48,510 nt of DNA from a virus. Positions 1 to 48,510 of this stretch are shown piece by piece. The position numbers were made by a program, and so were the translations under genes. The notes beneath the pieces are model-generated. The model did no database searches. It worked only from the letters and a program-made list of their open reading frames with translations, and had not been told where the DNA came from. The DNA lies in IMG/VR virus record IMGVR_UViG_3300006802_000144, positions 1 to 48,510 of that record. The stretch is one strand, 5' to 3'. Positions within the stretch are counted from its first letter, which is position 1. Each line of letters begins with the position of its first letter.

Positions 1-49
1 CCTTCGCTTGCAGTGAGAGCAAAATCCAAACCGACCCCTTAAGGTGCCC

Positions 50-478
50 ATGGCCCTAGTAGCTCTCCCCGGCGGCAACGGCGACGTGCTGATGCCAGAA
101 TGGGACACGATCTTTACCGACGAACTATTGCAGGCCCGCGCTGGCGATGTTTGGCGCGCGACCGTTTCTGAAATGCGCGACGCTGGCACGCTGGCGACGA
201 TCAACGGGAACCAAATCCGCCGCTATGTGGTGGCGTGCGTGATGTTCGATGACGCTACGGCCAAGATCGCGGAACAAGGCCCCGTAGTGCCTGCAAAGCG
301 GACCAAATCGGCCTCATGGAACCCATGGTGGACGGTGCTGAAAGACGCAGATGTGATGGCCAGCAACCATGAGGACAAACTCGGATTGAACCCACGGCGC
401 AGGGCGCAGGTTGCGCCGGTCAAGAAGAAGGCCCGCGCCGCAACATCCGCAGACAGGTTCCTTGCCGCGAAAGCGTAA
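50..478 (+). CDS. terS: Terminase small subunit (P27-like)
   Basis: Small acidic-then-basic protein of 142 residues directly upstream of the large terminase, which is the usual place of the DNA-recognition subunit of the packaging motor. The N-terminal part (LPGGNGDVLMPEW) and the following helical region resemble P27-family small terminases; the C-terminus is Lys/Arg-rich (VKKKARAATS), as in subunits that bind the packaging site. ATG at 50 is chosen because AAGG lies 5 nt upstream; a GTG at 44 is in frame and possible. The 3' end overlaps the large-subunit gene. Assignment rests on position and overall character; no single diagnostic motif is seen. Confidence 0.8.
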   Translation: MALVALPGGNGDVLMPEWDTIFTDELLQARAGDVWRATVSEMRDAGTLATINGNQIRRYVVACVMFDDATAKIAEQGPVVPAKRTKSASWNPWWTVLKDADVMASNHEDKLGLNPRRRAQVAPVKKKARAATSADRFLAAKA

Positions 479-2288
479 ATACCACCCCGACACAGACCCC
501 GCCTCGGCTTGGGCCGAGGATGTCGTGAGCGGCGATGTGGTGTCCGGCGTTCTCATGCGGTTGGCATGTGAGAGGCATCTGCGGGACCTGATTGACGGCC
601 CCAAGCGCGGGCTGCATTGGCGGACGGAACAGGCTGAACGGGCGCAGGCGTTCTTTCCGGCTGTCCTGTCGGTCACAGCGGGCGCGAAGGTGGGCGAGCC
701 GTTTAACCTGCCGAGCTACACGTCGTTCGTGGTCGGATCGCTGTTCGGCTGGATGCGGGCGGACGGTCGGCGCCGGTTCCGTCATGCGTGGCTGGAATTG
801 GGCAAGGGGCAAATCAAAAGCCCGCTGATGGCGGCCCTCGGGCTGTATGTCATGGGCTGGTGCGGGGTTGCCCGGTCTGAGGTCTACGCGATCGCGAAGG
901 ACCGCAATCAGGCGAACGTGCTGTTCCAGGACGCGGCGGCGATGTGCCAGGCGCCTATTCCGGGGCGCGACGGGGAGACGCTGGAAAGCCTCGGTGAAGT
1001 GCTGATCCGGGGCAACGGGCAGATGTCTTGGATGATTGAGCACCCGGCCACGCGGTCTGTGTTCCGCGCGCTGGCAGGCGACGAACGAGTCAATGGCCCG
1101 CGCCCGTCTCTGGTGCTGGGTGACGAGATACACGAATGGCGGACGGGCGGCGCCATCGAGACATGGCAGGCCGCCATTGCCAAGATGCCGGGCGATAGCC
1201 TGATGCTGCTGGGCACGAACACCCCGGCCGCCGACCAGCTCGTCGGGACCGAGTATTCCGACGTGTATCAGTCGGTTTTGCGTGGCGAAGCGGATGATGA
1301 CGCGGCGTTCGCGCTGATCGCACGGACGGACCCCGGCGACGACCCGATGAACGACGAAAGCGTGTGGCGTAAGTCTCTGCCATGCCTCGGGTTGACGTTC
1401 CCGATTGAGAATGTGCGAGGCGAGGTCCAAAGCGCGAAGGGGCGCATGGCCAAGGCGCTGGCCACGAAACGGCTGTATTTCGGCATTCCTGTCGGCACAG
1501 CCGAATACTGGATTGACCTGGACGCCTGGGAAGGCGCGCAAGGCCGGGTGGACATGGCGCAGTTTGCCGGCCGGTCATGCTGGCTGTCATTGGACCTGAG
1601 CCGCAAGAACGATTTGACCGCCCTCGGGATCGGGTGCCGGGACGATGAAGGCCGGCTTGTCGCTGCGGTGCGGTATTGGAAGCCGGCGGATGGACTGGCG
1701 GAAGCGGCGCGGACGGATCGGGCGTCGTATGTCGAGTGGTCACAGGGGCCGGACCCGTTCTTGAACGCGGTTCCCGGCAGGACGATCGACTATTCGTTCG
1801 TTGCCGTCGAGGCGCAACGGATGTGCGCCGAATACGACGTGGAAATGATGGCGATCGACCCGGCGTTCATGAGCGATTTCCGGGCCGCGTGCGACGCGAT
1901 CGGTTTTGATACCTGGATTTGGTCGCCGGACGAAAACTACGGCAGCGGCTTGAAGCTGGTCATCCACGGGCAGGGAGCGCAGGGCATGACCAGCGACAAA
2001 ATGCTGTGGATGCCCCGGTCCCTCGGCGTTCTGGAAGACATGATCCTCAATTCCGAGATCGTCATAGACGAAAGCCCGATCACGAAATGGTGCGCGGGTA
2101 ACGCGGCGATCAAGGCGGATGCGCGCGGCAATCGGTATTTGGTGAAGGCGCAGCAGCGCGGGCGGATCGACGGGCTGGTTGTGCTGGCGATGCTGGCGGG
2201 TGCGGCGGAAGCCGGACTTGCCGGCGGCGCATCCATTTTCGACGACCCAACCTACTGGGATGAAAAGACCGATGTCGTCCTGGCGTGA
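462..2288 (+). CDS. terL: Terminase large subunit (HK97-type ATPase/nuclease)
   Basis: Packaging motor: the N-terminal ATPase pumps DNA into the prohead and the C-terminal RNase H-like nuclease cuts concatemers. A P-loop-like segment GKGQIKSPL lies near residue 114 and a Walker B LVLGDEIHEW near 221. Nuclease acidic residues lie in SLDLSRKNDLTALG (~378), MMAIDPAF (~465) and RIDGLVV (~570). About 608 aa is normal for Terminase_1. The P-loop is odd: the usual GKGxGKS reads GKGQIKS, with Ile replacing the second Gly. The reading frame is open from 411, but both 411 and 462 are TTG codons; 462 leaves a usual-length N-terminus before AWAEDVVSGD and only a 17-nt overlap with terS. The 3' end overlaps the portal gene by 17 nt. 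Confidence 0.93.
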   Translation: MPRKRKYHPDTDPASAWAEDVVSGDVVSGVLMRLACERHLRDLIDGPKRGLHWRTEQAERAQAFFPAVLSVTAGAKVGEPFNLPSYTSFVVGSLFGWMRADGRRRFRHAWLELGKGQIKSPLMAALGLYVMGWCGVARSEVYAIAKDRNQANVLFQDAAAMCQAPIPGRDGETLESLGEVLIRGNGQMSWMIEHPATRSVFRALAGDERVNGPRPSLVLGDEIHEWRTGGAIETWQAAIAKMPGDSLMLLGTNTPAADQLVGTEYSDVYQSVLRGEADDDAAFALIARTDPGDDPMNDESVWRKSLPCLGLTFPIENVRGEVQSAKGRMAKALATKRLYFGIPVGTAEYWIDLDAWEGAQGRVDMAQFAGRSCWLSLDLSRKNDLTALGIGCRDDEGRLVAAVRYWKPADGLAEAARTDRASYVEWSQGPDPFLNAVPGRTIDYSFVAVEAQRMCAEYDVEMMAIDPAFMSDFRAACDAIGFDTWIWSPDENYGSGLKLVIHGQGAQGMTSDKMLWMPRSLGVLEDMILNSEIVIDESPITKWCAGNAAIKADARGNRYLVKAQQRGRIDGLVVLAMLAGAAEAGLAGGASIFDDPTYWDEKTDVVLA

Positions 2289-3546
2289 ACGCATCGGCCG
2301 TCTGTTCAACCGGATGTCGAAGCCGGTGGACCCTGACAATGGGTTCCGTGAGGTTATTCGCACCCTTGCCGGGACCACGATCACGCACGATGCGGCGTTC
2401 AAGCTGCCTGCCTACATGCGCGGGTCTACGTTGCTTGCGGCGTCGTTGGCGCAACTGCCGTGGCATGTGAACAAGATGCTGAAGAATGGCGGGCGCGAAC
2501 GGGCGGCGACGCATCCGGTTGAGTGGTTGTTGCAGAGGCAACCCAACTCGGAAATGACCGCGCTTGCATGGCGCGAAACGGCGATGCTGCACGCGATGAC
2601 GGCGGGCAACCATTACTCGGAAATCGAGACGAACAACCGGAACGTGGCCATAAACCTATGGCCGCTGGTGCCGGAACGTGTTGAACCAAAGCGAGATGAT
2701 GCGGATCGGTTGTTCTATCGTGTGTGGAACCCGCGCGGAGGTCACACAGACCTGGCACCTGAGAAAGTGTTCCACATCCACGGTGCCGGGTGGGATGGTA
2801 TTTCCGGTTTCGACACCGTTGCCATGGCTGGCGAGTCCCTTGGTCTGTCCAAGGCGCTAGAGGAATTTGCGGCGACGTTCTTCGGCAACGGTGCCAACCC
2901 CGGGTTGGTGGTCAAGCTGAAAACCAAGCCGACGCCGGATGGCTTGAAGCGGATGCGTGCCGAAATCGACAGTATGCACGGCGGCCCGCGTCGGGCGCAC
3001 AAGGTGGCGTTCACGGATGTCGGTGCCGAGATTGAAAAGATGACGACGGCGCCGGAACAGTCGCAGTTTCTCGAAAGCCGCCAGCATCAGGTTACGGAAA
3101 TGTCCCGCATCACGGGTGTTCCGCCGCATTTGATCGCGGATTTGATGCGATCCACGAACAACAACATCGAGCATCAGTCTCGTGAGTTCCTGACCTATGG
3201 GCTGATGCCATGGGTTTTGCGGTTTGAGCAGGAAGCCGACCGCAAGCTGTTCGGTGAAAACCGCGCGTCCTACTACACAAAAATGAACGTGAACGCGTTC
3301 ATGCGGGGCGATCAGGCTGCCCGGGCTGCGTTCTACAAGGATATGATCCTCAACGGCATCATGTCGGTCAATGAAATCCGCCAGTTGGAAGACATGGACC
3401 CGATCGGGCCGGAAGGGGATCAGCATTTGGTGCAAAGCCAGATGATGAACCTGAAGGATGCGGGCCAGAAGCAAGACCAGCCGGCCGATGCGTTGCCGGG
3501 CGAAACGATGAACGGGGTTGGTTATGGCTCTCGGCTACCGCATTAA
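2272..3546 (+). CDS. Portal protein (HK97 family)
   Basis: Dodecameric ring at the unique capsid vertex through which DNA enters and leaves. The 424-aa length, the position between terL and the protease, and motifs such as VEWLLQRQPN, AWRETAMLHAMTAGNHY and PPHLIADLMRSTNNNIEHQ are typical of the Phage_portal (PF04860) family; the last is the conserved stretch after the crown region. The frame is open further upstream, but ATG 2272 (MSSWRERIGRLFNRM) gives the normal amphipathic N-terminus and a short overlap with terL. The C-terminus overlaps the start of the protease gene, suggesting coupled translation of the head genes. Confidence 0.93.
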   Translation: MSSWRERIGRLFNRMSKPVDPDNGFREVIRTLAGTTITHDAAFKLPAYMRGSTLLAASLAQLPWHVNKMLKNGGRERAATHPVEWLLQRQPNSEMTALAWRETAMLHAMTAGNHYSEIETNNRNVAINLWPLVPERVEPKRDDADRLFYRVWNPRGGHTDLAPEKVFHIHGAGWDGISGFDTVAMAGESLGLSKALEEFAATFFGNGANPGLVVKLKTKPTPDGLKRMRAEIDSMHGGPRRAHKVAFTDVGAEIEKMTTAPEQSQFLESRQHQVTEMSRITGVPPHLIADLMRSTNNNIEHQSREFLTYGLMPWVLRFEQEADRKLFGENRASYYTKMNVNAFMRGDQAARAAFYKDMILNGIMSVNEIRQLEDMDPIGPEGDQHLVQSQMMNLKDAGQKQDQPADALPGETMNGVGYGSRLPH

Positions 3547-4240
3547 CGCCAAGGCCGGCGACCGCGCCGAAATTCTCATCTATGAGGACGTTGGCGAGGG
3601 TTGGTTCGGCGGTGTGTCGGCGAAACAATTCGCCGGTGACCTGAAATCCATGGGCGAAGTCAAGGCGATCGACGTTCGGATCAACTCCTATGGCGGCGAC
3701 GTGTTCGATGGGCTGGCGATCTATCGCCAACTGGCGGACCACAAGGCGCGCGTCGTGGTCCATATCGACGGTGTGGCGGCGTCCATCGCCAGCGTCATTG
3801 CCATGGCTGGCGATGAAATCAACATTGCGGCACCGGCATTCCTGATGATCCACAACGCATGGGGCATGGCGGTCGGTTCTCCCGAGGATATGCGGAGCGT
3901 TGCCGATCGTTTGGAAGCCGTGAGCGGCGCTATTGCGGATGTCTACACAGCCCGCACCAAAAACCCGAGCGCCGATGTCCGCGCATGGATGGACGAAGAA
4001 CGCTGGTTCACAGCGGCCGAGGCAATGGAAGCCGGCTTCGTGACGCGCGTTGTTGATAACGTGGAACGCATGGCGGCGTCGTTCAACCCGCAATTGCACA
4101 AGTTCAAGGGTATGCCGGCGGCTCTCGTTGCTCCGGTTACAGATGTCACGCCGCTTCGGAATGAAGCGGCCGAGACGTTCAAGCGTATGCAGGCGCGGCA
4201 CCATGCCGCCCGTATGCGGAGCGCAGTCAAGCGCACGTAA
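3524..4240 (+). CDS. ClpP-like prohead protease (S14)
   Basis: Head maturation protease that removes the scaffold-like N-terminus of the capsid protein after assembly. The fold is recognisable from INSYGGDVFDGLAIYRQL, the nucleophile Ser in GVAASIASVIAMAGD, and the catalytic His in FLMIHNAWG. AEAMEAGFVTRVVD follows where the ClpP/SppA-type core ends. The 238-residue length is usual for phage S14 proteases. A TTG at 3518 is also in frame; ATG 3524 is preferred. It lies between portal and capsid, the standard HK97 order. The basic C-terminal tail (RMQARHHAARMRSAVKRT) may help it enter the prohead, which is an inference. Confidence 0.92.
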   Translation: MALGYRINAKAGDRAEILIYEDVGEGWFGGVSAKQFAGDLKSMGEVKAIDVRINSYGGDVFDGLAIYRQLADHKARVVVHIDGVAASIASVIAMAGDEINIAAPAFLMIHNAWGMAVGSPEDMRSVADRLEAVSGAIADVYTARTKNPSADVRAWMDEERWFTAAEAMEAGFVTRVVDNVERMAASFNPQLHKFKGMPAALVAPVTDVTPLRNEAAETFKRMQARHHAARMRSAVKRT

Positions 4241-4265
4241 TCCGGCGGGCTGCGGCTCGTAGGTC

Positions 4266-4297
4266 ATCGGTTTCGATTGGGCATCGCCACCGATTTT
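4266..4297 (+). terminator. Intergenic hairpin before capsid gene
   Basis: In the 85-nt gap before the capsid gene, ATCGGT (4266-4271) pairs with ACCGAT (4289-4294), and an inner CGAT/ATCG stem closes a 5-nt loop. TTTT follows at 4294-4297. It could be a leaky terminator or an mRNA-processing/stability hairpin that sets capsid mRNA above its neighbours. The stem is short and not very GC-rich, so this is tentative. Confidence 0.35.
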
Positions 4298-4325
4298 CCC
4301 CCGCCCACATAAGGACTACAATTAG

Positions 4326-5843
4326 ATGAACATCCAGGCCAATGGTGCCCGGGCCAACCTTGGCCGGGTGCCTGACAGCGTGCTTGCCGTTCTCGCGGTC
4401 GGTGCGCCGCTCAACGCGGTGATGCTGAACGAAGATGACCCGGTGATCCGTGGCTATCGCGATCGGCAGGACCAGCTTCTCGTTGCGTCGCAGTCCATCC
4501 TCGATCTGGCGACGGCCGAGAAGCGCGAACTGACCCGTGAGGAAAAGACCGAGGTCGATCAGAACTCGGCCGATTTCGAACGCCTGGAAGGTGAGATCAC
4601 GTCCCGCGCCAAGATCGCCGCTCAGGCCGCGATGTTGGCCGCGCCTCGTGGACGCCAGACCGAGGCGAATGCCACGGAAAGCCACCCCGGCGACGAACCG
4701 ATCCGCCAGAACATGCAGAACGCGGCACCGCGCGCTTCGGCCCCCGCTGGCACTGTCTACCCGCAGCCGCGTCAACTGGCCGCCGGCAACCACGGGTTCC
4801 GCAGCATGGGCGAGTTTGCCAATGCGGTCCGGGTGGCGGCTTCGCGTGGTGGCGAGTGGGATCAGCGGTTGGTTCGCAATGCCACGCTGTCCACCTATTC
4901 GCAGGAAGGCGTCGGCGCTGATGGCGGGTTCGCCGTGCCGCCCGATTTCCGCGCCGCGATCGTTGAACAGGTGATGGCGCCGGAAAGCATCCTCGGTCGC
5001 TGCGACAATCAGCAGTCTTCGTCCAACAACATGACCTTCCCGGTGGATGAGACGACCGCGTGGCAGTCGAGCGGTGGCATCCAGGCGTATTGGGAAGGCG
5101 AGGCCGGAACGATCACGCAGTCCAAGCCTGCGCTCGGTCAGGTCAATCTCCGCCTGCACAAGCTGACGGCTTTGGTGCCCGTGACCGAGGAACAGCTTTC
5201 CGACGTGACCGCGATGGACAGCTACCTTCGCCGCAAGGCCCCTGAGAAGATCAACTACAAGGTTTCCGATGCCATCATTCGCGGCACGGGCGCCGGTATG
5301 CCGAAAGGCGTGTTGGAGTCCGGGGCGCTGGTCACCGTCAGCAAGGAAACCTCGCAGGCCGCCGACACGCTCAAGTCGATGAACGTGTTCAAGATGTGGG
5401 CACGCATGTATGCCCCGTCTCGTTCCAACGCAGTCTGGCTGATCAACCAGGACCTGGAACCGCAACTCTATTCGATGACCGTCGATGTCAAGAACATGGC
5501 GGGCAGCGAGAATGTCGGTGGCGCTCCGGTCTACATTCCGCCTGGTGGGATCAACGGCAGCCCGTTCGGCCTGCTGATGGGCCGTCCGGTTGTGCCGCAT
5601 GAGGTGTGCAGCGCGATCGGCGACGTTGGCGACGTGATCCTGGCGGACTTCTCCAAGTATCTGGCGGTGACGAAGCCCGGCGGCGTGCGGACGGATACGA
5701 GCATCCATCTGTGGTTCGACCAGGACGTGACAGCGTTCCGGTTCACGTTCCGACTGGCCGGGCAGCCGTGGCGTTCGGCACCGATCACCCGCGCGAACGG
5801 CAGCAACACCCTGTCGGACTTCGTGACGCTGGAAGCCCGTTAA
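4326..5843 (+). CDS. Major capsid protein (HK97 fold) with N-terminal scaffold region
   Basis: Main shell protein, 505 aa. The N-terminal ~130 residues are charged and helical (DRQDQLLVASQSILDL, EEKTEVDQNSADFERLEGEI), like the delta-domain scaffold of HK97, followed by a Pro/Ala linker where the protease should cut. The HK97 core starts around ATLSTYSQEGVGADGGFAVP and continues through the E-loop/P-domain (KPALGQVNLRLHKLTALVPV, EEQLSD) to the C-terminal ADFSKYLAVTKPGGVRTDTS and FRFTFRLAGQPW. These are standard PF05065 signatures. AAGGA lies ~10 nt before ATG. The direct upstream ClpP-like protease supports maturation cleavage. Confidence 0.95.
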   Translation: MNIQANGARANLGRVPDSVLAVLAVGAPLNAVMLNEDDPVIRGYRDRQDQLLVASQSILDLATAEKRELTREEKTEVDQNSADFERLEGEITSRAKIAAQAAMLAAPRGRQTEANATESHPGDEPIRQNMQNAAPRASAPAGTVYPQPRQLAAGNHGFRSMGEFANAVRVAASRGGEWDQRLVRNATLSTYSQEGVGADGGFAVPPDFRAAIVEQVMAPESILGRCDNQQSSSNNMTFPVDETTAWQSSGGIQAYWEGEAGTITQSKPALGQVNLRLHKLTALVPVTEEQLSDVTAMDSYLRRKAPEKINYKVSDAIIRGTGAGMPKGVLESGALVTVSKETSQAADTLKSMNVFKMWARMYAPSRSNAVWLINQDLEPQLYSMTVDVKNMAGSENVGGAPVYIPPGGINGSPFGLLMGRPVVPHEVCSAIGDVGDVILADFSKYLAVTKPGGVRTDTSIHLWFDQDVTAFRFTFRLAGQPWRSAPITRANGSNTLSDFVTLEAR

Positions 5844-5869
5844 TAGCGGCTTGATGAGGATTTACTGAA

Positions 5870-6367
5870 ATGAACAAGCTGTTCGTTGAACAGTTCCAGG
5901 TCGTGCCGCTGATCATGCCCGTTGCCCTTGGCACGGGCGCGAACACGGGCGATTTCGTGAACATGCGGGACTATGGTCGCTTGACCATTCTGTTTCTGTG
6001 TGGCGTCGGTGCGGCTTCGCAGGACCCGACCATCACGGTTCTGCAAGCCGCTACCAACGGCGGTTCCACCAAGGCGCTGAACTTCACCCGCATCGACGTG
6101 AAGCAGGCGTCCGCTCTGACGGCTGTGGGCACGTTCACCACGGTTTCGCAGTCGGCGGCGAACACCTACACGTCGGACACGTCCGGTGAGATGCAGAAGC
6201 TGTGGATCATCGACATCAAGGCCGAAGACCTGGATGTCGATAACAGCTACGATTGGGTTCAGGTGACCATCGCCGACGTTGGCACCGCGTCCCAGATCGG
6301 CACCGTGATCGCGTTCCTTGGCGAGCCGCGCTATGCGAAGGCGACCCTGCCGACCGCGATCGCGTAG
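5870..6367 (+). CDS. Head-associated structural protein, unknown
   Basis: 165 aa, directly after the capsid gene with a good ribosome site (TGAGGAT). It is rich in Thr/Ala/Val and predicted mostly beta; it starts MNKLFVEQFQVVPLIMPVAL and contains NMRDYGRLTILFLCGVGA and DNSYDWVQVTIADVG. No catalytic motif is visible. Position and composition suggest a virion component such as a capsid-decorating or stabilising protein. That role is inferred from context only. Similar Thr-rich beta proteins follow capsid genes in other siphoviruses. Confidence 0.75.
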   Translation: MNKLFVEQFQVVPLIMPVALGTGANTGDFVNMRDYGRLTILFLCGVGAASQDPTITVLQAATNGGSTKALNFTRIDVKQASALTAVGTFTTVSQSAANTYTSDTSGEMQKLWIIDIKAEDLDVDNSYDWVQVTIADVGTASQIGTVIAFLGEPRYAKATLPTAIA

Positions 6368-6379
6368 GGGGACTGAGCA

Positions 6380-6721
6380 ATGCCGCGTTATCGCTTTTCC
6401 GAAACGGTTGTCTACAAGTCCGGCAACCCATGGCCAACGTATGAGGCTGGCAGAGTCTATGACCTGTCGGCGGATTTCGGTGAGCGTTGGGTGCGCCGCA
6501 GTGTGGCGACGGTGGATGATGGCGATGGCGCGGCGTTGCCTGATCCTCGGTTCCCGGTGGCGGTGACGGAGACCGTTGCCGACTTGGCGGCGGGGATAAC
6601 CGAGGCCGTGAAATCGGGTGAGAAGTCGATCAATCAGGCGCGGGAGGAATTGGGAATGCCTCCCATCGCCCCCGCGGTTGAACGCACAACCCGCCCCTAT
6701 CGGACGCGGGGTGGCGCATGA
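6380..6721 (+). CDS. Hypothetical head-region protein
   Basis: 113 aa, ATG after GGGGGA. The N-terminus MPRYRFSETVVYKSG and AGRVYDLSADFGERWVRRSVA suggest a small beta domain; the C-terminal half (VADLAAGITEAVKSG, INQAREELGM) is helical and the tail is basic (TRPYRTRGGA). The gene overlaps the next start in ATGA. Proteins of this size after the capsid gene are often minor head proteins, but nothing seen here proves it. Confidence 0.65.
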   Translation: MPRYRFSETVVYKSGNPWPTYEAGRVYDLSADFGERWVRRSVATVDDGDGAALPDPRFPVAVTETVADLAAGITEAVKSGEKSINQAREELGMPPIAPAVERTTRPYRTRGGA

Positions 6722-7380
6722 ATAACCACTGGCTAGAACAACCGAACGGCGCCCGCATCCACGCCACGGCGGTTGTCGGTATGCAGCCCTTCGCGGGCAA
6801 AGCATTCGCCCGCCCGACCGTGGAACAGGCCCCGCCAGTCATCGGCGCCAACGCCCTGATCGGACCCGGCGCCATCATCTACGCGGGCGCCACCATCGGC
6901 GACGACACCCAAGTCTGCCCGCAAGCGCACATCCGCGAGGGTGCGGTCATTGGCCAGCGGTGCGTCATCGGCGTTGGCGTTCGGATCGGATATGACGCCG
7001 TGATTGGCGACGACGTGCAAATCATGGACGATACCCACGTTTCCGGCGGCACTCGGATCGGTTCCGGCACGTTCGTTTCGGTTCATGTCGCCATGGTGAA
7101 CGACGATCGCCCGGCCGGGTATGTGTGGAAGGGTGTGACGCCGGTCACTGTCGGTCGCGGTTGCGTGATCGGATGCGGCGCGAAGCTGCGGCCGGGTGTG
7201 ACGATTGGCGATGGTGCGACGGTGGGTATGGGGGCCGTGGTGACGCGGGATGTTCCTGCGGGGGCTACGGTTAAGGGGATGCCGGCTCGGGTAACGGAAC
7301 TCTTCCAACGCGAATTGGAAAAGCCAAGCCCCTACGCAACCGCTCTGGCGGACGGCACCGCTTACGAGAATTACCCTTGA
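6718..7380 (+). CDS. Left-handed beta-helix acyltransferase (WlbB/WbpD-like)
   Basis: 220 aa dominated by hexapeptide repeats: IGANALIGPGAIIYAGATIG, VIGQRCVIGVGVRIG and VIGDDVQIMD, a left-handed parallel beta-helix from about residue 40 to 190. The loop AMVNDDRPAGY and the C-terminal VGMGAVVTRDVPAGATVKGMPARV match the NDxxPR and GxGxVVTkDVpxxaxVxGxPAR pattern of sugar-nucleotide N-acyltransferases (WlbB, WbpD, QdtC types). Such enzymes acetylate amino sugars used in surface glycans. It is the first gene of a three-gene sugar cassette sitting inside the head operon, and each gene overlaps the next. Substrate unknown. A role in modifying virion or host glycans is inferred. Confidence 0.85.
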   Translation: MNNHWLEQPNGARIHATAVVGMQPFAGKAFARPTVEQAPPVIGANALIGPGAIIYAGATIGDDTQVCPQAHIREGAVIGQRCVIGVGVRIGYDAVIGDDVQIMDDTHVSGGTRIGSGTFVSVHVAMVNDDRPAGYVWKGVTPVTVGRGCVIGCGAKLRPGVTIGDGATVGMGAVVTRDVPAGATVKGMPARVTELFQRELEKPSPYATALADGTAYENYP

Positions 7381-7988
7381 TCGTCGCCTCCTTCTTCGCC
7401 CCCCGCCACGACCAATGGGGCGCCGATTACCTCGCGCTCCTTCGCCTACTCGACAAATCCTGCCGCCGGTTCGGCCTCGACCACCTTTGCATCTCTGACC
7501 GGGATTTGAAGGTCGTCGATACGCTGGTGTGCAAACTGCCCGACAACCTGATGCTGGCGATCCTCGACGGCCAGAAACAGTGCCTCGAATGGACGCAAGA
7601 GCCAGTCCTATTCGTCGGCGCGGACTGCCTTATCGCCAAAGACCCACGCGCCATCAACGGCGGCGACTTGACCATAACCACGTCTGACACATTCGGGGAC
7701 TGCCGGATGAACACGGGCGCCATCTGGTGCCACAATCCTGCCCGCTGCGTGCCTATCTGGCGGGCTGCGGTCGATGCCCAGCCTGAGCAGTGGGGTGACG
7801 ACCAAATCGCGCTGTATGAGGCCGTGAATGCTTCCGGTGCGAGTTTCCAGGAAGTGCCGGCAGAGACCGCGAATTGGGCGCCTGACGACGTTTCGGACAA
7901 TGCCGGAATGCCGACCGTGGTGCATTTCAGGGGCACGCGTAAGGCGTGGATGGCCGAATGGGCGCGGCGATGGATGCAGCTAACTTGA
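7377..7988 (+). CDS. Putative GT8-like glycosyltransferase
   Basis: 203 aa with a TTG start in the TTGA overlap with the previous stop. Features resemble small GT-A enzymes of the GT8 type: VLFVGADCLIAKDP (position of the DxD-like metal motif, with only one Asp), CRMNTGAIWCHNP (the N-x-G motif), WGDDQIALYEAV (DDQ) and VVHFRGTRKAWM (the H-x-x-G-x-K-x-W end motif). No signal peptide or membrane segment, so it should act in the cytoplasm. The order of motifs supports sugar transfer; donor and acceptor are unknown. It lies between an amino-sugar acyltransferase and a DUF115-like protein. Confidence 0.65.
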   Translation: MIVASFFAPRHDQWGADYLALLRLLDKSCRRFGLDHLCISDRDLKVVDTLVCKLPDNLMLAILDGQKQCLEWTQEPVLFVGADCLIAKDPRAINGGDLTITTSDTFGDCRMNTGAIWCHNPARCVPIWRAAVDAQPEQWGDDQIALYEAVNASGASFQEVPAETANWAPDDVSDNAGMPTVVHFRGTRKAWMAEWARRWMQLT

Positions 7989-8638
7989 ACCCCTACACCG
8001 ATCCAGGCCATCCATGGCAGGGCAAGACGGTGTTCTGTCTGGCGTCGGGCGATAGTCTGCGCCGGCTGGATGCCAGTGAATGGGCGCTGATCCGTGACGC
8101 GCAACGGCATGGCGACATAGTGCTGGCGGTCAATTCCAGCATCAAGACTGCCCGCAATGGCGGATGCGAACCGGACGCGCTGATCTTCACGGATCAGAAC
8201 TGGTTTGAGGACAACGAAACGCTCATTCGGGCGTTCAAGGGGCCGGTGTTCACCTTGTCCCGTCGCGCGAAGGTGGCCATGCCGGAATTGCTGCGTCTGG
8301 AAAACATCACCCGTGGCGACTTTGGCCTATGCCCGCCGCTGCGGGATGGTAGGTCCACGGGGCATCGGGCGGTTTCGCTGGCGGTCATGTGCGGTGCCAG
8401 GCGGGTTGTGATGATGGGATACGACATGCGGGTTGATCCCGACACGGGCCGGTCTCACTGCCATGACGACTATCAGCACACGGAAACTATGAAGTCTTAT
8501 CGTGACGAGTTTATCCCGTCGTTCAATGGCTGGCATCAGGACGGCTTGCGGGTCGGGTGCGAGATTGTGAACGCGACCGATGGGACGGCTCTGGACGAAT
8601 TCCCGAAGGTTCGGTTGATGGATGTGTTTGCGTGCTGA
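7970..8638 (+). CDS. DUF115/MptE-like putative glycosyltransferase
   Basis: 222 aa from ATG 7970 (in-frame GTG 7946 and ATG 7958 are alternatives). It opens with a nucleotide-binding-like loop GKTVFCLASGDSLRRL, then VLAVNSS, EPDALIFTDQNWFED, and STGHRAVSLAVMCGARRVVMMGYDM. This arrangement (N-terminal GxGPSL-like loop, VNS, D-x-x-x-x-x-D, then TGxxAixLAxxxGaxxIxLiGyD) is that of the DUF115 family. Members include the flagellin-glycosylating Maf proteins and sialyltransferase-like enzymes. It is the last gene of the sugar cassette; its stop lies inside the next start region (GTG 8632). Role in virion or host glycan modification is inferred. Confidence 0.7.
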   Translation: MDAANLNPYTDPGHPWQGKTVFCLASGDSLRRLDASEWALIRDAQRHGDIVLAVNSSIKTARNGGCEPDALIFTDQNWFEDNETLIRAFKGPVFTLSRRAKVAMPELLRLENITRGDFGLCPPLRDGRSTGHRAVSLAVMCGARRVVMMGYDMRVDPDTGRSHCHDDYQHTETMKSYRDEFIPSFNGWHQDGLRVGCEIVNATDGTALDEFPKVRLMDVFAC

Positions 8639-9273
8639 CCATCACCACCGCCGCAACGGACACAACCCTATTGACCACGGAAGAACTGCGCCTCGCGATC
8701 GGCCTTGCTTCCAACGACGCATCACAAGACGTGCTCTTGGCCATGTTCAACGACCGGACCACGGATGCACTCGTGCGCTGGTGCAACATCGCTGATGTGC
8801 CACCCACGCCGCCGACGTTTCGGCAGGAGACGCTTACCGAGGTTTTCCGCATGTGTGGGTGGGCGCCGGAACTGGTGCTTTCCCGCCGGCCTGTGACTGC
8901 GATCACGTCCGTTGTGGTGGACGATGTGACTTATGACGCCGACGAATACGAAGCCCACGCCGCATCTGGCATCCTGCGCCGGCTGATTGATGACGCACCC
9001 GCCGGGTGGGCTGGCGAAAAGATCACGGTCGTCTACACGGCTGGATGGGCAACGGTCCCGCCATCGTTGAAGGCAGCGGCGATGAAGTCTGTCCGAATTT
9101 TGTGGTCTGAGGATGGGCCGAACGCCAAGGCTGATCCGAACTTGAAGCGGACCCGGATCGAGGGTGTTGGCGAGCAAGAGTTCTGGGTCGGCGCGGCATC
9201 TGATCCGCTTCTGTCCATGGAAATCCAGGAATTGCTTGCGCCGTTCCGTAACGATGTAACGATGGCGGTTTGA
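8632..9273 (+). CDS. Head-tail connector (HK97 gp6-like)
   Basis: 213 aa from GTG 8632. Helical N-terminal half (TTEELRLAIGLASNDASQDVLLAMFNDRTTDALVRW) and a mixed domain containing LSRRPVTAITSVVVDD, YEAHAASGILRRL and ITVVYTAGWATVPPSLKAAAMK. The VxYxAGWaxvPxxlkxAa pattern is typical of phage head-tail connector proteins that form the adaptor ring under the portal. Position before the head-closure and neck genes fits. The track-like longer ORF upstream (from 8557) would overlap the DUF115 gene extensively and is rejected. Confidence 0.85.
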   Translation: MLTITTAATDTTLLTTEELRLAIGLASNDASQDVLLAMFNDRTTDALVRWCNIADVPPTPPTFRQETLTEVFRMCGWAPELVLSRRPVTAITSVVVDDVTYDADEYEAHAASGILRRLIDDAPAGWAGEKITVVYTAGWATVPPSLKAAAMKSVRILWSEDGPNAKADPNLKRTRIEGVGEQEFWVGAASDPLLSMEIQELLAPFRNDVTMAV

Positions 9274-9282
9274 GGCGAGACC

Positions 9283-9687
9283 ATGGCAATCCCCCGCATC
9301 TTCACCCTCGCCACCCAAACCATCACCACGGCCTTGACCACCCAAATCTACACAGCCATCGACGGCCTTGACGGCATGACCGAGTGCGCCATCCAGGCCA
9401 TTTTCACCTATGGCTCAGGCGGAACAACCGCAATCGTCAAGGTCCAAACGTCCTTCGATGGTGGGGAGTTGTGGCACGATATCGCGCGCATGGACTTCGC
9501 CACCACGTCCGCCGTGAAATACGCCAACCTCTCCGCGAGGCTGTCCAAGGCTGTCACGTCCTACGCGGACCTTTCGGCGGAGGGTGTGTTTGACGCGGTT
9601 CTGGGCGATCGGCTGCGGGCCGTGGTGACGACGACCGGGACCTATGCGGGGTCTACGTTGCTGGCGGTGAGGGCGAGGGTTTCGTGA
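9283..9687 (+). CDS. Hypothetical virion protein in connector cluster
   Basis: 134 aa, ATG 9283. Thr-rich and predicted beta: IYTAIDGLDGMTECAIQAIF, KVQTSFDGGELWHDIARMDF, AVVTTTGTYAGSTLLAVRARV. The pattern TxxxQTSfDgGxxWxDIa is seen in small head-tail region proteins of alphaproteobacterial phages. It overlaps the next gene by 4 nt (GTGA). No function can be assigned beyond a likely structural or assembly role. Confidence 0.65.
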   Translation: MAIPRIFTLATQTITTALTTQIYTAIDGLDGMTECAIQAIFTYGSGGTTAIVKVQTSFDGGELWHDIARMDFATTSAVKYANLSARLSKAVTSYADLSAEGVFDAVLGDRLRAVVTTTGTYAGSTLLAVRARVS

Positions 9688-10061
9688 CCTTCCAATCCGA
9701 CCTAGACGCCATGCTCACCGCATTCGGCCAAGACGTGACCCTGCGCCGCATCACCGGGACCACGAACCAGGCGAACGTGGATTGCACATGCCGCGCTCTG
9801 GTGCGGGGCTACAGGGCGGACGAACTGGCGGGCGGTATCATCCAGGGGGATAGTCTGGTGATCCTGTCAGCGACCGACATAATCGCCGCGCAGTGGCCTG
9901 GCGGGCAGCCGGTGACCAGTCCGCCGAATGGGTTGGATGTTCGGGTTCCGCGCGCGGGGGATTACATCGTGTCTGCTGGCCGGGTGCGGCGTATCGAGGC
10001 GGCTGATCCTGTCTATGTGGACGGGGACCTTCACCGCGTGAATTTGCAAGTCAGAGGCTAA
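9684..10061 (+). CDS. Head-closure / head-tail adaptor protein
   Basis: 125 aa, GTG start in a GTGA overlap. Small beta-barrel type: MTFQSDLDAMLTAFGQDVTLRR, CRALVRGYRADELAGGIIQGDSLVIL, VPRAGDYIVSAGRVRRIEAADPV. The signature G-x-x-x-x-R-x-x-x...GD...I...D...V.......R is that of the phage head-tail joining family (SPP1 gp16/lambda gpFII-like stoppers), which closes the capsid after packaging. Stop TAA and next ATG overlap (TAATG). Confidence 0.8.
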   Translation: MTFQSDLDAMLTAFGQDVTLRRITGTTNQANVDCTCRALVRGYRADELAGGIIQGDSLVILSATDIIAAQWPGGQPVTSPPNGLDVRVPRAGDYIVSAGRVRRIEAADPVYVDGDLHRVNLQVRG

Positions 10062-10690
10062 TGGCTTCCCCCTTCGAGATTTCCGTCAACCTGTTCGTGA
10101 AGAACATGACAGGCCCGGCGGTTGTCGAGTTCCACGCGCGGACCGCGAAACGTCTCCTTGGCGAGTTTATGGCCAAGCAATCCGCGAAGCCGATGGTGAC
10201 GCTAGAGGTTGACCACCGCCCGGCGCAGTCGGAAACCGAGGTCAAGCCGTTCGGGCTGATCGTGTATCGGTTCAGCCGGATGCGCGAGGTTGTCAGTTTC
10301 GCGCTCAGGGAATTGGAACGCCTGTCTCCGGTTCGGTCCGGCCAGTATCGCAAGGCTTGGCGGATTGCATCGCTTGCGAATGCGTCTCGGCTGTCTCGGC
10401 CCGGTTCGGTTGCCAAGGGCGCAATCGGACTGGACCAGATCGAGGGCGCGGGCACGGTCACCATCGTCAACCCGCTTCCCTACGCGCGCAAAATCCAGAC
10501 CGGCGCCAAGGGGTTCGAGGTTCCGGCCGGCATCATCGAGAAGGTTCGACAACTGATCCTGAAACGGTATCGCCGGGTTGTCTATGTCGGCATCCAGTTC
10601 ATTGAGCTTTTGCCCGGCTACCGCTTGAAGAAGCCCCCACGGTCTGGCCAACCGCTCACATACCCCGCACTGGTGATTGAGGCTCTGTAA
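10061..10690 (+). CDS. Neck/tail-completion protein (HK97 gp10-like)
   Basis: 209 aa. The core ALRELERLSPVRSGQYRKAW followed by VTIVNPLPYARKIQTGAKG is the recognisable HK97 gp10 / minor tail Z-like motif (SPVxTGxYRxSW ... I.N..pYA..ie.G). The C-terminal segment (IIEKVRQLILKRYRRVVYVG) is basic. It probably bridges the head-closure ring and tail terminator. It sits in the expected order and is coupled to both neighbours by TAATG overlaps. Confidence 0.85.
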   Translation: MASPFEISVNLFVKNMTGPAVVEFHARTAKRLLGEFMAKQSAKPMVTLEVDHRPAQSETEVKPFGLIVYRFSRMREVVSFALRELERLSPVRSGQYRKAWRIASLANASRLSRPGSVAKGAIGLDQIEGAGTVTIVNPLPYARKIQTGAKGFEVPAGIIEKVRQLILKRYRRVVYVGIQFIELLPGYRLKKPPRSGQPLTYPALVIEAL

Positions 10691-11142
10691 TGCTCTGGGA
10701 TGCGGCGGAAACGGCCTTGCGCTCGCACGTCGAGACGCAATGGGCGGCGGGTGCCTACGCCTCGACGCAACTCCTTTGGGAAAACGAGACCTACCAGCCG
10801 GACGGACAGGCAACGGCATTTGTCTACGTCTCCATTGAAGGCACCTACGCGGACAAGGGCATCTTCGGCGGCACTGGAAAGCGGTCATCGGTCGAGGGCG
10901 GGATTGTCTACTTCTCCGCGTTCGTCCCGTCTGGCAGCGGCCGCACGGTCGCAACCGGCTTGGTTCAGACCATGACTGGCATCTTGGAATTGCAACTCGT
11001 TTCGACCGCCATCTACCTGGAAGGCGGCAACCCGCCATCCCCGGCGGAAGCGGCGGACGTGAACATCCCCGGAATGCAGCCCGGCGGGGTCTACTACCGG
11101 GTTTCGGGCAGCGTGCCCTTTATCGTGACTGGAGCTAGGTGA
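10690..11142 (+). CDS. Tail terminator protein
   Basis: 150 aa immediately after the neck gene (TAATG). MLWDAAETALRSHVETQWAA, then ATAFVYVSIEGTYADKGIFG and RSSVEGGIVYFSAFVPSGSGR; it ends GVYYRVSGSVPFIVTGAR. This matches the DUF4128/lambda gpU-like tail terminator layout (N-terminal helix, beta sheet with an acidic-loop, conserved F at the end of strand). It caps the tail tube and joins it to the neck. Stop and next start overlap as GTGA; the following gene more likely starts at ATG 11145. Confidence 0.82.
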   Translation: MLWDAAETALRSHVETQWAAGAYASTQLLWENETYQPDGQATAFVYVSIEGTYADKGIFGGTGKRSSVEGGIVYFSAFVPSGSGRTVATGLVQTMTGILELQLVSTAIYLEGGNPPSPAEAADVNIPGMQPGGVYYRVSGSVPFIVTGAR

Positions 11143-11144
11143 CT

Positions 11145-12269
11145 ATGGCATCCCCTCAAGGCGTGCTTGGCACGCGGCTGTTCATTTCGGATGCGGCCAT
11201 CGCGTCCACGATCGACACGGAACGCGAGTTTTCGGCACAGAGTTGGACCGAGGTGGGTCTTATCACGCAGTTCGGCGAATACGGGCGCGTTTTCGATCCG
11301 GTCACGTTCCAGGCGATCTATGACGGCCGGACATACAAGTTGAAGGGCGGCTACAACGATGGGCAAATGTCCATCACGGTCGGGCAAGACCTGTCTGACA
11401 CGGGGCAAGACCTGCTGTTTGATGCTGCGAATGCCGCGACACAGGACAATTGGGGCTTCCGGATCGAGTTCAACGATCCCCCGTCTTCGGTCGGCGGTCC
11501 AACGACGGTGTTCTTCCGTGGTTTGCCTATGTCGTTCCGCACCACCATGGGCGCGGTCAATTCTGTCCTGTCCGCAACGGCCATGATGGAAATCAACAGC
11601 CCCATCATCACGGTCGACCCTGCCGAACTGTATGACACGTTCGATACAGGCGGGTCCTTGACGCACTATGAACTGTTCAATGGTTCGGACGCGGAGGCGT
11701 TGGACCCTGCCATTTCCGCGAATACGCTGGTCATGGTCACTGGCAACGCTGGCACCGGCTTTGCGGCGGACGGCACGCAGGCGATTGGCGACACGGGCTA
11801 CACGCTCGCGGCGGGTGCGATCGTGCTTGAAGCCCGCTTGCAGATTTCCGCTATCACGAATGCGGCGTTCTACTTCGGCCTGACCGACCAGAAAGCGGCG
11901 CTGGAAATTCCAATCGAAAGCGCGGCATCGGCGGACACGATCACCACCAACGCCACCGACGCCATCGGGTTCATGTTCGATACGAGCATGACCACCGACA
12001 ATATCTGGCTGGTTGGCGTCAACAACGGTTCCGACGAAACCCCGCAGAACAGCGCGACGGCTCCGGTCGCCGCGACCAACATCACGCTCCGGATCGAGAC
12101 GAACACCAGCGGCGACGCATCGTTCTACATCAACGGCGTTCTGGCGGGTTCGGCAATGACCACGGCGGCGGCAACGGGCGTGACGCTTTACCCCACGCTC
12201 GCGGCAATGGCGCGTTCTACCGCCAGCCGCACGCTGACGACTGACTACCTCTACCTGCGTCAAGGCTAA
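11145..12269 (+). CDS. Tail tube protein paralogue with C-terminal lectin-like domain
   Basis: 374 aa. Residues ~1-160 are clearly homologous to the next gene: shared GVLGxRLxxS, GxLGRVFDPVxFQAxxDGRTYKL, GGxNDGQ, GQDLxDxGQ, MSFRTTxGAxNSV and MEIN. This is a tail-tube monomer. The extra ~210 residues (starting AELYDTFDTGGSLTHYELFN) are Thr/Ala-rich with strands such as IVLEARLQIS, NAAFYFGLTD and ASFYINGVLAGS, a pattern like LamG/ConA jelly-roll domains. It may be a minor, decorated tube subunit that displays a glycan-binding domain on the tail surface; this is inferred. GGAG lies 10 nt before ATG 11145; GTG 11139 is an alternative. Confidence 0.82.
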   Translation: MASPQGVLGTRLFISDAAIASTIDTEREFSAQSWTEVGLITQFGEYGRVFDPVTFQAIYDGRTYKLKGGYNDGQMSITVGQDLSDTGQDLLFDAANAATQDNWGFRIEFNDPPSSVGGPTTVFFRGLPMSFRTTMGAVNSVLSATAMMEINSPIITVDPAELYDTFDTGGSLTHYELFNGSDAEALDPAISANTLVMVTGNAGTGFAADGTQAIGDTGYTLAAGAIVLEARLQISAITNAAFYFGLTDQKAALEIPIESAASADTITTNATDAIGFMFDTSMTTDNIWLVGVNNGSDETPQNSATAPVAATNITLRIETNTSGDASFYINGVLAGSAMTTAAATGVTLYPTLAAMARSTASRTLTTDYLYLRQG

Positions 12270-12295
12270 CCTCTCACACCCGAAGGAATATTGAC

Positions 12296-12772
12296 ATGGC
12301 TGCGACCGGAGTCCTTGGGGCACGGCTTTATACCAGCGCAACGCCCCTCACGAACGTCGAGGCGGCTGCGGATGCGATCGGGGACTTTCAGGGTCTCACC
12401 ATCGCAACGGAAATCGGCCTCATTGAAAGCATGGGCGAACTCGGCCGCGTGTTCGATCCGGTCCCGTTCCAGGCTGTGGCGGATGGTCGCACCTACAAGT
12501 TGCGCGGCGGGCACAACGACGGGCAGTTTCAGCTTACCATCGGCCAGGACCTGACCGACGCCGGACAAGCCGCGCTCAAGTCATACGTCACGGCGGATCA
12601 GAATACCTACCCGTTCAAGATCACCATCGTCGGCGCTGATGCGTCATACGATACGATCTATTTCGGCGCGAAGGTCATGTCATTCCGGACCACGCTTGGC
12701 GCCACCAACTCTGTCATCCGCGCAACGGTCACGTTGGAGATCAATACAACGATCTTCACTGGCGCGTCGTAG
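12296..12772 (+). CDS. Major tail tube protein
   Basis: 158 aa, ATG after GGAATATTGAC. Compact tube monomer with GELGRVFDPVPFQAVADGR, GGHNDGQFQLTIGQDL and KVMSFRTTLGATNSVIRATV. It lacks the long C-terminal domain of its upstream paralogue and has the usual size of a siphovirus tube protein, so it probably forms the bulk of the tail. The gene is followed by an 85-nt gap and then the tail chaperone gene, the canonical order. Confidence 0.85.
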   Translation: MAATGVLGARLYTSATPLTNVEAAADAIGDFQGLTIATEIGLIESMGELGRVFDPVPFQAVADGRTYKLRGGHNDGQFQLTIGQDLTDAGQAALKSYVTADQNTYPFKITIVGADASYDTIYFGAKVMSFRTTLGATNSVIRATVTLEINTTIFTGAS

Positions 12773-12857
12773 CCCGGCCGGGCTTCAAGGCTGGCGGTGC
12801 TGTCGGGGCATCGCCAGCCGCCTTCCCCGACACCCGACACAATCAAGGAACCCCGAC

Positions 12858-13208
12858 ATGGCGAACCTAAACGATGGCGAAGTCTCCCTTGCGCTGGGAG
12901 ACGACACCTACATCCTCCGCCCGACCCTGAACGCAATCCGCACGCTTTCCCGCGCCCATGGTGGCCTGCGACCCGCGCTGCAAACCCTGTTCAATCAGGA
13001 GTTCGATGGCGTGGTCTCCATCATCAAGATCGGCGCTGGCGTCCCGGATCGTGACGAAAAGGCGCTGGCCGCGAAAGTCTACGCTGCCGGAATGAACGAC
13101 GCGACGCTTATGCCGCTCGTGGAATATCTGAAAGTGCTGATGAACAGCGGCAAGGCTCCACCGCCTGATGACGCGCCCCCGGCCGAGGAACCGGAGGGAA
13201 ACGCCTAA
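12858..13208 (+). CDS. Tail assembly chaperone (gpG/GTA-gp10-like), zero-frame product
   Basis: 116 aa between tube and tape measure genes, the fixed place of lambda gpG-type chaperones. MANLNDGEVSLALGDDTYIL RP start, then TLNAIRTLSRAHGGLRPALQ matches the GTA gp10/Phage_TAC_11 type (NGEVxlxLgGxxyxLRPTfxAix.lE...G). Its last codons are GAG GGA AAC GCC TAA, which place a G-GGA-AAC slippery heptamer at 13196-13202 in the zero frame, 3 nt before the stop. A -1 shift there adds the downstream open frame (see next entry). The Pro-rich acidic tail PPPDDAPPAEEPEG is a flexible linker to that extension. Confidence 0.87.
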   Translation: MANLNDGEVSLALGDDTYILRPTLNAIRTLSRAHGGLRPALQTLFNQEFDGVVSIIKIGAGVPDRDEKALAAKVYAAGMNDATLMPLVEYLKVLMNSGKAPPPDDAPPAEEPEGNA

Positions 13209-13471
13209 CGCTGGATGAATGGGCGGCGGACTTGGCGCAGACGGCAATGGGATGGCTCGGTTGGCCTCCCGATGTAGTCCTGAACGCCAACATCGCCCAT
13301 TTGCATCTGGCCATAGCCGGCAAGATTGATTTCGTGAAAAAAACCAACCCATGGGGTTCGGCCGGTGAAGAACCCGAACCACCCGTCGCCAATTCCGAAC
13401 AGGCAGCGCGGGATATCATGGCGTGGGCACGTCGTAACAAATCCAAGAAGGGGAGGGGGAAGAAGCGATGA
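13202..13471 (+). CDS. Tail chaperone -1 frameshift extension (gpT-like)
   Basis: 89 codons in the -1 frame, entered after the slippery G-GGA-AAC at 13196-13202. It has no convincing start or ribosome site of its own. It reads RLTLDEWAADLAQTAMGWLG, then WPPDVVLNANIAHLHLAIAGKIDF and a lysine-rich end. W-PP-x-V/fxxxxxxxlxlAxxGxxxF resembles gpT-like extensions and the small ORF after GTA gp10. The fusion would be about 204 aa (115 + 89) and would recruit the tape measure during tail assembly. The stop overlaps the tape-measure start (ATGA). An independent start at ATG 13247 is possible but would lack the first 15 conserved residues. Confidence 0.75.
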   Translation, partial: RLTLDEWAADLAQTAMGWLGWPPDVVLNANIAHLHLAIAGKIDFVKKTNPWGSAGEEPEPPVANSEQAARDIMAWARRNKSKKGRGKKR

Positions 13472-16400
13472 GCGATAGCCAAGCAACCTCCCTCGAAGTT
13501 GGGTTTGGCGCATCCAAGGCCACGTCAGGCGCCAAGGAAGTAAGGCGCGCTGGCGATGTAATCATTGACGCGATGAAAGGCGTAGAGAACGCCAACATCC
13601 GCGTCATTGAAACCCAAGCCAAGCAACAGCGTTCGGTCGATGCTCTAGCCCGCCGCCTGGATCCTCTCGGCCAGGCGGTTCGGGATGCCGGCCGCGATCT
13701 TGACCGCCTGACCCGCATCTCGCAGGGATCGGGCGAAGCGGCGGATCGTGCGTCGCGGCTGATGGCGTCCGCGCAAGCCCGCGTAACGGCGGCGCAACAG
13801 GCCCAGACGGCCAGCACGAAAGCGGCCGAGACTGCCCAACGGTCTTTCACCGTCCAGACCACCGAGACCACCAGTGCGTTGCAGCGCATGGCGTCGCAGC
13901 AATCCGGCTTTGTCGGTGCGGCCGCTACGGGTGGCGCGTTCGCCGTTGGGATGTTGGCTGCCGCCAAGGCGATTGAGTTGGTGGGGAAGGCGCTTAAAGC
14001 CATCCCTGCGGCCGGTGACGCCGCCAACGCCTCCATTGCGCGTCTGTCCGCGACGGTTGGAAGTTCCGAACAGGGCGCCTCGATCTTTGAGGCTCTGACC
14101 GCATCATCCCGCCAGACCGGGATTGCGGTCACCGATAGCGCATCGGCTTTCCAGCGGTTCTCTATCGCCGCGAAGGACGTTGGCGCCACAAGCGATCAGG
14201 TCCTAAAGCTAGTCGATGGCTTGCAGAAGTTCGCCATCGTCTCGGGTTCCTCTATGCAGGAAACCTCCGCCGCAACCCAGCAGCTAGGGCAAGCCCTCGC
14301 GTCTGGCGTTCTGCAAGGCGATGAACTTCGATCCATCCTCGAAAATATGCCCATGTTCGCCCAAGCCTTGGCTCGCGAATTGGGCACATCGGTCGGAAGC
14401 CTTCGCGCCATGGGTGCAGAGGGGAAGCTGACGGCTGATACGATCTTCCCGGCCATGATGCGCGCGGCGCAGGGCGTGGATGACGTGTTCGGCAACATGC
14501 CGGTCACGATGGCGCGGGCGCAGTCGCAGTTTGACGTTGCCGCGCAATCCTTCCTGACGCATATCGATCAGGCGCTAGAGTTCAGCAACAAACTTGCGGC
14601 TGCGTTGCAGGTTGCGGCGAACATCGTGGACAAAATCCGTGGGTTCACGGGTGGGTCTACGGGTGCGGAACGCACGGCGGAGTTGATTGTCGAACAGGCT
14701 GAAATCCAGAAGCGGATTGCTGAATGGAACCAAGTCCTTGATGACTCCCGCAAGGCCGGGTTGCCTGACAGTGATGTTCAGGTTCAAGCCATTCTGAAGG
14801 GGATGGATGCGTCAAAAGCTGCGCTTCAGAAAAACCGCGACGAACTTCTACAGATCAACAACGAAGCCGTGCGCCGCGATGAAGCCGCGCAAGAGGCCGC
14901 GTCCGAAAGCCGGCTTGCGGCCGAGGTCGTATCCCACACCAAATCCGTCGATGAACTCCGGAAGAAATACGACAAAGACTTCACCATCCGGAAGGAATAC
15001 GACGAAGGCGTAAAGAAGCTGGAAGCCGCGCGCAATTCCGGCGCGGTGTCTGAAGCGGACTATATCAAAGTCAGCACTGCGATGCTGAAAGAGCGTGACG
15101 AAGCGCTCAAGAAGCTGACCAAGACCGAGGAAACCCACCGGGCCGGCGTCAAGGCAACCAAGTCGGCGGTTGAGGAACAAGTCAGTGCCTATCAGAAAGG
15201 CATGGACAGCCTCAACAAGCAGATTGAGGAAACCGACGAAGCATCCAAATCCCAAGCGCGCGTAACAGCGGCTTACGACGGCACAGAAGCATCCCTTGAA
15301 CGTGTCCAGGCACGAGAGAAGGCGTATCTCACGGCGTTGAAGGCTGGCATCCTACCCGGCATGGAAGAATATGAGGCGACCGTATCGCGCCTATCCGAAA
15401 GCTATCTCCGCTCCACCGACGCCGCCCGCGAGTTTCAGCACGTCCAGTCATCCGTTCAAGCGATCACGGATATCCTCTCGACCGCGTTCGATCGCCTCGG
15501 CCAAGGGATCGTTGACGCCTTCCTGACCGGCAAGGGCGCAGCGGTCAATTTCGGCAACATCGTCAAGTCAATCGTTGCATCGGCGGCGACCAGCCTGTTG
15601 CAGCTTGGCGCGGTCAATCCGATCCTTAATTCCTTCGGCGGCAAGCAGCGGGACAGCCTGTGGTCTGGCCTTGGTGCGTTGTCCGGCGGCGGTAGTGCCA
15701 CGGGCAGCGGTGGGTTGTCGTCGCTGTTCGGTGCGGCGTCGAATGCCTCGACGTTCGGCGGGATCACGGATGCGCTTGGCCTGACCGACTTCGCCGGCAA
15801 GTTGTCCGGGATTGGGGAATACCTCGGTCTGACGGGAACGAATGGCGCGTTGAGCGGCATCGGGAGTGGGATTAACAGCCTGCTTTCGACTGGGATTAAC
15901 GGCGTCGGGCTGGGCACGGCGACCAATACAGCCCTCTCTGGCTTGGGCGCTGGCGTATTTGGTCCGGCACCACCGTCCGCCGTTCTGGCGGCTCAGGGCG
16001 GCGCCACGATCGGCGGGATGCTATCTGGCGTTGGCCTTGGCTTCGGCGCCGGCTCGCTCGCTGGCGGGTTGCTGCAATCCTCGCTAGGCAAAGTCGGTCC
16101 CGCCCCACAAATCGGCGCGGGCGTCGGTGCCTTGGCGGGAACGCTGGCGTTCGGGCCTCTTGGGGGCATCATCGGCGGCCTGCTAGGCGGCGCAGGCGGC
16201 GGCCTAATCGGCCCCAAAGCCGCAACCCCCTTCTCCGCGACCGGCCTGAACAAAGACGCCAACGGCCTCCTATCCGTAGGCATAACGCAATCGCAAATCG
16301 TTGACGTGAGCCAGGAGGTCGCGACCCTCACGGAGCAGGTTTCCACAATCAACAGCTTGTTGTCCGCAACAGGGACACGCATTGCGAATGCAACATCAAA

Positions 16401-17592
16401 TGACAACTTCGGTCAGTCTCGCATTATCGGCGGAAACACCGGAAAATGGCTGAATTTCGGCCAGGGTGACGGACGGCCCAGTTCCATTGCGGATGCGTTC
16501 GGGGAACTGCGGTTCGGGTCCGATAACCAATATCTGAACCGTGGCTTAGAGGGGCAGTCATTCGGCACGGCCGAGGCGCTTCAAACCGCAGTCTCGGACA
16601 TTCTCAATTTCGTCAACTCGACGGCCCCTGCCTTGAAGGCGCTGATCGACGTGACGCCATCGTTCGGCGCCGGCACGCTCGCCACCACGATCGACACGCT
16701 TTCCCGGCAGTTTGACGATGCAAAGGTCATGGCGGATCGGCTTGGGTTTGCCGAATACGATTTGACCGAGGCGCGTCAAAAGGCAATCCAGATTGCCAAC
16801 GATAACGCGGCGAAGCAGCTAGAGGACAGCCGGCAGGGGTTGCTGGCGCGGTTTACGGCGGCGCGTGGCGTGAACAGCGGCAACCTGCAAATGCAGTTGG
16901 ACGCTCAACTTCTGGTGTTCGATGCCCAGGCCGCAGCGCAGCGCGAAGCGTTCGGAAACAACCTCAAGACTGTGTTCGGCGATGCCTACGCGGAGACGCA
17001 AGCGTTCGCCGATCAGATGGCATTTCTCGAAGCCACGCTTGGCGAGGAACGTCTGTCAACCGCCAAGTCGTATCTCGACGCCATCGCGGCGGCCAACGAA
17101 CAAGCGACGGCTCAATCCACCGCTCAATCCACCGCCGCATTGGAACGCGCGGCCGGCTCCGCAACAGCGATCATTACGTCAATTTCGGATTACGTGCGCG
17201 GAGTCCGGTTCGGCGCGGAAAGCCCGATCGCGTCCAAGGATCGTTACGCGGCTGCGTCGTCGCAGTTTGACCAAGCCATTGCGGCGGCACAGACCGGCGA
17301 CGCGGGCGCGATGCGGAACCTGACCAGCTTTGCCGAGACGTTCCGTTCCGCGTCACGGGCGCAATTCGGCAGTGGCACGCAGTTCGTCAACGACGTGGGG
17401 CGGATCGTGTCGGCGCTGGAAACCTTCGCCGGCCAGTCTCCCGAGACGCTGACGAATGCGGTGTTGACTTCCGAAGTTCGGACACAAACCGCCACGTTGG
17501 CGGGCGAACTGCGGCGCTTGCTGCAAGAGGTCGCCGGGCTGCGGAATGACATGCGCCTTGCCGCGACCGTTCCCGCCAGTAGGGCCGCATAA
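13468..17592 (+). CDS. Tail tape measure protein
   Basis: 1374 aa, the longest gene. It sets tail length and is ejected ahead of DNA. N-terminal coiled coil (~20-110), then a tape-measure core at ~175-360 with ASIARLSATVGSSEQGASIF, VGATSDQVLKLVDGLQKF and GELRSILENMPMFAQALA-like helices (QGDELRSILENMPMFAQALA). A long charged coiled coil follows to ~660, then a glycine-rich hydrophobic stretch (~720-920, GIIGGLLGGAGGGLIGP) that could insert in the host membrane. The helical tail again follows to the C-terminus. At about 1.5 Angstrom per residue it predicts a tail near 200 nm. Its start overlaps the chaperone stop. Confidence 0.93.
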   Translation: MSDSQATSLEVGFGASKATSGAKEVRRAGDVIIDAMKGVENANIRVIETQAKQQRSVDALARRLDPLGQAVRDAGRDLDRLTRISQGSGEAADRASRLMASAQARVTAAQQAQTASTKAAETAQRSFTVQTTETTSALQRMASQQSGFVGAAATGGAFAVGMLAAAKAIELVGKALKAIPAAGDAANASIARLSATVGSSEQGASIFEALTASSRQTGIAVTDSASAFQRFSIAAKDVGATSDQVLKLVDGLQKFAIVSGSSMQETSAATQQLGQALASGVLQGDELRSILENMPMFAQALARELGTSVGSLRAMGAEGKLTADTIFPAMMRAAQGVDDVFGNMPVTMARAQSQFDVAAQSFLTHIDQALEFSNKLAAALQVAANIVDKIRGFTGGSTGAERTAELIVEQAEIQKRIAEWNQVLDDSRKAGLPDSDVQVQAILKGMDASKAALQKNRDELLQINNEAVRRDEAAQEAASESRLAAEVVSHTKSVDELRKKYDKDFTIRKEYDEGVKKLEAARNSGAVSEADYIKVSTAMLKERDEALKKLTKTEETHRAGVKATKSAVEEQVSAYQKGMDSLNKQIEETDEASKSQARVTAAYDGTEASLERVQAREKAYLTALKAGILPGMEEYEATVSRLSESYLRSTDAAREFQHVQSSVQAITDILSTAFDRLGQGIVDAFLTGKGAAVNFGNIVKSIVASAATSLLQLGAVNPILNSFGGKQRDSLWSGLGALSGGGSATGSGGLSSLFGAASNASTFGGITDALGLTDFAGKLSGIGEYLGLTGTNGALSGIGSGINSLLSTGINGVGLGTATNTALSGLGAGVFGPAPPSAVLAAQGGATIGGMLSGVGLGFGAGSLAGGLLQSSLGKVGPAPQIGAGVGALAGTLAFGPLGGIIGGLLGGAGGGLIGPKAATPFSATGLNKDANGLLSVGITQSQIVDVSQEVATLTEQVSTINSLLSATGTRIANATSNDNFGQSRIIGGNTGKWLNFGQGDGRPSSIADAFGELRFGSDNQYLNRGLEGQSFGTAEALQTAVSDILNFVNSTAPALKALIDVTPSFGAGTLATTIDTLSRQFDDAKVMADRLGFAEYDLTEARQKAIQIANDNAAKQLEDSRQGLLARFTAARGVNSGNLQMQLDAQLLVFDAQAAAQREAFGNNLKTVFGDAYAETQAFADQMAFLEATLGEERLSTAKSYLDAIAAANEQATAQSTAQSTAALERAAGSATAIITSISDYVRGVRFGAESPIASKDRYAAASSQFDQAIAAAQTGDAGAMRNLTSFAETFRSASRAQFGSGTQFVNDVGRIVSALETFAGQSPETLTNAVLTSEVRTQTATLAGELRRLLQEVAGLRNDMRLAATVPASRAA

Positions 17593-19421
17593 TGTCGGGC
17601 GTCATCACCGGCCCCGGCGGCTACCAGATTGCGGACAGCGACGGCGACCTGATCGGCGGTCCTTACACCCCTTTGCACGGGTATATCGGCGTCCCTGCCC
17701 CTTATACCGACGTTGTGGACGTAGACGGCACACAGGTTGCGTCGCCGGAATGGTCGATCCTTTCGCAGCTAATCCTTGGCAACCCGAACCTTATCGCCGG
17801 CTTGCAACCGTTCTTTGTTGTCGAGATCGAGGCGTCCCGTCCGGGTGCGGTGGAAGACCCGGCTTATGGCTGGGGATCGGCGCCGTGGGGTGACATTTCG
17901 CTTGAGGCGATGGCGGCGGAAGAAACCATCACCATTCGCGCGTCCGACCTTGGCTACCACACGGAAAGCCCGGTTTCGGTCTATGCGCCGTTGCTCGCGG
18001 CCGGTCTGACGGTTGATGCGCGCGTGCCGCTATCCCCGGCGCAGGATGGCATTGTGTTCGGCTACGGGACCATCTCACTGATCAACGATGGCCACCAATA
18101 CGACGGCCTCATGGCCATGTGGAACATCGACGGCCGGACGGTGCGGATCAAGTATGGCGTCAAGACGTGGGACGATACGCGCGGCATCTTCCTCGATCCG
18201 GTTTCGGACGATCTGATCACCCTGTTCACGGGCGTTGCCGGGTCGTGGGTGCTGTCTGAGTTCCTTCTGACGATCACCCTACGCGATGCCTCCTACTGGA
18301 TGGACAGGCCCCTACAGCGCAACGCATACGCCGGCACGGGCACGTATGAGGGTGACGCCGAATTGGCCGGCACGCTCAAGCCCAAGACGCGGGGCAAGGC
18401 GTTCAATGTGCCGCTCACGCTGATCGACCGGGACAACCTGATTTACCAATACAACGACGGCCCCGGAACGGTCGTTGCGCTGTATGAGGGTGCCGCGACG
18501 ACGATCACGTTCGGCAGCAACACGACGGACCTATACACCGGCAGCACGACGCCCGGGCAGTATCGCACCGACAACAGCCGTGGCCTGATCCAGCTTGGCC
18601 TGGAACCCGCCGACAACGCGGCGCTCACGGCAACCGTCATCGGCCATTTCCCATCGGCCGGCGAACAACTGATTGCGGCGAACATCGTCCGGTATCTGAT
18701 TGCCGAGGATATGGAACTGCCATCGGAGCTGCTGAACACGGCAACCTTTACGACGGCGGCGACGGATTACGCCTATGAAGCCGGCTGGTATTGGGGGCCG
18801 GACGCTCAGGTGACGGGTGACGCGGCGGCTGGCAGGTGCCTCGCGGCATTCGGCGCCAAGATCGTCCCGGCGGTGGATGGCTCGCTGCGGTGCATCGTCC
18901 TCAAAGCCGTGACGGACGACGAAACCCCGGCGGCGGAATACACCACCGCATCCATCATCGACTGCCCACCGCGCGCACTGCCTGCCGATATCAACCTTCC
19001 GGCCCGACGTATCCGGGTGGCATTCCAGCACAACTACACCGTGCAACAGAATGGCATCCTCGAAAGTGCCACGGCGGCGCACCGGCAGTTCGTCCAACAG
19101 TCCGACCGCTATGCCGTTTGGATCAGCACGACGAACGAAATCGCCTATGCCAACGCGGGTGATATCGCCCCGTTCGGCGGCGGACTGACGACCGAGGCGG
19201 ATGCTCAGGAAGTGGCCAACCGTTACGGCGCATTGCTCGGCGCGCGGCGGTGGTTGTTCGATATCCAGATGCCATTGGTTGAAGCGGTAGAGCGCGAATT
19301 TGGCGAGGTCGCGTTCGTGACCTACCCCAACCACGCCATGAACACGGGCGCGCGGATGCGGATCGTAGGGCGCAGCATCGACACGCAACAATTGTCCATG
19401 ACCCTGACGGTGCTGGTATGA
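17592..19421 (+). CDS. Distal tail / tail-tip structural protein
   Basis: 609 aa directly after the tape measure (TAATG). The sequence is beta-rich with aromatic repeats: YGWGSAPWGDISLEAMAAEE, GYGTISLINDGHQYDG, WNIDGRTVRIKYGVKTWDD, YWMDRPLQRNAYAG. The C-terminal half has AGWYWGPDAQVTGDAAAGR and ADAQEVANRYGALLGARRW, reminiscent of baseplate-hub modules that bind the tape measure end. No enzymatic motif is seen. Position says distal tail or hub protein; exact role is not established. Confidence 0.75.
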   Translation: MSGVITGPGGYQIADSDGDLIGGPYTPLHGYIGVPAPYTDVVDVDGTQVASPEWSILSQLILGNPNLIAGLQPFFVVEIEASRPGAVEDPAYGWGSAPWGDISLEAMAAEETITIRASDLGYHTESPVSVYAPLLAAGLTVDARVPLSPAQDGIVFGYGTISLINDGHQYDGLMAMWNIDGRTVRIKYGVKTWDDTRGIFLDPVSDDLITLFTGVAGSWVLSEFLLTITLRDASYWMDRPLQRNAYAGTGTYEGDAELAGTLKPKTRGKAFNVPLTLIDRDNLIYQYNDGPGTVVALYEGAATTITFGSNTTDLYTGSTTPGQYRTDNSRGLIQLGLEPADNAALTATVIGHFPSAGEQLIAANIVRYLIAEDMELPSELLNTATFTTAATDYAYEAGWYWGPDAQVTGDAAAGRCLAAFGAKIVPAVDGSLRCIVLKAVTDDETPAAEYTTASIIDCPPRALPADINLPARRIRVAFQHNYTVQQNGILESATAAHRQFVQQSDRYAVWISTTNEIAYANAGDIAPFGGGLTTEADAQEVANRYGALLGARRWLFDIQMPLVEAVEREFGEVAFVTYPNHAMNTGARMRIVGRSIDTQQLSMTLTVLV

Positions 19422-20194
19422 CGCAAACCCTATTGGCATGGACCAACCTCGCGAAGTTGGCGACGGCTTCGGCCACGCCGACGGAAACCGGGCTGCCGGT
19501 TGAAAACACGATCAACGATATCGGCGCTCCATCAACCGCCTGGCAGTCGGCGGCGGGCACAACGACCGCGACGTTGACTTACACACTGGACGATCCGGGT
19601 TCGTCGGTGCGGGTGATTGCGCTGTTCCGAACCAACCTGACGGACCAAGCGCAAATCACGGCAACGATTACCCTGTCCAGCGTCGAGACATGGACCTACA
19701 CGCTCGCGGGTCCGGTGACAGGCTACGGGCAAGTCATCTTCATCCCGCCCACGGCCCAAAGCGCGGATAGCGTGGCGATCGAGATTGAGGACGCTGGAAA
19801 TCCTGACGGCTATCTCAATATCCCGTTGGTATTCATCGGTTCGGCATGGCTCCCAACATGGTCCGCGTCTCCCGCATCGGCGGACAATTGGGCACCCGAG
19901 GTCAACCGCCAAGTCACGCGCGGCGGGCAGGTGTATCAAACGTCCCTGTCCAATCCCCGAACCTTCGCTTTCGAGTTCGGCGCCGTAGACCCTGACGAGA
20001 CATACGCCGCCGCACGGGAAATCGGCCGGCTCGCAAGTATGGGCATCAACGTCCTGTTCATCCCGAATGCCGAGGGCGCCTACGTCAAACAGGACGCCAT
20101 CTTCGGCATCGTCTCAGGCGTCAAGCCATACGGCTACCTGCCCGGCCCCGGCGGCGTCCGGACATGGGGCGCAACGATTACAGAGAGGCTCTGA
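19418..20194 (+). CDS. Tail-associated protein, unknown
   Basis: 258 aa, ATGA overlap with the previous gene. Beta-sandwich character (TTTATLTYTLDDPGSSVRVI ALF; SADSVAIEIEDAGNPDGYLN), resembling discoidin/carbohydrate-binding folds in the N-terminal ~150 residues (an approximate impression). The C-terminal part has TRGGQVYQTSLSNPRTFAFE FG and a helical REIGRLASMGINVLFIPN segment, close to phage proteins that sit at the tail tip before the fibres. Function is unassigned. Confidence 0.68.
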   Translation: MTQTLLAWTNLAKLATASATPTETGLPVENTINDIGAPSTAWQSAAGTTTATLTYTLDDPGSSVRVIALFRTNLTDQAQITATITLSSVETWTYTLAGPVTGYGQVIFIPPTAQSADSVAIEIEDAGNPDGYLNIPLVFIGSAWLPTWSASPASADNWAPEVNRQVTRGGQVYQTSLSNPRTFAFEFGAVDPDETYAAAREIGRLASMGINVLFIPNAEGAYVKQDAIFGIVSGVKPYGYLPGPGGVRTWGATITERL

Positions 20195-20877
20195 TGGCTG
20201 CTATCACCTTCGCCCCGATGGCGGCTCAAACGTGCGCCGCTCCGTCCGACGACGCCACGATCAATCTTGGGTCGGCGCTCGCGGGTAGGTCTACGTTCCG
20301 CACGCATCTCGTGACCGGGACGACCATGGGATACGAGATCACGGATGGCACCTATTGGGAGGAAGGATACGGCGTGCTCACGCATGGCGCGCCCGATACC
20401 CTAGCCCGATCGACCGTTACGCGTAACAGTTCTGGCACCACGGATCGGATCGTGTTCCCAGGTGCCGCAACGGTCATCTCGTTTCCGCCATCCACGAAAA
20501 TTATCGTCCTAGACACGGCGGACGCAGCGGCGTTCCCCGGCACCGTGTCGGCGAGCAATGGCACGACCGGAACGAACGTCGTGAACTTCTCGCAGTTTGC
20601 CCAATCCAAGGCTGCGGATGGTTATGTGACGCTCCCCGGCGGGATCAAGCTGCAATGGGGATCGGAAAGCGTCACCCTGTCCGGCAACGCCGCGACGGTC
20701 GCGTTTCCGTCTTCCTTCGCCAGCTTCTATACGCTGGTTGTCTGCAACGGTGCGGCGCCTTCGTCGCAGGATCACGTCAACGTGACCGGGCAGAACGCGG
20801 ATGAATTTGTGATCAATGTCCCTGACCAAGCAACCGGCACCTACGTCGTCAATTATTTCGCCATCGGAGCGGCCTAA
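20194..20877 (+). CDS. Tail fibre protein (gp53-like C-terminus)
   Basis: 227 aa, TGATG overlap with the previous stop; upstream in-frame starts are rejected because they would overlap 30 nt more. The N-terminal region has DGTYWEEGYGVLTHGAPDTL, ARSTVTRNSSGTTDRIVFPG and ATVISFPPSTKIIVLDT, the common N-terminal tail-attachment domain of alphaproteobacterial phage fibres. The C-terminal ~100 residues (DGYVTLPGGIKLQWGSESVT ... VTGQNADEFVIN) match the gp53-like fibre head domain (L-P-G-G-I/L-xx-Q-W-G). It probably contacts the host surface. Confidence 0.82.
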   Translation: MAAITFAPMAAQTCAAPSDDATINLGSALAGRSTFRTHLVTGTTMGYEITDGTYWEEGYGVLTHGAPDTLARSTVTRNSSGTTDRIVFPGAATVISFPPSTKIIVLDTADAAAFPGTVSASNGTTGTNVVNFSQFAQSKAADGYVTLPGGIKLQWGSESVTLSGNAATVAFPSSFASFYTLVVCNGAAPSSQDHVNVTGQNADEFVINVPDQATGTYVVNYFAIGAA

Positions 20878-23800
20878 TGAGCATCCCAACCGAGATTGCC
20901 CAGCTTCCGACAATCGACACGGTTCAATCAACCACGCGGTTGCTGGTGCAGGATGGCGTCACTGGCACGCCTTACCAACAAACCACGGTTGGTGCTGTAT
21001 TCCTCGACCTGATTGACGAAATCGGAACCGGCACCGTCGTTGCTGGCGACGTTCTGATTTCCGGCGGCACCGCTGATCTGGATTTGCTGATTGCGGCGGA
21101 AGGCACCATTACCGACGCCACGATCATTGGCGGGACCGGCACGTTCGCCACCGGCTCCATCGCCACGCTTGCGGTTCCTGGCACGCTCACGGTCGGACTG
21201 GCGGCGGCAACGACCATCAACGCCGGCACCGTGGATATTTCCAGCGGCAAGGCCACGCTCGCCACGGCGGTTATCACCACAGGAACGGTCGGGACGCTCA
21301 CCAGCACGACCATCAATTCCGGCACCGTCACCGTCACCACTGGCACCGTCACCGCGCTTTCCGCGTCGACGCTGGGTGTGTCCGGCACCGCGACAGTGGG
21401 GCATGTGATCGGCACCACGGGAACGATCACGACTGGCACCGTTGGCACACTAACCAGCACCACCGGAACCATCGCGGCCCTCACGGCAACCACGGCCACC
21501 TTAGGGACGTTGGTAGCCAATGCCGGCACCGTGACGCTCGGGAAGGGGACGGTCACCGATCTGGCGTCTACCACTCTCGCGGCCAGTGGAACCGCCACCA
21601 TCGGCCACCTGGCGGCCACCACCAGCACCGTGGGCACGCTTATCGCCAACGCGGGCACGGTCACGCTCGCCAAAGGCACCATCACCGATCTGGCGACCGG
21701 CACGGTATCGGTATCCGGCACCGCCACCATTGCCAACATCGCCGGGACCGTCATCAACGCGGGAACGATCACGTCATCCGGCGCGGTGTCGGGTGCGACT
21801 GGCACGTTCACCACGGGTTCGGTTCCGACGCTGACCGTGTCCGGCACCGTAACCGCTGGCCATGTCGCGGCTACCAAGGCGACGGTCGGCGTCAGTTCCA
21901 TCCAGGACAGCACGGGCGTTAACCCGTTTGAGTGGTGCGTCAGGAATGAAGATAGAGAGATCATTCTTGGAGCCGACAAGGATACGTTGTTCGGGAATAG
22001 CGGTCGCTTCAAAGGCGATGTGACGATCCTAGGCGAGCTTCTCACGCCGAACGCCAATGCCTCCCCAGGCGTTCCAGAATACGCCTATAGCGTCGCCAAT
22101 TCCGGTGCGGTCGGTGACGGGGTTGAGGCATGGTTTTACATGACGTGGAGCAGCGCATCTGCGACATTCACCGCCTATCGCTACCGAGGCGCTTGCACGA
22201 TTGGCGCTGGTAGCAAGACGCTCACTATCGCGATCACACAGAACGATGGTGTTGCGTTCCAACGCGGGATTGACGAAGGACGGTCAATCGCTATCGCTGG
22301 CGCCGGCACGGCCGGTGGCAATCATGTGTCAACGATCGTGTCCGTCCTGGATGGGACGACTGTCACAATTGCCGATGCCGCCGTAACCGCTCTGTCAGCT
22401 TCAACGCAGAATGTCATCTGGCCCGCTTTTTCGGCTGATGATGTAGACAAGTCTTTTTGGATAGACCAGGTGGGGCTGCGGACGTATTGGGTCGGGACGT
22501 CGACCTACACTGACACGACGGACACCTATCCCCAACGGGCACTGCTCGCCATTGTTGACGCTTATGTGTCGCCGTTTTCGCTCACACTCGACCGTGCTCT
22601 GACAGGCGCGGCAACGGCGTTGGTCAAGCACGTTGTGCTGGGCACGGACAATTCGCAGGCTATCGCGGATGCCGGGAATGCCATGGCGGCGCTTGGCAAG
22701 TCCTCCCTTTGGTTTCCGGGAAACGGCATCTATTGCGCGTTCCGCAGGATATCCGGGTCGTCCGAAGACCCGACAAATCTCTTGTTTCAACAGGTGGACA
22801 ACACGCTAGGAGAGGCGAACGAACAGCAGTCCGCCGAGCGTGATGCAGTATGGCTGACGGGCAACGCCCGGTTTTTCAGCACGGATACAAGCGGGCGCAA
22901 GAGCTACAATAGGATTGCTCCGGTTGATGCTCCATCGCCCTATCCACCAACGGCTGGCGTTCGCGGCGCCAAGCACATGCCGGCATGGGCGGCGGAAGAC
23001 ACGCCGATCTACATGAACCTAGGCGACAGCATCGGCACTTACGATCCTAGCCAGCAAAATCAGGCTCAGACCGAGGCGACGCTCCTCGAAAACGCGTTGT
23101 TGATGTCCAATCCGGACAAGTCCATCACCATCCTCCATCGTTCCATGGGTGGTGGGACGTGGGGGGAACTGGCGTGCGACACGAACACGCGCGGTGCCAG
23201 CATTGATGATCGGTATCCGTGGTTCACGAATACAAGTGCATCTTGGCTTAGCTATGCAACGAACGCGTCGCCGGTTCCTGACACTTTCGGCATTCCGCAG
23301 CATGTCCTGAATGATGCGACAGGGTGGCATCCGATCCATATGTTTTCGGTCATCAATCGTCTACGGGCGTTGACGACCAGAGAGGGTAACGCGCCGGATA
23401 TCCTCCTTCATACATCCCCCCATGTTGTCTATGCGCTTGGCGTTCCCGGCCAAAATCAAGGCTTGGAAATGATGGAGCTATACGCGGGCTACGCGCGCGG
23501 ACTATCGGCCAAGTATGGCTATGGCCTGATTGACATTGAAGGCCGGGCCATGGCCACGCAGTGGGGCTTTGATCCTGGCCGGCTGTGGTTGCGCCGCATC
23601 CCGACGTGGAGCCATGCCCTAGCGACTACCACGCCTGCCGTAATCCCGACGCGGTGCCGTGCATGGCGAGGGCGGTTGCAGTTCACGGGCGCCGATGGTG
23701 CCACGGTATGGGACGCCATCGGCAAGTTGCGGATCGGGCTATCGGCGCGGCCGGATAACTACCTGGAAATCTGTGTCAATAGCTCAGGATATCTCACGAC

Positions 23801-24734
23801 GTTCGTGCAGTCGTGGGGCCGCTCCGTCGAAAGCACGGTCAGCATCACCAACGGAGCAACCACACTCGTCAGCAACGGCCAGACAGCTATCACGGACGAT
23901 ATCGCATGGTCGCTCCGCCGCACGGGGTGTGTGATCGGGTCGTCCGGAACCGCGCCTCTTTCCAGCGCCTACGATGGGAAGTGCCTGCTATGGCCAGGAA
24001 CGGATTATGGATCGCAGCCGCAACGGACATTCATTGAGAAGGTGATTAACGACCACACCGCGCGTGTGGACGATACAGGACCCGTCGTTCAGAGCAACTA
24101 CAGCGCCAACGCGACCGTCTACATCGGTGGAATGCTGTTTGTGGTGCATGACGCGCACGCGAAGTCGGATATCATCATCACTGATGGTTCCGGCAACATC
24201 CACAAGACCAAGATCGTCGGCTTCACGGACCGCAACACGGTGACGCTGCAAGACGCATGGCCATACACGACGCTATCCAGTGCGACGGCGACCATCTGGG
24301 TTGGGCACATTGCCGAGGACACCGCAACATCGACCATCGACGCCTACAATGATGCGGGCGCTGATCCAGTCCTAGAGTTCTCTGTCTTGGGCAACCACGT
24401 GTTGGTCCGCTACGTTGTCGGTTCGATCTTGGATGAGGGAAATATGTGGCCGGTAGAACCGGCGGTCCTATTCAACAAGGTCACCATTCGCGGGGGCGGT
24501 CCCTTCTTGCCCAAGGTCGAATGCACCGGGGCGGGCCTAACGGTTGAAATGGGCAATATGTGGGTCGATGAGGACATGTTGTTCAAGCCCGGCGCCACCC
24601 GTCGTGTTCTCAGGGGATCGCCGGATAGCACGGCATCATCGCAATGGGGTGGACAGGCCAGCCATGCCGCCGGGCCGTGGGCTGAGCTTGTATATCGTCC
24701 AGTGTATGACGCTCAAAACTTCGCGGCGGGTTGA
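20877..24734 (+). CDS. Long tail fibre/tailspike with GT-rich repeats and SGNH-like region
   Basis: 1285 aa. Residues 1-45 form an attachment segment (QSTTRLLVQDGVTGTPYQQT) that recurs in the glycine-rich fibre gene downstream. Residues ~70-340 are a repetitive, Thr/Gly/Val-rich shaft made of units such as TLxxSGTATxxH and NAGTVTLxxGTxT. Around 405, VANSGAVGDGVEAWF resembles the start of pectate-lyase-like beta-helix spikes. Around 713-890 there is an SGNH-hydrolase-like segment: MNLGDSIGTY (nucleophile block), SMGGGTWGE, and GLIDIEGRAMATQWG; the usual Asp-x-x-His end motif is not clear. The C-terminus is another jelly-roll-like region. A polysaccharide deacetylase or esterase spike is inferred. 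Confidence 0.8.
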   Translation: MSIPTEIAQLPTIDTVQSTTRLLVQDGVTGTPYQQTTVGAVFLDLIDEIGTGTVVAGDVLISGGTADLDLLIAAEGTITDATIIGGTGTFATGSIATLAVPGTLTVGLAAATTINAGTVDISSGKATLATAVITTGTVGTLTSTTINSGTVTVTTGTVTALSASTLGVSGTATVGHVIGTTGTITTGTVGTLTSTTGTIAALTATTATLGTLVANAGTVTLGKGTVTDLASTTLAASGTATIGHLAATTSTVGTLIANAGTVTLAKGTITDLATGTVSVSGTATIANIAGTVINAGTITSSGAVSGATGTFTTGSVPTLTVSGTVTAGHVAATKATVGVSSIQDSTGVNPFEWCVRNEDREIILGADKDTLFGNSGRFKGDVTILGELLTPNANASPGVPEYAYSVANSGAVGDGVEAWFYMTWSSASATFTAYRYRGACTIGAGSKTLTIAITQNDGVAFQRGIDEGRSIAIAGAGTAGGNHVSTIVSVLDGTTVTIADAAVTALSASTQNVIWPAFSADDVDKSFWIDQVGLRTYWVGTSTYTDTTDTYPQRALLAIVDAYVSPFSLTLDRALTGAATALVKHVVLGTDNSQAIADAGNAMAALGKSSLWFPGNGIYCAFRRISGSSEDPTNLLFQQVDNTLGEANEQQSAERDAVWLTGNARFFSTDTSGRKSYNRIAPVDAPSPYPPTAGVRGAKHMPAWAAEDTPIYMNLGDSIGTYDPSQQNQAQTEATLLENALLMSNPDKSITILHRSMGGGTWGELACDTNTRGASIDDRYPWFTNTSASWLSYATNASPVPDTFGIPQHVLNDATGWHPIHMFSVINRLRALTTREGNAPDILLHTSPHVVYALGVPGQNQGLEMMELYAGYARGLSAKYGYGLIDIEGRAMATQWGFDPGRLWLRRIPTWSHALATTTPAVIPTRCRAWRGRLQFTGADGATVWDAIGKLRIGLSARPDNYLEICVNSSGYLTTFVQSWGRSVESTVSITNGATTLVSNGQTAITDDIAWSLRRTGCVIGSSGTAPLSSAYDGKCLLWPGTDYGSQPQRTFIEKVINDHTARVDDTGPVVQSNYSANATVYIGGMLFVVHDAHAKSDIIITDGSGNIHKTKIVGFTDRNTVTLQDAWPYTTLSSATATIWVGHIAEDTATSTIDAYNDAGADPVLEFSVLGNHVLVRYVVGSILDEGNMWPVEPAVLFNKVTIRGGGPFLPKVECTGAGLTVEMGNMWVDEDMLFKPGATRRVLRGSPDSTASSQWGGQASHAAGPWAELVYRPVYDAQNFAAG

Positions 24735-24737
24735 ATT

Positions 24738-25478
24738 ATGGGATCAGAGATTATCGTTGATGGTTTGGTATCGGACGACCCGATTGCCATTATCCCGCCG
24801 ACCATATCCGGGCTGATTATCTGGGCCTATTTCGGGTCGATCTTTTCCAGCGATAACACGAACCTTGCGCCCGGCGGCGCTGCGTTTGCTAACGTCGGGA
24901 GCGGCCCCGAAGCGATCAAGGAAAATTACATCCGGTGCTGGTATAACGCCGCTATTCGTTCCGGCTGGAATAGATATTATGACGGCTCCGACACCGCCAT
25001 AACGATCGTTGCGGTTGGTCGGACGACTGGCAGTTCGGCCGCGACACAGGCCCTATGCGGTGACGCGGCGTTGTATATCACCCCGAAGGAAATTGAGCTT
25101 GCAAACGGTAACGTCCCGTCTGTGTCAAGCAAACGAGCGGCGACGGCTGATCCATATTTGACTGTGACCACAACGCTGGGATGGCGTGCCTATGCCTTGA
25201 CCGAACCTGCGGCCGGCGTGTCGGGAACGTCTTACATCATGGACCTGACTGCGGACACGGAGGCAACGAAGGTTGATACCGGGGTTAGCTCAACTCCGGG
25301 TGCCGACAATTACATTTCGTTCGGCACAGTCAATGGGAACTCTACCGGCTCGCGACGGATGGAGATTGCGGCGGCGGTTGTTGTTGCCGGATCACAACTG
25401 AGCAAGGCCACGATCACGGCGGACATCATGCCAGCATTGCGGTCCACTTTGGCGCTTCGCGGTATCACTGGAGTCTAA
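24738..25478 (+). CDS. Putative tail/fibre-associated protein
   Basis: 246 aa. Opens with MGSEIIVDGLVSDDPIAIIP and a hydrophobic GLIIWAYFGSIF; later IRCWYNAAIRSGWNRYYDGS, ITIVAVGRTTGSS and YIMDLTADTEATKVDTG. The alternation of short strands and the Asp/Thr-rich loops look like a LamG/ConA-type beta-sandwich found in phage receptor-binding genes. It sits between two fibre genes with 3-nt and 1-nt gaps, so a receptor-binding or chaperone role is reasonable but unproven. Confidence 0.65.
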   Translation: MGSEIIVDGLVSDDPIAIIPPTISGLIIWAYFGSIFSSDNTNLAPGGAAFANVGSGPEAIKENYIRCWYNAAIRSGWNRYYDGSDTAITIVAVGRTTGSSAATQALCGDAALYITPKEIELANGNVPSVSSKRAATADPYLTVTTTLGWRAYALTEPAAGVSGTSYIMDLTADTEATKVDTGVSSTPGADNYISFGTVNGNSTGSRRMEIAAAVVVAGSQLSKATITADIMPALRSTLALRGITGV

Positions 25479-25479
25479 C

Positions 25480-26532
25480 ATGCCACGCAAGCAAATTGTC
25501 CAGTTTGACGCCGCTGTATCCATTGCGTCGACTGACCGGCTTCTATTGCAGCAAGGTGCAGTGGGGACGGAGTTTACCCATGCCACCGTCTCGCAACTCC
25601 TAGCGGGCGGATTGGCTGCGACATTCGCGGTCCCGAAAGTTACCGTGTTCACCACCGACGGCACGTTCACAAAGGACCCGTCAGCGAAATTCATGGATGT
25701 CTATGTTTGCGGCGGCGGCGGTGGTGGTGGTGGCGGGGCTAGAGGACCGGCCGCCACGGCGAAGCCTGGGGGCGCTGGCGGCGGCGGCGCTGCGTTCAAA
25801 GCCCGGCGGTTCCGGGCTTCGGACATCACGTCGCCGGTCACCGTCACGATCGGCCTGGGCGGAACGGCAGGGACGGCAGCTGGCGCGGACGATACCGTCG
25901 GGGGGAATGGCGGGCAGGGAGGCACGACGACGTTCGGCTCGCACATCACTGCGCATGGAGGTGGGGGAGGTGGCGGGGGGCAGATCACCGCGACCACATC
26001 GGGTGGCGGCGGGGCTGCGGGGATGACCGGGTCCGGTGGTTCGTCGACGGGCGTCACCGGCGGCTCCGCTGGCACCTCGTTCGGCACGGCAGGCAGCACC
26101 GGCAGCATTCCCGCCTCGGTGGCAACCGGAGGGGTGGGTAATGGTGGGTCGGGTTGCGCGGCGACGGGCGTAGCATCTGCCGGGTCGCTTTGCCATAGCG
26201 GCGGGCCGGGTGGCGGGTCCGGCGGCGGGGTATCATCCGCCGACGCGGCCAACAATGGTGGCAATGGCCAAAGGTCAGCGGTCTTCGCAAATTCCACCAC
26301 CGCTGCTGGGGGCACGTCCGGAACGCCAGATGGCGGCACCGTCGCTGCCGACTCGCCCCTTTATCCGGGATTCTCTGGCGCGGGTGGCTATGGTTCGGCT
26401 GCGGCGGGTGGCAATGGCGGCGCGGGCACCCAAGGCGGCGGTGGTGGCGGCGGCGGAACCTGCAACAACACCGGAACAGCCGGGACCGGCGGTCTTGGCG
26501 GCAAGGGCTTCTGCGTAGTCTTTGAGTGGTGA
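25480..26532 (+). CDS. Glycine-rich tail fibre protein
   Basis: 350 aa. Residues 1-45 (SIASTDRLLLQQGAVGTEFT) are similar to the N-terminus of the 1285-aa fibre, suggesting a shared attachment domain. VTVFTTDGTFTKDPSAKFMD VYVCGGGGGGGGG is the typical entry of the Gly-rich fibre domain (V.T..GT.T.p). The rest is made of GGxG repeats that form a polyglycine-II sandwich in phage receptor-binding proteins such as S16 gp38. The nucleotide composition here is very G-rich. It ends in LGGKGFCVVFEW, the usual closing strand. Likely a second adhesin or a fibre-tip adhesin. Confidence 0.8.
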   Translation: MPRKQIVQFDAAVSIASTDRLLLQQGAVGTEFTHATVSQLLAGGLAATFAVPKVTVFTTDGTFTKDPSAKFMDVYVCGGGGGGGGGARGPAATAKPGGAGGGGAAFKARRFRASDITSPVTVTIGLGGTAGTAAGADDTVGGNGGQGGTTTFGSHITAHGGGGGGGGQITATTSGGGGAAGMTGSGGSSTGVTGGSAGTSFGTAGSTGSIPASVATGGVGNGGSGCAATGVASAGSLCHSGGPGGGSGGGVSSADAANNGGNGQRSAVFANSTTAAGGTSGTPDGGTVAADSPLYPGFSGAGGYGSAAAGGNGGAGTQGGGGGGGGTCNNTGTAGTGGLGGKGFCVVFEW

Positions 26533-26542
26533 GGAAATCCTG

Positions 26543-26734
26543 ATGGAACTGCAAGAAATAGCCGACCTGTTCGGCTGGGCTGAATACCTCGCGGTCGTGT
26601 GCGGCGTCGCTGCGATCCTGGCCGCGTTCGCACCGCCGGCAACCGAGGCATCCCCCGCGTGGTGGCGGCAGGTTCGGACGGTGTTGGATTTGCTGGCGGC
26701 GAATTGGAAGAACGCGCGGAACCGGCGGGTATGA
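26543..26734 (+). CDS. Small membrane protein, candidate holin
   Basis: 63 aa with GAGGAAA 8 nt upstream of ATG. One membrane segment (YLAVVCGVAAILAAFAPPA) followed by a cytoplasmic-type basic tail (RQVRTVLDLLAANWKNARN). It lies directly before the endolysin and overlaps it in ATGA, the usual place of holins or small lysis proteins. A single-TM holin is possible but homologues of this kind are often unassigned, so the lysis role is inferred from position. Confidence 0.6.
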   Translation: MELQEIADLFGWAEYLAVVCGVAAILAAFAPPATEASPAWWRQVRTVLDLLAANWKNARNRRV

Positions 26735-27204
26735 GCAGCTTCGATCGCGCGCTCCTGTTCGTGCTTGCCCAAGAGGGCGGGTATGTAAACGACCCGGCCG
26801 ACGCAGGCGGAGAAACCCGCTACGGGATCAGCAAGCGCCAATACCCGGCCGAGGATATCCGCAACCTGACCGTGGAACGCGCCCGTGAGCTATATCGGCG
26901 CGACTATTGGGACAAGCACCGCTGCAACGAACTGCCGGCACACATGGCGCTGGCCGTGTTCGATGCGGCGGTAAACGGTGGCGCCCCGATCCGCTGGCTA
27001 CAGATGGCCGTGGGTGCCTCCATCGACGGCGCCATAGGACCTAAGACGATTGCGGCGGCCAATGCCTGCAAGGACAAGCCCAGAGCCGTCCGCGACATGC
27101 TGGCGAGCCGGATGATGTATCTGACCGCGCTTGCCGGATGGTCACGTTATGGTTTGGGATGGACGCGGCGCGTGGTAGACTTGGCGCTGTATCGGATGGA
27201 TTGA
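26731..27204 (+). CDS. Endolysin, GH108-type N-acetylmuramidase
   Basis: 157 aa; degrades host peptidoglycan at the end of infection. FVLAQEGGYVNDPADAGGETRYGIS contains the GH108 catalytic Glu (E15) and the GGxTxyGI core; ARELYRRDYWDKHRCNELP and LAVFDAAVNGGAPIRWLQ follow as in the family, and DGAIGPKTIAAANA is the peptidoglycan-binding-3 segment. No signal peptide, so export depends on a holin. Coupled to the upstream membrane gene by ATGA. Confidence 0.92.
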   Translation: MSSFDRALLFVLAQEGGYVNDPADAGGETRYGISKRQYPAEDIRNLTVERARELYRRDYWDKHRCNELPAHMALAVFDAAVNGGAPIRWLQMAVGASIDGAIGPKTIAAANACKDKPRAVRDMLASRMMYLTALAGWSRYGLGWTRRVVDLALYRMD

Positions 27205-27263
27205 GTAGACCGGCCCGGCGCCAACCGGGACCGGCCGCCGACCCGCCACGACGGAGGTGCGTC

Positions 27264-27335
27264 ATGACGACGATTGAGACTACGCACGTCCGACGTGCCG
27301 CGTGTGTGGCACAGGTCACAGGCAATGGCGCCTAG
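27264..27335 (+). CDS. Tiny ORF with strong ribosome site, unknown
   Basis: 23-codon frame (MTTIETTHVRRAACVAQVTG...) after a near-perfect GGAGGTG 5 nt from ATG, in the gap after the endolysin. Its end overlaps the ATG of the next ORF (27325), so it could be a leader peptide that couples translation of the downstream small gene. The peptide itself shows no motif. It may only mark a ribosome-loading site. Confidence 0.35.
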   Translation: MTTIETTHVRRAACVAQVTGNGA

Positions 27336-27558
27336 GCGTGCCAAAAGGAAACAGGAGGTTGCAGCCGATGCACGCCGAAAGCCAGATCGTGACAAAATCG
27401 GTAATGCTACAGGTTACAGGGCCTTAGCATGGACCGCGCTCAGATGGACCGCGCTGCGGGTGTTGGAAGGTGGCCTGCCAGAAGCCGGCAAGGTCCTCTT
27501 TCGGATCGGTGCCGGCGGGCTGGTGGGATTGGCAGCGCGGTGGCTGTTTGGGGATTAA
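27325..27558 (+). CDS. Small basic protein with C-terminal hydrophobic segment
   Basis: 77 aa. Basic N-terminus (MAPRRAKRKQEVAADARRKP) and a C-terminal Gly/Ala/Leu helix (VLFRIGAGGLVGLAARWLFG). This is the lysis region, and a short membrane-active protein (holin, antiholin or spanin-like) is possible. The first residues and the lack of a cleavable signal do not fit a clear spanin. Starts inside the end of the 27264 leader ORF, so translation may be coupled. Function not recognised. Confidence 0.45.
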   Translation: MAPRRAKRKQEVAADARRKPDRDKIGNATGYRALAWTALRWTALRVLEGGLPEAGKVLFRIGAGGLVGLAARWLFGD

Positions 27559-27730
27559 GGCACTGGCGGGAGTTCCAGGACAGGCCGGGGTGGGTGTGCT
27601 GGCGGTGCTTGCAGGTTACGCTGGGGTTTTTGGCGGTGTGGTGGATGTGATCAGAAACGGCGTTTTTCTTAACATGCCCGCCAAACGTGTTAAGGCAAAC
27701 CCGCTTCCCTTTCCTCCGCGCGTGGGGTAA
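27548..27730 (+). CDS. Possible 60-aa hydrophobic ORF
   Basis: TTG-initiated frame overlapping the stop of the previous ORF. It contains one hydrophobic stretch (GVGVLAVLAGYAGVFGGVVD) and a basic end (MPAKRVKANPLPFPPRVG). It could be a holin-like peptide, but there is no clear ribosome site and the 3' part runs through inverted repeats. Kept only as a candidate. Confidence 0.22.
   Translation: MGIKALAGVPGQAGVGVLAVLAGYAGVFGGVVDVIRNGVFLNMPAKRVKANPLPFPPRVG
27668..27694. repeat. Imperfect 27-bp dyad CTTAACATG-N9-CGTGTTAAG
   Basis: Inverted repeat in the gene-poor gap; eight of nine arm positions pair (7 bp perfect, CTTAACA/TGTTAAG). AT-richer than its surroundings and preceded by TTTTT. It could be a protein-binding site or an RNA hairpin in the late-operon 3' end. 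No phage integrase is present to suggest an attachment site. Confidence 0.4.
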
Positions 27731-27821
27731 GGGAAGGATGCTGCGGAGGGATGGGAATGCCCGTCTCTAGCTAGCCCGCAGCGCCAGACCGGCAGACCTG
27801 AGAGCCGGTGGGATGCAGGTC
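27704..27821 (+). ncRNA. Structured region: hairpin plus possible H-type pseudoknot
   Basis: Several complementary segments follow each other. CTTCCCTT (27704-27711) pairs with AAGGGAAG (27729-27736); alternatively CCTCCGC (27713-27719) pairs with GCGGAGG (27743-27749). ACCGGC (27788-27793) pairs with GCCGGT (27804-27809), while GACCTG in its loop (27795-27800) pairs with CAGGTC (27816-27821), which together would make an H-type pseudoknot. No known RNA family is recognised and it does not fold as a tRNA. It may be a small RNA or a 3' UTR element of the late operon. Confidence 0.35.
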
Positions 27822-27825
27822 AGAG

Positions 27826-27857
27826 CCCCGCGATGCCGCAAGGCGCTCGCGGGGTTT
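27826..27857 (+). terminator. Late-operon terminator hairpin between convergent operons
   Basis: CCCCGCGA (27826-27833) pairs perfectly with TCGCGGGG (27847-27854); an inner GCC/GGC stem is capped by a GCAA tetraloop (27838-27841). TTT follows on the plus strand. It stops rightward late transcription just before the end of the leftward operon (27869). The T-run is short, so it may act with Rho or work in both directions. Confidence 0.7.
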
Positions 27858-27868
27858 CGTTCGAGTGG

Positions 27869-28036
27869 CTACTGCAACTGCCAGAGGATGTTCCCGTCCA
27901 CATCCTCGACGCGCGTCGTTCCGGGATTGAGGACGGCATTGTCCTCAGCCTGTTGGCGCAACGGTATCCCCGGCATGGCCTCGATCGGGTAGAACATGTC
28001 CTCCCGAAAGAAGATCAGGATCGGCACTTCGCTCAT
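27869..28036 (-). CDS. Small protein, unknown (last gene of leftward operon)
   Basis: 55 aa starting MSEVPILIFFREDMFYPIEA and ending DVDGNILWQLQ. AGGGAGAG lies 4-5 nt upstream of ATG, a good ribosome site. Acidic, with a beta-like first half and a charged middle (RQQAEDNAVLNPGTTRVEDV). No family recognised. It is the most distal gene of the leftward early operon and ends just beyond the shared terminator hairpin. Confidence 0.6.
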   Translation of the reverse strand: MSEVPILIFFREDMFYPIEAMPGIPLRQQAEDNAVLNPGTTRVEDVDGNILWQLQ

Positions 28037-28061
28037 ACTCTCTCCCTGCCGCCGTGCGGCA

Positions 28062-28265
28062 CTATTGAGGATTGCTCAATGGTTCTGGATACAACACCGC
28101 GTCAATCTCCGCATCCGTCGTGCTAGGTCGCCAGACCAGCGCGTTGACGCGGAACGCCTCGCGCAACCGACCGATCTCCGCAGTCAGACGCTCAATCTCC
28201 CGCGCGTGGTCCCACTCTCGGCAGTCGCACGCGTGATGATGCGTGATGCATCGGGGGCGGGGCAT
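28062..28265 (-). CDS. Small coiled-coil protein with His/Cys N-terminus
   Basis: 67 aa; GGAGG upstream, and TGATG overlap with the upstream gene. N-terminus MPRPRCITHHHACDCREWDH has two or three Cys/His pairs that could bind a metal, followed by a heptad-like helix (AREIERLTAEIGRLREAFRV). Small proteins of this kind with HAREIE-type helices are frequent in phage early regions; no function is known to me. Confidence 0.6.
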   Translation of the reverse strand: MPRPRCITHHHACDCREWDHAREIERLTAEIGRLREAFRVNALVWRPSTTDAEIDAVLYPEPLSNPQ

Positions 28266-28504
28266 CACCCCTCCTTCGCCTTGCGGATCATGGCGCGATA
28301 GATGCCATACTCCCCGTCCCCTTCGTCGTAGGCGCGCGTTCCAGCCCCCACCATCGCCTCTGTCGGTTCCTCCATCGCGGACAGTGCGACGTCGGCCATG
28401 CCGAGATATCGTTTGCACAGCCATATGGGCGCATTGTCCCATGTGACACCAAAACAGTTTTTATCGGGGAACATCGCCCGCGCCATCTTCTCCCGCATGT
28501 CCAT
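28265..28504 (-). CDS. Small hypothetical early protein
   Basis: 79 aa, MDMREKMARAMFPDKNCFGV, containing EEPTEAMVGAGTRAYDEGDG and a helical end. The pattern EPTexMvxAGxxa is common to short phage proteins of unknown role. Start chosen at ATG 28504; a longer frame would overlap the upstream gene. The stop overlaps the next start. Confidence 0.65.
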   Translation of the reverse strand: MDMREKMARAMFPDKNCFGVTWDNAPIWLCKRYLGMADVALSAMEEPTEAMVGAGTRAYDEGDGEYGIYRAMIRKAKEG

Positions 28505-28767
28505 CACTCCCCGTCCTGATAGACCCACCATTCCGACATGGGCATCCCGTCGCGTCGGTCGATCGCAAGAAGCCACATTTCAAACTTCCCCACCATCTCA
28601 ACGACGTGTTCCGGTGTCACCTTCGCGGCCTTGGCCACTTCACCGACTGTGACCGCTTCAGAGTAATCGCGTCCAGCCTTCACGGCGATGGTGGATAGCC
28701 GGCGCATCTGCATCATAATGCGGCGCATCTCGCGGGCGTCTTCGATTATATGGTCTAGGTCGCTCAT
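28504..28767 (-). CDS. Small helical protein, possible HTH
   Basis: 87 aa: MSDLDHIIEDAREMRRIMMQ then AVTVGEVAKAAKVTPEHVVE MVGKFEMWLLAI. The segment VGEVAKAAKVTPEHVVEMV has helix-turn-helix spacing. It ends DGMPMSEWWVYQDGE. It may bind DNA, but this is only suggested by the short HTH-like stretch. ATGA/TGATG overlaps on both sides show operon coupling. Confidence 0.6.
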   Translation of the reverse strand: MSDLDHIIEDAREMRRIMMQMRRLSTIAVKAGRDYSEAVTVGEVAKAAKVTPEHVVEMVGKFEMWLLAIDRRDGMPMSEWWVYQDGE

Positions 28768-28952
28768 CACTCCCCCCTCACCCGCGCCACTGCCGCGCGG
28801 AGGCGGCGGACGGGGGCTGAATTGATCCGGTAGATTGCCCGTTCCGCCGGCACGATGTTCCGAAAGCCATGGTCCGCATCAACGCGCTCACCTAGCAGCC
28901 GGGCGCATTCCTCGGCCGCCGCGATGAGTTCCGCGAGGTCGGCGGGGGTCAT
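28767..28952 (-). CDS. Small hypothetical protein
   Basis: 61 aa, MTPADLAELIAAAEECARLL, then GERVDADHGFRNIVPAERA and a basic helix (RRLRAAVARVRG). Helical throughout. ATGA overlap with its upstream gene. Nothing identifies a function. Confidence 0.55.
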   Translation of the reverse strand: MTPADLAELIAAAEECARLLGERVDADHGFRNIVPAERAIYRINSAPVRRLRAAVARVRGE

Positions 28953-29161
28953 GGCGCGCCTCCCTCTACTGCATCCAAAGCCCGCCGCATCCCCTGCAAG
29001 TCCTGCCTGCGGAAAAACGCGGCTGATGTTGTCTTCCGACCCGCGCTGTATCCGACGACAACGACGCGGATCAGGCGTTCCTTGCCCCACTCCATCACCT
29101 CGATGTGGTCATGTTTCGGGGCGTCGGGTGCCTTCGGGGCGGTGCTGGTGACCGTTCGCAT
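28949..29161 (-). CDS. Small basic hypothetical protein
   Basis: 70 aa. IEVMEWGKERLIRVVVVGYS forms a beta hairpin and AGRKTTSAAFFRRQDLQGMRRAL a basic segment plus helix, which could contact nucleic acid. Overlaps both neighbours by 1-4 nt. Unassigned. Confidence 0.6.
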   Translation of the reverse strand: MRTVTSTAPKAPDAPKHDHIEVMEWGKERLIRVVVVGYSAGRKTTSAAFFRRQDLQGMRRALDAVEGGAP

Positions 29162-29373
29162 TATCCGACCCCGATCAGGTTGGCGATTTCAGTAGCGAGG
29201 CATTCCTGAGCTTCAAATCTCGACGGGTGTTCGCCTTTCGCGTGGTCCATGTATCGTTTTGTGTGCCATTTTCCATCCGACCACCACACCCGACCGACGC
29301 AGAGATTGCCGAGGAACACGCGGGACTGTTGGTTTTCGTCCTCCCAGCGCAAGTATTTGTCAATCGCGGTCAT
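29161..29373 (-). CDS. Small hypothetical protein
   Basis: 70 aa, MTAIDKYLRWEDENQQSRVF, rich in aromatic residues (VGRVWWSDGKWHTKRYMDH). A small beta sheet followed by a helix (RFEAQECLATEIANLI) is likely. No recognised family. Overlaps the upstream gene by 4 nt. Confidence 0.6.
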   Translation of the reverse strand: MTAIDKYLRWEDENQQSRVFLGNLCVGRVWWSDGKWHTKRYMDHAKGEHPSRFEAQECLATEIANLIGVG

Positions 29374-29732
29374 GTCGTCTCCTTCGTTTCGAGGGCCGCG
29401 CGGAGCATCCGGGCCATGAACGCCATCCCGTCCGTGTAGCCACGGGCATACGTCCCGGCAGGGTGCAGGGGCGGTGCGGCTTCGTCGGTCAGCCTATGGA
29501 CAGCCTCCAACTCTCCCGGCTTCAAGATGCGGTATGGAACGCAAAGGGTGTATCCGGCCTTCCCTGCCAGATCAGGCGACATCGGCCCCCACTGCTCATG
29601 CCGCCATAGAGGTTCGGACGGGGACCATTCCCAAATCTCGACGCGCCTACCGATGTTCCATCCGGTTCGCGTCATCCAATACCGCCCCGGCACGCTCGGG
29701 TCCGGCGGCAGGAGCGCGGGGTCAGTTGTCAC
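29370..29732 (-). CDS. Hypothetical early protein
   Basis: 120 aa from GTG 29732, which overlaps the previous stop as GTGA and has AGGAAG 7 nt upstream. It contains GWNIGRRVEIWEWSPSEPLW and GKAGYTLCVPYRILKPGELE, a compact beta domain, then a helical AGTYARGYTDGMAFMARMLR segment. The sequence resembles small DUF551-like or tail-end early proteins of phages only loosely. Function unknown. Confidence 0.6.
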   Translation of the reverse strand: MTTDPALLPPDPSVPGRYWMTRTGWNIGRRVEIWEWSPSEPLWRHEQWGPMSPDLAGKAGYTLCVPYRILKPGELEAVHRLTDEAAPPLHPAGTYARGYTDGMAFMARMLRAALETKETT

Positions 29733-29911
29733 TTTGGGTCTTCCTTCCAAGCCCTGCAGTGCAAGCCATCATCAGCGTTCATGTAAATCGCCGCAGTTTC
29801 TAGCCAAATCGGGGCGTCCGGTGCTGTCCATAGGCATTCGGACTTGGAGTGTCGGTAATCCCGCCAGTGCTTGCACGTCCCGCAGCGGCGACCGGGCGCG
29901 GGGGCGGTCAT
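29729..29911 (-). CDS. Small Cys-rich protein, likely zinc-binding
   Basis: 60 aa, MTAPAPGRRCGTCKHWRDYR, with C-x-x-C at the start, Cys in SECLW and His-Cys in DGLHCRAW. Four Cys with spaced aromatic residues suggest a zinc ribbon-like domain, a common theme among phage early proteins that bind nucleic acid or host protein. Metal binding is inferred from residue spacing only. Confidence 0.6.
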   Translation of the reverse strand: MTAPAPGRRCGTCKHWRDYRHSKSECLWTAPDAPIWLETAAIYMNADDGLHCRAWKEDPK

Positions 29912-30366
29912 GGGGTGATCCCCCGCCAGATGAAGTCGCCCTTCTCCTCCCGGATCGCGGGTTCTTCGTCCTCGCAGTGGCAGCGGACGCCAACCCAATC
30001 ACCAGCAACGGGGCGCCAGAAGTTGCGGACCCGGCCGTGCGGGACGTGGTTGTCTTCCTTGGCGCCTTCCAGATTGAAGCAGTCGAGAACCCACCGAGCG
30101 TCGTTGCTGTCGACGCGGGCCGGTCCGGCGGCTGTGTTGCGGCTGATGGACAGGTGGTATTCCGGACCGTCGCACGCGGCGTCTGATGCCACTTCGACGG
30201 CCGACATGACCTGGATCATGCTGCGAGGGTGGAAGTAGAGCCGGACGGGGTAGCCGCTGGCGAGAATGGGATTGCCCGGCTTGATGGGCAGTTCCCGCCA
30301 GCCGCCGGCTTTGGGGCGTAGGCAGGCAATTATGGACCGGACGCCATCGGCATAGGTGTCGCTCAC
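29908..30366 (-). CDS. Hypothetical early protein
   Basis: 152 aa from GTG 30366. Segments PVRLYFHPRSMIQVMSAVEV, CDGPEYHLSISRNT and DSNDARWVLDCFNLEGAKED are characteristic of a conserved phage protein family seen near phage recombination genes (I recall it as a DUF7694-like group, not certain). The C-terminus has CHCEDEEPAIREEKGDFIWR. It overlaps the tiny gene at 30363-30428. Confidence 0.6.
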   Translation of the reverse strand: MSDTYADGVRSIIACLRPKAGGWRELPIKPGNPILASGYPVRLYFHPRSMIQVMSAVEVASDAACDGPEYHLSISRNTAAGPARVDSNDARWVLDCFNLEGAKEDNHVPHGRVRNFWRPVAGDWVGVRCHCEDEEPAIREEKGDFIWRGITP

Positions 30367-30428
30367 GCCCAACACTCCCGGCAAAATCCCGGCAGGTCGT
30401 GCCGCCGGTCACTCGTCTGATTGCTCAC
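30363..30428 (-). CDS. Tiny coupled ORF with CxxC, unknown
   Basis: 21-residue frame MSNQTSDRRHDLPGFCRECW.. starting at GTG 30428. The start overlaps the stop of the preceding gene (GTGA) and its own stop overlaps the next GTG start. FCRECW gives a C-x-x-C pair. Being fitted so exactly between two coupled genes suggests it is translated, but its length makes this uncertain. Confidence 0.4.
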   Translation of the reverse strand: MSNQTSDRRHDLPGFCRECWA

Positions 30429-30760
30429 GTCGTCTCTCCCTCTCCCGGCACGCCAGCCGCGCGCATGGCGGGGATGGTTTCGAGGGTTACCTCGCGACGC
30501 AGCACACGCTCAATCTCACCCAGCAGATGCAATCGGGCCTCACGCGGCGTTACGATGCGGGGAGCCTGATAAAATCCAGAGACGCGGCAGATTATCCATC
30601 CCGCTCTTGTCGGGTCTGTCTTGCGATACTTCGCGACAGCCGTGACAATCTGCGCTGGCGTGACCTTGGTGACCGTCTGTGTGCCGACCATCCCGCTACT
30701 CCACACAGTCACCACGTCCCCCGCCTTCAGGCCCGCGAGGTAGGTTGCCAGGTCGCTCAT
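30425..30760 (-). CDS. Hypothetical early protein
   Basis: 111 aa, MSDLATYLAGLKAGDVVTVW; LKAGDVVTVWSSGMVGTQTVTKVTPAQIVT looks like a small SH3/beta-barrel fold (KaGDxVxvws). The C-terminus is a basic helix (TPREARLHLLGEIERVLRRE). A nucleic-acid or protein-interaction role is possible; no family is recognised. Confidence 0.62.
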   Translation of the reverse strand: MSDLATYLAGLKAGDVVTVWSSGMVGTQTVTKVTPAQIVTAVAKYRKTDPTRAGWIICRVSGFYQAPRIVTPREARLHLLGEIERVLRREVTLETIPAMRAAGVPGEGETT

Positions 30761-30978
30761 GCTTCAATCTCCTGCTCAACAACCCGCACATGCCCATCCC
30801 AGCCCCAAGCGTAAAACTTGAGACGCGGGGATCGGTCGGTGAAGATCACGCCATACAATTCCGCCTCAAAGTTGTTTCTCCTGTGGTGGTTTTTCCATTC
30901 GCTCCGAAACGTCGCGGCGATTTCCAGCGCGCGGACTTCGTTGCCGGCGTGGACGGTGAGGGTGGTTTTGCGGGTCAT
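30757..30978 (-). CDS. Hypothetical early protein
   Basis: 73 aa, MTRKTTLTVHAGNEVRALEI. HAGNEVRALEIAATFRSEWK is helical and basic; LYGVIFTDRSPRLKFYAWGW DG is beta. Overlaps its upstream and downstream genes by 4 nt, consistent with one polycistronic message. No function assigned. Confidence 0.6.
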   Translation of the reverse strand: MTRKTTLTVHAGNEVRALEIAATFRSEWKNHHRRNNFEAELYGVIFTDRSPRLKFYAWGWDGHVRVVEQEIEA

Positions 30979-31808
30979 GCCTCAACCCTCCGAAACGTCG
31001 TCACGCTCACCCACGGGTTGGCGTCCCAGGCGTCGGGGCCGTGGATGGCTCGCCACGTCAGGCTGAACGCGTCCCGAGCCGTGACGTGCCAATGCGGTTG
31101 ATCGCGGTCGGCCTTGTTTCGTCCGTATCCTCGGCGGGTTCCGGGTGCGATCCAGACCCCTTGCATGGGGGTACTCTCCGGATCAGTGCCATTTTCCTCG
31201 CAATACTGCCGATGCCATTCGCAGTCCTCCGGCGTGGGATGCTCCCACACCATCCCCTCTGCGATTGCATCCCCCTCGCTGATATCCTGCAACCGCTCCA
31301 CCCTGACAGCCTCGACCGCCAGCGTGATCCGGCTGGCCCAGCGCGGCATGTGGATGGAGGGGCGCTTCAGCCAAACCGCATACGGATCAGGCGCAGAGAA
31401 CAACCCGCCCGCAAGTGCGTCCGGATAGTGCTTGTTTGGGCAGTTCGGAGGATCACCATCAGCCGTATAGTGGACTTTTTGGCCCCATAGCCATGATGAC
31501 GGCTCAGGCTCACCGGATGGTGTGCATGATGGATAGCGGGCGGCCTGCCATATGGTTTCCCGCACCCACAGGCGATCCCCCGGCGCCCATCGGGTCACCT
31601 TCTGGGCTGTGATGACGCGACCGAGGGTGAGGCGCGGCTTTCCGCCTTCAAGCGTCATAGCGGTCACTTCGCATTCCGGCCCCGTGCCATTGGGGCCAGT
31701 GCAGAACGGGACCGGTTGCGGCTTCAACACCCGCCGCGTCTGCGTTTTGGACCCGGACAGGATAGCCCGCACCATCGGGGCACTGAATAAAATCGGGCGT
31801 TCGCTCAC
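30975..31808 (-). CDS. ASCH/PUA-like phage protein
   Basis: 277 aa. PILFSAPMVRAILSGSKTQT RRVLKPQP, then PGDRLWVRET, HMPRWASRITLAVEAVRVER and LQDISEGDAIAEGM. This is the hallmark pattern of phage ASCH-domain proteins: F(s)xxMvxAilxGxKTqTRR, PGDxLWVRE, and MPRWaSRitLevtxvrvxRLqdIseeDaxaEG. ASCH is a PUA-like fold and probably binds RNA or modified nucleobases. The insert at 130-190 and long C-terminus to W-R-A-I-H-G are usual in this group. Biological role in phages is unknown. Confidence 0.85.
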   Translation of the reverse strand: MSERPILFSAPMVRAILSGSKTQTRRVLKPQPVPFCTGPNGTGPECEVTAMTLEGGKPRLTLGRVITAQKVTRWAPGDRLWVRETIWQAARYPSCTPSGEPEPSSWLWGQKVHYTADGDPPNCPNKHYPDALAGGLFSAPDPYAVWLKRPSIHMPRWASRITLAVEAVRVERLQDISEGDAIAEGMVWEHPTPEDCEWHRQYCEENGTDPESTPMQGVWIAPGTRRGYGRNKADRDQPHWHVTARDAFSLTWRAIHGPDAWDANPWVSVTTFRRVEA

Positions 31809-32437
31809 ATCATCCCCCGAACATTCACCATAGCCACCCCGCTACGAGCCTGCGCCGACTGCGCCACCTTCGCCGCGATCATCTCCCCGTGGTTCGGCGG
31901 CTTGCCGGACATGATCCGTTGACGCGGGATCGTCACCCGCGCCCCAAAGTCGGGATGATCCCGGTAGACAATCCCGGCCTTTCGGAGTGCGTCACTGAAC
32001 GTGTCGGCGGAAACCGGCGGCGGATTGGGAATGACCGGCTTGGGAGGCGCCGGCTTTACCGGCTCAGGCCGGCGCGGTCCACGTCGCAACCCGATATACG
32101 CCGCGAAGTTCTCCATACCCCGGATCGCGCCTTTTTTTCCGGGCAGCGCCAACCACATGGCGTAGATTTCCTTGCGTGTTTTCGGCCCGGGCCACTCGAC
32201 GCGCAGCAGTTCCTCGCGTTTCGCCGTGTTTGTGTCCCAATCCCGGCCCTTGTGGGTGCGGCGAACGTCCAGCCGGTTCGCATACCGGCCGAGTTGGATC
32301 TTCGTCAGCGGATTCCCTGGCAGCGCGTTCACCTTGGCGAGGATGACATTCTCCGACACCGGGCCGGGCCAGAGCTTGATAACGATCGCCTCACGGGCAT
32401 CGGAGTATTTCTCCCGGTCGCGGGTGTAGCGTGTCAT
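31805..32437 (-). CDS. Putative DNA-binding protein with two tandem WPGP-type HTH repeats
   Basis: 210 aa from ATG 32437. It has an internal repeat: IVIKLWPGPVSENVILAKVN ALPG ... RYANRLDVRR, and LLRVEWPGPKTRKEIYAMWL ALPG ... FAAYIGLRR. Each unit looks like a small helix-turn-helix (GcrA-/Myb-like WPxxxSxxxI). A Pro-rich linker (RRPEPVKPAPPKPVIPNPPP) leads to a C-terminal DALRKAGIVYRDHPDFGARV domain. Likely a transcription factor or DNA-binding adaptor, by inference. Confidence 0.6.
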   Translation of the reverse strand: MTRYTRDREKYSDAREAIVIKLWPGPVSENVILAKVNALPGNPLTKIQLGRYANRLDVRRTHKGRDWDTNTAKREELLRVEWPGPKTRKEIYAMWLALPGKKGAIRGMENFAAYIGLRRGPRRPEPVKPAPPKPVIPNPPPVSADTFSDALRKAGIVYRDHPDFGARVTIPRQRIMSGKPPNHGEMIAAKVAQSAQARSGVAMVNVRGMM

Positions 32438-33021
32438 GGGGCGCCTCCGATTAGGGCCATGATGGCGTCGATGGTGCGGGCGCATGGGCACCTATCGGGA
32501 GCGCAGCAGTCCCCAGCATTGGCGGCGCAATCCGTGTATGGACCATTCGTAACCACCCGCATCACCGCCTCCCGCGTCACCGCCGGCCGGGCGGGATAGG
32601 CACGGACTGGCACCATATCCCCCGGCAGTGGCATCCACCCGGTCACGTCCACGTCTGGCACATCACGCCCCATACCAACGGCAGTGACGTGCCAGCGCGG
32701 AGGCAAGTCCAACCCCGGCGACATATCGACAACACGGATCGCGCGGTAAATCCCGGGGCCGTAGTGTTCGGCGTGTGGAATGCGGACAAGGATGGACTTG
32801 TTCGGCGGTGCTGTTTCCGGCGGCTGCCACGACCGCGCAGCCTCCAACGCCGTCAGATACACCAACAAATCCGCAGCCTCCTCCCGCGCGTGCCGCACCA
32901 GCGCAGCCGGCGACAAAGCCGCATCCGCCAGCGTGTGGCCGTATTTCTCGACGCCCATGACGGCGCGGGTGGTGATGAACTCGGCGGCGGATCGGGCGTG
33001 GGGGCAGGGGTTGGCGGTCAT
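32434..33021 (-). CDS. MazG-like plus DUF551-like fusion protein
   Basis: 195 aa. N-terminal ~60 residues contain RAVMGVEKYGHTLADAALSP and VRHAREEAADLLVYLTALEA, the E-E-x-x-D pattern of all-alpha NTP pyrophosphatases (MazG-like), which hydrolyse NTP/dNTPs. Then WQPPETAPPNKSILVRI and DVDVTGWMPLPG match the DUF551 domain that is common in phages. The last 40 residues contain a Cys cluster (YTDCAANAGDCCAPDRCPCA) that might bind metal. The assignment of MazG is moderate since only part of the motif set is visible. Confidence 0.68.
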   Translation of the reverse strand: MTANPCPHARSAAEFITTRAVMGVEKYGHTLADAALSPAALVRHAREEAADLLVYLTALEAARSWQPPETAPPNKSILVRIPHAEHYGPGIYRAIRVVDMSPGLDLPPRWHVTAVGMGRDVPDVDVTGWMPLPGDMVPVRAYPARPAVTREAVMRVVTNGPYTDCAANAGDCCAPDRCPCARTIDAIMALIGGAP

Positions 33022-33485
33022 GCCGCAGCCCCCTGAACAGTCTCAACAACCTGCTTGATCTGGTCGCTAATGCAATCAATCTGATCTTCGATGCCGAGGG
33101 CCATCGCTACTGCCCGCGCCCGCTTGAGCGCCGACGCCGCACGGGAAAACTCCGCAATCACGACTTCCCGGCTCTTGTCTTCGTCCGACGCAACTTGTCG
33201 GATCGACATGTAGCCCTGCTCCCCACGATCGCAGGCCGGATCATGCACGAATGCGGGAACCCGCACGCTATGTTCCATGGTCGTGACCTCCACCCGAACC
33301 GACCGGATCAGATGGCGGGCCTGTTCCACGCGGAACATATGAGCCGCCGCGTCGTTGTCCCACTCGAAACACTTATGCAGCGGGGATGCTTCGTTTTGCG
33401 CCGCGTCAACCACATTGTCAGGCGTCAACCGCCCTTCGTTCGCCTCCGCAAGCCGCGTCAGTTCCGTGATGATGTCTTCGCTCAT
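33018..33485 (-). CDS. Hypothetical helical early protein
   Basis: 155 aa from ATG 33485 with GAGGAATG upstream. Helical and acidic: MSEDIITELTRLAEANEGRL, AAHMFRVEQARHLIRSVRVE, EFSRAASALKRARAVAMALG. It follows the 5-nt-period array and a 9-bp hairpin (33504-33525) that precedes its ribosome site. Position suggests it is part of the recombination or early-control block. No family recognised. Confidence 0.62.
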   Translation of the reverse strand: MSEDIITELTRLAEANEGRLTPDNVVDAAQNEASPLHKCFEWDNDAAAHMFRVEQARHLIRSVRVEVTTMEHSVRVPAFVHDPACDRGEQGYMSIRQVASDEDKSREVVIAEFSRAASALKRARAVAMALGIEDQIDCISDQIKQVVETVQGAAA

Positions 33486-33503
33486 TTTGCATTCCTCAAA
33501 GGT

Positions 33504-33525
33504 GGCGGGGGATTGCTCCCCCGCC
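33504..33525. terminator. Perfect 9-bp hairpin before the 33485 gene
   Basis: GGCGGGGGA (33504-33512) and TCCCCCGCC (33517-33525) form a perfect stem with a TTGC loop. On the plus strand GTTTT follows; on the minus (transcribed) strand the T-run is absent (ACCTTTG). It could attenuate leftward transcription or stabilise mRNA 5' ends of the distal half. Its function is uncertain. Confidence 0.5.
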
Positions 33526-33529
33526 GTTT

Positions 33530-33800
33530 TGATGGCTTGACCCACCGTGCCCCGTATTGGCGCGCCAACCCATGGCTAGACCGCCATGCCCGGACAGACC
33601 CGACCAGGACAGACCCCAACCGGCCGCGCCAGGCCATGACCGCCCGGCCATGCCTCGACGGACCTTGTTCCGCCGTGTCTTCCCTCGACCGCCACACCCG
33701 GTCCGGCCGAGCCAGACCATGGCTTACCCGACCATGACTTGACCGCCATCCCATACCGCATCCGGACACGCCAGGCCGTGCCTGATCTTTCCTTGACCGC
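33530..33800 (-). repeat. Degenerate pentanucleotide (5-nt period) array, non-coding
   Basis: This 335-bp gap between two genes holds an imperfect array with 5-nt period, best read on the minus strand as NNGGY units: atggc-ctggc-gcggc-cggtt-ggggt-ctgtc-ctggt-cgggt and so on. Since 5 is not a multiple of 3, the reading frame cycles and gives meaningless Arg/Trp/Gly-rich ORFs. It lies directly 3' of the recombination-associated gene at 33820. Such arrays near phage recombination genes might be recombination or annealing targets; I know no proven function. Confidence 0.6.
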
Positions 33801-33819
33801 CCAACCGTGACATCCACTT

Positions 33820-34623
33820 TCACGCCGCCTTGCGCTTGCGTGTCGCCGTATCATTCGCCGGCGCCTTGTCGTCATCCCGCTTGGCCAGTTCCTTCGTGAA
33901 CCAATCAAGCAGTTCTTCCGTGTCCCAATCATACGGCTCGCACGCTTCAAGTCCGGCGTCCTGTGCATCGCGGCCGCATTCGGAAACAATCCGCAGGAAG
34001 TCGGGATCAGTCGCATCCACGAGCCGGAACTGCCCGAACGATCCCTTGCCCTTTTCCTGCCGGAAGTCGCCTACGCCAGCCGTGATGCCAGCCGCCGCCA
34101 TCAGGTTCCCGATCGCCTTCGCTTGCAGCTTGGGCTTAACAAACCGGATGGTCACGGAACATGCCCACTCGGCAACGATTGCGCGGGTGCGAATGTCCGG
34201 CGTCTTGTTGATGTCCGCCGATCGGACCACCGACATGAGCAGCTTGGGAACGCCGTAGACATCGACGTATTCCCCTTGCACCCACACCAGCCGGCCGATT
34301 TCCGATTTTTTCGTGCCCGGAAGGTCCAACGCTGCGGTGGCCATCGCGCCCTTGAACGCAGGGGCCGGCAGTTTCAGCCGGGTTTTCGGCGCGTCACCGA
34401 CGTTGCGATACACGCTGTTCCGGTATTCCTCGGTCGGGTTGTGCTTGAGACTGGCCGCGCGGTCGGCGGTGCTTTTGCGGCCCTTTGGCATAAGCAGTTC
34501 CCGCTTTGCCTTCTCGGCCATGCGGTTGAAGATCAGCGGGGAGTTGCCGATCACGCAGAACGTGACCATGCCCTCACTGATTTCTAGAACTGAGATTTCT
34601 TCCGTCGTCGGTTTCATAGCCAT
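33820..34623 (-). CDS. Recombination-locus protein, RAMP-like features, unknown
   Basis: 267 aa with GGGAGA upstream. VTFCVIGNSPLIFNRMAEKA, EYRNSVYRNVGDAPKTRLKL PAPAFKGAMATAALDL, ADINKTPDIRTRAIVAEW and NLMAAAGITAGVGDFRQEKG KGSFGQFRLV are the most conserved-looking segments. A phage family with this layout (N-terminal sPLIfNrw, PaxgFKxAm, a final GvGdxRpEKg.gsFGxF loop) occurs beside SSB-like and exonuclease genes. The closing G-rich loop resembles the one in Cas7/RAMP RRM-fold proteins. A nucleic-acid binding or annealing role is inferred; no enzyme motif is present. Basic tail TRKRKAA. Confidence 0.6.
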   Translation of the reverse strand: MAMKPTTEEISVLEISEGMVTFCVIGNSPLIFNRMAEKAKRELLMPKGRKSTADRAASLKHNPTEEYRNSVYRNVGDAPKTRLKLPAPAFKGAMATAALDLPGTKKSEIGRLVWVQGEYVDVYGVPKLLMSVVRSADINKTPDIRTRAIVAEWACSVTIRFVKPKLQAKAIGNLMAAAGITAGVGDFRQEKGKGSFGQFRLVDATDPDFLRIVSECGRDAQDAGLEACEPYDWDTEELLDWFTKELAKRDDDKAPANDTATRKRKAA

Positions 34624-34653
34624 TTCGTTATCTCCCGATCATCTGTTGATGTA

Positions 34654-35337
34654 TTACGCATCCGGCCCCGGCCATCCATCGTCATCCCCACCCGTCGCGG
34701 TCGGGTCCTCGGCCGGCGGGGCGGTGCGGGTAAGCGCGGCGGTGACGTTCGCATCCATGGCCGTGCGATCGTCCTCCGAAAGAGACGCCATGCCCTTGCC
34801 CACGCGATCCATGCTCAGGATGGCATCGACTGCGGTGCGATCGGGGGCGGCGGCAAGGGCAGATGCAAGAGCCTCGATGAACTGCCCCTTAGTTCGGGCG
34901 GTCTCAAGCGTCGGCGGATCGGCTGGCTTCTCCGGTTCGGGCTTGGCGATCTTCAACGGATGAACCTGATGAATGATCCGCTTGGTCTTCGTCTCGGCCA
35001 GTGCAAGCGCCATCGGACTGGAAAGGCCGGTCATGTTTGAAATGCGGATGCCGCCGACTTCCATGCCGCCCCACTTAACCTTGGGGTCGCCGTAGAGTGT
35101 CATGGAGTGTCCGACGAATGCCTTGCTGTCCGATCCCCACACCTTGACCATGACTTTCGACATGGACTTGCACTGGCGATAGACCTTGCCGCTGCCCTCG
35201 AACGAAATCGACACGGGCTGTTCGGCGCCTTGCTTCACGTTTACTCCGGTGATCGTGATGGTGATCGGTCCGGAGATCAGGTCTTCGTAGTTGATCTGGT
35301 CACTTTTCGGGACAATGACGGATGACATGTCACCCAT
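34654..35337 (-). CDS. Probable ssDNA-binding / recombination partner protein
   Basis: 227 aa. DQINYEDLISGPITITITGV, EQPVSISFEGSGKVYRQCKS MSKVMVKVWGSDSKAFVGHSMTLY and VKWGGMEVGGIRISNMTG form the OB-like beta core of a phage family regularly encoded next to YqaJ exonuclease. An acidic C-terminal end (TATGGDDDGWPGPDA) is like the tails of ssDNA-binding proteins that recruit partners. The gene starts inside the exonuclease stop (TAATG), so the two are co-translated. The SSB-type role is inferred from context and tail. Confidence 0.68.
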   Translation of the reverse strand: MGDMSSVIVPKSDQINYEDLISGPITITITGVNVKQGAEQPVSISFEGSGKVYRQCKSMSKVMVKVWGSDSKAFVGHSMTLYGDPKVKWGGMEVGGIRISNMTGLSSPMALALAETKTKRIIHQVHPLKIAKPEPEKPADPPTLETARTKGQFIEALASALAAAPDRTAVDAILSMDRVGKGMASLSEDDRTAMDANVTAALTRTAPPAEDPTATGGDDDGWPGPDA

Positions 35338-36014
35338 TAGAATATCTCCTGTCGGTCTTTGCGTTCGGTGGGGATCAGGCGGGCGCTGGATGCAAGCGTG
35401 TCCCGGTATTGTGCGACCCGCAGCGCAACCCGTTCCTCGAATGCCGTTGCAGCCTCGACAATCGCAGCTTGCACCTTTTCATCTGGCAGAACCCGCAGCG
35501 TGACCATCGGCAGGCCGCCGCTGTAGCTGATGAAGTCGCACCATGCCCGCTCGGTCACGAGAAGCAGGGTTTGCACCTGTATCCAGTAGTCGTCGGGCAT
35601 GGCGAGTGATGCGAGGGTTTCGATTTGGTATTTCTGCCGCCGGCTCTTGCACTCAATCAGACCGTCATCACCGACTAGGCCATCGGGCGAACCGCCGATC
35701 GTGAAGCCCCAGCGGTCGTTGGTTATGAAGCCCATATGCTCAACCGGCGCGTAATGCTCGTGATACAGGGCGCGGGCATCAACCTCATCCTCCATGCCGC
35801 GCAGCATGTCGTCACCGATGTAGGACGGCTCGACGTAACGGGTGATCCGCTGGGATGCCAGTTCCCAGACGTGCGCGCGTTCCTTGTCGTTGTTCGCGAC
35901 CTTGAGGGTGGGGGTGATGATTAGCTTCATTTCGCTGGCCGTCAGAAGCCCGCAGCGTGCCGCAAGCCATGCCTCGGTGCCTTGGATCAGATCGGGGTGA
36001 TAGGTGATTGTCAT
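35337..36014 (-). CDS. YqaJ-family exonuclease (viral recombinase)
   Basis: 225 aa from ATG 36014. Lambda-exo-like 5'-3' exonuclease for homologous recombination. Visible motifs: LIQGTEAWLAARCGLLTASE (QGTxxWlxaRxGxlTAS), then GGSPDGLVGDDGLIECKS with catalytic D111, E121, K123 (PD-(D/E)xK) and PDDYWIQVQTLLLVTERAWC D (xYxxQvQxqLlvTgrxwcd). Its product would feed the adjacent SSB/annealing-type proteins. Upstream frame from 36065 lacks a good start. Confidence 0.92.
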   Translation of the reverse strand: MTITYHPDLIQGTEAWLAARCGLLTASEMKLIITPTLKVANNDKERAHVWELASQRITRYVEPSYIGDDMLRGMEDEVDARALYHEHYAPVEHMGFITNDRWGFTIGGSPDGLVGDDGLIECKSRRQKYQIETLASLAMPDDYWIQVQTLLLVTERAWCDFISYSGGLPMVTLRVLPDEKVQAAIVEAATAFEERVALRVAQYRDTLASSARLIPTERKDRQEIF

Positions 36015-36024
36015 CGTTCCGCCC

Positions 36025-36261
36025 TCAATAGTTGATCGTGGTGTGCGGAACGGCGCCCTTGGCAATCGCGGTCACAATCGCCTTGCCGATGGCGTCGGCT
36101 TCCTCGGCATTCCCGGTGTGGACTTCGCTCATGGCCAGCATGATCGCGGCCAGGACTTTGCGGTTGATCCCGGATCGGTGTGCCGTGTTCGCCGCCCGCA
36201 GTTCGTCCGCCTGCCGCTGGGCTTCCGCTGCCGCCTCGATCCGGCGGCGTTCGGCTTCCAC
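36025..36261 (-). CDS. C-terminal part of coiled-coil protein, after in-frame amber
   Basis: 78 aa from GTG 36261, but the frame is open from 36558 right after a TAG codon, and it continues the reading frame of the 36559-37197 gene (534 nt, 178 codons to the stop). The protein is a long charged coiled coil (AERDRLAAEQKAERDR, EAERRRIEAAAEAQRQADEL) ending in a globular-looking GINRKVLAAIMLAMSEVHTG NAEEADAIGKAIVTAIAKG. So this is the natural C-terminal half of one gene of about 390 codons. A start here would be unnatural. Confidence 0.6.
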   Translation of the reverse strand: MEAERRRIEAAAEAQRQADELRAANTAHRSGINRKVLAAIMLAMSEVHTGNAEEADAIGKAIVTAIAKGAVPHTTINY

Positions 36262-36558
36262 GGCGGCGGCGCGATCGCGTTCGGCCTTCTGTTCGGCTGC
36301 GAGCCGATCCCGTTCGGCCTTGGCTTCGGCCTCCTTGGCGCGCTCCTCGGCCTCGATTTTCTCCCGTTCCGCCCGGGCCAGCGCCTCGGCCGCGTCCCGT
36401 TCCCGCTTGGCGGCCGCATCCCGCTCAGCCTGAGCGCGACGTTCCGCCGCGGCGGCTTCCTCCGCCGCCTTGGACTCTGCGTCCCGGGTCGCCTTCTCGG
36501 CCGACTCGGCCGCAATCCTGGCCTCGCGGTCAATGCGTTCCTGCTCCTGCCGCTCCCG

Positions 36559-37197
36559 CTAGCGCCGGGCATCGGCTTCGCGGAGGCGCGCCAGTTCGGC
36601 GGCTTCGGCTTCGCGCTTCACGGCGGCGGCGTGGGCGCGGTGCATGGCGTCTACCGCACCGGCAATGGCCGCTTTGGCGCGCGCGCCGAACTCTTGCCAG
36701 TCGCGGGCAAGATGTTCGTGGTGCGCGGTTTCTTCGATGCGGTCGGCAATCTGGGCAGCGGTCCAATCAGCGGGGACGGTGGCCCACGCCTCGATTTCGG
36801 CAATCGCGGCCTCATGCCCCGCAACCCGATCCTTCTCCGCGTTCTCCCATGCCGTCAGGGGCGCGCGGATTTCGTCGCGGAGCCGGTCCAGGCGTTCCGT
36901 GATGGTGCGCTTTTCCGCGTTCACCTTGGCGGTCGATGCGCGCCAGTCCTCGGTCAGCTTCATGCCCGCGTCGAGCAGCGCGGTCTTGCTTCGGGCGATC
37001 TTCGTGCGGGCCAGGGATGCGATCTTCTCGCGATCCTTGGGCCTCGACGCGTCGAGGCCCGCCGCTTCCTCGCGTGCCTGCCGCTCGATCAGAGCCAGGA
37101 CCGCATCGACGCCGCCTTGCTGGATGTAAACGTCGGTCAGGGTCGGCGGAAGCTCGCGATAGACAACAAGCGCCGTGGTTTCGATCATGTCGTTCAC
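36559..37197 (-). CDS. N-terminal part of phage coiled-coil protein, ends at in-frame TAG
   Basis: 212 aa from GTG 37197 (GTGA overlap). MNDMIETTALVVYRELPPTL, VDAVLALIERQAREEAAGLD and ARTKIARSKTALLDAGMKLT EDWRASTAKVNAEKR resemble a phage family usually encoded beside YqaJ exonuclease; homologues are continuous proteins of ~350-400 aa. Here TAG at 36559-36561 stops translation; the next codon CGG continues in frame through 36025. CAG-to-TAG or AAG-to-TAG is a single change. The full-length product would have 390 residues if the TAG is read through. Amber suppression, a lesion or a sequencing error are all possible. Confidence 0.7.
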   Translation of the reverse strand: MNDMIETTALVVYRELPPTLTDVYIQQGGVDAVLALIERQAREEAAGLDASRPKDREKIASLARTKIARSKTALLDAGMKLTEDWRASTAKVNAEKRTITERLDRLRDEIRAPLTAWENAEKDRVAGHEAAIAEIEAWATVPADWTAAQIADRIEETAHHEHLARDWQEFGARAKAAIAGAVDAMHRAHAAAVKREAEAAELARLREADARR

Positions 37198-37619
37198 CGC
37201 CCATCCCCCTCATGCCGAGCCTCGATCACCAGCAGCCGCCCCATCGCCTTCTCCAACAGCCGGATGCGTTCAACCGGCTCCATCTCAGGCCGGCGCGCGG
37301 ACGATCCCGCCCATACGTCGCGGAGTTGGGTCACCGTGTCGGTGTTCCAGATCGCTATGATTTCGTTGCATTCGGCGATCGGGCGCGGAGAAGTTGCGGC
37401 GTCGCGGATTTCGGCGGCGATTTCGCGGAGTTTGTCGGCCTGAGCGGCATAATCCGCACGCATCGACTCGCGGATGACGTAACGCTCTCGCTGCATTATC
37501 CACTCCGCAACCCGCAGAACCCGCACATCCAGCGCCTCGGACGCGCTCGCGGTGATGCAGTCGGGGATGCGGATTTTGCTTGGGTCGTAGCCGGGGAGGG
37601 TGGTGAATGGATGGGTCAT
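37194..37619 (-). CDS. Hypothetical early protein
   Basis: 141 aa, MTHPFTTLPGYDPSKIRIPD, with RVLRVAEWIMQRERYVIRES MRADYAAQADKLREIAAEIRD, a heptad-like helix, and a C-terminal ERIRLLEKAMGRLLVIEARH. Helical throughout, no catalytic motif. Overlaps both neighbours (ATGA and GTGA). Confidence 0.62.
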   Translation of the reverse strand: MTHPFTTLPGYDPSKIRIPDCITASASEALDVRVLRVAEWIMQRERYVIRESMRADYAAQADKLREIAAEIRDAATSPRPIAECNEIIAIWNTDTVTQLRDVWAGSSARRPEMEPVERIRLLEKAMGRLLVIEARHEGDGR

Positions 37620-37813
37620 TTGTGTTCTCCCGCAACAAACCGCGCCGCGTCCGTGATGGCCGCAATCAGGGCGGCGCACGCGTCAGTTGACAGCGCAACG
37701 CCGGTCTTTTCCTCGGCCTCGGTGACCTCGATGAAAACACCAGCCGTCGAGACCTCGACGCTGATTTCATCTCCGAACTTGTCGATGATTACGACTCGCG
37801 CGAACTCGCTCAC
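37616..37813 (-). CDS. Small hypothetical protein
   Basis: 65 aa, GTG start overlapping the upstream stop. MSEFARVVIIDKFGDEISVE VSTAGVFIEVTEAEEKTGVA is a beta hairpin followed by helix (DACAALIAAITDAARFVAG). The fold looks like small beta-beta-alpha proteins of phages (H-lxxxxAxxLaxaL end). Unknown role. Confidence 0.58.
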   Translation of the reverse strand: MSEFARVVIIDKFGDEISVEVSTAGVFIEVTEAEEKTGVALSTDACAALIAAITDAARFVAGEHK

Positions 37814-38379
37814 GTCCGATCCCCCAACGCCCGATCAATCAGCGCCCGCATCTGCCGCAGCCACTGCTCTGTCACCTCGATATCCAGCCCGCTCTCCCTT
37901 TTCGGGCCGCAAAGCCGGTTGCGGGCTTCGGTGCGGATTTCCAACATCGTGATGTCCGGGCGGTCCGGGTCCGGGAACAGCGCGGTTGTGACGGTTGCCA
38001 GCGGGTTCGGGTGGACCTCGAACCAGTCGGAAATGGACGACTGCGTCAGCCCATCCAGCACGCCCGTATCGTCCATGTGGCTCGGGTCCAGCCGAGGCGC
38101 CACGCCCGCCACCCGGTCGCCGATGCGCCGCTGGTAGGCGTCCAGATCGACCGCAGCGAGGCCGGCGGTGGCCATGGTCACCAGCGTCAGGTCAACCGGC
38201 GGGGCGACGTTGAACTCGGCCTGTGTCAGAGCCGCATGAAACCGCGTCGCGGCGTCTCGAAGGTCGGCGGCGGTGTCTACGTCGGCAACGACACGCAGAT
38301 CAGCGGCCCGTTGCGTGGCGGCGCTGGCGATTGCGGAGACAGCGCGGCCGAGGGTTCGACGGCCCGGGATGGCGTTCAT
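37810..38379 (-). CDS. Hypothetical early protein
   Basis: 189 aa, MNAIPGRRTLGRAVSAIASA, with AADLRDAATRFHAALTQAEF, DRPDITMLEIRTEARNRLCG and DIEVTEQWLRQMRALIDRAL. Mixed helix and strand, not recognised. Position between the pentapeptide gene and recombination genes suggests an early host-interaction gene; no evidence for mechanism. Confidence 0.58.
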   Translation of the reverse strand: MNAIPGRRTLGRAVSAIASAATQRAADLRVVADVDTAADLRDAATRFHAALTQAEFNVAPPVDLTLVTMATAGLAAVDLDAYQRRIGDRVAGVAPRLDPSHMDDTGVLDGLTQSSISDWFEVHPNPLATVTTALFPDPDRPDITMLEIRTEARNRLCGPKRESGLDIEVTEQWLRQMRALIDRALGDRT

Positions 38380-38591
38380 GACCGCGCCTCCCGGGACAGA
38401 CGCAACCGTTCATCCGCCGCGACCATGCGCCGGCCGATTTCGGCGCCGGTCGCGTCCAGCCAGGCAAGCATGGCCGGCGTGATGGGGGCAAAGCCTCGGC
38501 CGGACGGGGCGCGGTCGCGGTCGGCCTCGTGTTCCATGTAGTGGTGGCGGTCGGTGCCGCTGTCGGTGGGGTAGATGCTGAGGTTGGGCAT
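38376..38591 (-). CDS. Small hypothetical protein
   Basis: 71 aa, MPNLSIYPTDSGTDRHHYME, acidic-to-basic, ending AEIGRRMVAADERLRLSREA. TPAMLAWLDATGAEIGRRMV looks like a helix pair. TGATG overlap with the pentapeptide gene upstream. Unassigned. Confidence 0.57.
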   Translation of the reverse strand: MPNLSIYPTDSGTDRHHYMEHEADRDRAPSGRGFAPITPAMLAWLDATGAEIGRRMVAADERLRLSREARS

Positions 38592-39265
38592 CACACGCCC
38601 TCCACTTCCGCCGTATCGACGCCGCGCGCATCGGAGGCCGCGAGGCACAGGATTGCGGTTTTGTGCCGATCCCAGAACCGCCGGGCGCGGGTGCCATCCA
38701 TGCGGGCAATGCGCTCGTTGTCGAACGCTTGCCATTCCGCAATGGAGTGCAGTTCGCAGCCGATCTTGATGTGGTTATCGAAGATCAATACCGGGTATGA
38801 CAGACCAAGGATTTGCAGTGGCGGGCGGGTGATCGTGATGTCGTCACCGATCTTGGCGCCGGCCAGATAGGCGCCGGCCAGATAGGCGCCGGCCAGATTG
38901 GCGCCGGCCAGATTGGCGTCGGCCAGATTGGCGCCGTCCAGATTGGCGCGGGCCAGATAGGCGTCGGCCAGATAGGCGTCGGCCAGATAGGCGCCGGCCA
39001 GATAGGCGCCGGCCAGATTGGCGCGGGCCAGATTGGCGCGGGCCAGATAGGCGTCGGCCAGATTGGCGCCGGCCAGATTGGCGTCGGCCAGATTGGCGCG
39101 GGCTTTGACGGCCTTTTTGACGGCCCAGCCCAGTTTAAACTGCACGGACATGCCGAGGAATTCGGCGGACAGCTCGCATTCGAAAATGACCGCATCGGTC
39201 CAGCGGTTTCGGATTTGGATGCGCTCGGGGGTGGTGGGGGTGGGGGGCATCGGGGTGGTTCCCAT
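38591..39265 (-). CDS. Pentapeptide-repeat protein, first gene of PL operon
   Basis: 224 aa. Between ~55 and 137 the protein is a run of A(N/Y)LA(D/G/R) pentapeptides, which fold into a right-handed quadrilateral beta-helix. N-terminal ~50 aa and C-terminal ~85 aa (PVLIFDNHIKIGCELHSIAE WQAFDNERIARMDGTRARRF W) flank it as in other phage pentapeptide proteins. Some family members (MfpA, Qnr) mimic DNA and bind gyrase; whether this one does is unknown. It lies right behind PL, so it would be among the first products. Start ATG 39265 has a very short leader from the predicted PL; ATG 39250 is an alternative. Confidence 0.82.
   Translation of the reverse strand: MGTTPMPPTPTTPERIQIRNRWTDAVIFECELSAEFLGMSVQFKLGWAVKKAVKARANLADANLAGANLADAYLARANLARANLAGAYLAGAYLADAYLADAYLARANLDGANLADANLAGANLAGAYLAGAYLAGAKIGDDITITRPPLQILGLSYPVLIFDNHIKIGCELHSIAEWQAFDNERIARMDGTRARRFWDRHKTAILCLAASDARGVDTAEVEGV
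38856..39095. repeat. 16 tandem 15-bp repeats inside the pentapeptide gene
   Basis: Sixteen consecutive 15-bp units of consensus GCGCCGGCCAGAT(A/T)G (plus strand), differing at only 3-4 positions, encode the pentapeptide coil. Uniformity at the DNA level suggests recent expansion and possible length variation between isolates. In-frame slippage keeps the protein fold. Confidence 0.9.
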
Positions 39266-39283
39266 CGGGTTTCGATGGGATGG

Positions 39284-39311
39284 ATTATGCGGGATATCTC
39301 CCGCACGTCAA
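39284..39311 (-). promoter_or_regulatory. Leftward early promoter PL with internal operator
   Basis: On the minus strand TTGACG (39306-39311) and CATAAT (39284-39289) are 16 bp apart, a near-consensus sigma70 promoter. The spacer contains GCGGGAGATATCCCGC (39289-39304), the same site as in PR read on the other strand. A bound repressor would block RNA polymerase. Predicted start is near 39277, about 12 nt before the ATG at 39265. Confidence 0.75.
39289..39304. promoter_or_regulatory. Operator OL (GCGGGATATCTCCCGC)
   Basis: Inverted repeat GCGGGA-N4-TCCCGC inside PL, identical over 16 bp to the operator in PR (40110-40125). A further half-site AAAAGCGGGA lies at 39316-39325. Likely bound by the S24-like repressor and perhaps the Cro-like protein. 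Confidence 0.75.
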
Positions 39312-39328
39312 CCCGAAAAGCGGGACCG

Positions 39329-39356
39329 AAAGAAGAAAAAGCGGGATTGGTCCCGC
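39329..39356 (-). terminator. Rho-independent terminator of the repressor gene
   Basis: On the minus strand GCGGGA-CCAA-TCCCGC (39341-39356) is followed by TTTTTCTTCTTT. It starts 5 nt after the repressor stop codon, stopping repressor transcription before PL. Its stem has the same six-base arms as the operators. Confidence 0.8.
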
Positions 39357-39361
39357 CTTGG

Positions 39362-40018
39362 TTAGTCGGCTACGCGGGAATGCATTGCTACAAAATCCAC
39401 CGCTTCGACCTTTTTGGCCGGGATCAGGCGGGCCTTTGTCTCGGCTGCTCCCCGGATCGCGATGCCCGCCCCGTCGTTGTCCAGCATGATCCCGACCACG
39501 GCGCCGCCATCCACAAGCGACACGCGCACGAGGTCACCAATCGCGGCAGGCCGGCTCGGGTCCATATATAGAATGTGACCGGGGCGCAGGATCGGCGCGT
39601 TGTTTTCGTCGGTCACGTATGCCGCATATGCCTTGGTCCGGCCCGCAAGGACGGATGGCCGGTGAATTAAGGTCACGGCTTCCGGCTGACCTATGGCGTC
39701 CATTTTCCCTCCCACGCCCGTCCATAACGGTAAATCACGAGACGGCGCGGCAGAGAATAGCAGCGGCGGTTGCATTTGTGTCAATGATGTTTCCGATTTT
39801 CCAGCATCCGCGCTCCCTTCGACAATCCCCAGCCTGTCACATATTTTCTGCCATCGCAGGGCGCTCGGGATAACGCCGCGCCGTATGTCACGGATCGCGT
39901 CGCGCTTGCCCAACGCGTCCAGCGATGCTCGCTGGTCCGTGATATCCAACCGCGCCAAAGCCGCGTCTATCAGGGCCGTCAGACGCGCGGTGCGCGCGGG
40001 GTCGCGTGGTTTTGACAT
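39362..40018 (-). CDS. S24-like phage repressor, apparently non-cleavable
   Basis: 218 aa. Lysogeny repressor: N-terminal HTH-like region (DITDQRASLDALGKRDAIRD IRRG, ~25-65), linker, then a C-terminal S24/LexA fold (LRPGHILYMDPSRPAAIGDL VRV, ~145-168). The S24 catalytic Ser lies in a D-S-M-x-P motif; here the aligned segment is DENNAPILRPG, with Asn at 139 for Ser, and the Lys position reads GGAVVGIM (G176). So it is unlikely to self-cleave on RecA activation. Strong ribosome site AGGAGG 6 nt before ATG. The gene lies between PL and PR and is followed by a good terminator. Confidence 0.82.
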   Translation of the reverse strand: MSKPRDPARTARLTALIDAALARLDITDQRASLDALGKRDAIRDIRRGVIPSALRWQKICDRLGIVEGSADAGKSETSLTQMQPPLLFSAAPSRDLPLWTGVGGKMDAIGQPEAVTLIHRPSVLAGRTKAYAAYVTDENNAPILRPGHILYMDPSRPAAIGDLVRVSLVDGGAVVGIMLDNDGAGIAIRGAAETKARLIPAKKVEAVDFVAMHSRVAD

Positions 40019-40055
40019 TCGGTGCCTCCTGCCTGCCCATTGCTAGCCTCCCATG

Positions 40056-40071
40056 TCCCGCGCAAGCGGGA
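40056..40071. promoter_or_regulatory. Inverted repeat TCCCGC-GCAA-GCGGGA upstream of repressor
   Basis: Perfect 6-bp arms but in the opposite arrangement to OL/OR (half-sites pointing away). It lies 38 nt upstream of the repressor start, with another half-site AAAAGCGGGA at 40084-40093. It could be an autoregulatory site near the repressor promoter (no clear -35/-10 was found) or a hairpin in its mRNA leader. Confidence 0.5.
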
Positions 40072-40102
40072 TGTTTCCGCCCCAAAAGCGGGATTGAAAC
40101 CG

Positions 40103-40131
40103 TTGACGAGCGGGATATCTCCCGCTATCGT
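40103..40131 (+). promoter_or_regulatory. Rightward early promoter PR with internal operator
   Basis: TTGACG (40103-40108), exactly 17 bp spacer, TATCGT (40126-40131). The spacer is A plus the operator GCGGGATATCTCCCGC (40110-40125); a third TCCCGC half-site covers 40131-40136. Seven nt after the -10 element comes ATG at 40139, so the transcript would begin at or one base before the start codon. Confidence 0.78.
40110..40125. promoter_or_regulatory. Operator OR (GCGGGATATCTCCCGC)
   Basis: 16-bp site, identical to OL, filling the PR spacer. A bound repressor would occlude both promoter elements. Half-sites at 40084-40093 and 40131-40136 flank it, which could allow cooperative binding. Confidence 0.78.
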
Positions 40132-40138
40132 CCCGCAT

Positions 40139-40390
40139 ATGAGTTCAACCCGTGACAAGCTGCTGACCGTCGCCGCCCGGTATGCCGAGTATTCCGGCCT
40201 ATCGTTGGCGACCATCTCAACCCGTGCCTGCAACGACGGCAAGGTTCTGCCCCGATTGGTCGAGGGCCGCGATGTGAACACCCGCACCTTTGACGGCGCG
40301 ATGGCGTGGTTCGCGGAACGCTGGGCTGACGACTGGGAATGGCCGGTTGGGATTGAGCGGCCCGTGTCGAAGTCGGAGGAAGCCGCCTGA
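40139..40390 (+). CDS. Cro-like regulator, probably leaderless
   Basis: 83 aa. MSSTRDKLLTVAARYAEYSG LSLATISTRACNDGKVLPRL VEG shows an HTH pattern (LSLATISTRACNDGKVLPRL), followed by NTRTFDGAMAWFAERW, a small amphipathic end found in Cro/repressor-like proteins of alphaproteobacterial phages. First gene of the rightward operon, opposite to the repressor, which is the classic Cro position. No ribosome site precedes ATG (CCCGCAT), and the predicted mRNA starts at the A of the ATG, so translation would be leaderless. Confidence 0.75.
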   Translation: MSSTRDKLLTVAARYAEYSGLSLATISTRACNDGKVLPRLVEGRDVNTRTFDGAMAWFAERWADDWEWPVGIERPVSKSEEAA

Positions 40391-40854
40391 TGCCCGTCTA
40401 CATGATCCGCGCGGGCGAAACTGGCCCGGTCAAGATTGGTCACGCCGGGGACCCGGAACAGCGTCGCAGCGAATTGCAGGTGGCCTATTGGGAACGCCTC
40501 GCGATCATTCGACTGTTCGTTGGCGGGATGGATGATGAGCGGGCACTTCACGTCCGGTTCTCGGCGCACTCAATCCGAGGCGAATGGTTTTCATTCGTTC
40601 CCGAGATGATGGAAGACGTTGGGCTTGAAGAAATTATCCGGGCGCCGGTAGCCAGCAAATATCCCCCCGAACTCAAGCGGGTACTGGAAACAGTCGGTGG
40701 GCCACTTAAGCTCGCCCGCGCCCTTGGTATCGGCGCTTCCGCCGTGACGCAGTGGACCCGAGTGCCGCCGCGCCATCTACCGCGCGTCGAGCGGATCACA
40801 GGTATCCCTGGCCGGGAGCTTCGGCCGGACCTGTATCCGAGGGACGCCGCATGA
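40390..40854 (+). CDS. GIY-YIG-type (T5orf172/MUG113) domain fused to YdaS-like HTH
   Basis: 154 aa. Residues 1-75 (VYMIRAGETGPVKIGHAGDP EQRRSELQVA, RALHVRFSAHSIRGEWFSF) are the MUG113/T5orf172 variant of GIY-YIG nucleases: VYxI...vKIG.a.....R...l, then a H-x-R-F and EWF end. Residues ~95-150 (GGPLKLARALGIGASAVTQW TRVPPRHLPRVERITGIPGR) are a YdaS/Cro-like HTH. It may be a DNA-targeted nuclease or a regulator using a decayed nuclease domain. Whether it cuts DNA is not shown. Follows cro with a TGATG overlap. Confidence 0.75.
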   Translation: MPVYMIRAGETGPVKIGHAGDPEQRRSELQVAYWERLAIIRLFVGGMDDERALHVRFSAHSIRGEWFSFVPEMMEDVGLEEIIRAPVASKYPPELKRVLETVGGPLKLARALGIGASAVTQWTRVPPRHLPRVERITGIPGRELRPDLYPRDAA

Positions 40855-40928
40855 TCTTCAACGCCATCCTCGCGGCCCTCGGGTCCCTCGGCATCGGCGC
40901 AATCCTGATCGTGTGGTTGGCGCTGTGA
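40851..40928 (+). CDS. 25-aa single-pass membrane peptide
   Basis: MIFNAILAALGSLGIGAILI followed by VWLAL, practically one hydrophobic helix. The start overlaps the previous stop (ATGA) and the stop overlaps the next GTG start. The two overlaps support real translation, but the role is unknown. Confidence 0.45.
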   Translation: MIFNAILAALGSLGIGAILIVWLAL

Positions 40929-41260
40929 ACCCGGCGCTGCTCGCCCTCGCCAAAGCCGGCACGCCATACGACGTGATGGCGGCGGAACTCGGCTTGTCGC
41001 GCGGGACCGTCGCCATGGCGGTCTATAGGGCGCGGAAGGCCGGCGTGGATATCCCGTATCGGGCCAAGCCGCGCGCGAAGGTCAATGGCCGGCTGTCGTT
41101 GCACCAAGTCGCGGAAATCTGCGTTCGGGCCCGGCATGGCCAGAAGGTGAAGGTGATTGCCGAGACGATGGGTTTGCCGGTCGGGACCGTCGCAACGCGG
41201 ATGGCGATGCTGCGGGCCGAGGGGCGGTTGGAATACCGCAACAATGTGAGCGGCCGGTGA
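40925..41260 (+). CDS. Small DNA-binding protein with two HTH segments
   Basis: 111 aa from GTG 40925 (GTGA overlap). Two similar halves: TPYDVMAAELGLSRGTVAMA VYRARKAG and KVKVIAETMGLPVGTVATRM AMLRAEG, each a sigma-region-4/HTH-like helix pair ending with an R-A-x-G. A Lys/Arg linker lies between. Probably a transcription regulator of the early operon; target unknown. Confidence 0.68.
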   Translation: MNPALLALAKAGTPYDVMAAELGLSRGTVAMAVYRARKAGVDIPYRAKPRAKVNGRLSLHQVAEICVRARHGQKVKVIAETMGLPVGTVATRMAMLRAEGRLEYRNNVSGR

Positions 41261-41415
41261 TAACGGTTGCCGCCCTGTATTGGCCCCGCACGCGCAAAGC
41301 CAGCGCGACCGCTGCACAGGCGCGGGCGATGAAGGCGGCTGGCGTTCGTGTGGCTGAGATCGCGCGGCGGCTGGCGGTGCCGACTTCGACCGTGCGGCGT
41401 TGGGTGCGGTCATGA
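41257..41415 (+). CDS. 52-aa HTH protein (resolvase-type HTH)
   Basis: GTG 41257 in GTGA overlap. ARAMKAAGVRVAEIARRLAV PTSTVRRWVRS is a clear Hin/IS30-type helix-turn-helix (G-V-x-x-x-x-I-A-R-x-L-x-V-x-x-x-T-V-x-R-W-V). No catalytic domain. Likely a small regulator or a DNA-binding partner of other early proteins. Confidence 0.6.
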   Translation: MITVAALYWPRTRKASATAAQARAMKAAGVRVAEIARRLAVPTSTVRRWVRS

Positions 41416-41633
41416 CGAATAGCCGGGATGTTTTGCACACAAGAGTCCAGGCTTCGGCACTGGATGCCCGTTGTGAGCAGGCTCGGGACCCGGCTACGGC
41501 CGGCGTGCGCGTCATGGTGGCGGTGCGTCGGTCCCTTATCCCCGCGCGCACGGGGGGTTATCCGCGCGCAGTTTCTCCCCGATCAACTACGCCGGCCGGG
41601 TTCGCTCGGCCGGCGGATTTTTGGGGCGGATGA
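41412..41633 (+). CDS. Hypothetical ORF, doubtful
   Basis: 73-codon frame (MTNSRDVLHTRVQASALDAR...) coupled to the previous stop by ATGA. Its 3' third runs through the terminator hairpin at 41590-41615. Composition is Arg/Ala/Thr-rich without motif. It could be a short real gene or just the 3' leader of the helicase gene. Confidence 0.35.
   Translation: MTNSRDVLHTRVQASALDARCEQARDPATAGVRVMVAVRRSLIPARTGGYPRAVSPRSTTPAGFARPADFWGG
41590..41622 (+). terminator. Rho-independent terminator/attenuator before helicase gene
   Basis: CGCCGGCCG (41590-41598) pairs with CGGCCGGCG (41607-41615), perfect 9 bp with an 8-nt loop, followed by GATTTTT. This is a textbook terminator lying in the middle of the rightward operon, 50 nt before the helicase start. 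It may be attenuated or antiterminated to control replication genes. A GCGCGC dyad upstream (~41546-41571) could form a competing hairpin. Confidence 0.75.
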
Positions 41634-41670
41634 AGCGGGGGTAACCCGCGCATGATCGGAAGGATGAACG

Positions 41671-42099
41671 ATGGACGACTACCTACAATTCCTGGCCGAA
41701 CGAACGCAGACCGGGACCCGCGACGGGTTCCGCCCGACGTTCTTCCCGCCAGCGATGAAGGACTTTCAGTGCGACCTCACGGAATGGGCCGTTGAAATGG
41801 GCCGGGCCGCACTGTTGGAGGATTGCGGTCTCGGCAAGACCATCCAGCAGCTTACATGGGCTGAGAACGTGGTCCGACACACCAACGGGCGCGTTCTGGT
41901 CATGGCGCCACTGGCGGTCACGGAACAGACCGTGCGAGAGGCGGAAAAGTTCGGGATCGAGGTGCATAACTGCCGCGATGGTATCCCCCGGCCGGGCGTG
42001 AACATCACCAACTATGAGCGGCTCCATCTGTTCGACGCCAACGATTACGTCGGCGCCGTGTGCGATGAAAGCTCAATCCTCAAATCGTTCGATGGCTAA
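41671..42099 (+). CDS. SF2 (SNF2-like) helicase, N-terminal part, ends at in-frame TAA
   Basis: 142 aa with GGAAGGA upstream. Contains Walker A EDCGLGKTIQQL (~51), ITNYERLHLF and motif II AVCDESSILKSFDG (~132). In intact relatives the sequence continues right after SILKxxDG with a basic K/R. Here the next codon is TAA (42097-42099) and the downstream frame continues uninterrupted to 43068. So the gene was one helicase of ~465 aa; one base change (for example AAA to TAA) explains the break. Paired with the methyltransferase downstream, a combination common in phages. Confidence 0.78.
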   Translation: MDDYLQFLAERTQTGTRDGFRPTFFPPAMKDFQCDLTEWAVEMGRAALLEDCGLGKTIQQLTWAENVVRHTNGRVLVMAPLAVTEQTVREAEKFGIEVHNCRDGIPRPGVNITNYERLHLFDANDYVGAVCDESSILKSFDG

Positions 42100-42123
42100 C
42101 GCCGGCAGGATATCACTGCTTTC

Positions 42124-43068
42124 ATGCGGAAGATCCGATATCGGTTGCTATGCACCGCGACCGCCGCGCCGAACGAATACACCGAACTCGGCACGTCATC
42201 CGAGGCGCTCGGGTATCTCGGCTACATGGACATGCTTTCCCGGTTCTTTAAGAACAATCAGGGGAACAGCATCAAGCCGAATGTGATCCGCCATCGCGGC
42301 AAGAACTTCCAACAGCTAGACGACAACGCGAAGTGGCGGTTCAAAGGCCATGCCGAGGGACCATTCTGGAAATGGGTTTGCTCATGGGCACGGGCCGTTC
42401 GCCGTCCCTCCGATATCGGGTTTGCGGACGATGGGTTCATTCTCCCGCCGCTGATCGAAAATCAGCATCAGGTTGCGGTCGATCGCCCGCCGTCCGGGAT
42501 GCTGTTCACCCTACCCGCCGTTGGCCTTGCCGAACAACGTGACGAACGGCGCAGGACCATCCGCGATCGGTGCGAGAAGGCCGCGTCATTGGTGACGGAC
42601 ACCGGGCAGCCTGCCGTCGTGTGGTGCCAGTTGAACGACGAAGGCGATATCCTGGAGGACCTGATCCGCGATTGCGTCCAGGTGTCCGGCAAGGACAGCG
42701 ACGACGCGAAGGTTGAGAAGTTCAACGCCTTCCTGGATGGAGAGGCTCGGGTCCTGGTCACAAAAGGGAGGATCGGGGCATGGGGCATGAATTTCCAACA
42801 CTGCGCTCACTCGGTCTCGTTCCCGACGCACTCGTTCGAGGAATACTATCAGGGCATCCGGCGGTTCTATCGGTTCGGGCAAACCCGATCGGTCGTGTCC
42901 GATATCGTAACCACCGAGGGGGAGAAGTCCATCCTCGCCAACCTCCAACGCAAGGCCCTCGCGGCCGATAAGATGTTCAACGATCTGGTGGCGTATATGA
43001 ATGACGCCATCGCGGTCGATCGCTCAATCGAGTTCACAAAGAATGAGGAATTGCCGGCATGGCTGTAA
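42124..43068 (+). CDS. SF2 (SNF2-like) helicase, C-terminal part, after in-frame TAA
   Basis: 314 aa from ATG 42124, in the same frame as 41671-42099 and separated only by TAA plus eight codons (CGC CGG CAG GAT ATC ...). It carries the rest of the helicase: RYRLLCTATAAPNEYTELGT (motif III), PAVVWCQLNDEGDILEDLI, EARVLVTKGRIGAWGMNFQHC and YYQGIRRFYRFGQTRSVVSD (motif VI, QxxRRfyRFGQ). The C-terminus is complete. It probably is part of a damaged or recoded gene rather than an independent protein, although the two halves could in principle be translated separately. Confidence 0.75.
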   Translation: MRKIRYRLLCTATAAPNEYTELGTSSEALGYLGYMDMLSRFFKNNQGNSIKPNVIRHRGKNFQQLDDNAKWRFKGHAEGPFWKWVCSWARAVRRPSDIGFADDGFILPPLIENQHQVAVDRPPSGMLFTLPAVGLAEQRDERRRTIRDRCEKAASLVTDTGQPAVVWCQLNDEGDILEDLIRDCVQVSGKDSDDAKVEKFNAFLDGEARVLVTKGRIGAWGMNFQHCAHSVSFPTHSFEEYYQGIRRFYRFGQTRSVVSDIVTTEGEKSILANLQRKALAADKMFNDLVAYMNDAIAVDRSIEFTKNEELPAWL

Positions 43069-44054
43069 TCGACCAAGTTATCAGCGACCGCTTTGCTATT
43101 TACAACGGCGATTGCGTGGAAGTTATGGCGCGTATTCCAGACAAAAAGGTTGCGCTATCAATACATTCACCGCCATTTGGCGGCTTATTCCAATACAGTT
43201 CTTCTGACCGGGACCTTTCCAACTGCCTAGACTATGACGAGTTCTTCCGACACTACGAGTTCGTCATCCGGGAGATGGCCCGCATCACCATGCCGGGTCG
43301 CATGAGCGCCGTCCACTGCATGGACGTGCCCACCGGCAACACGGGCACCGATGGCTACATCGACTTCCCCGGCGATATCATCCGACTGCACCAGCGCCTC
43401 GGGTGGACCTACGCCGCACGCCGGGCCATCTGGAAAGAGCCGTTGGCAGTGCGGTTGCGGACCATGGCGAAGAACCTGGCACACGCGACCATCGTGGAGG
43501 ACAGCGCAAAGGCCGGAGTGGCGGGTGCGGACTATCTGTTGGTATTCCGCCGGGCCGGCGAAAACGCGGTGCCGATCGCACATCCGGTGGGGCTGTTGGA
43601 CTATGCCGGCGAACGCAAGCCGCCTGTGGAGGTTTTGAAGTATCGCGGGTGGACCGGGAACCAGATTGAGAACCGCTATTCTCACTGGATATGGAGACAG
43701 TATGCGTCGTCGTTCTGGGACGATATCCGCATCGGCCGGGTCCTGCCGTTCCACGACGCGCGCGACGATCAGGACGAAAAGCACGTTCATCCGCTGCAAC
43801 TGGACGTGATCGACCGCGCAACCGTCCTATGGTCCAACCCCGGCGAAACGGTCCTTACTCCGTTCATGGGTGTGGGATCCGAAGTGTTCTCCCCGGTGCG
43901 GATGGGGCGCAAGGGCATCGGCATTGAGTTGAAGCCCAGCTATTTCCGGCAAGCGGTCAAGAACATGGCGCAGGTTGATGCGCCGCCGTCCGAGACGTTG
44001 GAATTGGAGTTTGATCCCAACGCGTTCCCGTCGATGGATGTGGAGGCCGCATGA
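43059..44054 (+). CDS. DNA methyltransferase (N4/N6, PF01555)
   Basis: 331 aa. Modifies adenine or cytosine of DNA. Motif IV reads SIHSPPFGGL (~37), motif I NPGETVLTPFMGVGSEVF (~262-277, FMGVGS), and IGIELKPSYFRQAV follows as the X/I helix. The order IV...I is that of beta-class N4/N6 enzymes. It starts 10 nt before the helicase stop, so the two genes are co-translated. It may protect phage DNA from restriction or mark origin DNA. No specific target sequence can be read. Confidence 0.9.
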   Translation: MAVIDQVISDRFAIYNGDCVEVMARIPDKKVALSIHSPPFGGLFQYSSSDRDLSNCLDYDEFFRHYEFVIREMARITMPGRMSAVHCMDVPTGNTGTDGYIDFPGDIIRLHQRLGWTYAARRAIWKEPLAVRLRTMAKNLAHATIVEDSAKAGVAGADYLLVFRRAGENAVPIAHPVGLLDYAGERKPPVEVLKYRGWTGNQIENRYSHWIWRQYASSFWDDIRIGRVLPFHDARDDQDEKHVHPLQLDVIDRATVLWSNPGETVLTPFMGVGSEVFSPVRMGRKGIGIELKPSYFRQAVKNMAQVDAPPSETLELEFDPNAFPSMDVEAA

Positions 44055-44389
44055 CCCTGCTACAGCGCCGCACCCTCACCTACCTCGCCACGGTGGACAG
44101 CGCGACGCCGGCTGATATCAGGCCGGTCGGGCCGTTTTGGAATGACGGATCAGCCAGAGATCATATGCGCGGCCTAATCGCCAACGGCCACGCGCGCAAC
44201 ATCTCCACCACCCGCCGTTGCCTCTACCGCATCACCCTAGCCGGCCGCCAAGCCATCGCACCGCCGTTGGTGTGCGTTGCGTGGGAGGACGGCCAGAGCG
44301 CGCCACTCAAGCCCGCTACGGCCGAGGCTTTGCGGGTTCGGTTGGAGGCGGAGATGGGGCCGGGGACGCATTGGTTTGTTACGTCCTAA
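44051..44389 (+). CDS. Small winged-helix-like protein
   Basis: 112 aa, ATGA overlap. LLQRRTLTYLATVDSATPAD IRPV, DHMRGLIANGHARNISTTRR CLYRITLAGRQAI resembles a winged-helix reader: helices, recognition segment and a beta wing ending Y-R-I-T-xxG. A DNA-binding regulator is likely. It ends in a Thr/Ser-rich tail. Confidence 0.62.
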   Translation: MTLLQRRTLTYLATVDSATPADIRPVGPFWNDGSARDHMRGLIANGHARNISTTRRCLYRITLAGRQAIAPPLVCVAWEDGQSAPLKPATAEALRVRLEAEMGPGTHWFVTS

Positions 44390-44406
44390 CCAAGTCAGGG
44401 GAAGCC

Positions 44407-44607
44407 GTGAAGGTCGAATACACCCCCGATCTGGCCCAACAAATAGACCCACGCGGCAACCTTGTCCGCGTGGGTGCCAGCCACATCGAGGTCACCATCG
44501 ACCCGACGGTAATGGATGGATGGGTGGAAATTGATACCGACGGAGTTGGCGTGTCCGTCAATTCGGCAACATGGGACAGTATTATTGAGGCCGTGGAGCG
44601 AAAATGA
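44407..44607 (+). CDS. Small hypothetical protein
   Basis: 66 aa from GTG 44407 with AGGGGAA upstream. MKVEYTPDLAQQIDPRGNLV RVGASHIEVTIDPTVMDGWV is beta-rich and acidic. Unassigned. It follows the winged-helix gene with an 18-nt gap. Confidence 0.55.
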   Translation: MKVEYTPDLAQQIDPRGNLVRVGASHIEVTIDPTVMDGWVEIDTDGVGVSVNSATWDSIIEAVERK

Positions 44608-44628
44608 ACATCCCTAGGCGGCAAAACA

Positions 44629-44877
44629 TTGAGGATACAGCTATCCGACAAGATAGATAACGCCCGCCACGGCACATCCTCATACGGCCCCATCGTCATG
44701 GACAACCCGACCCGCGATCCGTCCGGGGCGATGTGGGCACGTTTGCGGATTGCCGATGCCGCGTTCGTCCTTTGGGTCGACGACGACCGCCCGGCGCAAT
44801 GGTGGGGCCTGATTGACCTTCCATCCGGCACGCATCTTGCGCGCATTAATACGAAAACATGGGTGCTTCAATGGTAG
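44629..44877 (+). CDS. Small hypothetical protein
   Basis: 82 aa from TTG 44629 with AGGCGG 7 nt upstream. ARLRIADAAFVLWVDDDRPA QWWGLIDLPSGTHLAR is beta-rich and aromatic. The coding frame overlaps the helicase start. Composition is slightly AT-richer than the surroundings. No recognised family. Confidence 0.5.
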   Translation: MRIQLSDKIDNARHGTSSYGPIVMDNPTRDPSGAMWARLRIADAAFVLWVDDDRPAQWWGLIDLPSGTHLARINTKTWVLQW

Positions 44878-46433
44878 AGTTGAGGGACTATCAGAACGAT
44901 CTTGTGACCGGCATTCGGTCAGCGTTCACACGATCCCGCCGCGTGTTGGCCGTCAGCCCTACGGGATCTGGCAAGACCGTCGTGTTTAGCTACGTCACCA
45001 AGGGCGCGGAGGCGAAGGGCAACAGCGTCATCCTGTGCGCCCACCGATCGGAGATCGTGGACCAGATCAGCAAGTCTCTCGATCGGTTTGGCGTTCGGCA
45101 CGGTCGCATTCAGCCGCGACACGCCATGGCCACCGCTAACTGTCACGTTGCCATGGTCCAAACGCTCGGGAACCGGCTGGACAAAATACCGGCGCCTCGG
45201 TTGCTGGTAGTCGATGAAAGCCACCACTGCGTGAGTGCGACGTATTCTAAAATCCTGGAAGCGTGGCCCGATACCAAGGTCCTCGGCGTCACGGCCACCC
45301 CGAAGCGACTGGACGGAAAGGGCCTCGGGAAGTGGTTTGACGAAATGGTGATCGGCCCCACTCCGGCCGAACTGATCAAGGGCGGATATCTGGCAGGATA
45401 CCAGTATCTGGCGCCGCCAAGCGATCTTGACCTTGACGGGATCAAAAGCCGGGCCGGCGATTTCGCTATCGACGCAATCGTTGAGGCAGTCGAGAAATCC
45501 ACAATCATGGGTGACGCCGTAAAGCATTACCAGGAATACCTACACGGGCGGCCCGCTATCGCTTTTTGCGTCACCGTCGCACATGCTCAGATGGTTGCCG
45601 AAAAATTCCGACAGGCAGGATACCGCGCCGCATCGGTCGACGGCACGATGGACAAAGAAACGCGGGCCGAACGCATGGCCGGTATCGGAAATGGCGAGTA
45701 TCAGGTTCTCACGTCCTGCGAACTGATAAGTGAAGGCGTCGATATTCCGGTTGTGTCCGGGGCTATCCTTATGCGCCCCACCAAATCGCTTTCGATGCAC
45801 TTACAGCAGGTCGGGCGCGTGCTACGGCCAAAGTCGGACGGATCGCAAGCCGTTATTATTGATCATGTCGGGAATTTTGAACGTCATGGACTGCCCGACG
45901 CGGGACGCATTTGGTCTCTCGCTGACCAGCAGAAGACCATCACGCCGAAAACCGTGACATGCGATGCGTGTTACAAGGTGTTTTCGTCCGACAACCCGAA
46001 GTGGAAGGATGACGCGATTTGTCCGGCCGATCCGGAGGGCAAGGAAGACATTGAGCTACTGACGATTGCCAAACGGTATGACAAAGCCGGGAAAATAGAC
46101 GACCGGCTTGCGGAAGCTGTTGGCTACGCTGCCACTTCAGAACGGACCATAGAATGCGCTCTACTTCCGGCCGGAGGATCCCCGAAACTGATACCTGATC
46201 AGGTCGAGGGAACACTCGAGATTGTCGACCCCAGACCAGAATGGGCGCGCGGTTCCAACATCGCGGCGGACCCGCTATCGTCATTCATGTTTCTTGCCGA
46301 GACCGAGGATCAGCTAAGGGAGGTCGCGCGGATGAGGCGGTATCATCCCAAGTGGGTCAAGCGCGTGCTGGCCGCGAAGTCAGAAAGCGCGGCCAAGCTT
46401 GCGGATCAAGAACGCATCCGGTTCGGCGAATGA
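44871..46433 (+). CDS. SF2 DNA helicase (Res/DEAD family)
   Basis: 520 aa from ATG 44871 (MVELRDYQ; ATG 44859 also in frame). Walker A SPTGSGKTVVFSYV (~30), motif II VVDESHHC (~114), motif III VTATPKR, and the C-terminal helicase domain with LTSCELISEGVDIP and LQQVGRVLRPKSDG (motif VI). A Cys cluster (VTCDACYKVF) after the helicase core suggests a zinc finger. It unwinds or translocates on DNA, probably in replication or recombination. Most likely the main phage replication-associated SF2 helicase, since the other SF2 gene is broken. Confidence 0.9.
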   Translation: MVELRDYQNDLVTGIRSAFTRSRRVLAVSPTGSGKTVVFSYVTKGAEAKGNSVILCAHRSEIVDQISKSLDRFGVRHGRIQPRHAMATANCHVAMVQTLGNRLDKIPAPRLLVVDESHHCVSATYSKILEAWPDTKVLGVTATPKRLDGKGLGKWFDEMVIGPTPAELIKGGYLAGYQYLAPPSDLDLDGIKSRAGDFAIDAIVEAVEKSTIMGDAVKHYQEYLHGRPAIAFCVTVAHAQMVAEKFRQAGYRAASVDGTMDKETRAERMAGIGNGEYQVLTSCELISEGVDIPVVSGAILMRPTKSLSMHLQQVGRVLRPKSDGSQAVIIDHVGNFERHGLPDAGRIWSLADQQKTITPKTVTCDACYKVFSSDNPKWKDDAICPADPEGKEDIELLTIAKRYDKAGKIDDRLAEAVGYAATSERTIECALLPAGGSPKLIPDQVEGTLEIVDPRPEWARGSNIAADPLSSFMFLAETEDQLREVARMRRYHPKWVKRVLAAKSESAAKLADQERIRFGE

Positions 46434-46744
46434 CCGAGACCGCAGACGTTACCGTTCCCGCGCTGGTAGCTCTGACTGCCCTGCCAGGTGCCATGTTCTG
46501 GCGGCAAAACACGGGCACATTCAGGACCATGGACGGCAAGCGCGTGGTCAAGGTCTCAGCTGATGGTATAGCCGATATCATGGGCTGCTATTGCGGCAAG
46601 GCGGTGGCCGTCGAAACCAAGACCGAAAGCGGGAGCCTGCTCCCGTCTCAAAAGCGGTTCCGCAAAGCGTGGCTTAGATCAGGCGGCGTCTACATCATCG
46701 CCCTGTCCGCACAATCAGCCGTGGAACAGGTCACGGCGCTATGA
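46430..46744 (+). CDS. VRR-NUC-type endonuclease
   Basis: 104 aa, ATGA overlap. FWRQNTGTFRTMDGKRVVKV, DGIADIMGCYCGKAVAVETK TESGSLLPSQKRF (D...ExK with Glu ~62 and Lys ~64) and GGVYIIALSAQSAVEQV match the compact VRR-NUC/Holliday-junction-resolvase-like fold. It probably resolves or trims recombination and replication intermediates. It lies between the SF2 helicase and the replicative helicase. Confidence 0.85.
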   Translation: MTETADVTVPALVALTALPGAMFWRQNTGTFRTMDGKRVVKVSADGIADIMGCYCGKAVAVETKTESGSLLPSQKRFRKAWLRSGGVYIIALSAQSAVEQVTAL

Positions 46745-47004
46745 GCTACGCCGACCACTGGCGGGAGCATGTCCTGCCCAGGTGCCATCTGACGGCCCGA
46801 TGGTTGGCGATAGGCGTCGTTTATGGGCACGGTCCCACGCTGCACCCGATCTGCTTTTCAGACGCCATTGATCAAACCATGGCGTTCGCCATGAAGTGGG
46901 GCGCGCATCGGCTGACCGATCCGGTGTTCCGCGACTTGGAAGAACACCTGGCCGCCTACATCCTATCCACCATCGACCAGCTAGAGGCACGCAATGTCCG
47001 GTAA
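46741..47004 (+). CDS. Small hypothetical protein
   Basis: 87 aa, ATGA overlap. MSYADHWREHVLPRCHLTAR WLAIGVVYGHGPTLHPICFS and a helical MAFAMKWGAHRLTDPVFRDL EEHLAAYI. No recognised domain. It overlaps the start of the D5/P4-like gene, suggesting coupling and perhaps a role in helicase loading, which is speculation from position. Confidence 0.6.
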   Translation: MSYADHWREHVLPRCHLTARWLAIGVVYGHGPTLHPICFSDAIDQTMAFAMKWGAHRLTDPVFRDLEEHLAAYILSTIDQLEARNVR

Positions 47005-48463
47005 CTTTTTCAGCCTGCCCACCGTCACGTTCCCGGCGGTCATCAATGGCCACGATGAACCGCCGCTACCGGCTGATGAAAGCGACTACGGACAGATCAA
47101 CGAGAAAACAGGTGGCAAGCCCGTCGTCGAAATCATTCCCCCCGAATTTGCGGACGATGCCCTAGCCCTCAATTTCTCGGCCGCATACGGCGACGTGGCG
47201 CGCTATGTGGACGGTTGGGGCCGGTGGTTCCTGTGGGACGGCAAGGTGTGGAAGCATGATGATACCCTGCGCGTGCGGGACGTGTGTCGCCGGACATGCC
47301 GATCATATGCGGTCAACGCGCCGCCAAGCGTCCAGAAGTCGGTGACCAGCGCGAAGACCATTCGCGCGGTCGAGATGCTCGCACAGGCCGATCGGAGGCA
47401 CGCGGCGACCGTCAACCAATGGGACGCCGATCCGTGGCTTCTAAACACGCCAGACGGCATTGTGGACCTGCGGACTGGGCAAACGTTGCCTCACGATCCG
47501 GCGGCGCATATGACCAAAATCACGACCGTTTCGCCGGGAGGTGAATGCCCCATGTGGCTCTCATTCCTCGATCGGGTGACCGGAGGCGATGCGTCTTTGG
47601 TAGCCTATCTCCAACGCGTGTGTGGCTACGCCTTGACCGGGATCACGCGGGAACACGCTATGTGGTTTGCCTACGGGACGGGCCGGAACGGCAAGGGCGT
47701 GTTCCTCAATACCGTGGTCTCCATCCTCGGTGATTACGCCATGACGGCCGATCCGGACACCTTCACGGCCAACGGTGCGGGAAAGCATCTGACCGTCCTG
47801 GCACGGCTACAGGGCGCGCGGCTGGTAGTGGCACAAGAAACCGAGGAAGGCGTCCCATGGGCGGAAGCGCGGATTAAGTCCATCACGGGCGGCGACCCGA
47901 TCACGGCCAATTTCATGCGGCAGGATCATTTTACGTTCATCCCGCAGTTTAAGCTGTTCATGGCCGGCAACCACAAACCCGGCCTTCGCGCGGTCGATGA
48001 AGCCATTCGGGCGCGGTTTAATCTGGTGCCGTTCGAGGTCACAATCCGGCCGGAAGAACGCGACCCGGCACTGTCCGAAAAGCTACTTTCCGAGGCACCC
48101 GGCATCCTCGCGTGGATGATGGCCGGTTGCCACGACTGGCAGCACGTCCGACTAACACCGCCGCCGCGTGTCAGAAATGCGACGGACTCATATTTCGAGA
48201 ATGAAGACATATTTTCCCAATGGATGGCGGAGTGCTGCAAGACCGGAAAAGAGAACCATAGCGCGGGTTCTACGGCGCTTTATAAGTCCTGGAAAGCATG
48301 GGCTGTGGCATCCGGAGAACCCCCAATTTCGCAAAAGAGATTCTCCCAAATGCTTGAAGGAAAAGGGTTTAAGGCCGTCAAGTCGCATGGCGTGATGGAA
48401 TTTCGGGGGATATCACTGCCCGTGCCGACATCCTTCCATGAACCAGACAGCGACCGCTTTTGA
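46994..48463 (+). CDS. D5/P4-type replicative helicase (SF3), primase C-terminal domain
   Basis: 489 aa. N-terminal D5-like region (VDGWGRWFLWDGKVWKHDDT, WDADPWLLNTPDGIVDLRTG) and an SF3 helicase with FAYGTGRNGKGVFLNTVVSI (Walker A, ~226), RLVVAQETEEGVPW (Walker B-like), KSITGGDPITANFMRQDHF and FKLFMAGNHKP (motif C). The C-terminal winged-helix part (SQKRFSQMLEGKGFKAV) ends the protein. There is no visible AEP primase domain, so primase activity is not supported here. It probably unwinds the phage origin. Last complete gene in the window. Confidence 0.92.
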   Translation: MSGNFFSLPTVTFPAVINGHDEPPLPADESDYGQINEKTGGKPVVEIIPPEFADDALALNFSAAYGDVARYVDGWGRWFLWDGKVWKHDDTLRVRDVCRRTCRSYAVNAPPSVQKSVTSAKTIRAVEMLAQADRRHAATVNQWDADPWLLNTPDGIVDLRTGQTLPHDPAAHMTKITTVSPGGECPMWLSFLDRVTGGDASLVAYLQRVCGYALTGITREHAMWFAYGTGRNGKGVFLNTVVSILGDYAMTADPDTFTANGAGKHLTVLARLQGARLVVAQETEEGVPWAEARIKSITGGDPITANFMRQDHFTFIPQFKLFMAGNHKPGLRAVDEAIRARFNLVPFEVTIRPEERDPALSEKLLSEAPGILAWMMAGCHDWQHVRLTPPPRVRNATDSYFENEDIFSQWMAECCKTGKENHSAGSTALYKSWKAWAVASGEPPISQKRFSQMLEGKGFKAVKSHGVMEFRGISLPVPTSFHEPDSDRF

Positions 48464-48510
48464 TGCTAGTCCGGTCCGATTGGGGGAGGATTGTGGACCT
48501 TCTCCGGTTA
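48464..48510 (+). other. Right end, possible start of next gene or junction with left end
   Basis: After the helicase stop there is GGGGGAGG and then TTG/GTG near 48490. If the right end is joined to the left end, GTG (48492) gives a 19-codon frame that runs across the junction to TAA at 40-42, just before terS. This fits a circular or circularly permuted genome but does not prove it. No other feature is seen in these 47 bases. Confidence 0.35.

What the first reader, a model, noticed from the sequence alone, without database searches (positions are those of the whole stretch)
33820..36014. Recombination trio with a possible RAMP-fold annealing protein
YqaJ exonuclease and an SSB-like protein are accompanied not by a recognisable RecT, Erf or Rad52-type annealing protein but by a 267-aa protein ending in a G-rich loop (GVGDFRQEKGKGSFGQF), like the loop of Cas7/RAMP RRM proteins. 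It could be an unrecognised single-strand annealing protein or a nucleic-acid filament protein.
Basis: inference. Interest (0 to 1): 0.65.

Follow-up and report, generated by a model that had tools for sequence, protein, structure and literature searches.

The report
Phage RNA-guided interference system (VIPR)
The supposed DNA-annealing protein is really the RNA-binding effector of a phage-encoded, RNA-guided interference system related to CRISPR (VIPR), with its guide array next door; by the published reading rule one guide matches a recombination gene carried by at least 120 other phage contigs.

Summary
The 267-aa protein (33820-34623, minus) has a Cas7/Csm3-like RAMP fold (AlphaFold pLDDT 88; every listed PDB fold hit is a CRISPR RAMP subunit). 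Its profile matches the SUSP1 Vipr protein, the effector of VIPR systems (preprint, 2026).

The rest of a VIPR locus is here. Directly after vipr lies a 290-nt array of GGY/NN pentanucleotides (33826-33537). Then comes a small helical gene, the putative vap (33018-33485), found in 60/60 relatives with enough flank. YqaJ occurs in only 5/100 loci, so the 'recombination trio' is a chance neighbourhood.

Read by the published 1-nt-skip rule, guide C matches exactly in at least 120 IMG/VR contigs. All 120 sites lie in the gene for the Sak4-like ssDNA-annealing protein, with the skips on wobble bases. The same guide at 2-nt skip gives 4 unrelated hits. Guides in four diverged VIPR loci also match Sak4, in shifted registers or at a second site. 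Guide D matches a small ORF next to a DUF2924/serine-recombinase module (44/62 hits). Guides A and B found no target.

Verdict: a VIPR system, a new member of a kind reported months ago. The Sak4 target hotspot is not in that paper's main text. Expression and activity are untested.

The parts
33820..34623 (-). vipr: 267-aa RAMP-fold effector; RRM core about residues 16-202, G-loop 183-197, helical C-terminal extension about 203-252
   Evidence: ORF; 40-sequence alignment; AlphaFold pLDDT 88.4, pTM 0.82; PDB fold hits all Csm3/Cas7/gRAMP; profile hit to PDB 36pp_D 'SUSP1 Vipr protein' E 1.2e-5; hhalign to SUSP1 agp039 P 96.5%, E 9e-10
33537..33826 (-). vrRNA array: tandem GGY/NN pentanucleotides in units that begin GTC and end with a 4-nt GGCG, so the frame slips by one base at each boundary (GGCG|GTC)
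   Evidence: no segment of comparable score in Markov-shuffled loci
33744..33797 (-). guide unit A: NN = AA AA CA AC CT GT CG GC AT AT (no target found)
   Evidence: scans 38, 51, 65 negative
33690..33743 (-). guide unit B: NN = AA AT CG AA AT CT TC CG CG GT (no target found)
   Evidence: scans 43, 64 negative
33641..33689 (-). guide unit C: NN = GA AA AC GG AA CC GA AT CG; predicted target is the Sak4-like annealing-protein gene (codons for [DE]KTGKPD[IM]R)
33582..33640 (-). guide unit D: NN = AT CT GC CG GG CT CT CG CT CG AT; predicted target is a small ORF beside a DUF2924/serine-recombinase module
33537..33581 (-). last, degenerate guide unit E (TA AT TT GC AA GG AC ...), too short to search
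33504..33546 (-). 3' end of the array: two hairpins (33546-33531 and GGCGGGGGA-GCAA-TCCCCCGCC at 33525-33504), both present in L004; candidate array tail or terminator (role inferred)
   Evidence: fold (z -2.6); L004 sequence
33018..33485 (-). vap: 155-aa all-helical accessory protein (ATG at 33485)
   Evidence: co-occurs with vipr in 60/60 loci with at least 3 kb on both sides; in named phages, vipr and vap searches each return 27 Mycobacterium and 5 Gordonia records; model pLDDT 91.5

Best explanation
The locus is a VIPR system carried by a tailed phage or provirus. Vipr, a single-RRM RAMP protein, binds guide RNAs transcribed from the array just downstream of its gene. Each guide is a chain of about 9-11 GGY/NN pentamers; the GGY part is scaffold and the NN pairs read a DNA target with one base skipped between pairs. 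Guide C reads the gene of the Sak4-like annealing protein of other phages, guide D a small gene beside a serine recombinase. Binding would repress these genes and so handicap competing phages, with Vap assisting on DNA. Shown here: fold and homology of Vipr, the array, the conserved partner, and target matches that obey the 1-nt-skip rule. Inferred from the preprint's SUSP1 work: RNA processing, RNP assembly, DNA binding, repression and phage interference. The YqaJ/SSB-like pair is a separate recombination module that happens to lie upstream.
For: Homology to SUSP1 Vipr and Cas7-type fold. GGY/NN array beside vipr in the window and in 95 of 100 homologous loci, 116 of 119 arrays on the vipr strand and 118 within 2.5 kb, none of that score in shuffled sequence. 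Over 7998 repeat units the NN positions have 1.97 and 1.99 bits of entropy against 0.41-1.34 for the scaffold; the scaffold figure is partly set by the scoring. The scanner recovers the four published SUSP1 vrRNAs as a positive control. Vap in 60/60 loci. Guide C: at least 120 exact 1-nt-skip hits, 120/120 in the Sak4 reading frame with skips on wobble bases; the same guide at 2-nt skip gives 4 unrelated hits. Guides of VIPR loci L035, L036 and L091 match Sak4 in registers shifted by one to three codons and L043 matches another Sak4 site; permuted guides gave 1 hit in 904 trials, reversed-order guides 0. L004, whose Vipr is 96% identical, keeps all NN pairs of guide C while two scaffold bases differ, and otherwise holds different guides. 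The window has no Sak4 and no self-target.
Against: No expression or binding data. Guides A and B have no known target. The window Vap has no detectable relation to the gene next to SUSP1 vipr, the array lacks the invariant tail seen in SUSP1, and Vipr is longer, so the locus is not the experimentally tested type. The SUSP1 sequence match covers mainly the second half of the RRM (residues 144-201). A test of 452 guides against 1 Mb of VIPR loci found no targets. The second Sak4 test set had been collected with guides C and D, so only the other loci's guides are independent there.
Confidence: 0.93

Rival explanations
1. The 267-aa protein is a novel single-strand annealing protein that works with YqaJ and the SSB-like protein.
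For: It lies next to YqaJ and the SSB-like gene on one strand; RAMP/RRM folds bind nucleic acid.
Against: YqaJ within reach in only 5 of 100 homologous loci, the SSB-like protein in 4; homology to Vipr; GGY/NN array in 95 loci; the mycobacteriophage homologue Donkeykong gp49 sits in a phage annotated with its own annealing protein.
Confidence: 0.02
2. VIPR, but used inside the phage: guides regulate the phage's own or its host's genes rather than rival phages.
For: RNA-guided repression could serve any gene; guides A and B are unassigned.
Against: No guide matches the window well (best 15/20, 14/20, 13/18, 16/22); guides C and D match genes of other viral contigs; no hit for A or B in 385 genomes of the class of the Pararhodobacter genome carrying L094.
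Confidence: 0.1
3. The array is a decayed or purely structural repeat (for example a DNA-binding site array) and not a source of guides.
For: Window units are less regular than in relatives, with several GTC, GAC or GCC units and one AAC unit.
Against: NN pairs of guide C are unchanged between window and L004 while scaffold bases changed; guides C and D still match conserved genes exactly.
Confidence: 0.05

Closest known systems
VIPR system of Escherichia phage SUSP1 (PMC13142463; bioRxiv 2026.04.26.720920)
   Same: RAMP-fold Vipr with G-loop, accessory gene beside it, intergenic GGY/NN guide array on the same strand, phage-borne, targets obeying the 1-nt-skip rule with skips on wobble bases
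   Different: Window Vipr is about 70 aa longer; Vap unrelated in sequence to the gene beside SUSP1 vipr; guide units abut with a one-base frame slip and no tail between them, whereas the SUSP1 units end in a shared tail; predicted targets are Sak4 and a recombinase-linked gene instead of a satellite phage
CRISPR type III backbone subunit Csm3/Cas7
   Same: RRM fold, G-loop, by inference lining up along a guide RNA
   Different: No cas genes or CRISPR array seen beside it; single small protein; TM-scores only 0.3-0.5, about 10% identity
Phage annealing proteins (RecT, Erf, Sak, Sak4)
   Same: Genes of phage early regions near exonucleases
   Different: No sequence hit to them; Sak4 is the predicted target of guide C, not a relative

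Membership tests
VIPR | Vipr protein: single-RRM RAMP with G-loop, homologous to known Vipr | tested here: met
VIPR | vrRNA of 9-16 GGY/NN pentanucleotide repeats beside vipr | tested here: met
   positive control. Units A-D have 9-11 full pentamers; scaffold in the window is looser (GGY, GTY, GAY, GCY)
VIPR | Invariant structured 3' tail on each vrRNA | tested here: inconclusive
   Units abut without tails; only one hairpin pair at the array's end. The preprint mentions 'staggered arrays with overlapping vrRNAs', which may be this form; its supplement could not be read
VIPR | vap accessory gene | tested here: met
   A conserved partner exists; not matched to SUSP1's neighbour gene; which of vap1-6 it is could not be checked
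VIPR | Targets read with a 1-nt skip, skips on wobble bases | tested here: met
VIPR | vrRNA transcription, RNP formation, DNA binding and repression | not testable with these tools
   needs experiment
VIPR | Assignment to one of the seven published types | not testable with these tools
   type definitions are in the supplement
CRISPR-Cas class 1 | CRISPR array and cas gene cluster beside the RAMP gene | tested here: not met
   neighbouring ORFs have no cas assignment in Pfam/PHROGs; GGY/NN array instead
Single-strand annealing protein with YqaJ | Conserved pairing with the exonuclease | tested here: not met
   5 of 100 loci

The most novel reading that the evidence does not exclude
In this VIPR clade the Sak4 annealing-protein gene is a shared target hotspot, hit independently by diverged phages with guides in different registers that follow the target's alleles (for example Ile/Val), and guide units turn over as blocks between close relatives. 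This would be spacer-like renewal in a phage-borne system that has no known acquisition machinery.
Probability: 0.55. Interest if true: 0.85.

Novelty: new member of a known kind. Interest (0 to 1): 0.76.

Why it matters
VIPR was reported only in 2026 and tested mainly in SUSP1-like and Pseudomonas fulva loci. This locus, found blind from a loop motif, supports the guide code in a distant clade, with at least 120 natural target sites in one gene family. It shows a concrete conflict: a phage with its own YqaJ/SSB-like recombination genes carries a guide that matches the recombination gene of others. Relatives sit in cultured Mycobacterium and Gordonia phages, so the mechanism, and the open question of how guides are gained, can be tested in laboratory strains.

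Tried and rejected
Annealing-protein reading: rejected on partner analysis. Rfam: no match. Fold search with Vap: nothing below E 0.001. Guide A: no exact match as 20-mer or 16-mer in IMG/VR; guide B none as 18-mer; neither in 385 genomes with up to one mismatch. All guides against the VIPR loci themselves: no targets at skip 1, 2 or 3, one hit at skip 0, the set is too small. A second high-scoring GGY-like run at 38861-39105 (plus) is the coding repeat of a pentapeptide-repeat protein, not an array. One search used a sequence partly typed by hand and is disregarded; it was replaced by real ORFs. SUSP1 agp112/agp113 were first tried as its Vipr/Vap and were wrong; Vipr is agp039. Of 19 hits of L004's guide related to D, only 4 are in the same small gene, so that guide's target is less sure.

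Full report
OBSERVATION. YqaJ is confirmed by Pfam and PHROGs. The 267-aa protein matches only PHROG 4652, function unknown, with no Pfam or NCBIfam family. Eighty homologous loci came from IMG/VR and 16 from bacterial genomes; about 32 named actinophage records carry a short homologue annotated as hypothetical. The loop is invariant: GxGDxRxxKGxGxxG in 40 homologues.

FOLD AND HOMOLOGY. AlphaFold2 with the 40-row alignment gives pLDDT 88.4 and pTM 0.82, with an RRM-like order of strands and helices and the G-loop before the last strand. All 50 PDB fold hits listed are CRISPR RAMP subunits: Csm and Cmr backbone subunits, type VII, gRAMP/Cas7-11; best E 2.5e-5, TM 0.3-0.5. A profile search of PDB sequences gave one hit, 36pp_D 'SUSP1 Vipr protein' (E 1.2e-5). 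Against the SUSP1 genome record the same profile picks agp039, and hhalign aligns residues 144-201 with probability 96.5% and E 9e-10. Vipr is described in PMC13142463 (read) as the RAMP effector of Viral Interference Programmable Repeat systems: vipr, a vap accessory gene, and vrRNAs of GGY/NN repeats that read DNA with a one-base skip.

THE ARRAY. Immediately downstream of vipr, 33826-33537 (minus) is a chain of GGY/NN pentamers in units that begin GTC and end with a 4-nt GGCG, so each boundary slips the frame by one base. The same kind of array lies beside vipr in 95 of 100 loci (window included); 116 of 119 arrays are on the vipr strand, 118 within 2.5 kb, and no segment of that score arises in shuffled sequence. 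The one distant segment is the pentapeptide-repeat gene at 38861-39105. Over 7998 units the NN positions carry 1.97 and 1.99 bits of entropy, near the maximum of 2, against 0.41, 1.24 and 1.34 for the scaffold; the scaffold figures are partly imposed by the scoring. The boundary is most often GGCG followed by GTC. As a positive control the same scan of SUSP1 finds one unit upstream and three downstream of vipr, as published.

THE PARTNER. A profile of the next gene (33018-33485) finds a homologue in 95 of 100 loci and in all 60 that have 3 kb on both sides; YqaJ appears in 5 and the SSB-like protein in 4. Independent searches of named phages find vipr and vap in the same counts of Mycobacterium (27) and Gordonia (5) records. 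Vap is predicted to be all-helical (pLDDT 91.5) with no solved relative, and shows no relation to the gene beside SUSP1 vipr. The SSB-like family is instead found beside exonuclease genes in Arthrobacter and Synechococcus phages, so YqaJ plus the SSB-like protein is the likely recombination pair.

TARGETS. All 120 sites lie in one frame of one gene, the skipped bases fall on the third codon position, and all 120 ORFs match the Sak4 reference. That gene is PHROG 124 'Sak4-like ssDNA annealing protein' (E 1e-41) and Pfam AAA_24. The same guide at 2-nt skip gives 4 unrelated hits. Guide D (18 bases) gives 62 hits, 44 in one small ORF with the motif CD[IL]LARGLLRLR that sits directly before a DUF2924 gene and a serine recombinase. 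Guides A and B gave none.

INDEPENDENT SUPPORT. When all 452 guides of 9-16 units were run against the fetched target contigs, guides from L035, L036 and L091 matched the same Sak4 stretch but in registers shifted by one to three codons and extending past guide C into the following codons; L043 matched another Sak4 site (KxVWFVGIL) with one mismatch at best. Skips of 0 and 3 gave nothing; skip 2 gave only the four control contigs. Permuting the NN pairs gave 1 hit in 904 trials and reversing their order none. L035 and L036 differ at one NN base, which corresponds to Val or Ile in the target. The contig set was collected with guides C and D, so only the guides of other loci count as independent.

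TURNOVER. L004 has a Vipr 96% identical to the window's and a Vap 81% identical, but most of its guide units differ. Guide C is kept: all its NN pairs are the same although two scaffold bases changed (AAC to CGC). L004 also holds a unit related to D with different NN pairs. This looks like block renewal with selection on the NN pairs (inference).

MECHANISM. From the anatomy and the preprint's experiments, Vipr would coat array-derived guides, bind duplex DNA through the NN pairs and block transcription of Sak4 or of the recombinase-linked gene in competing phages; Vap would assist. The window phage has no Sak4 and no close self-match. None of the biochemical steps was tested here.

NOVELTY. 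The kind is known from a 2026 preprint. Its main text has no mention of Sak4 or annealing; it does mention staggered arrays, so the array form here may already be described in its supplement, which could not be read. I file the locus as a new member of VIPR, not of the tested SUSP1 type.

Noticed in passing
L001, L002, L003 (Gordonia phages Pipp and ODay, Mycobacterium phage Donkeykong) and about 30 related records: Cultured actinophages carry vipr and vap genes annotated as hypothetical proteins, with regular GGC/NN arrays in the gaps beside vipr; a ready experimental system.
   Followed up: partly
window 34654-35337 (minus): SSB-like family PHROG 11517, found beside exonuclease genes in Arthrobacter and Synechococcus phages and in 184 phage records in all; the better candidate for the ssDNA-binding or annealing partner of YqaJ.
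   Followed up: partly
window 38591-39265 (minus): Pentapeptide-repeat protein whose 15-nt coding repeats mimic a GGY-type array in a simple scan.
   Followed up: yes
L224, L223, L244 and other guide D hits: A conserved 60-90 aa ORF (PPHLREVCD[IL]LARGLLRLRSR) with no Pfam or PHROG family directly before DUF2924 and a serine recombinase; function unknown.
   Followed up: partly
L088 6428-7246: A VIPR-bearing contig (Maricaulis MAG) that encodes a Sak4-like gene just upstream of vipr; its array region is cut off by the contig end.
   Followed up: no
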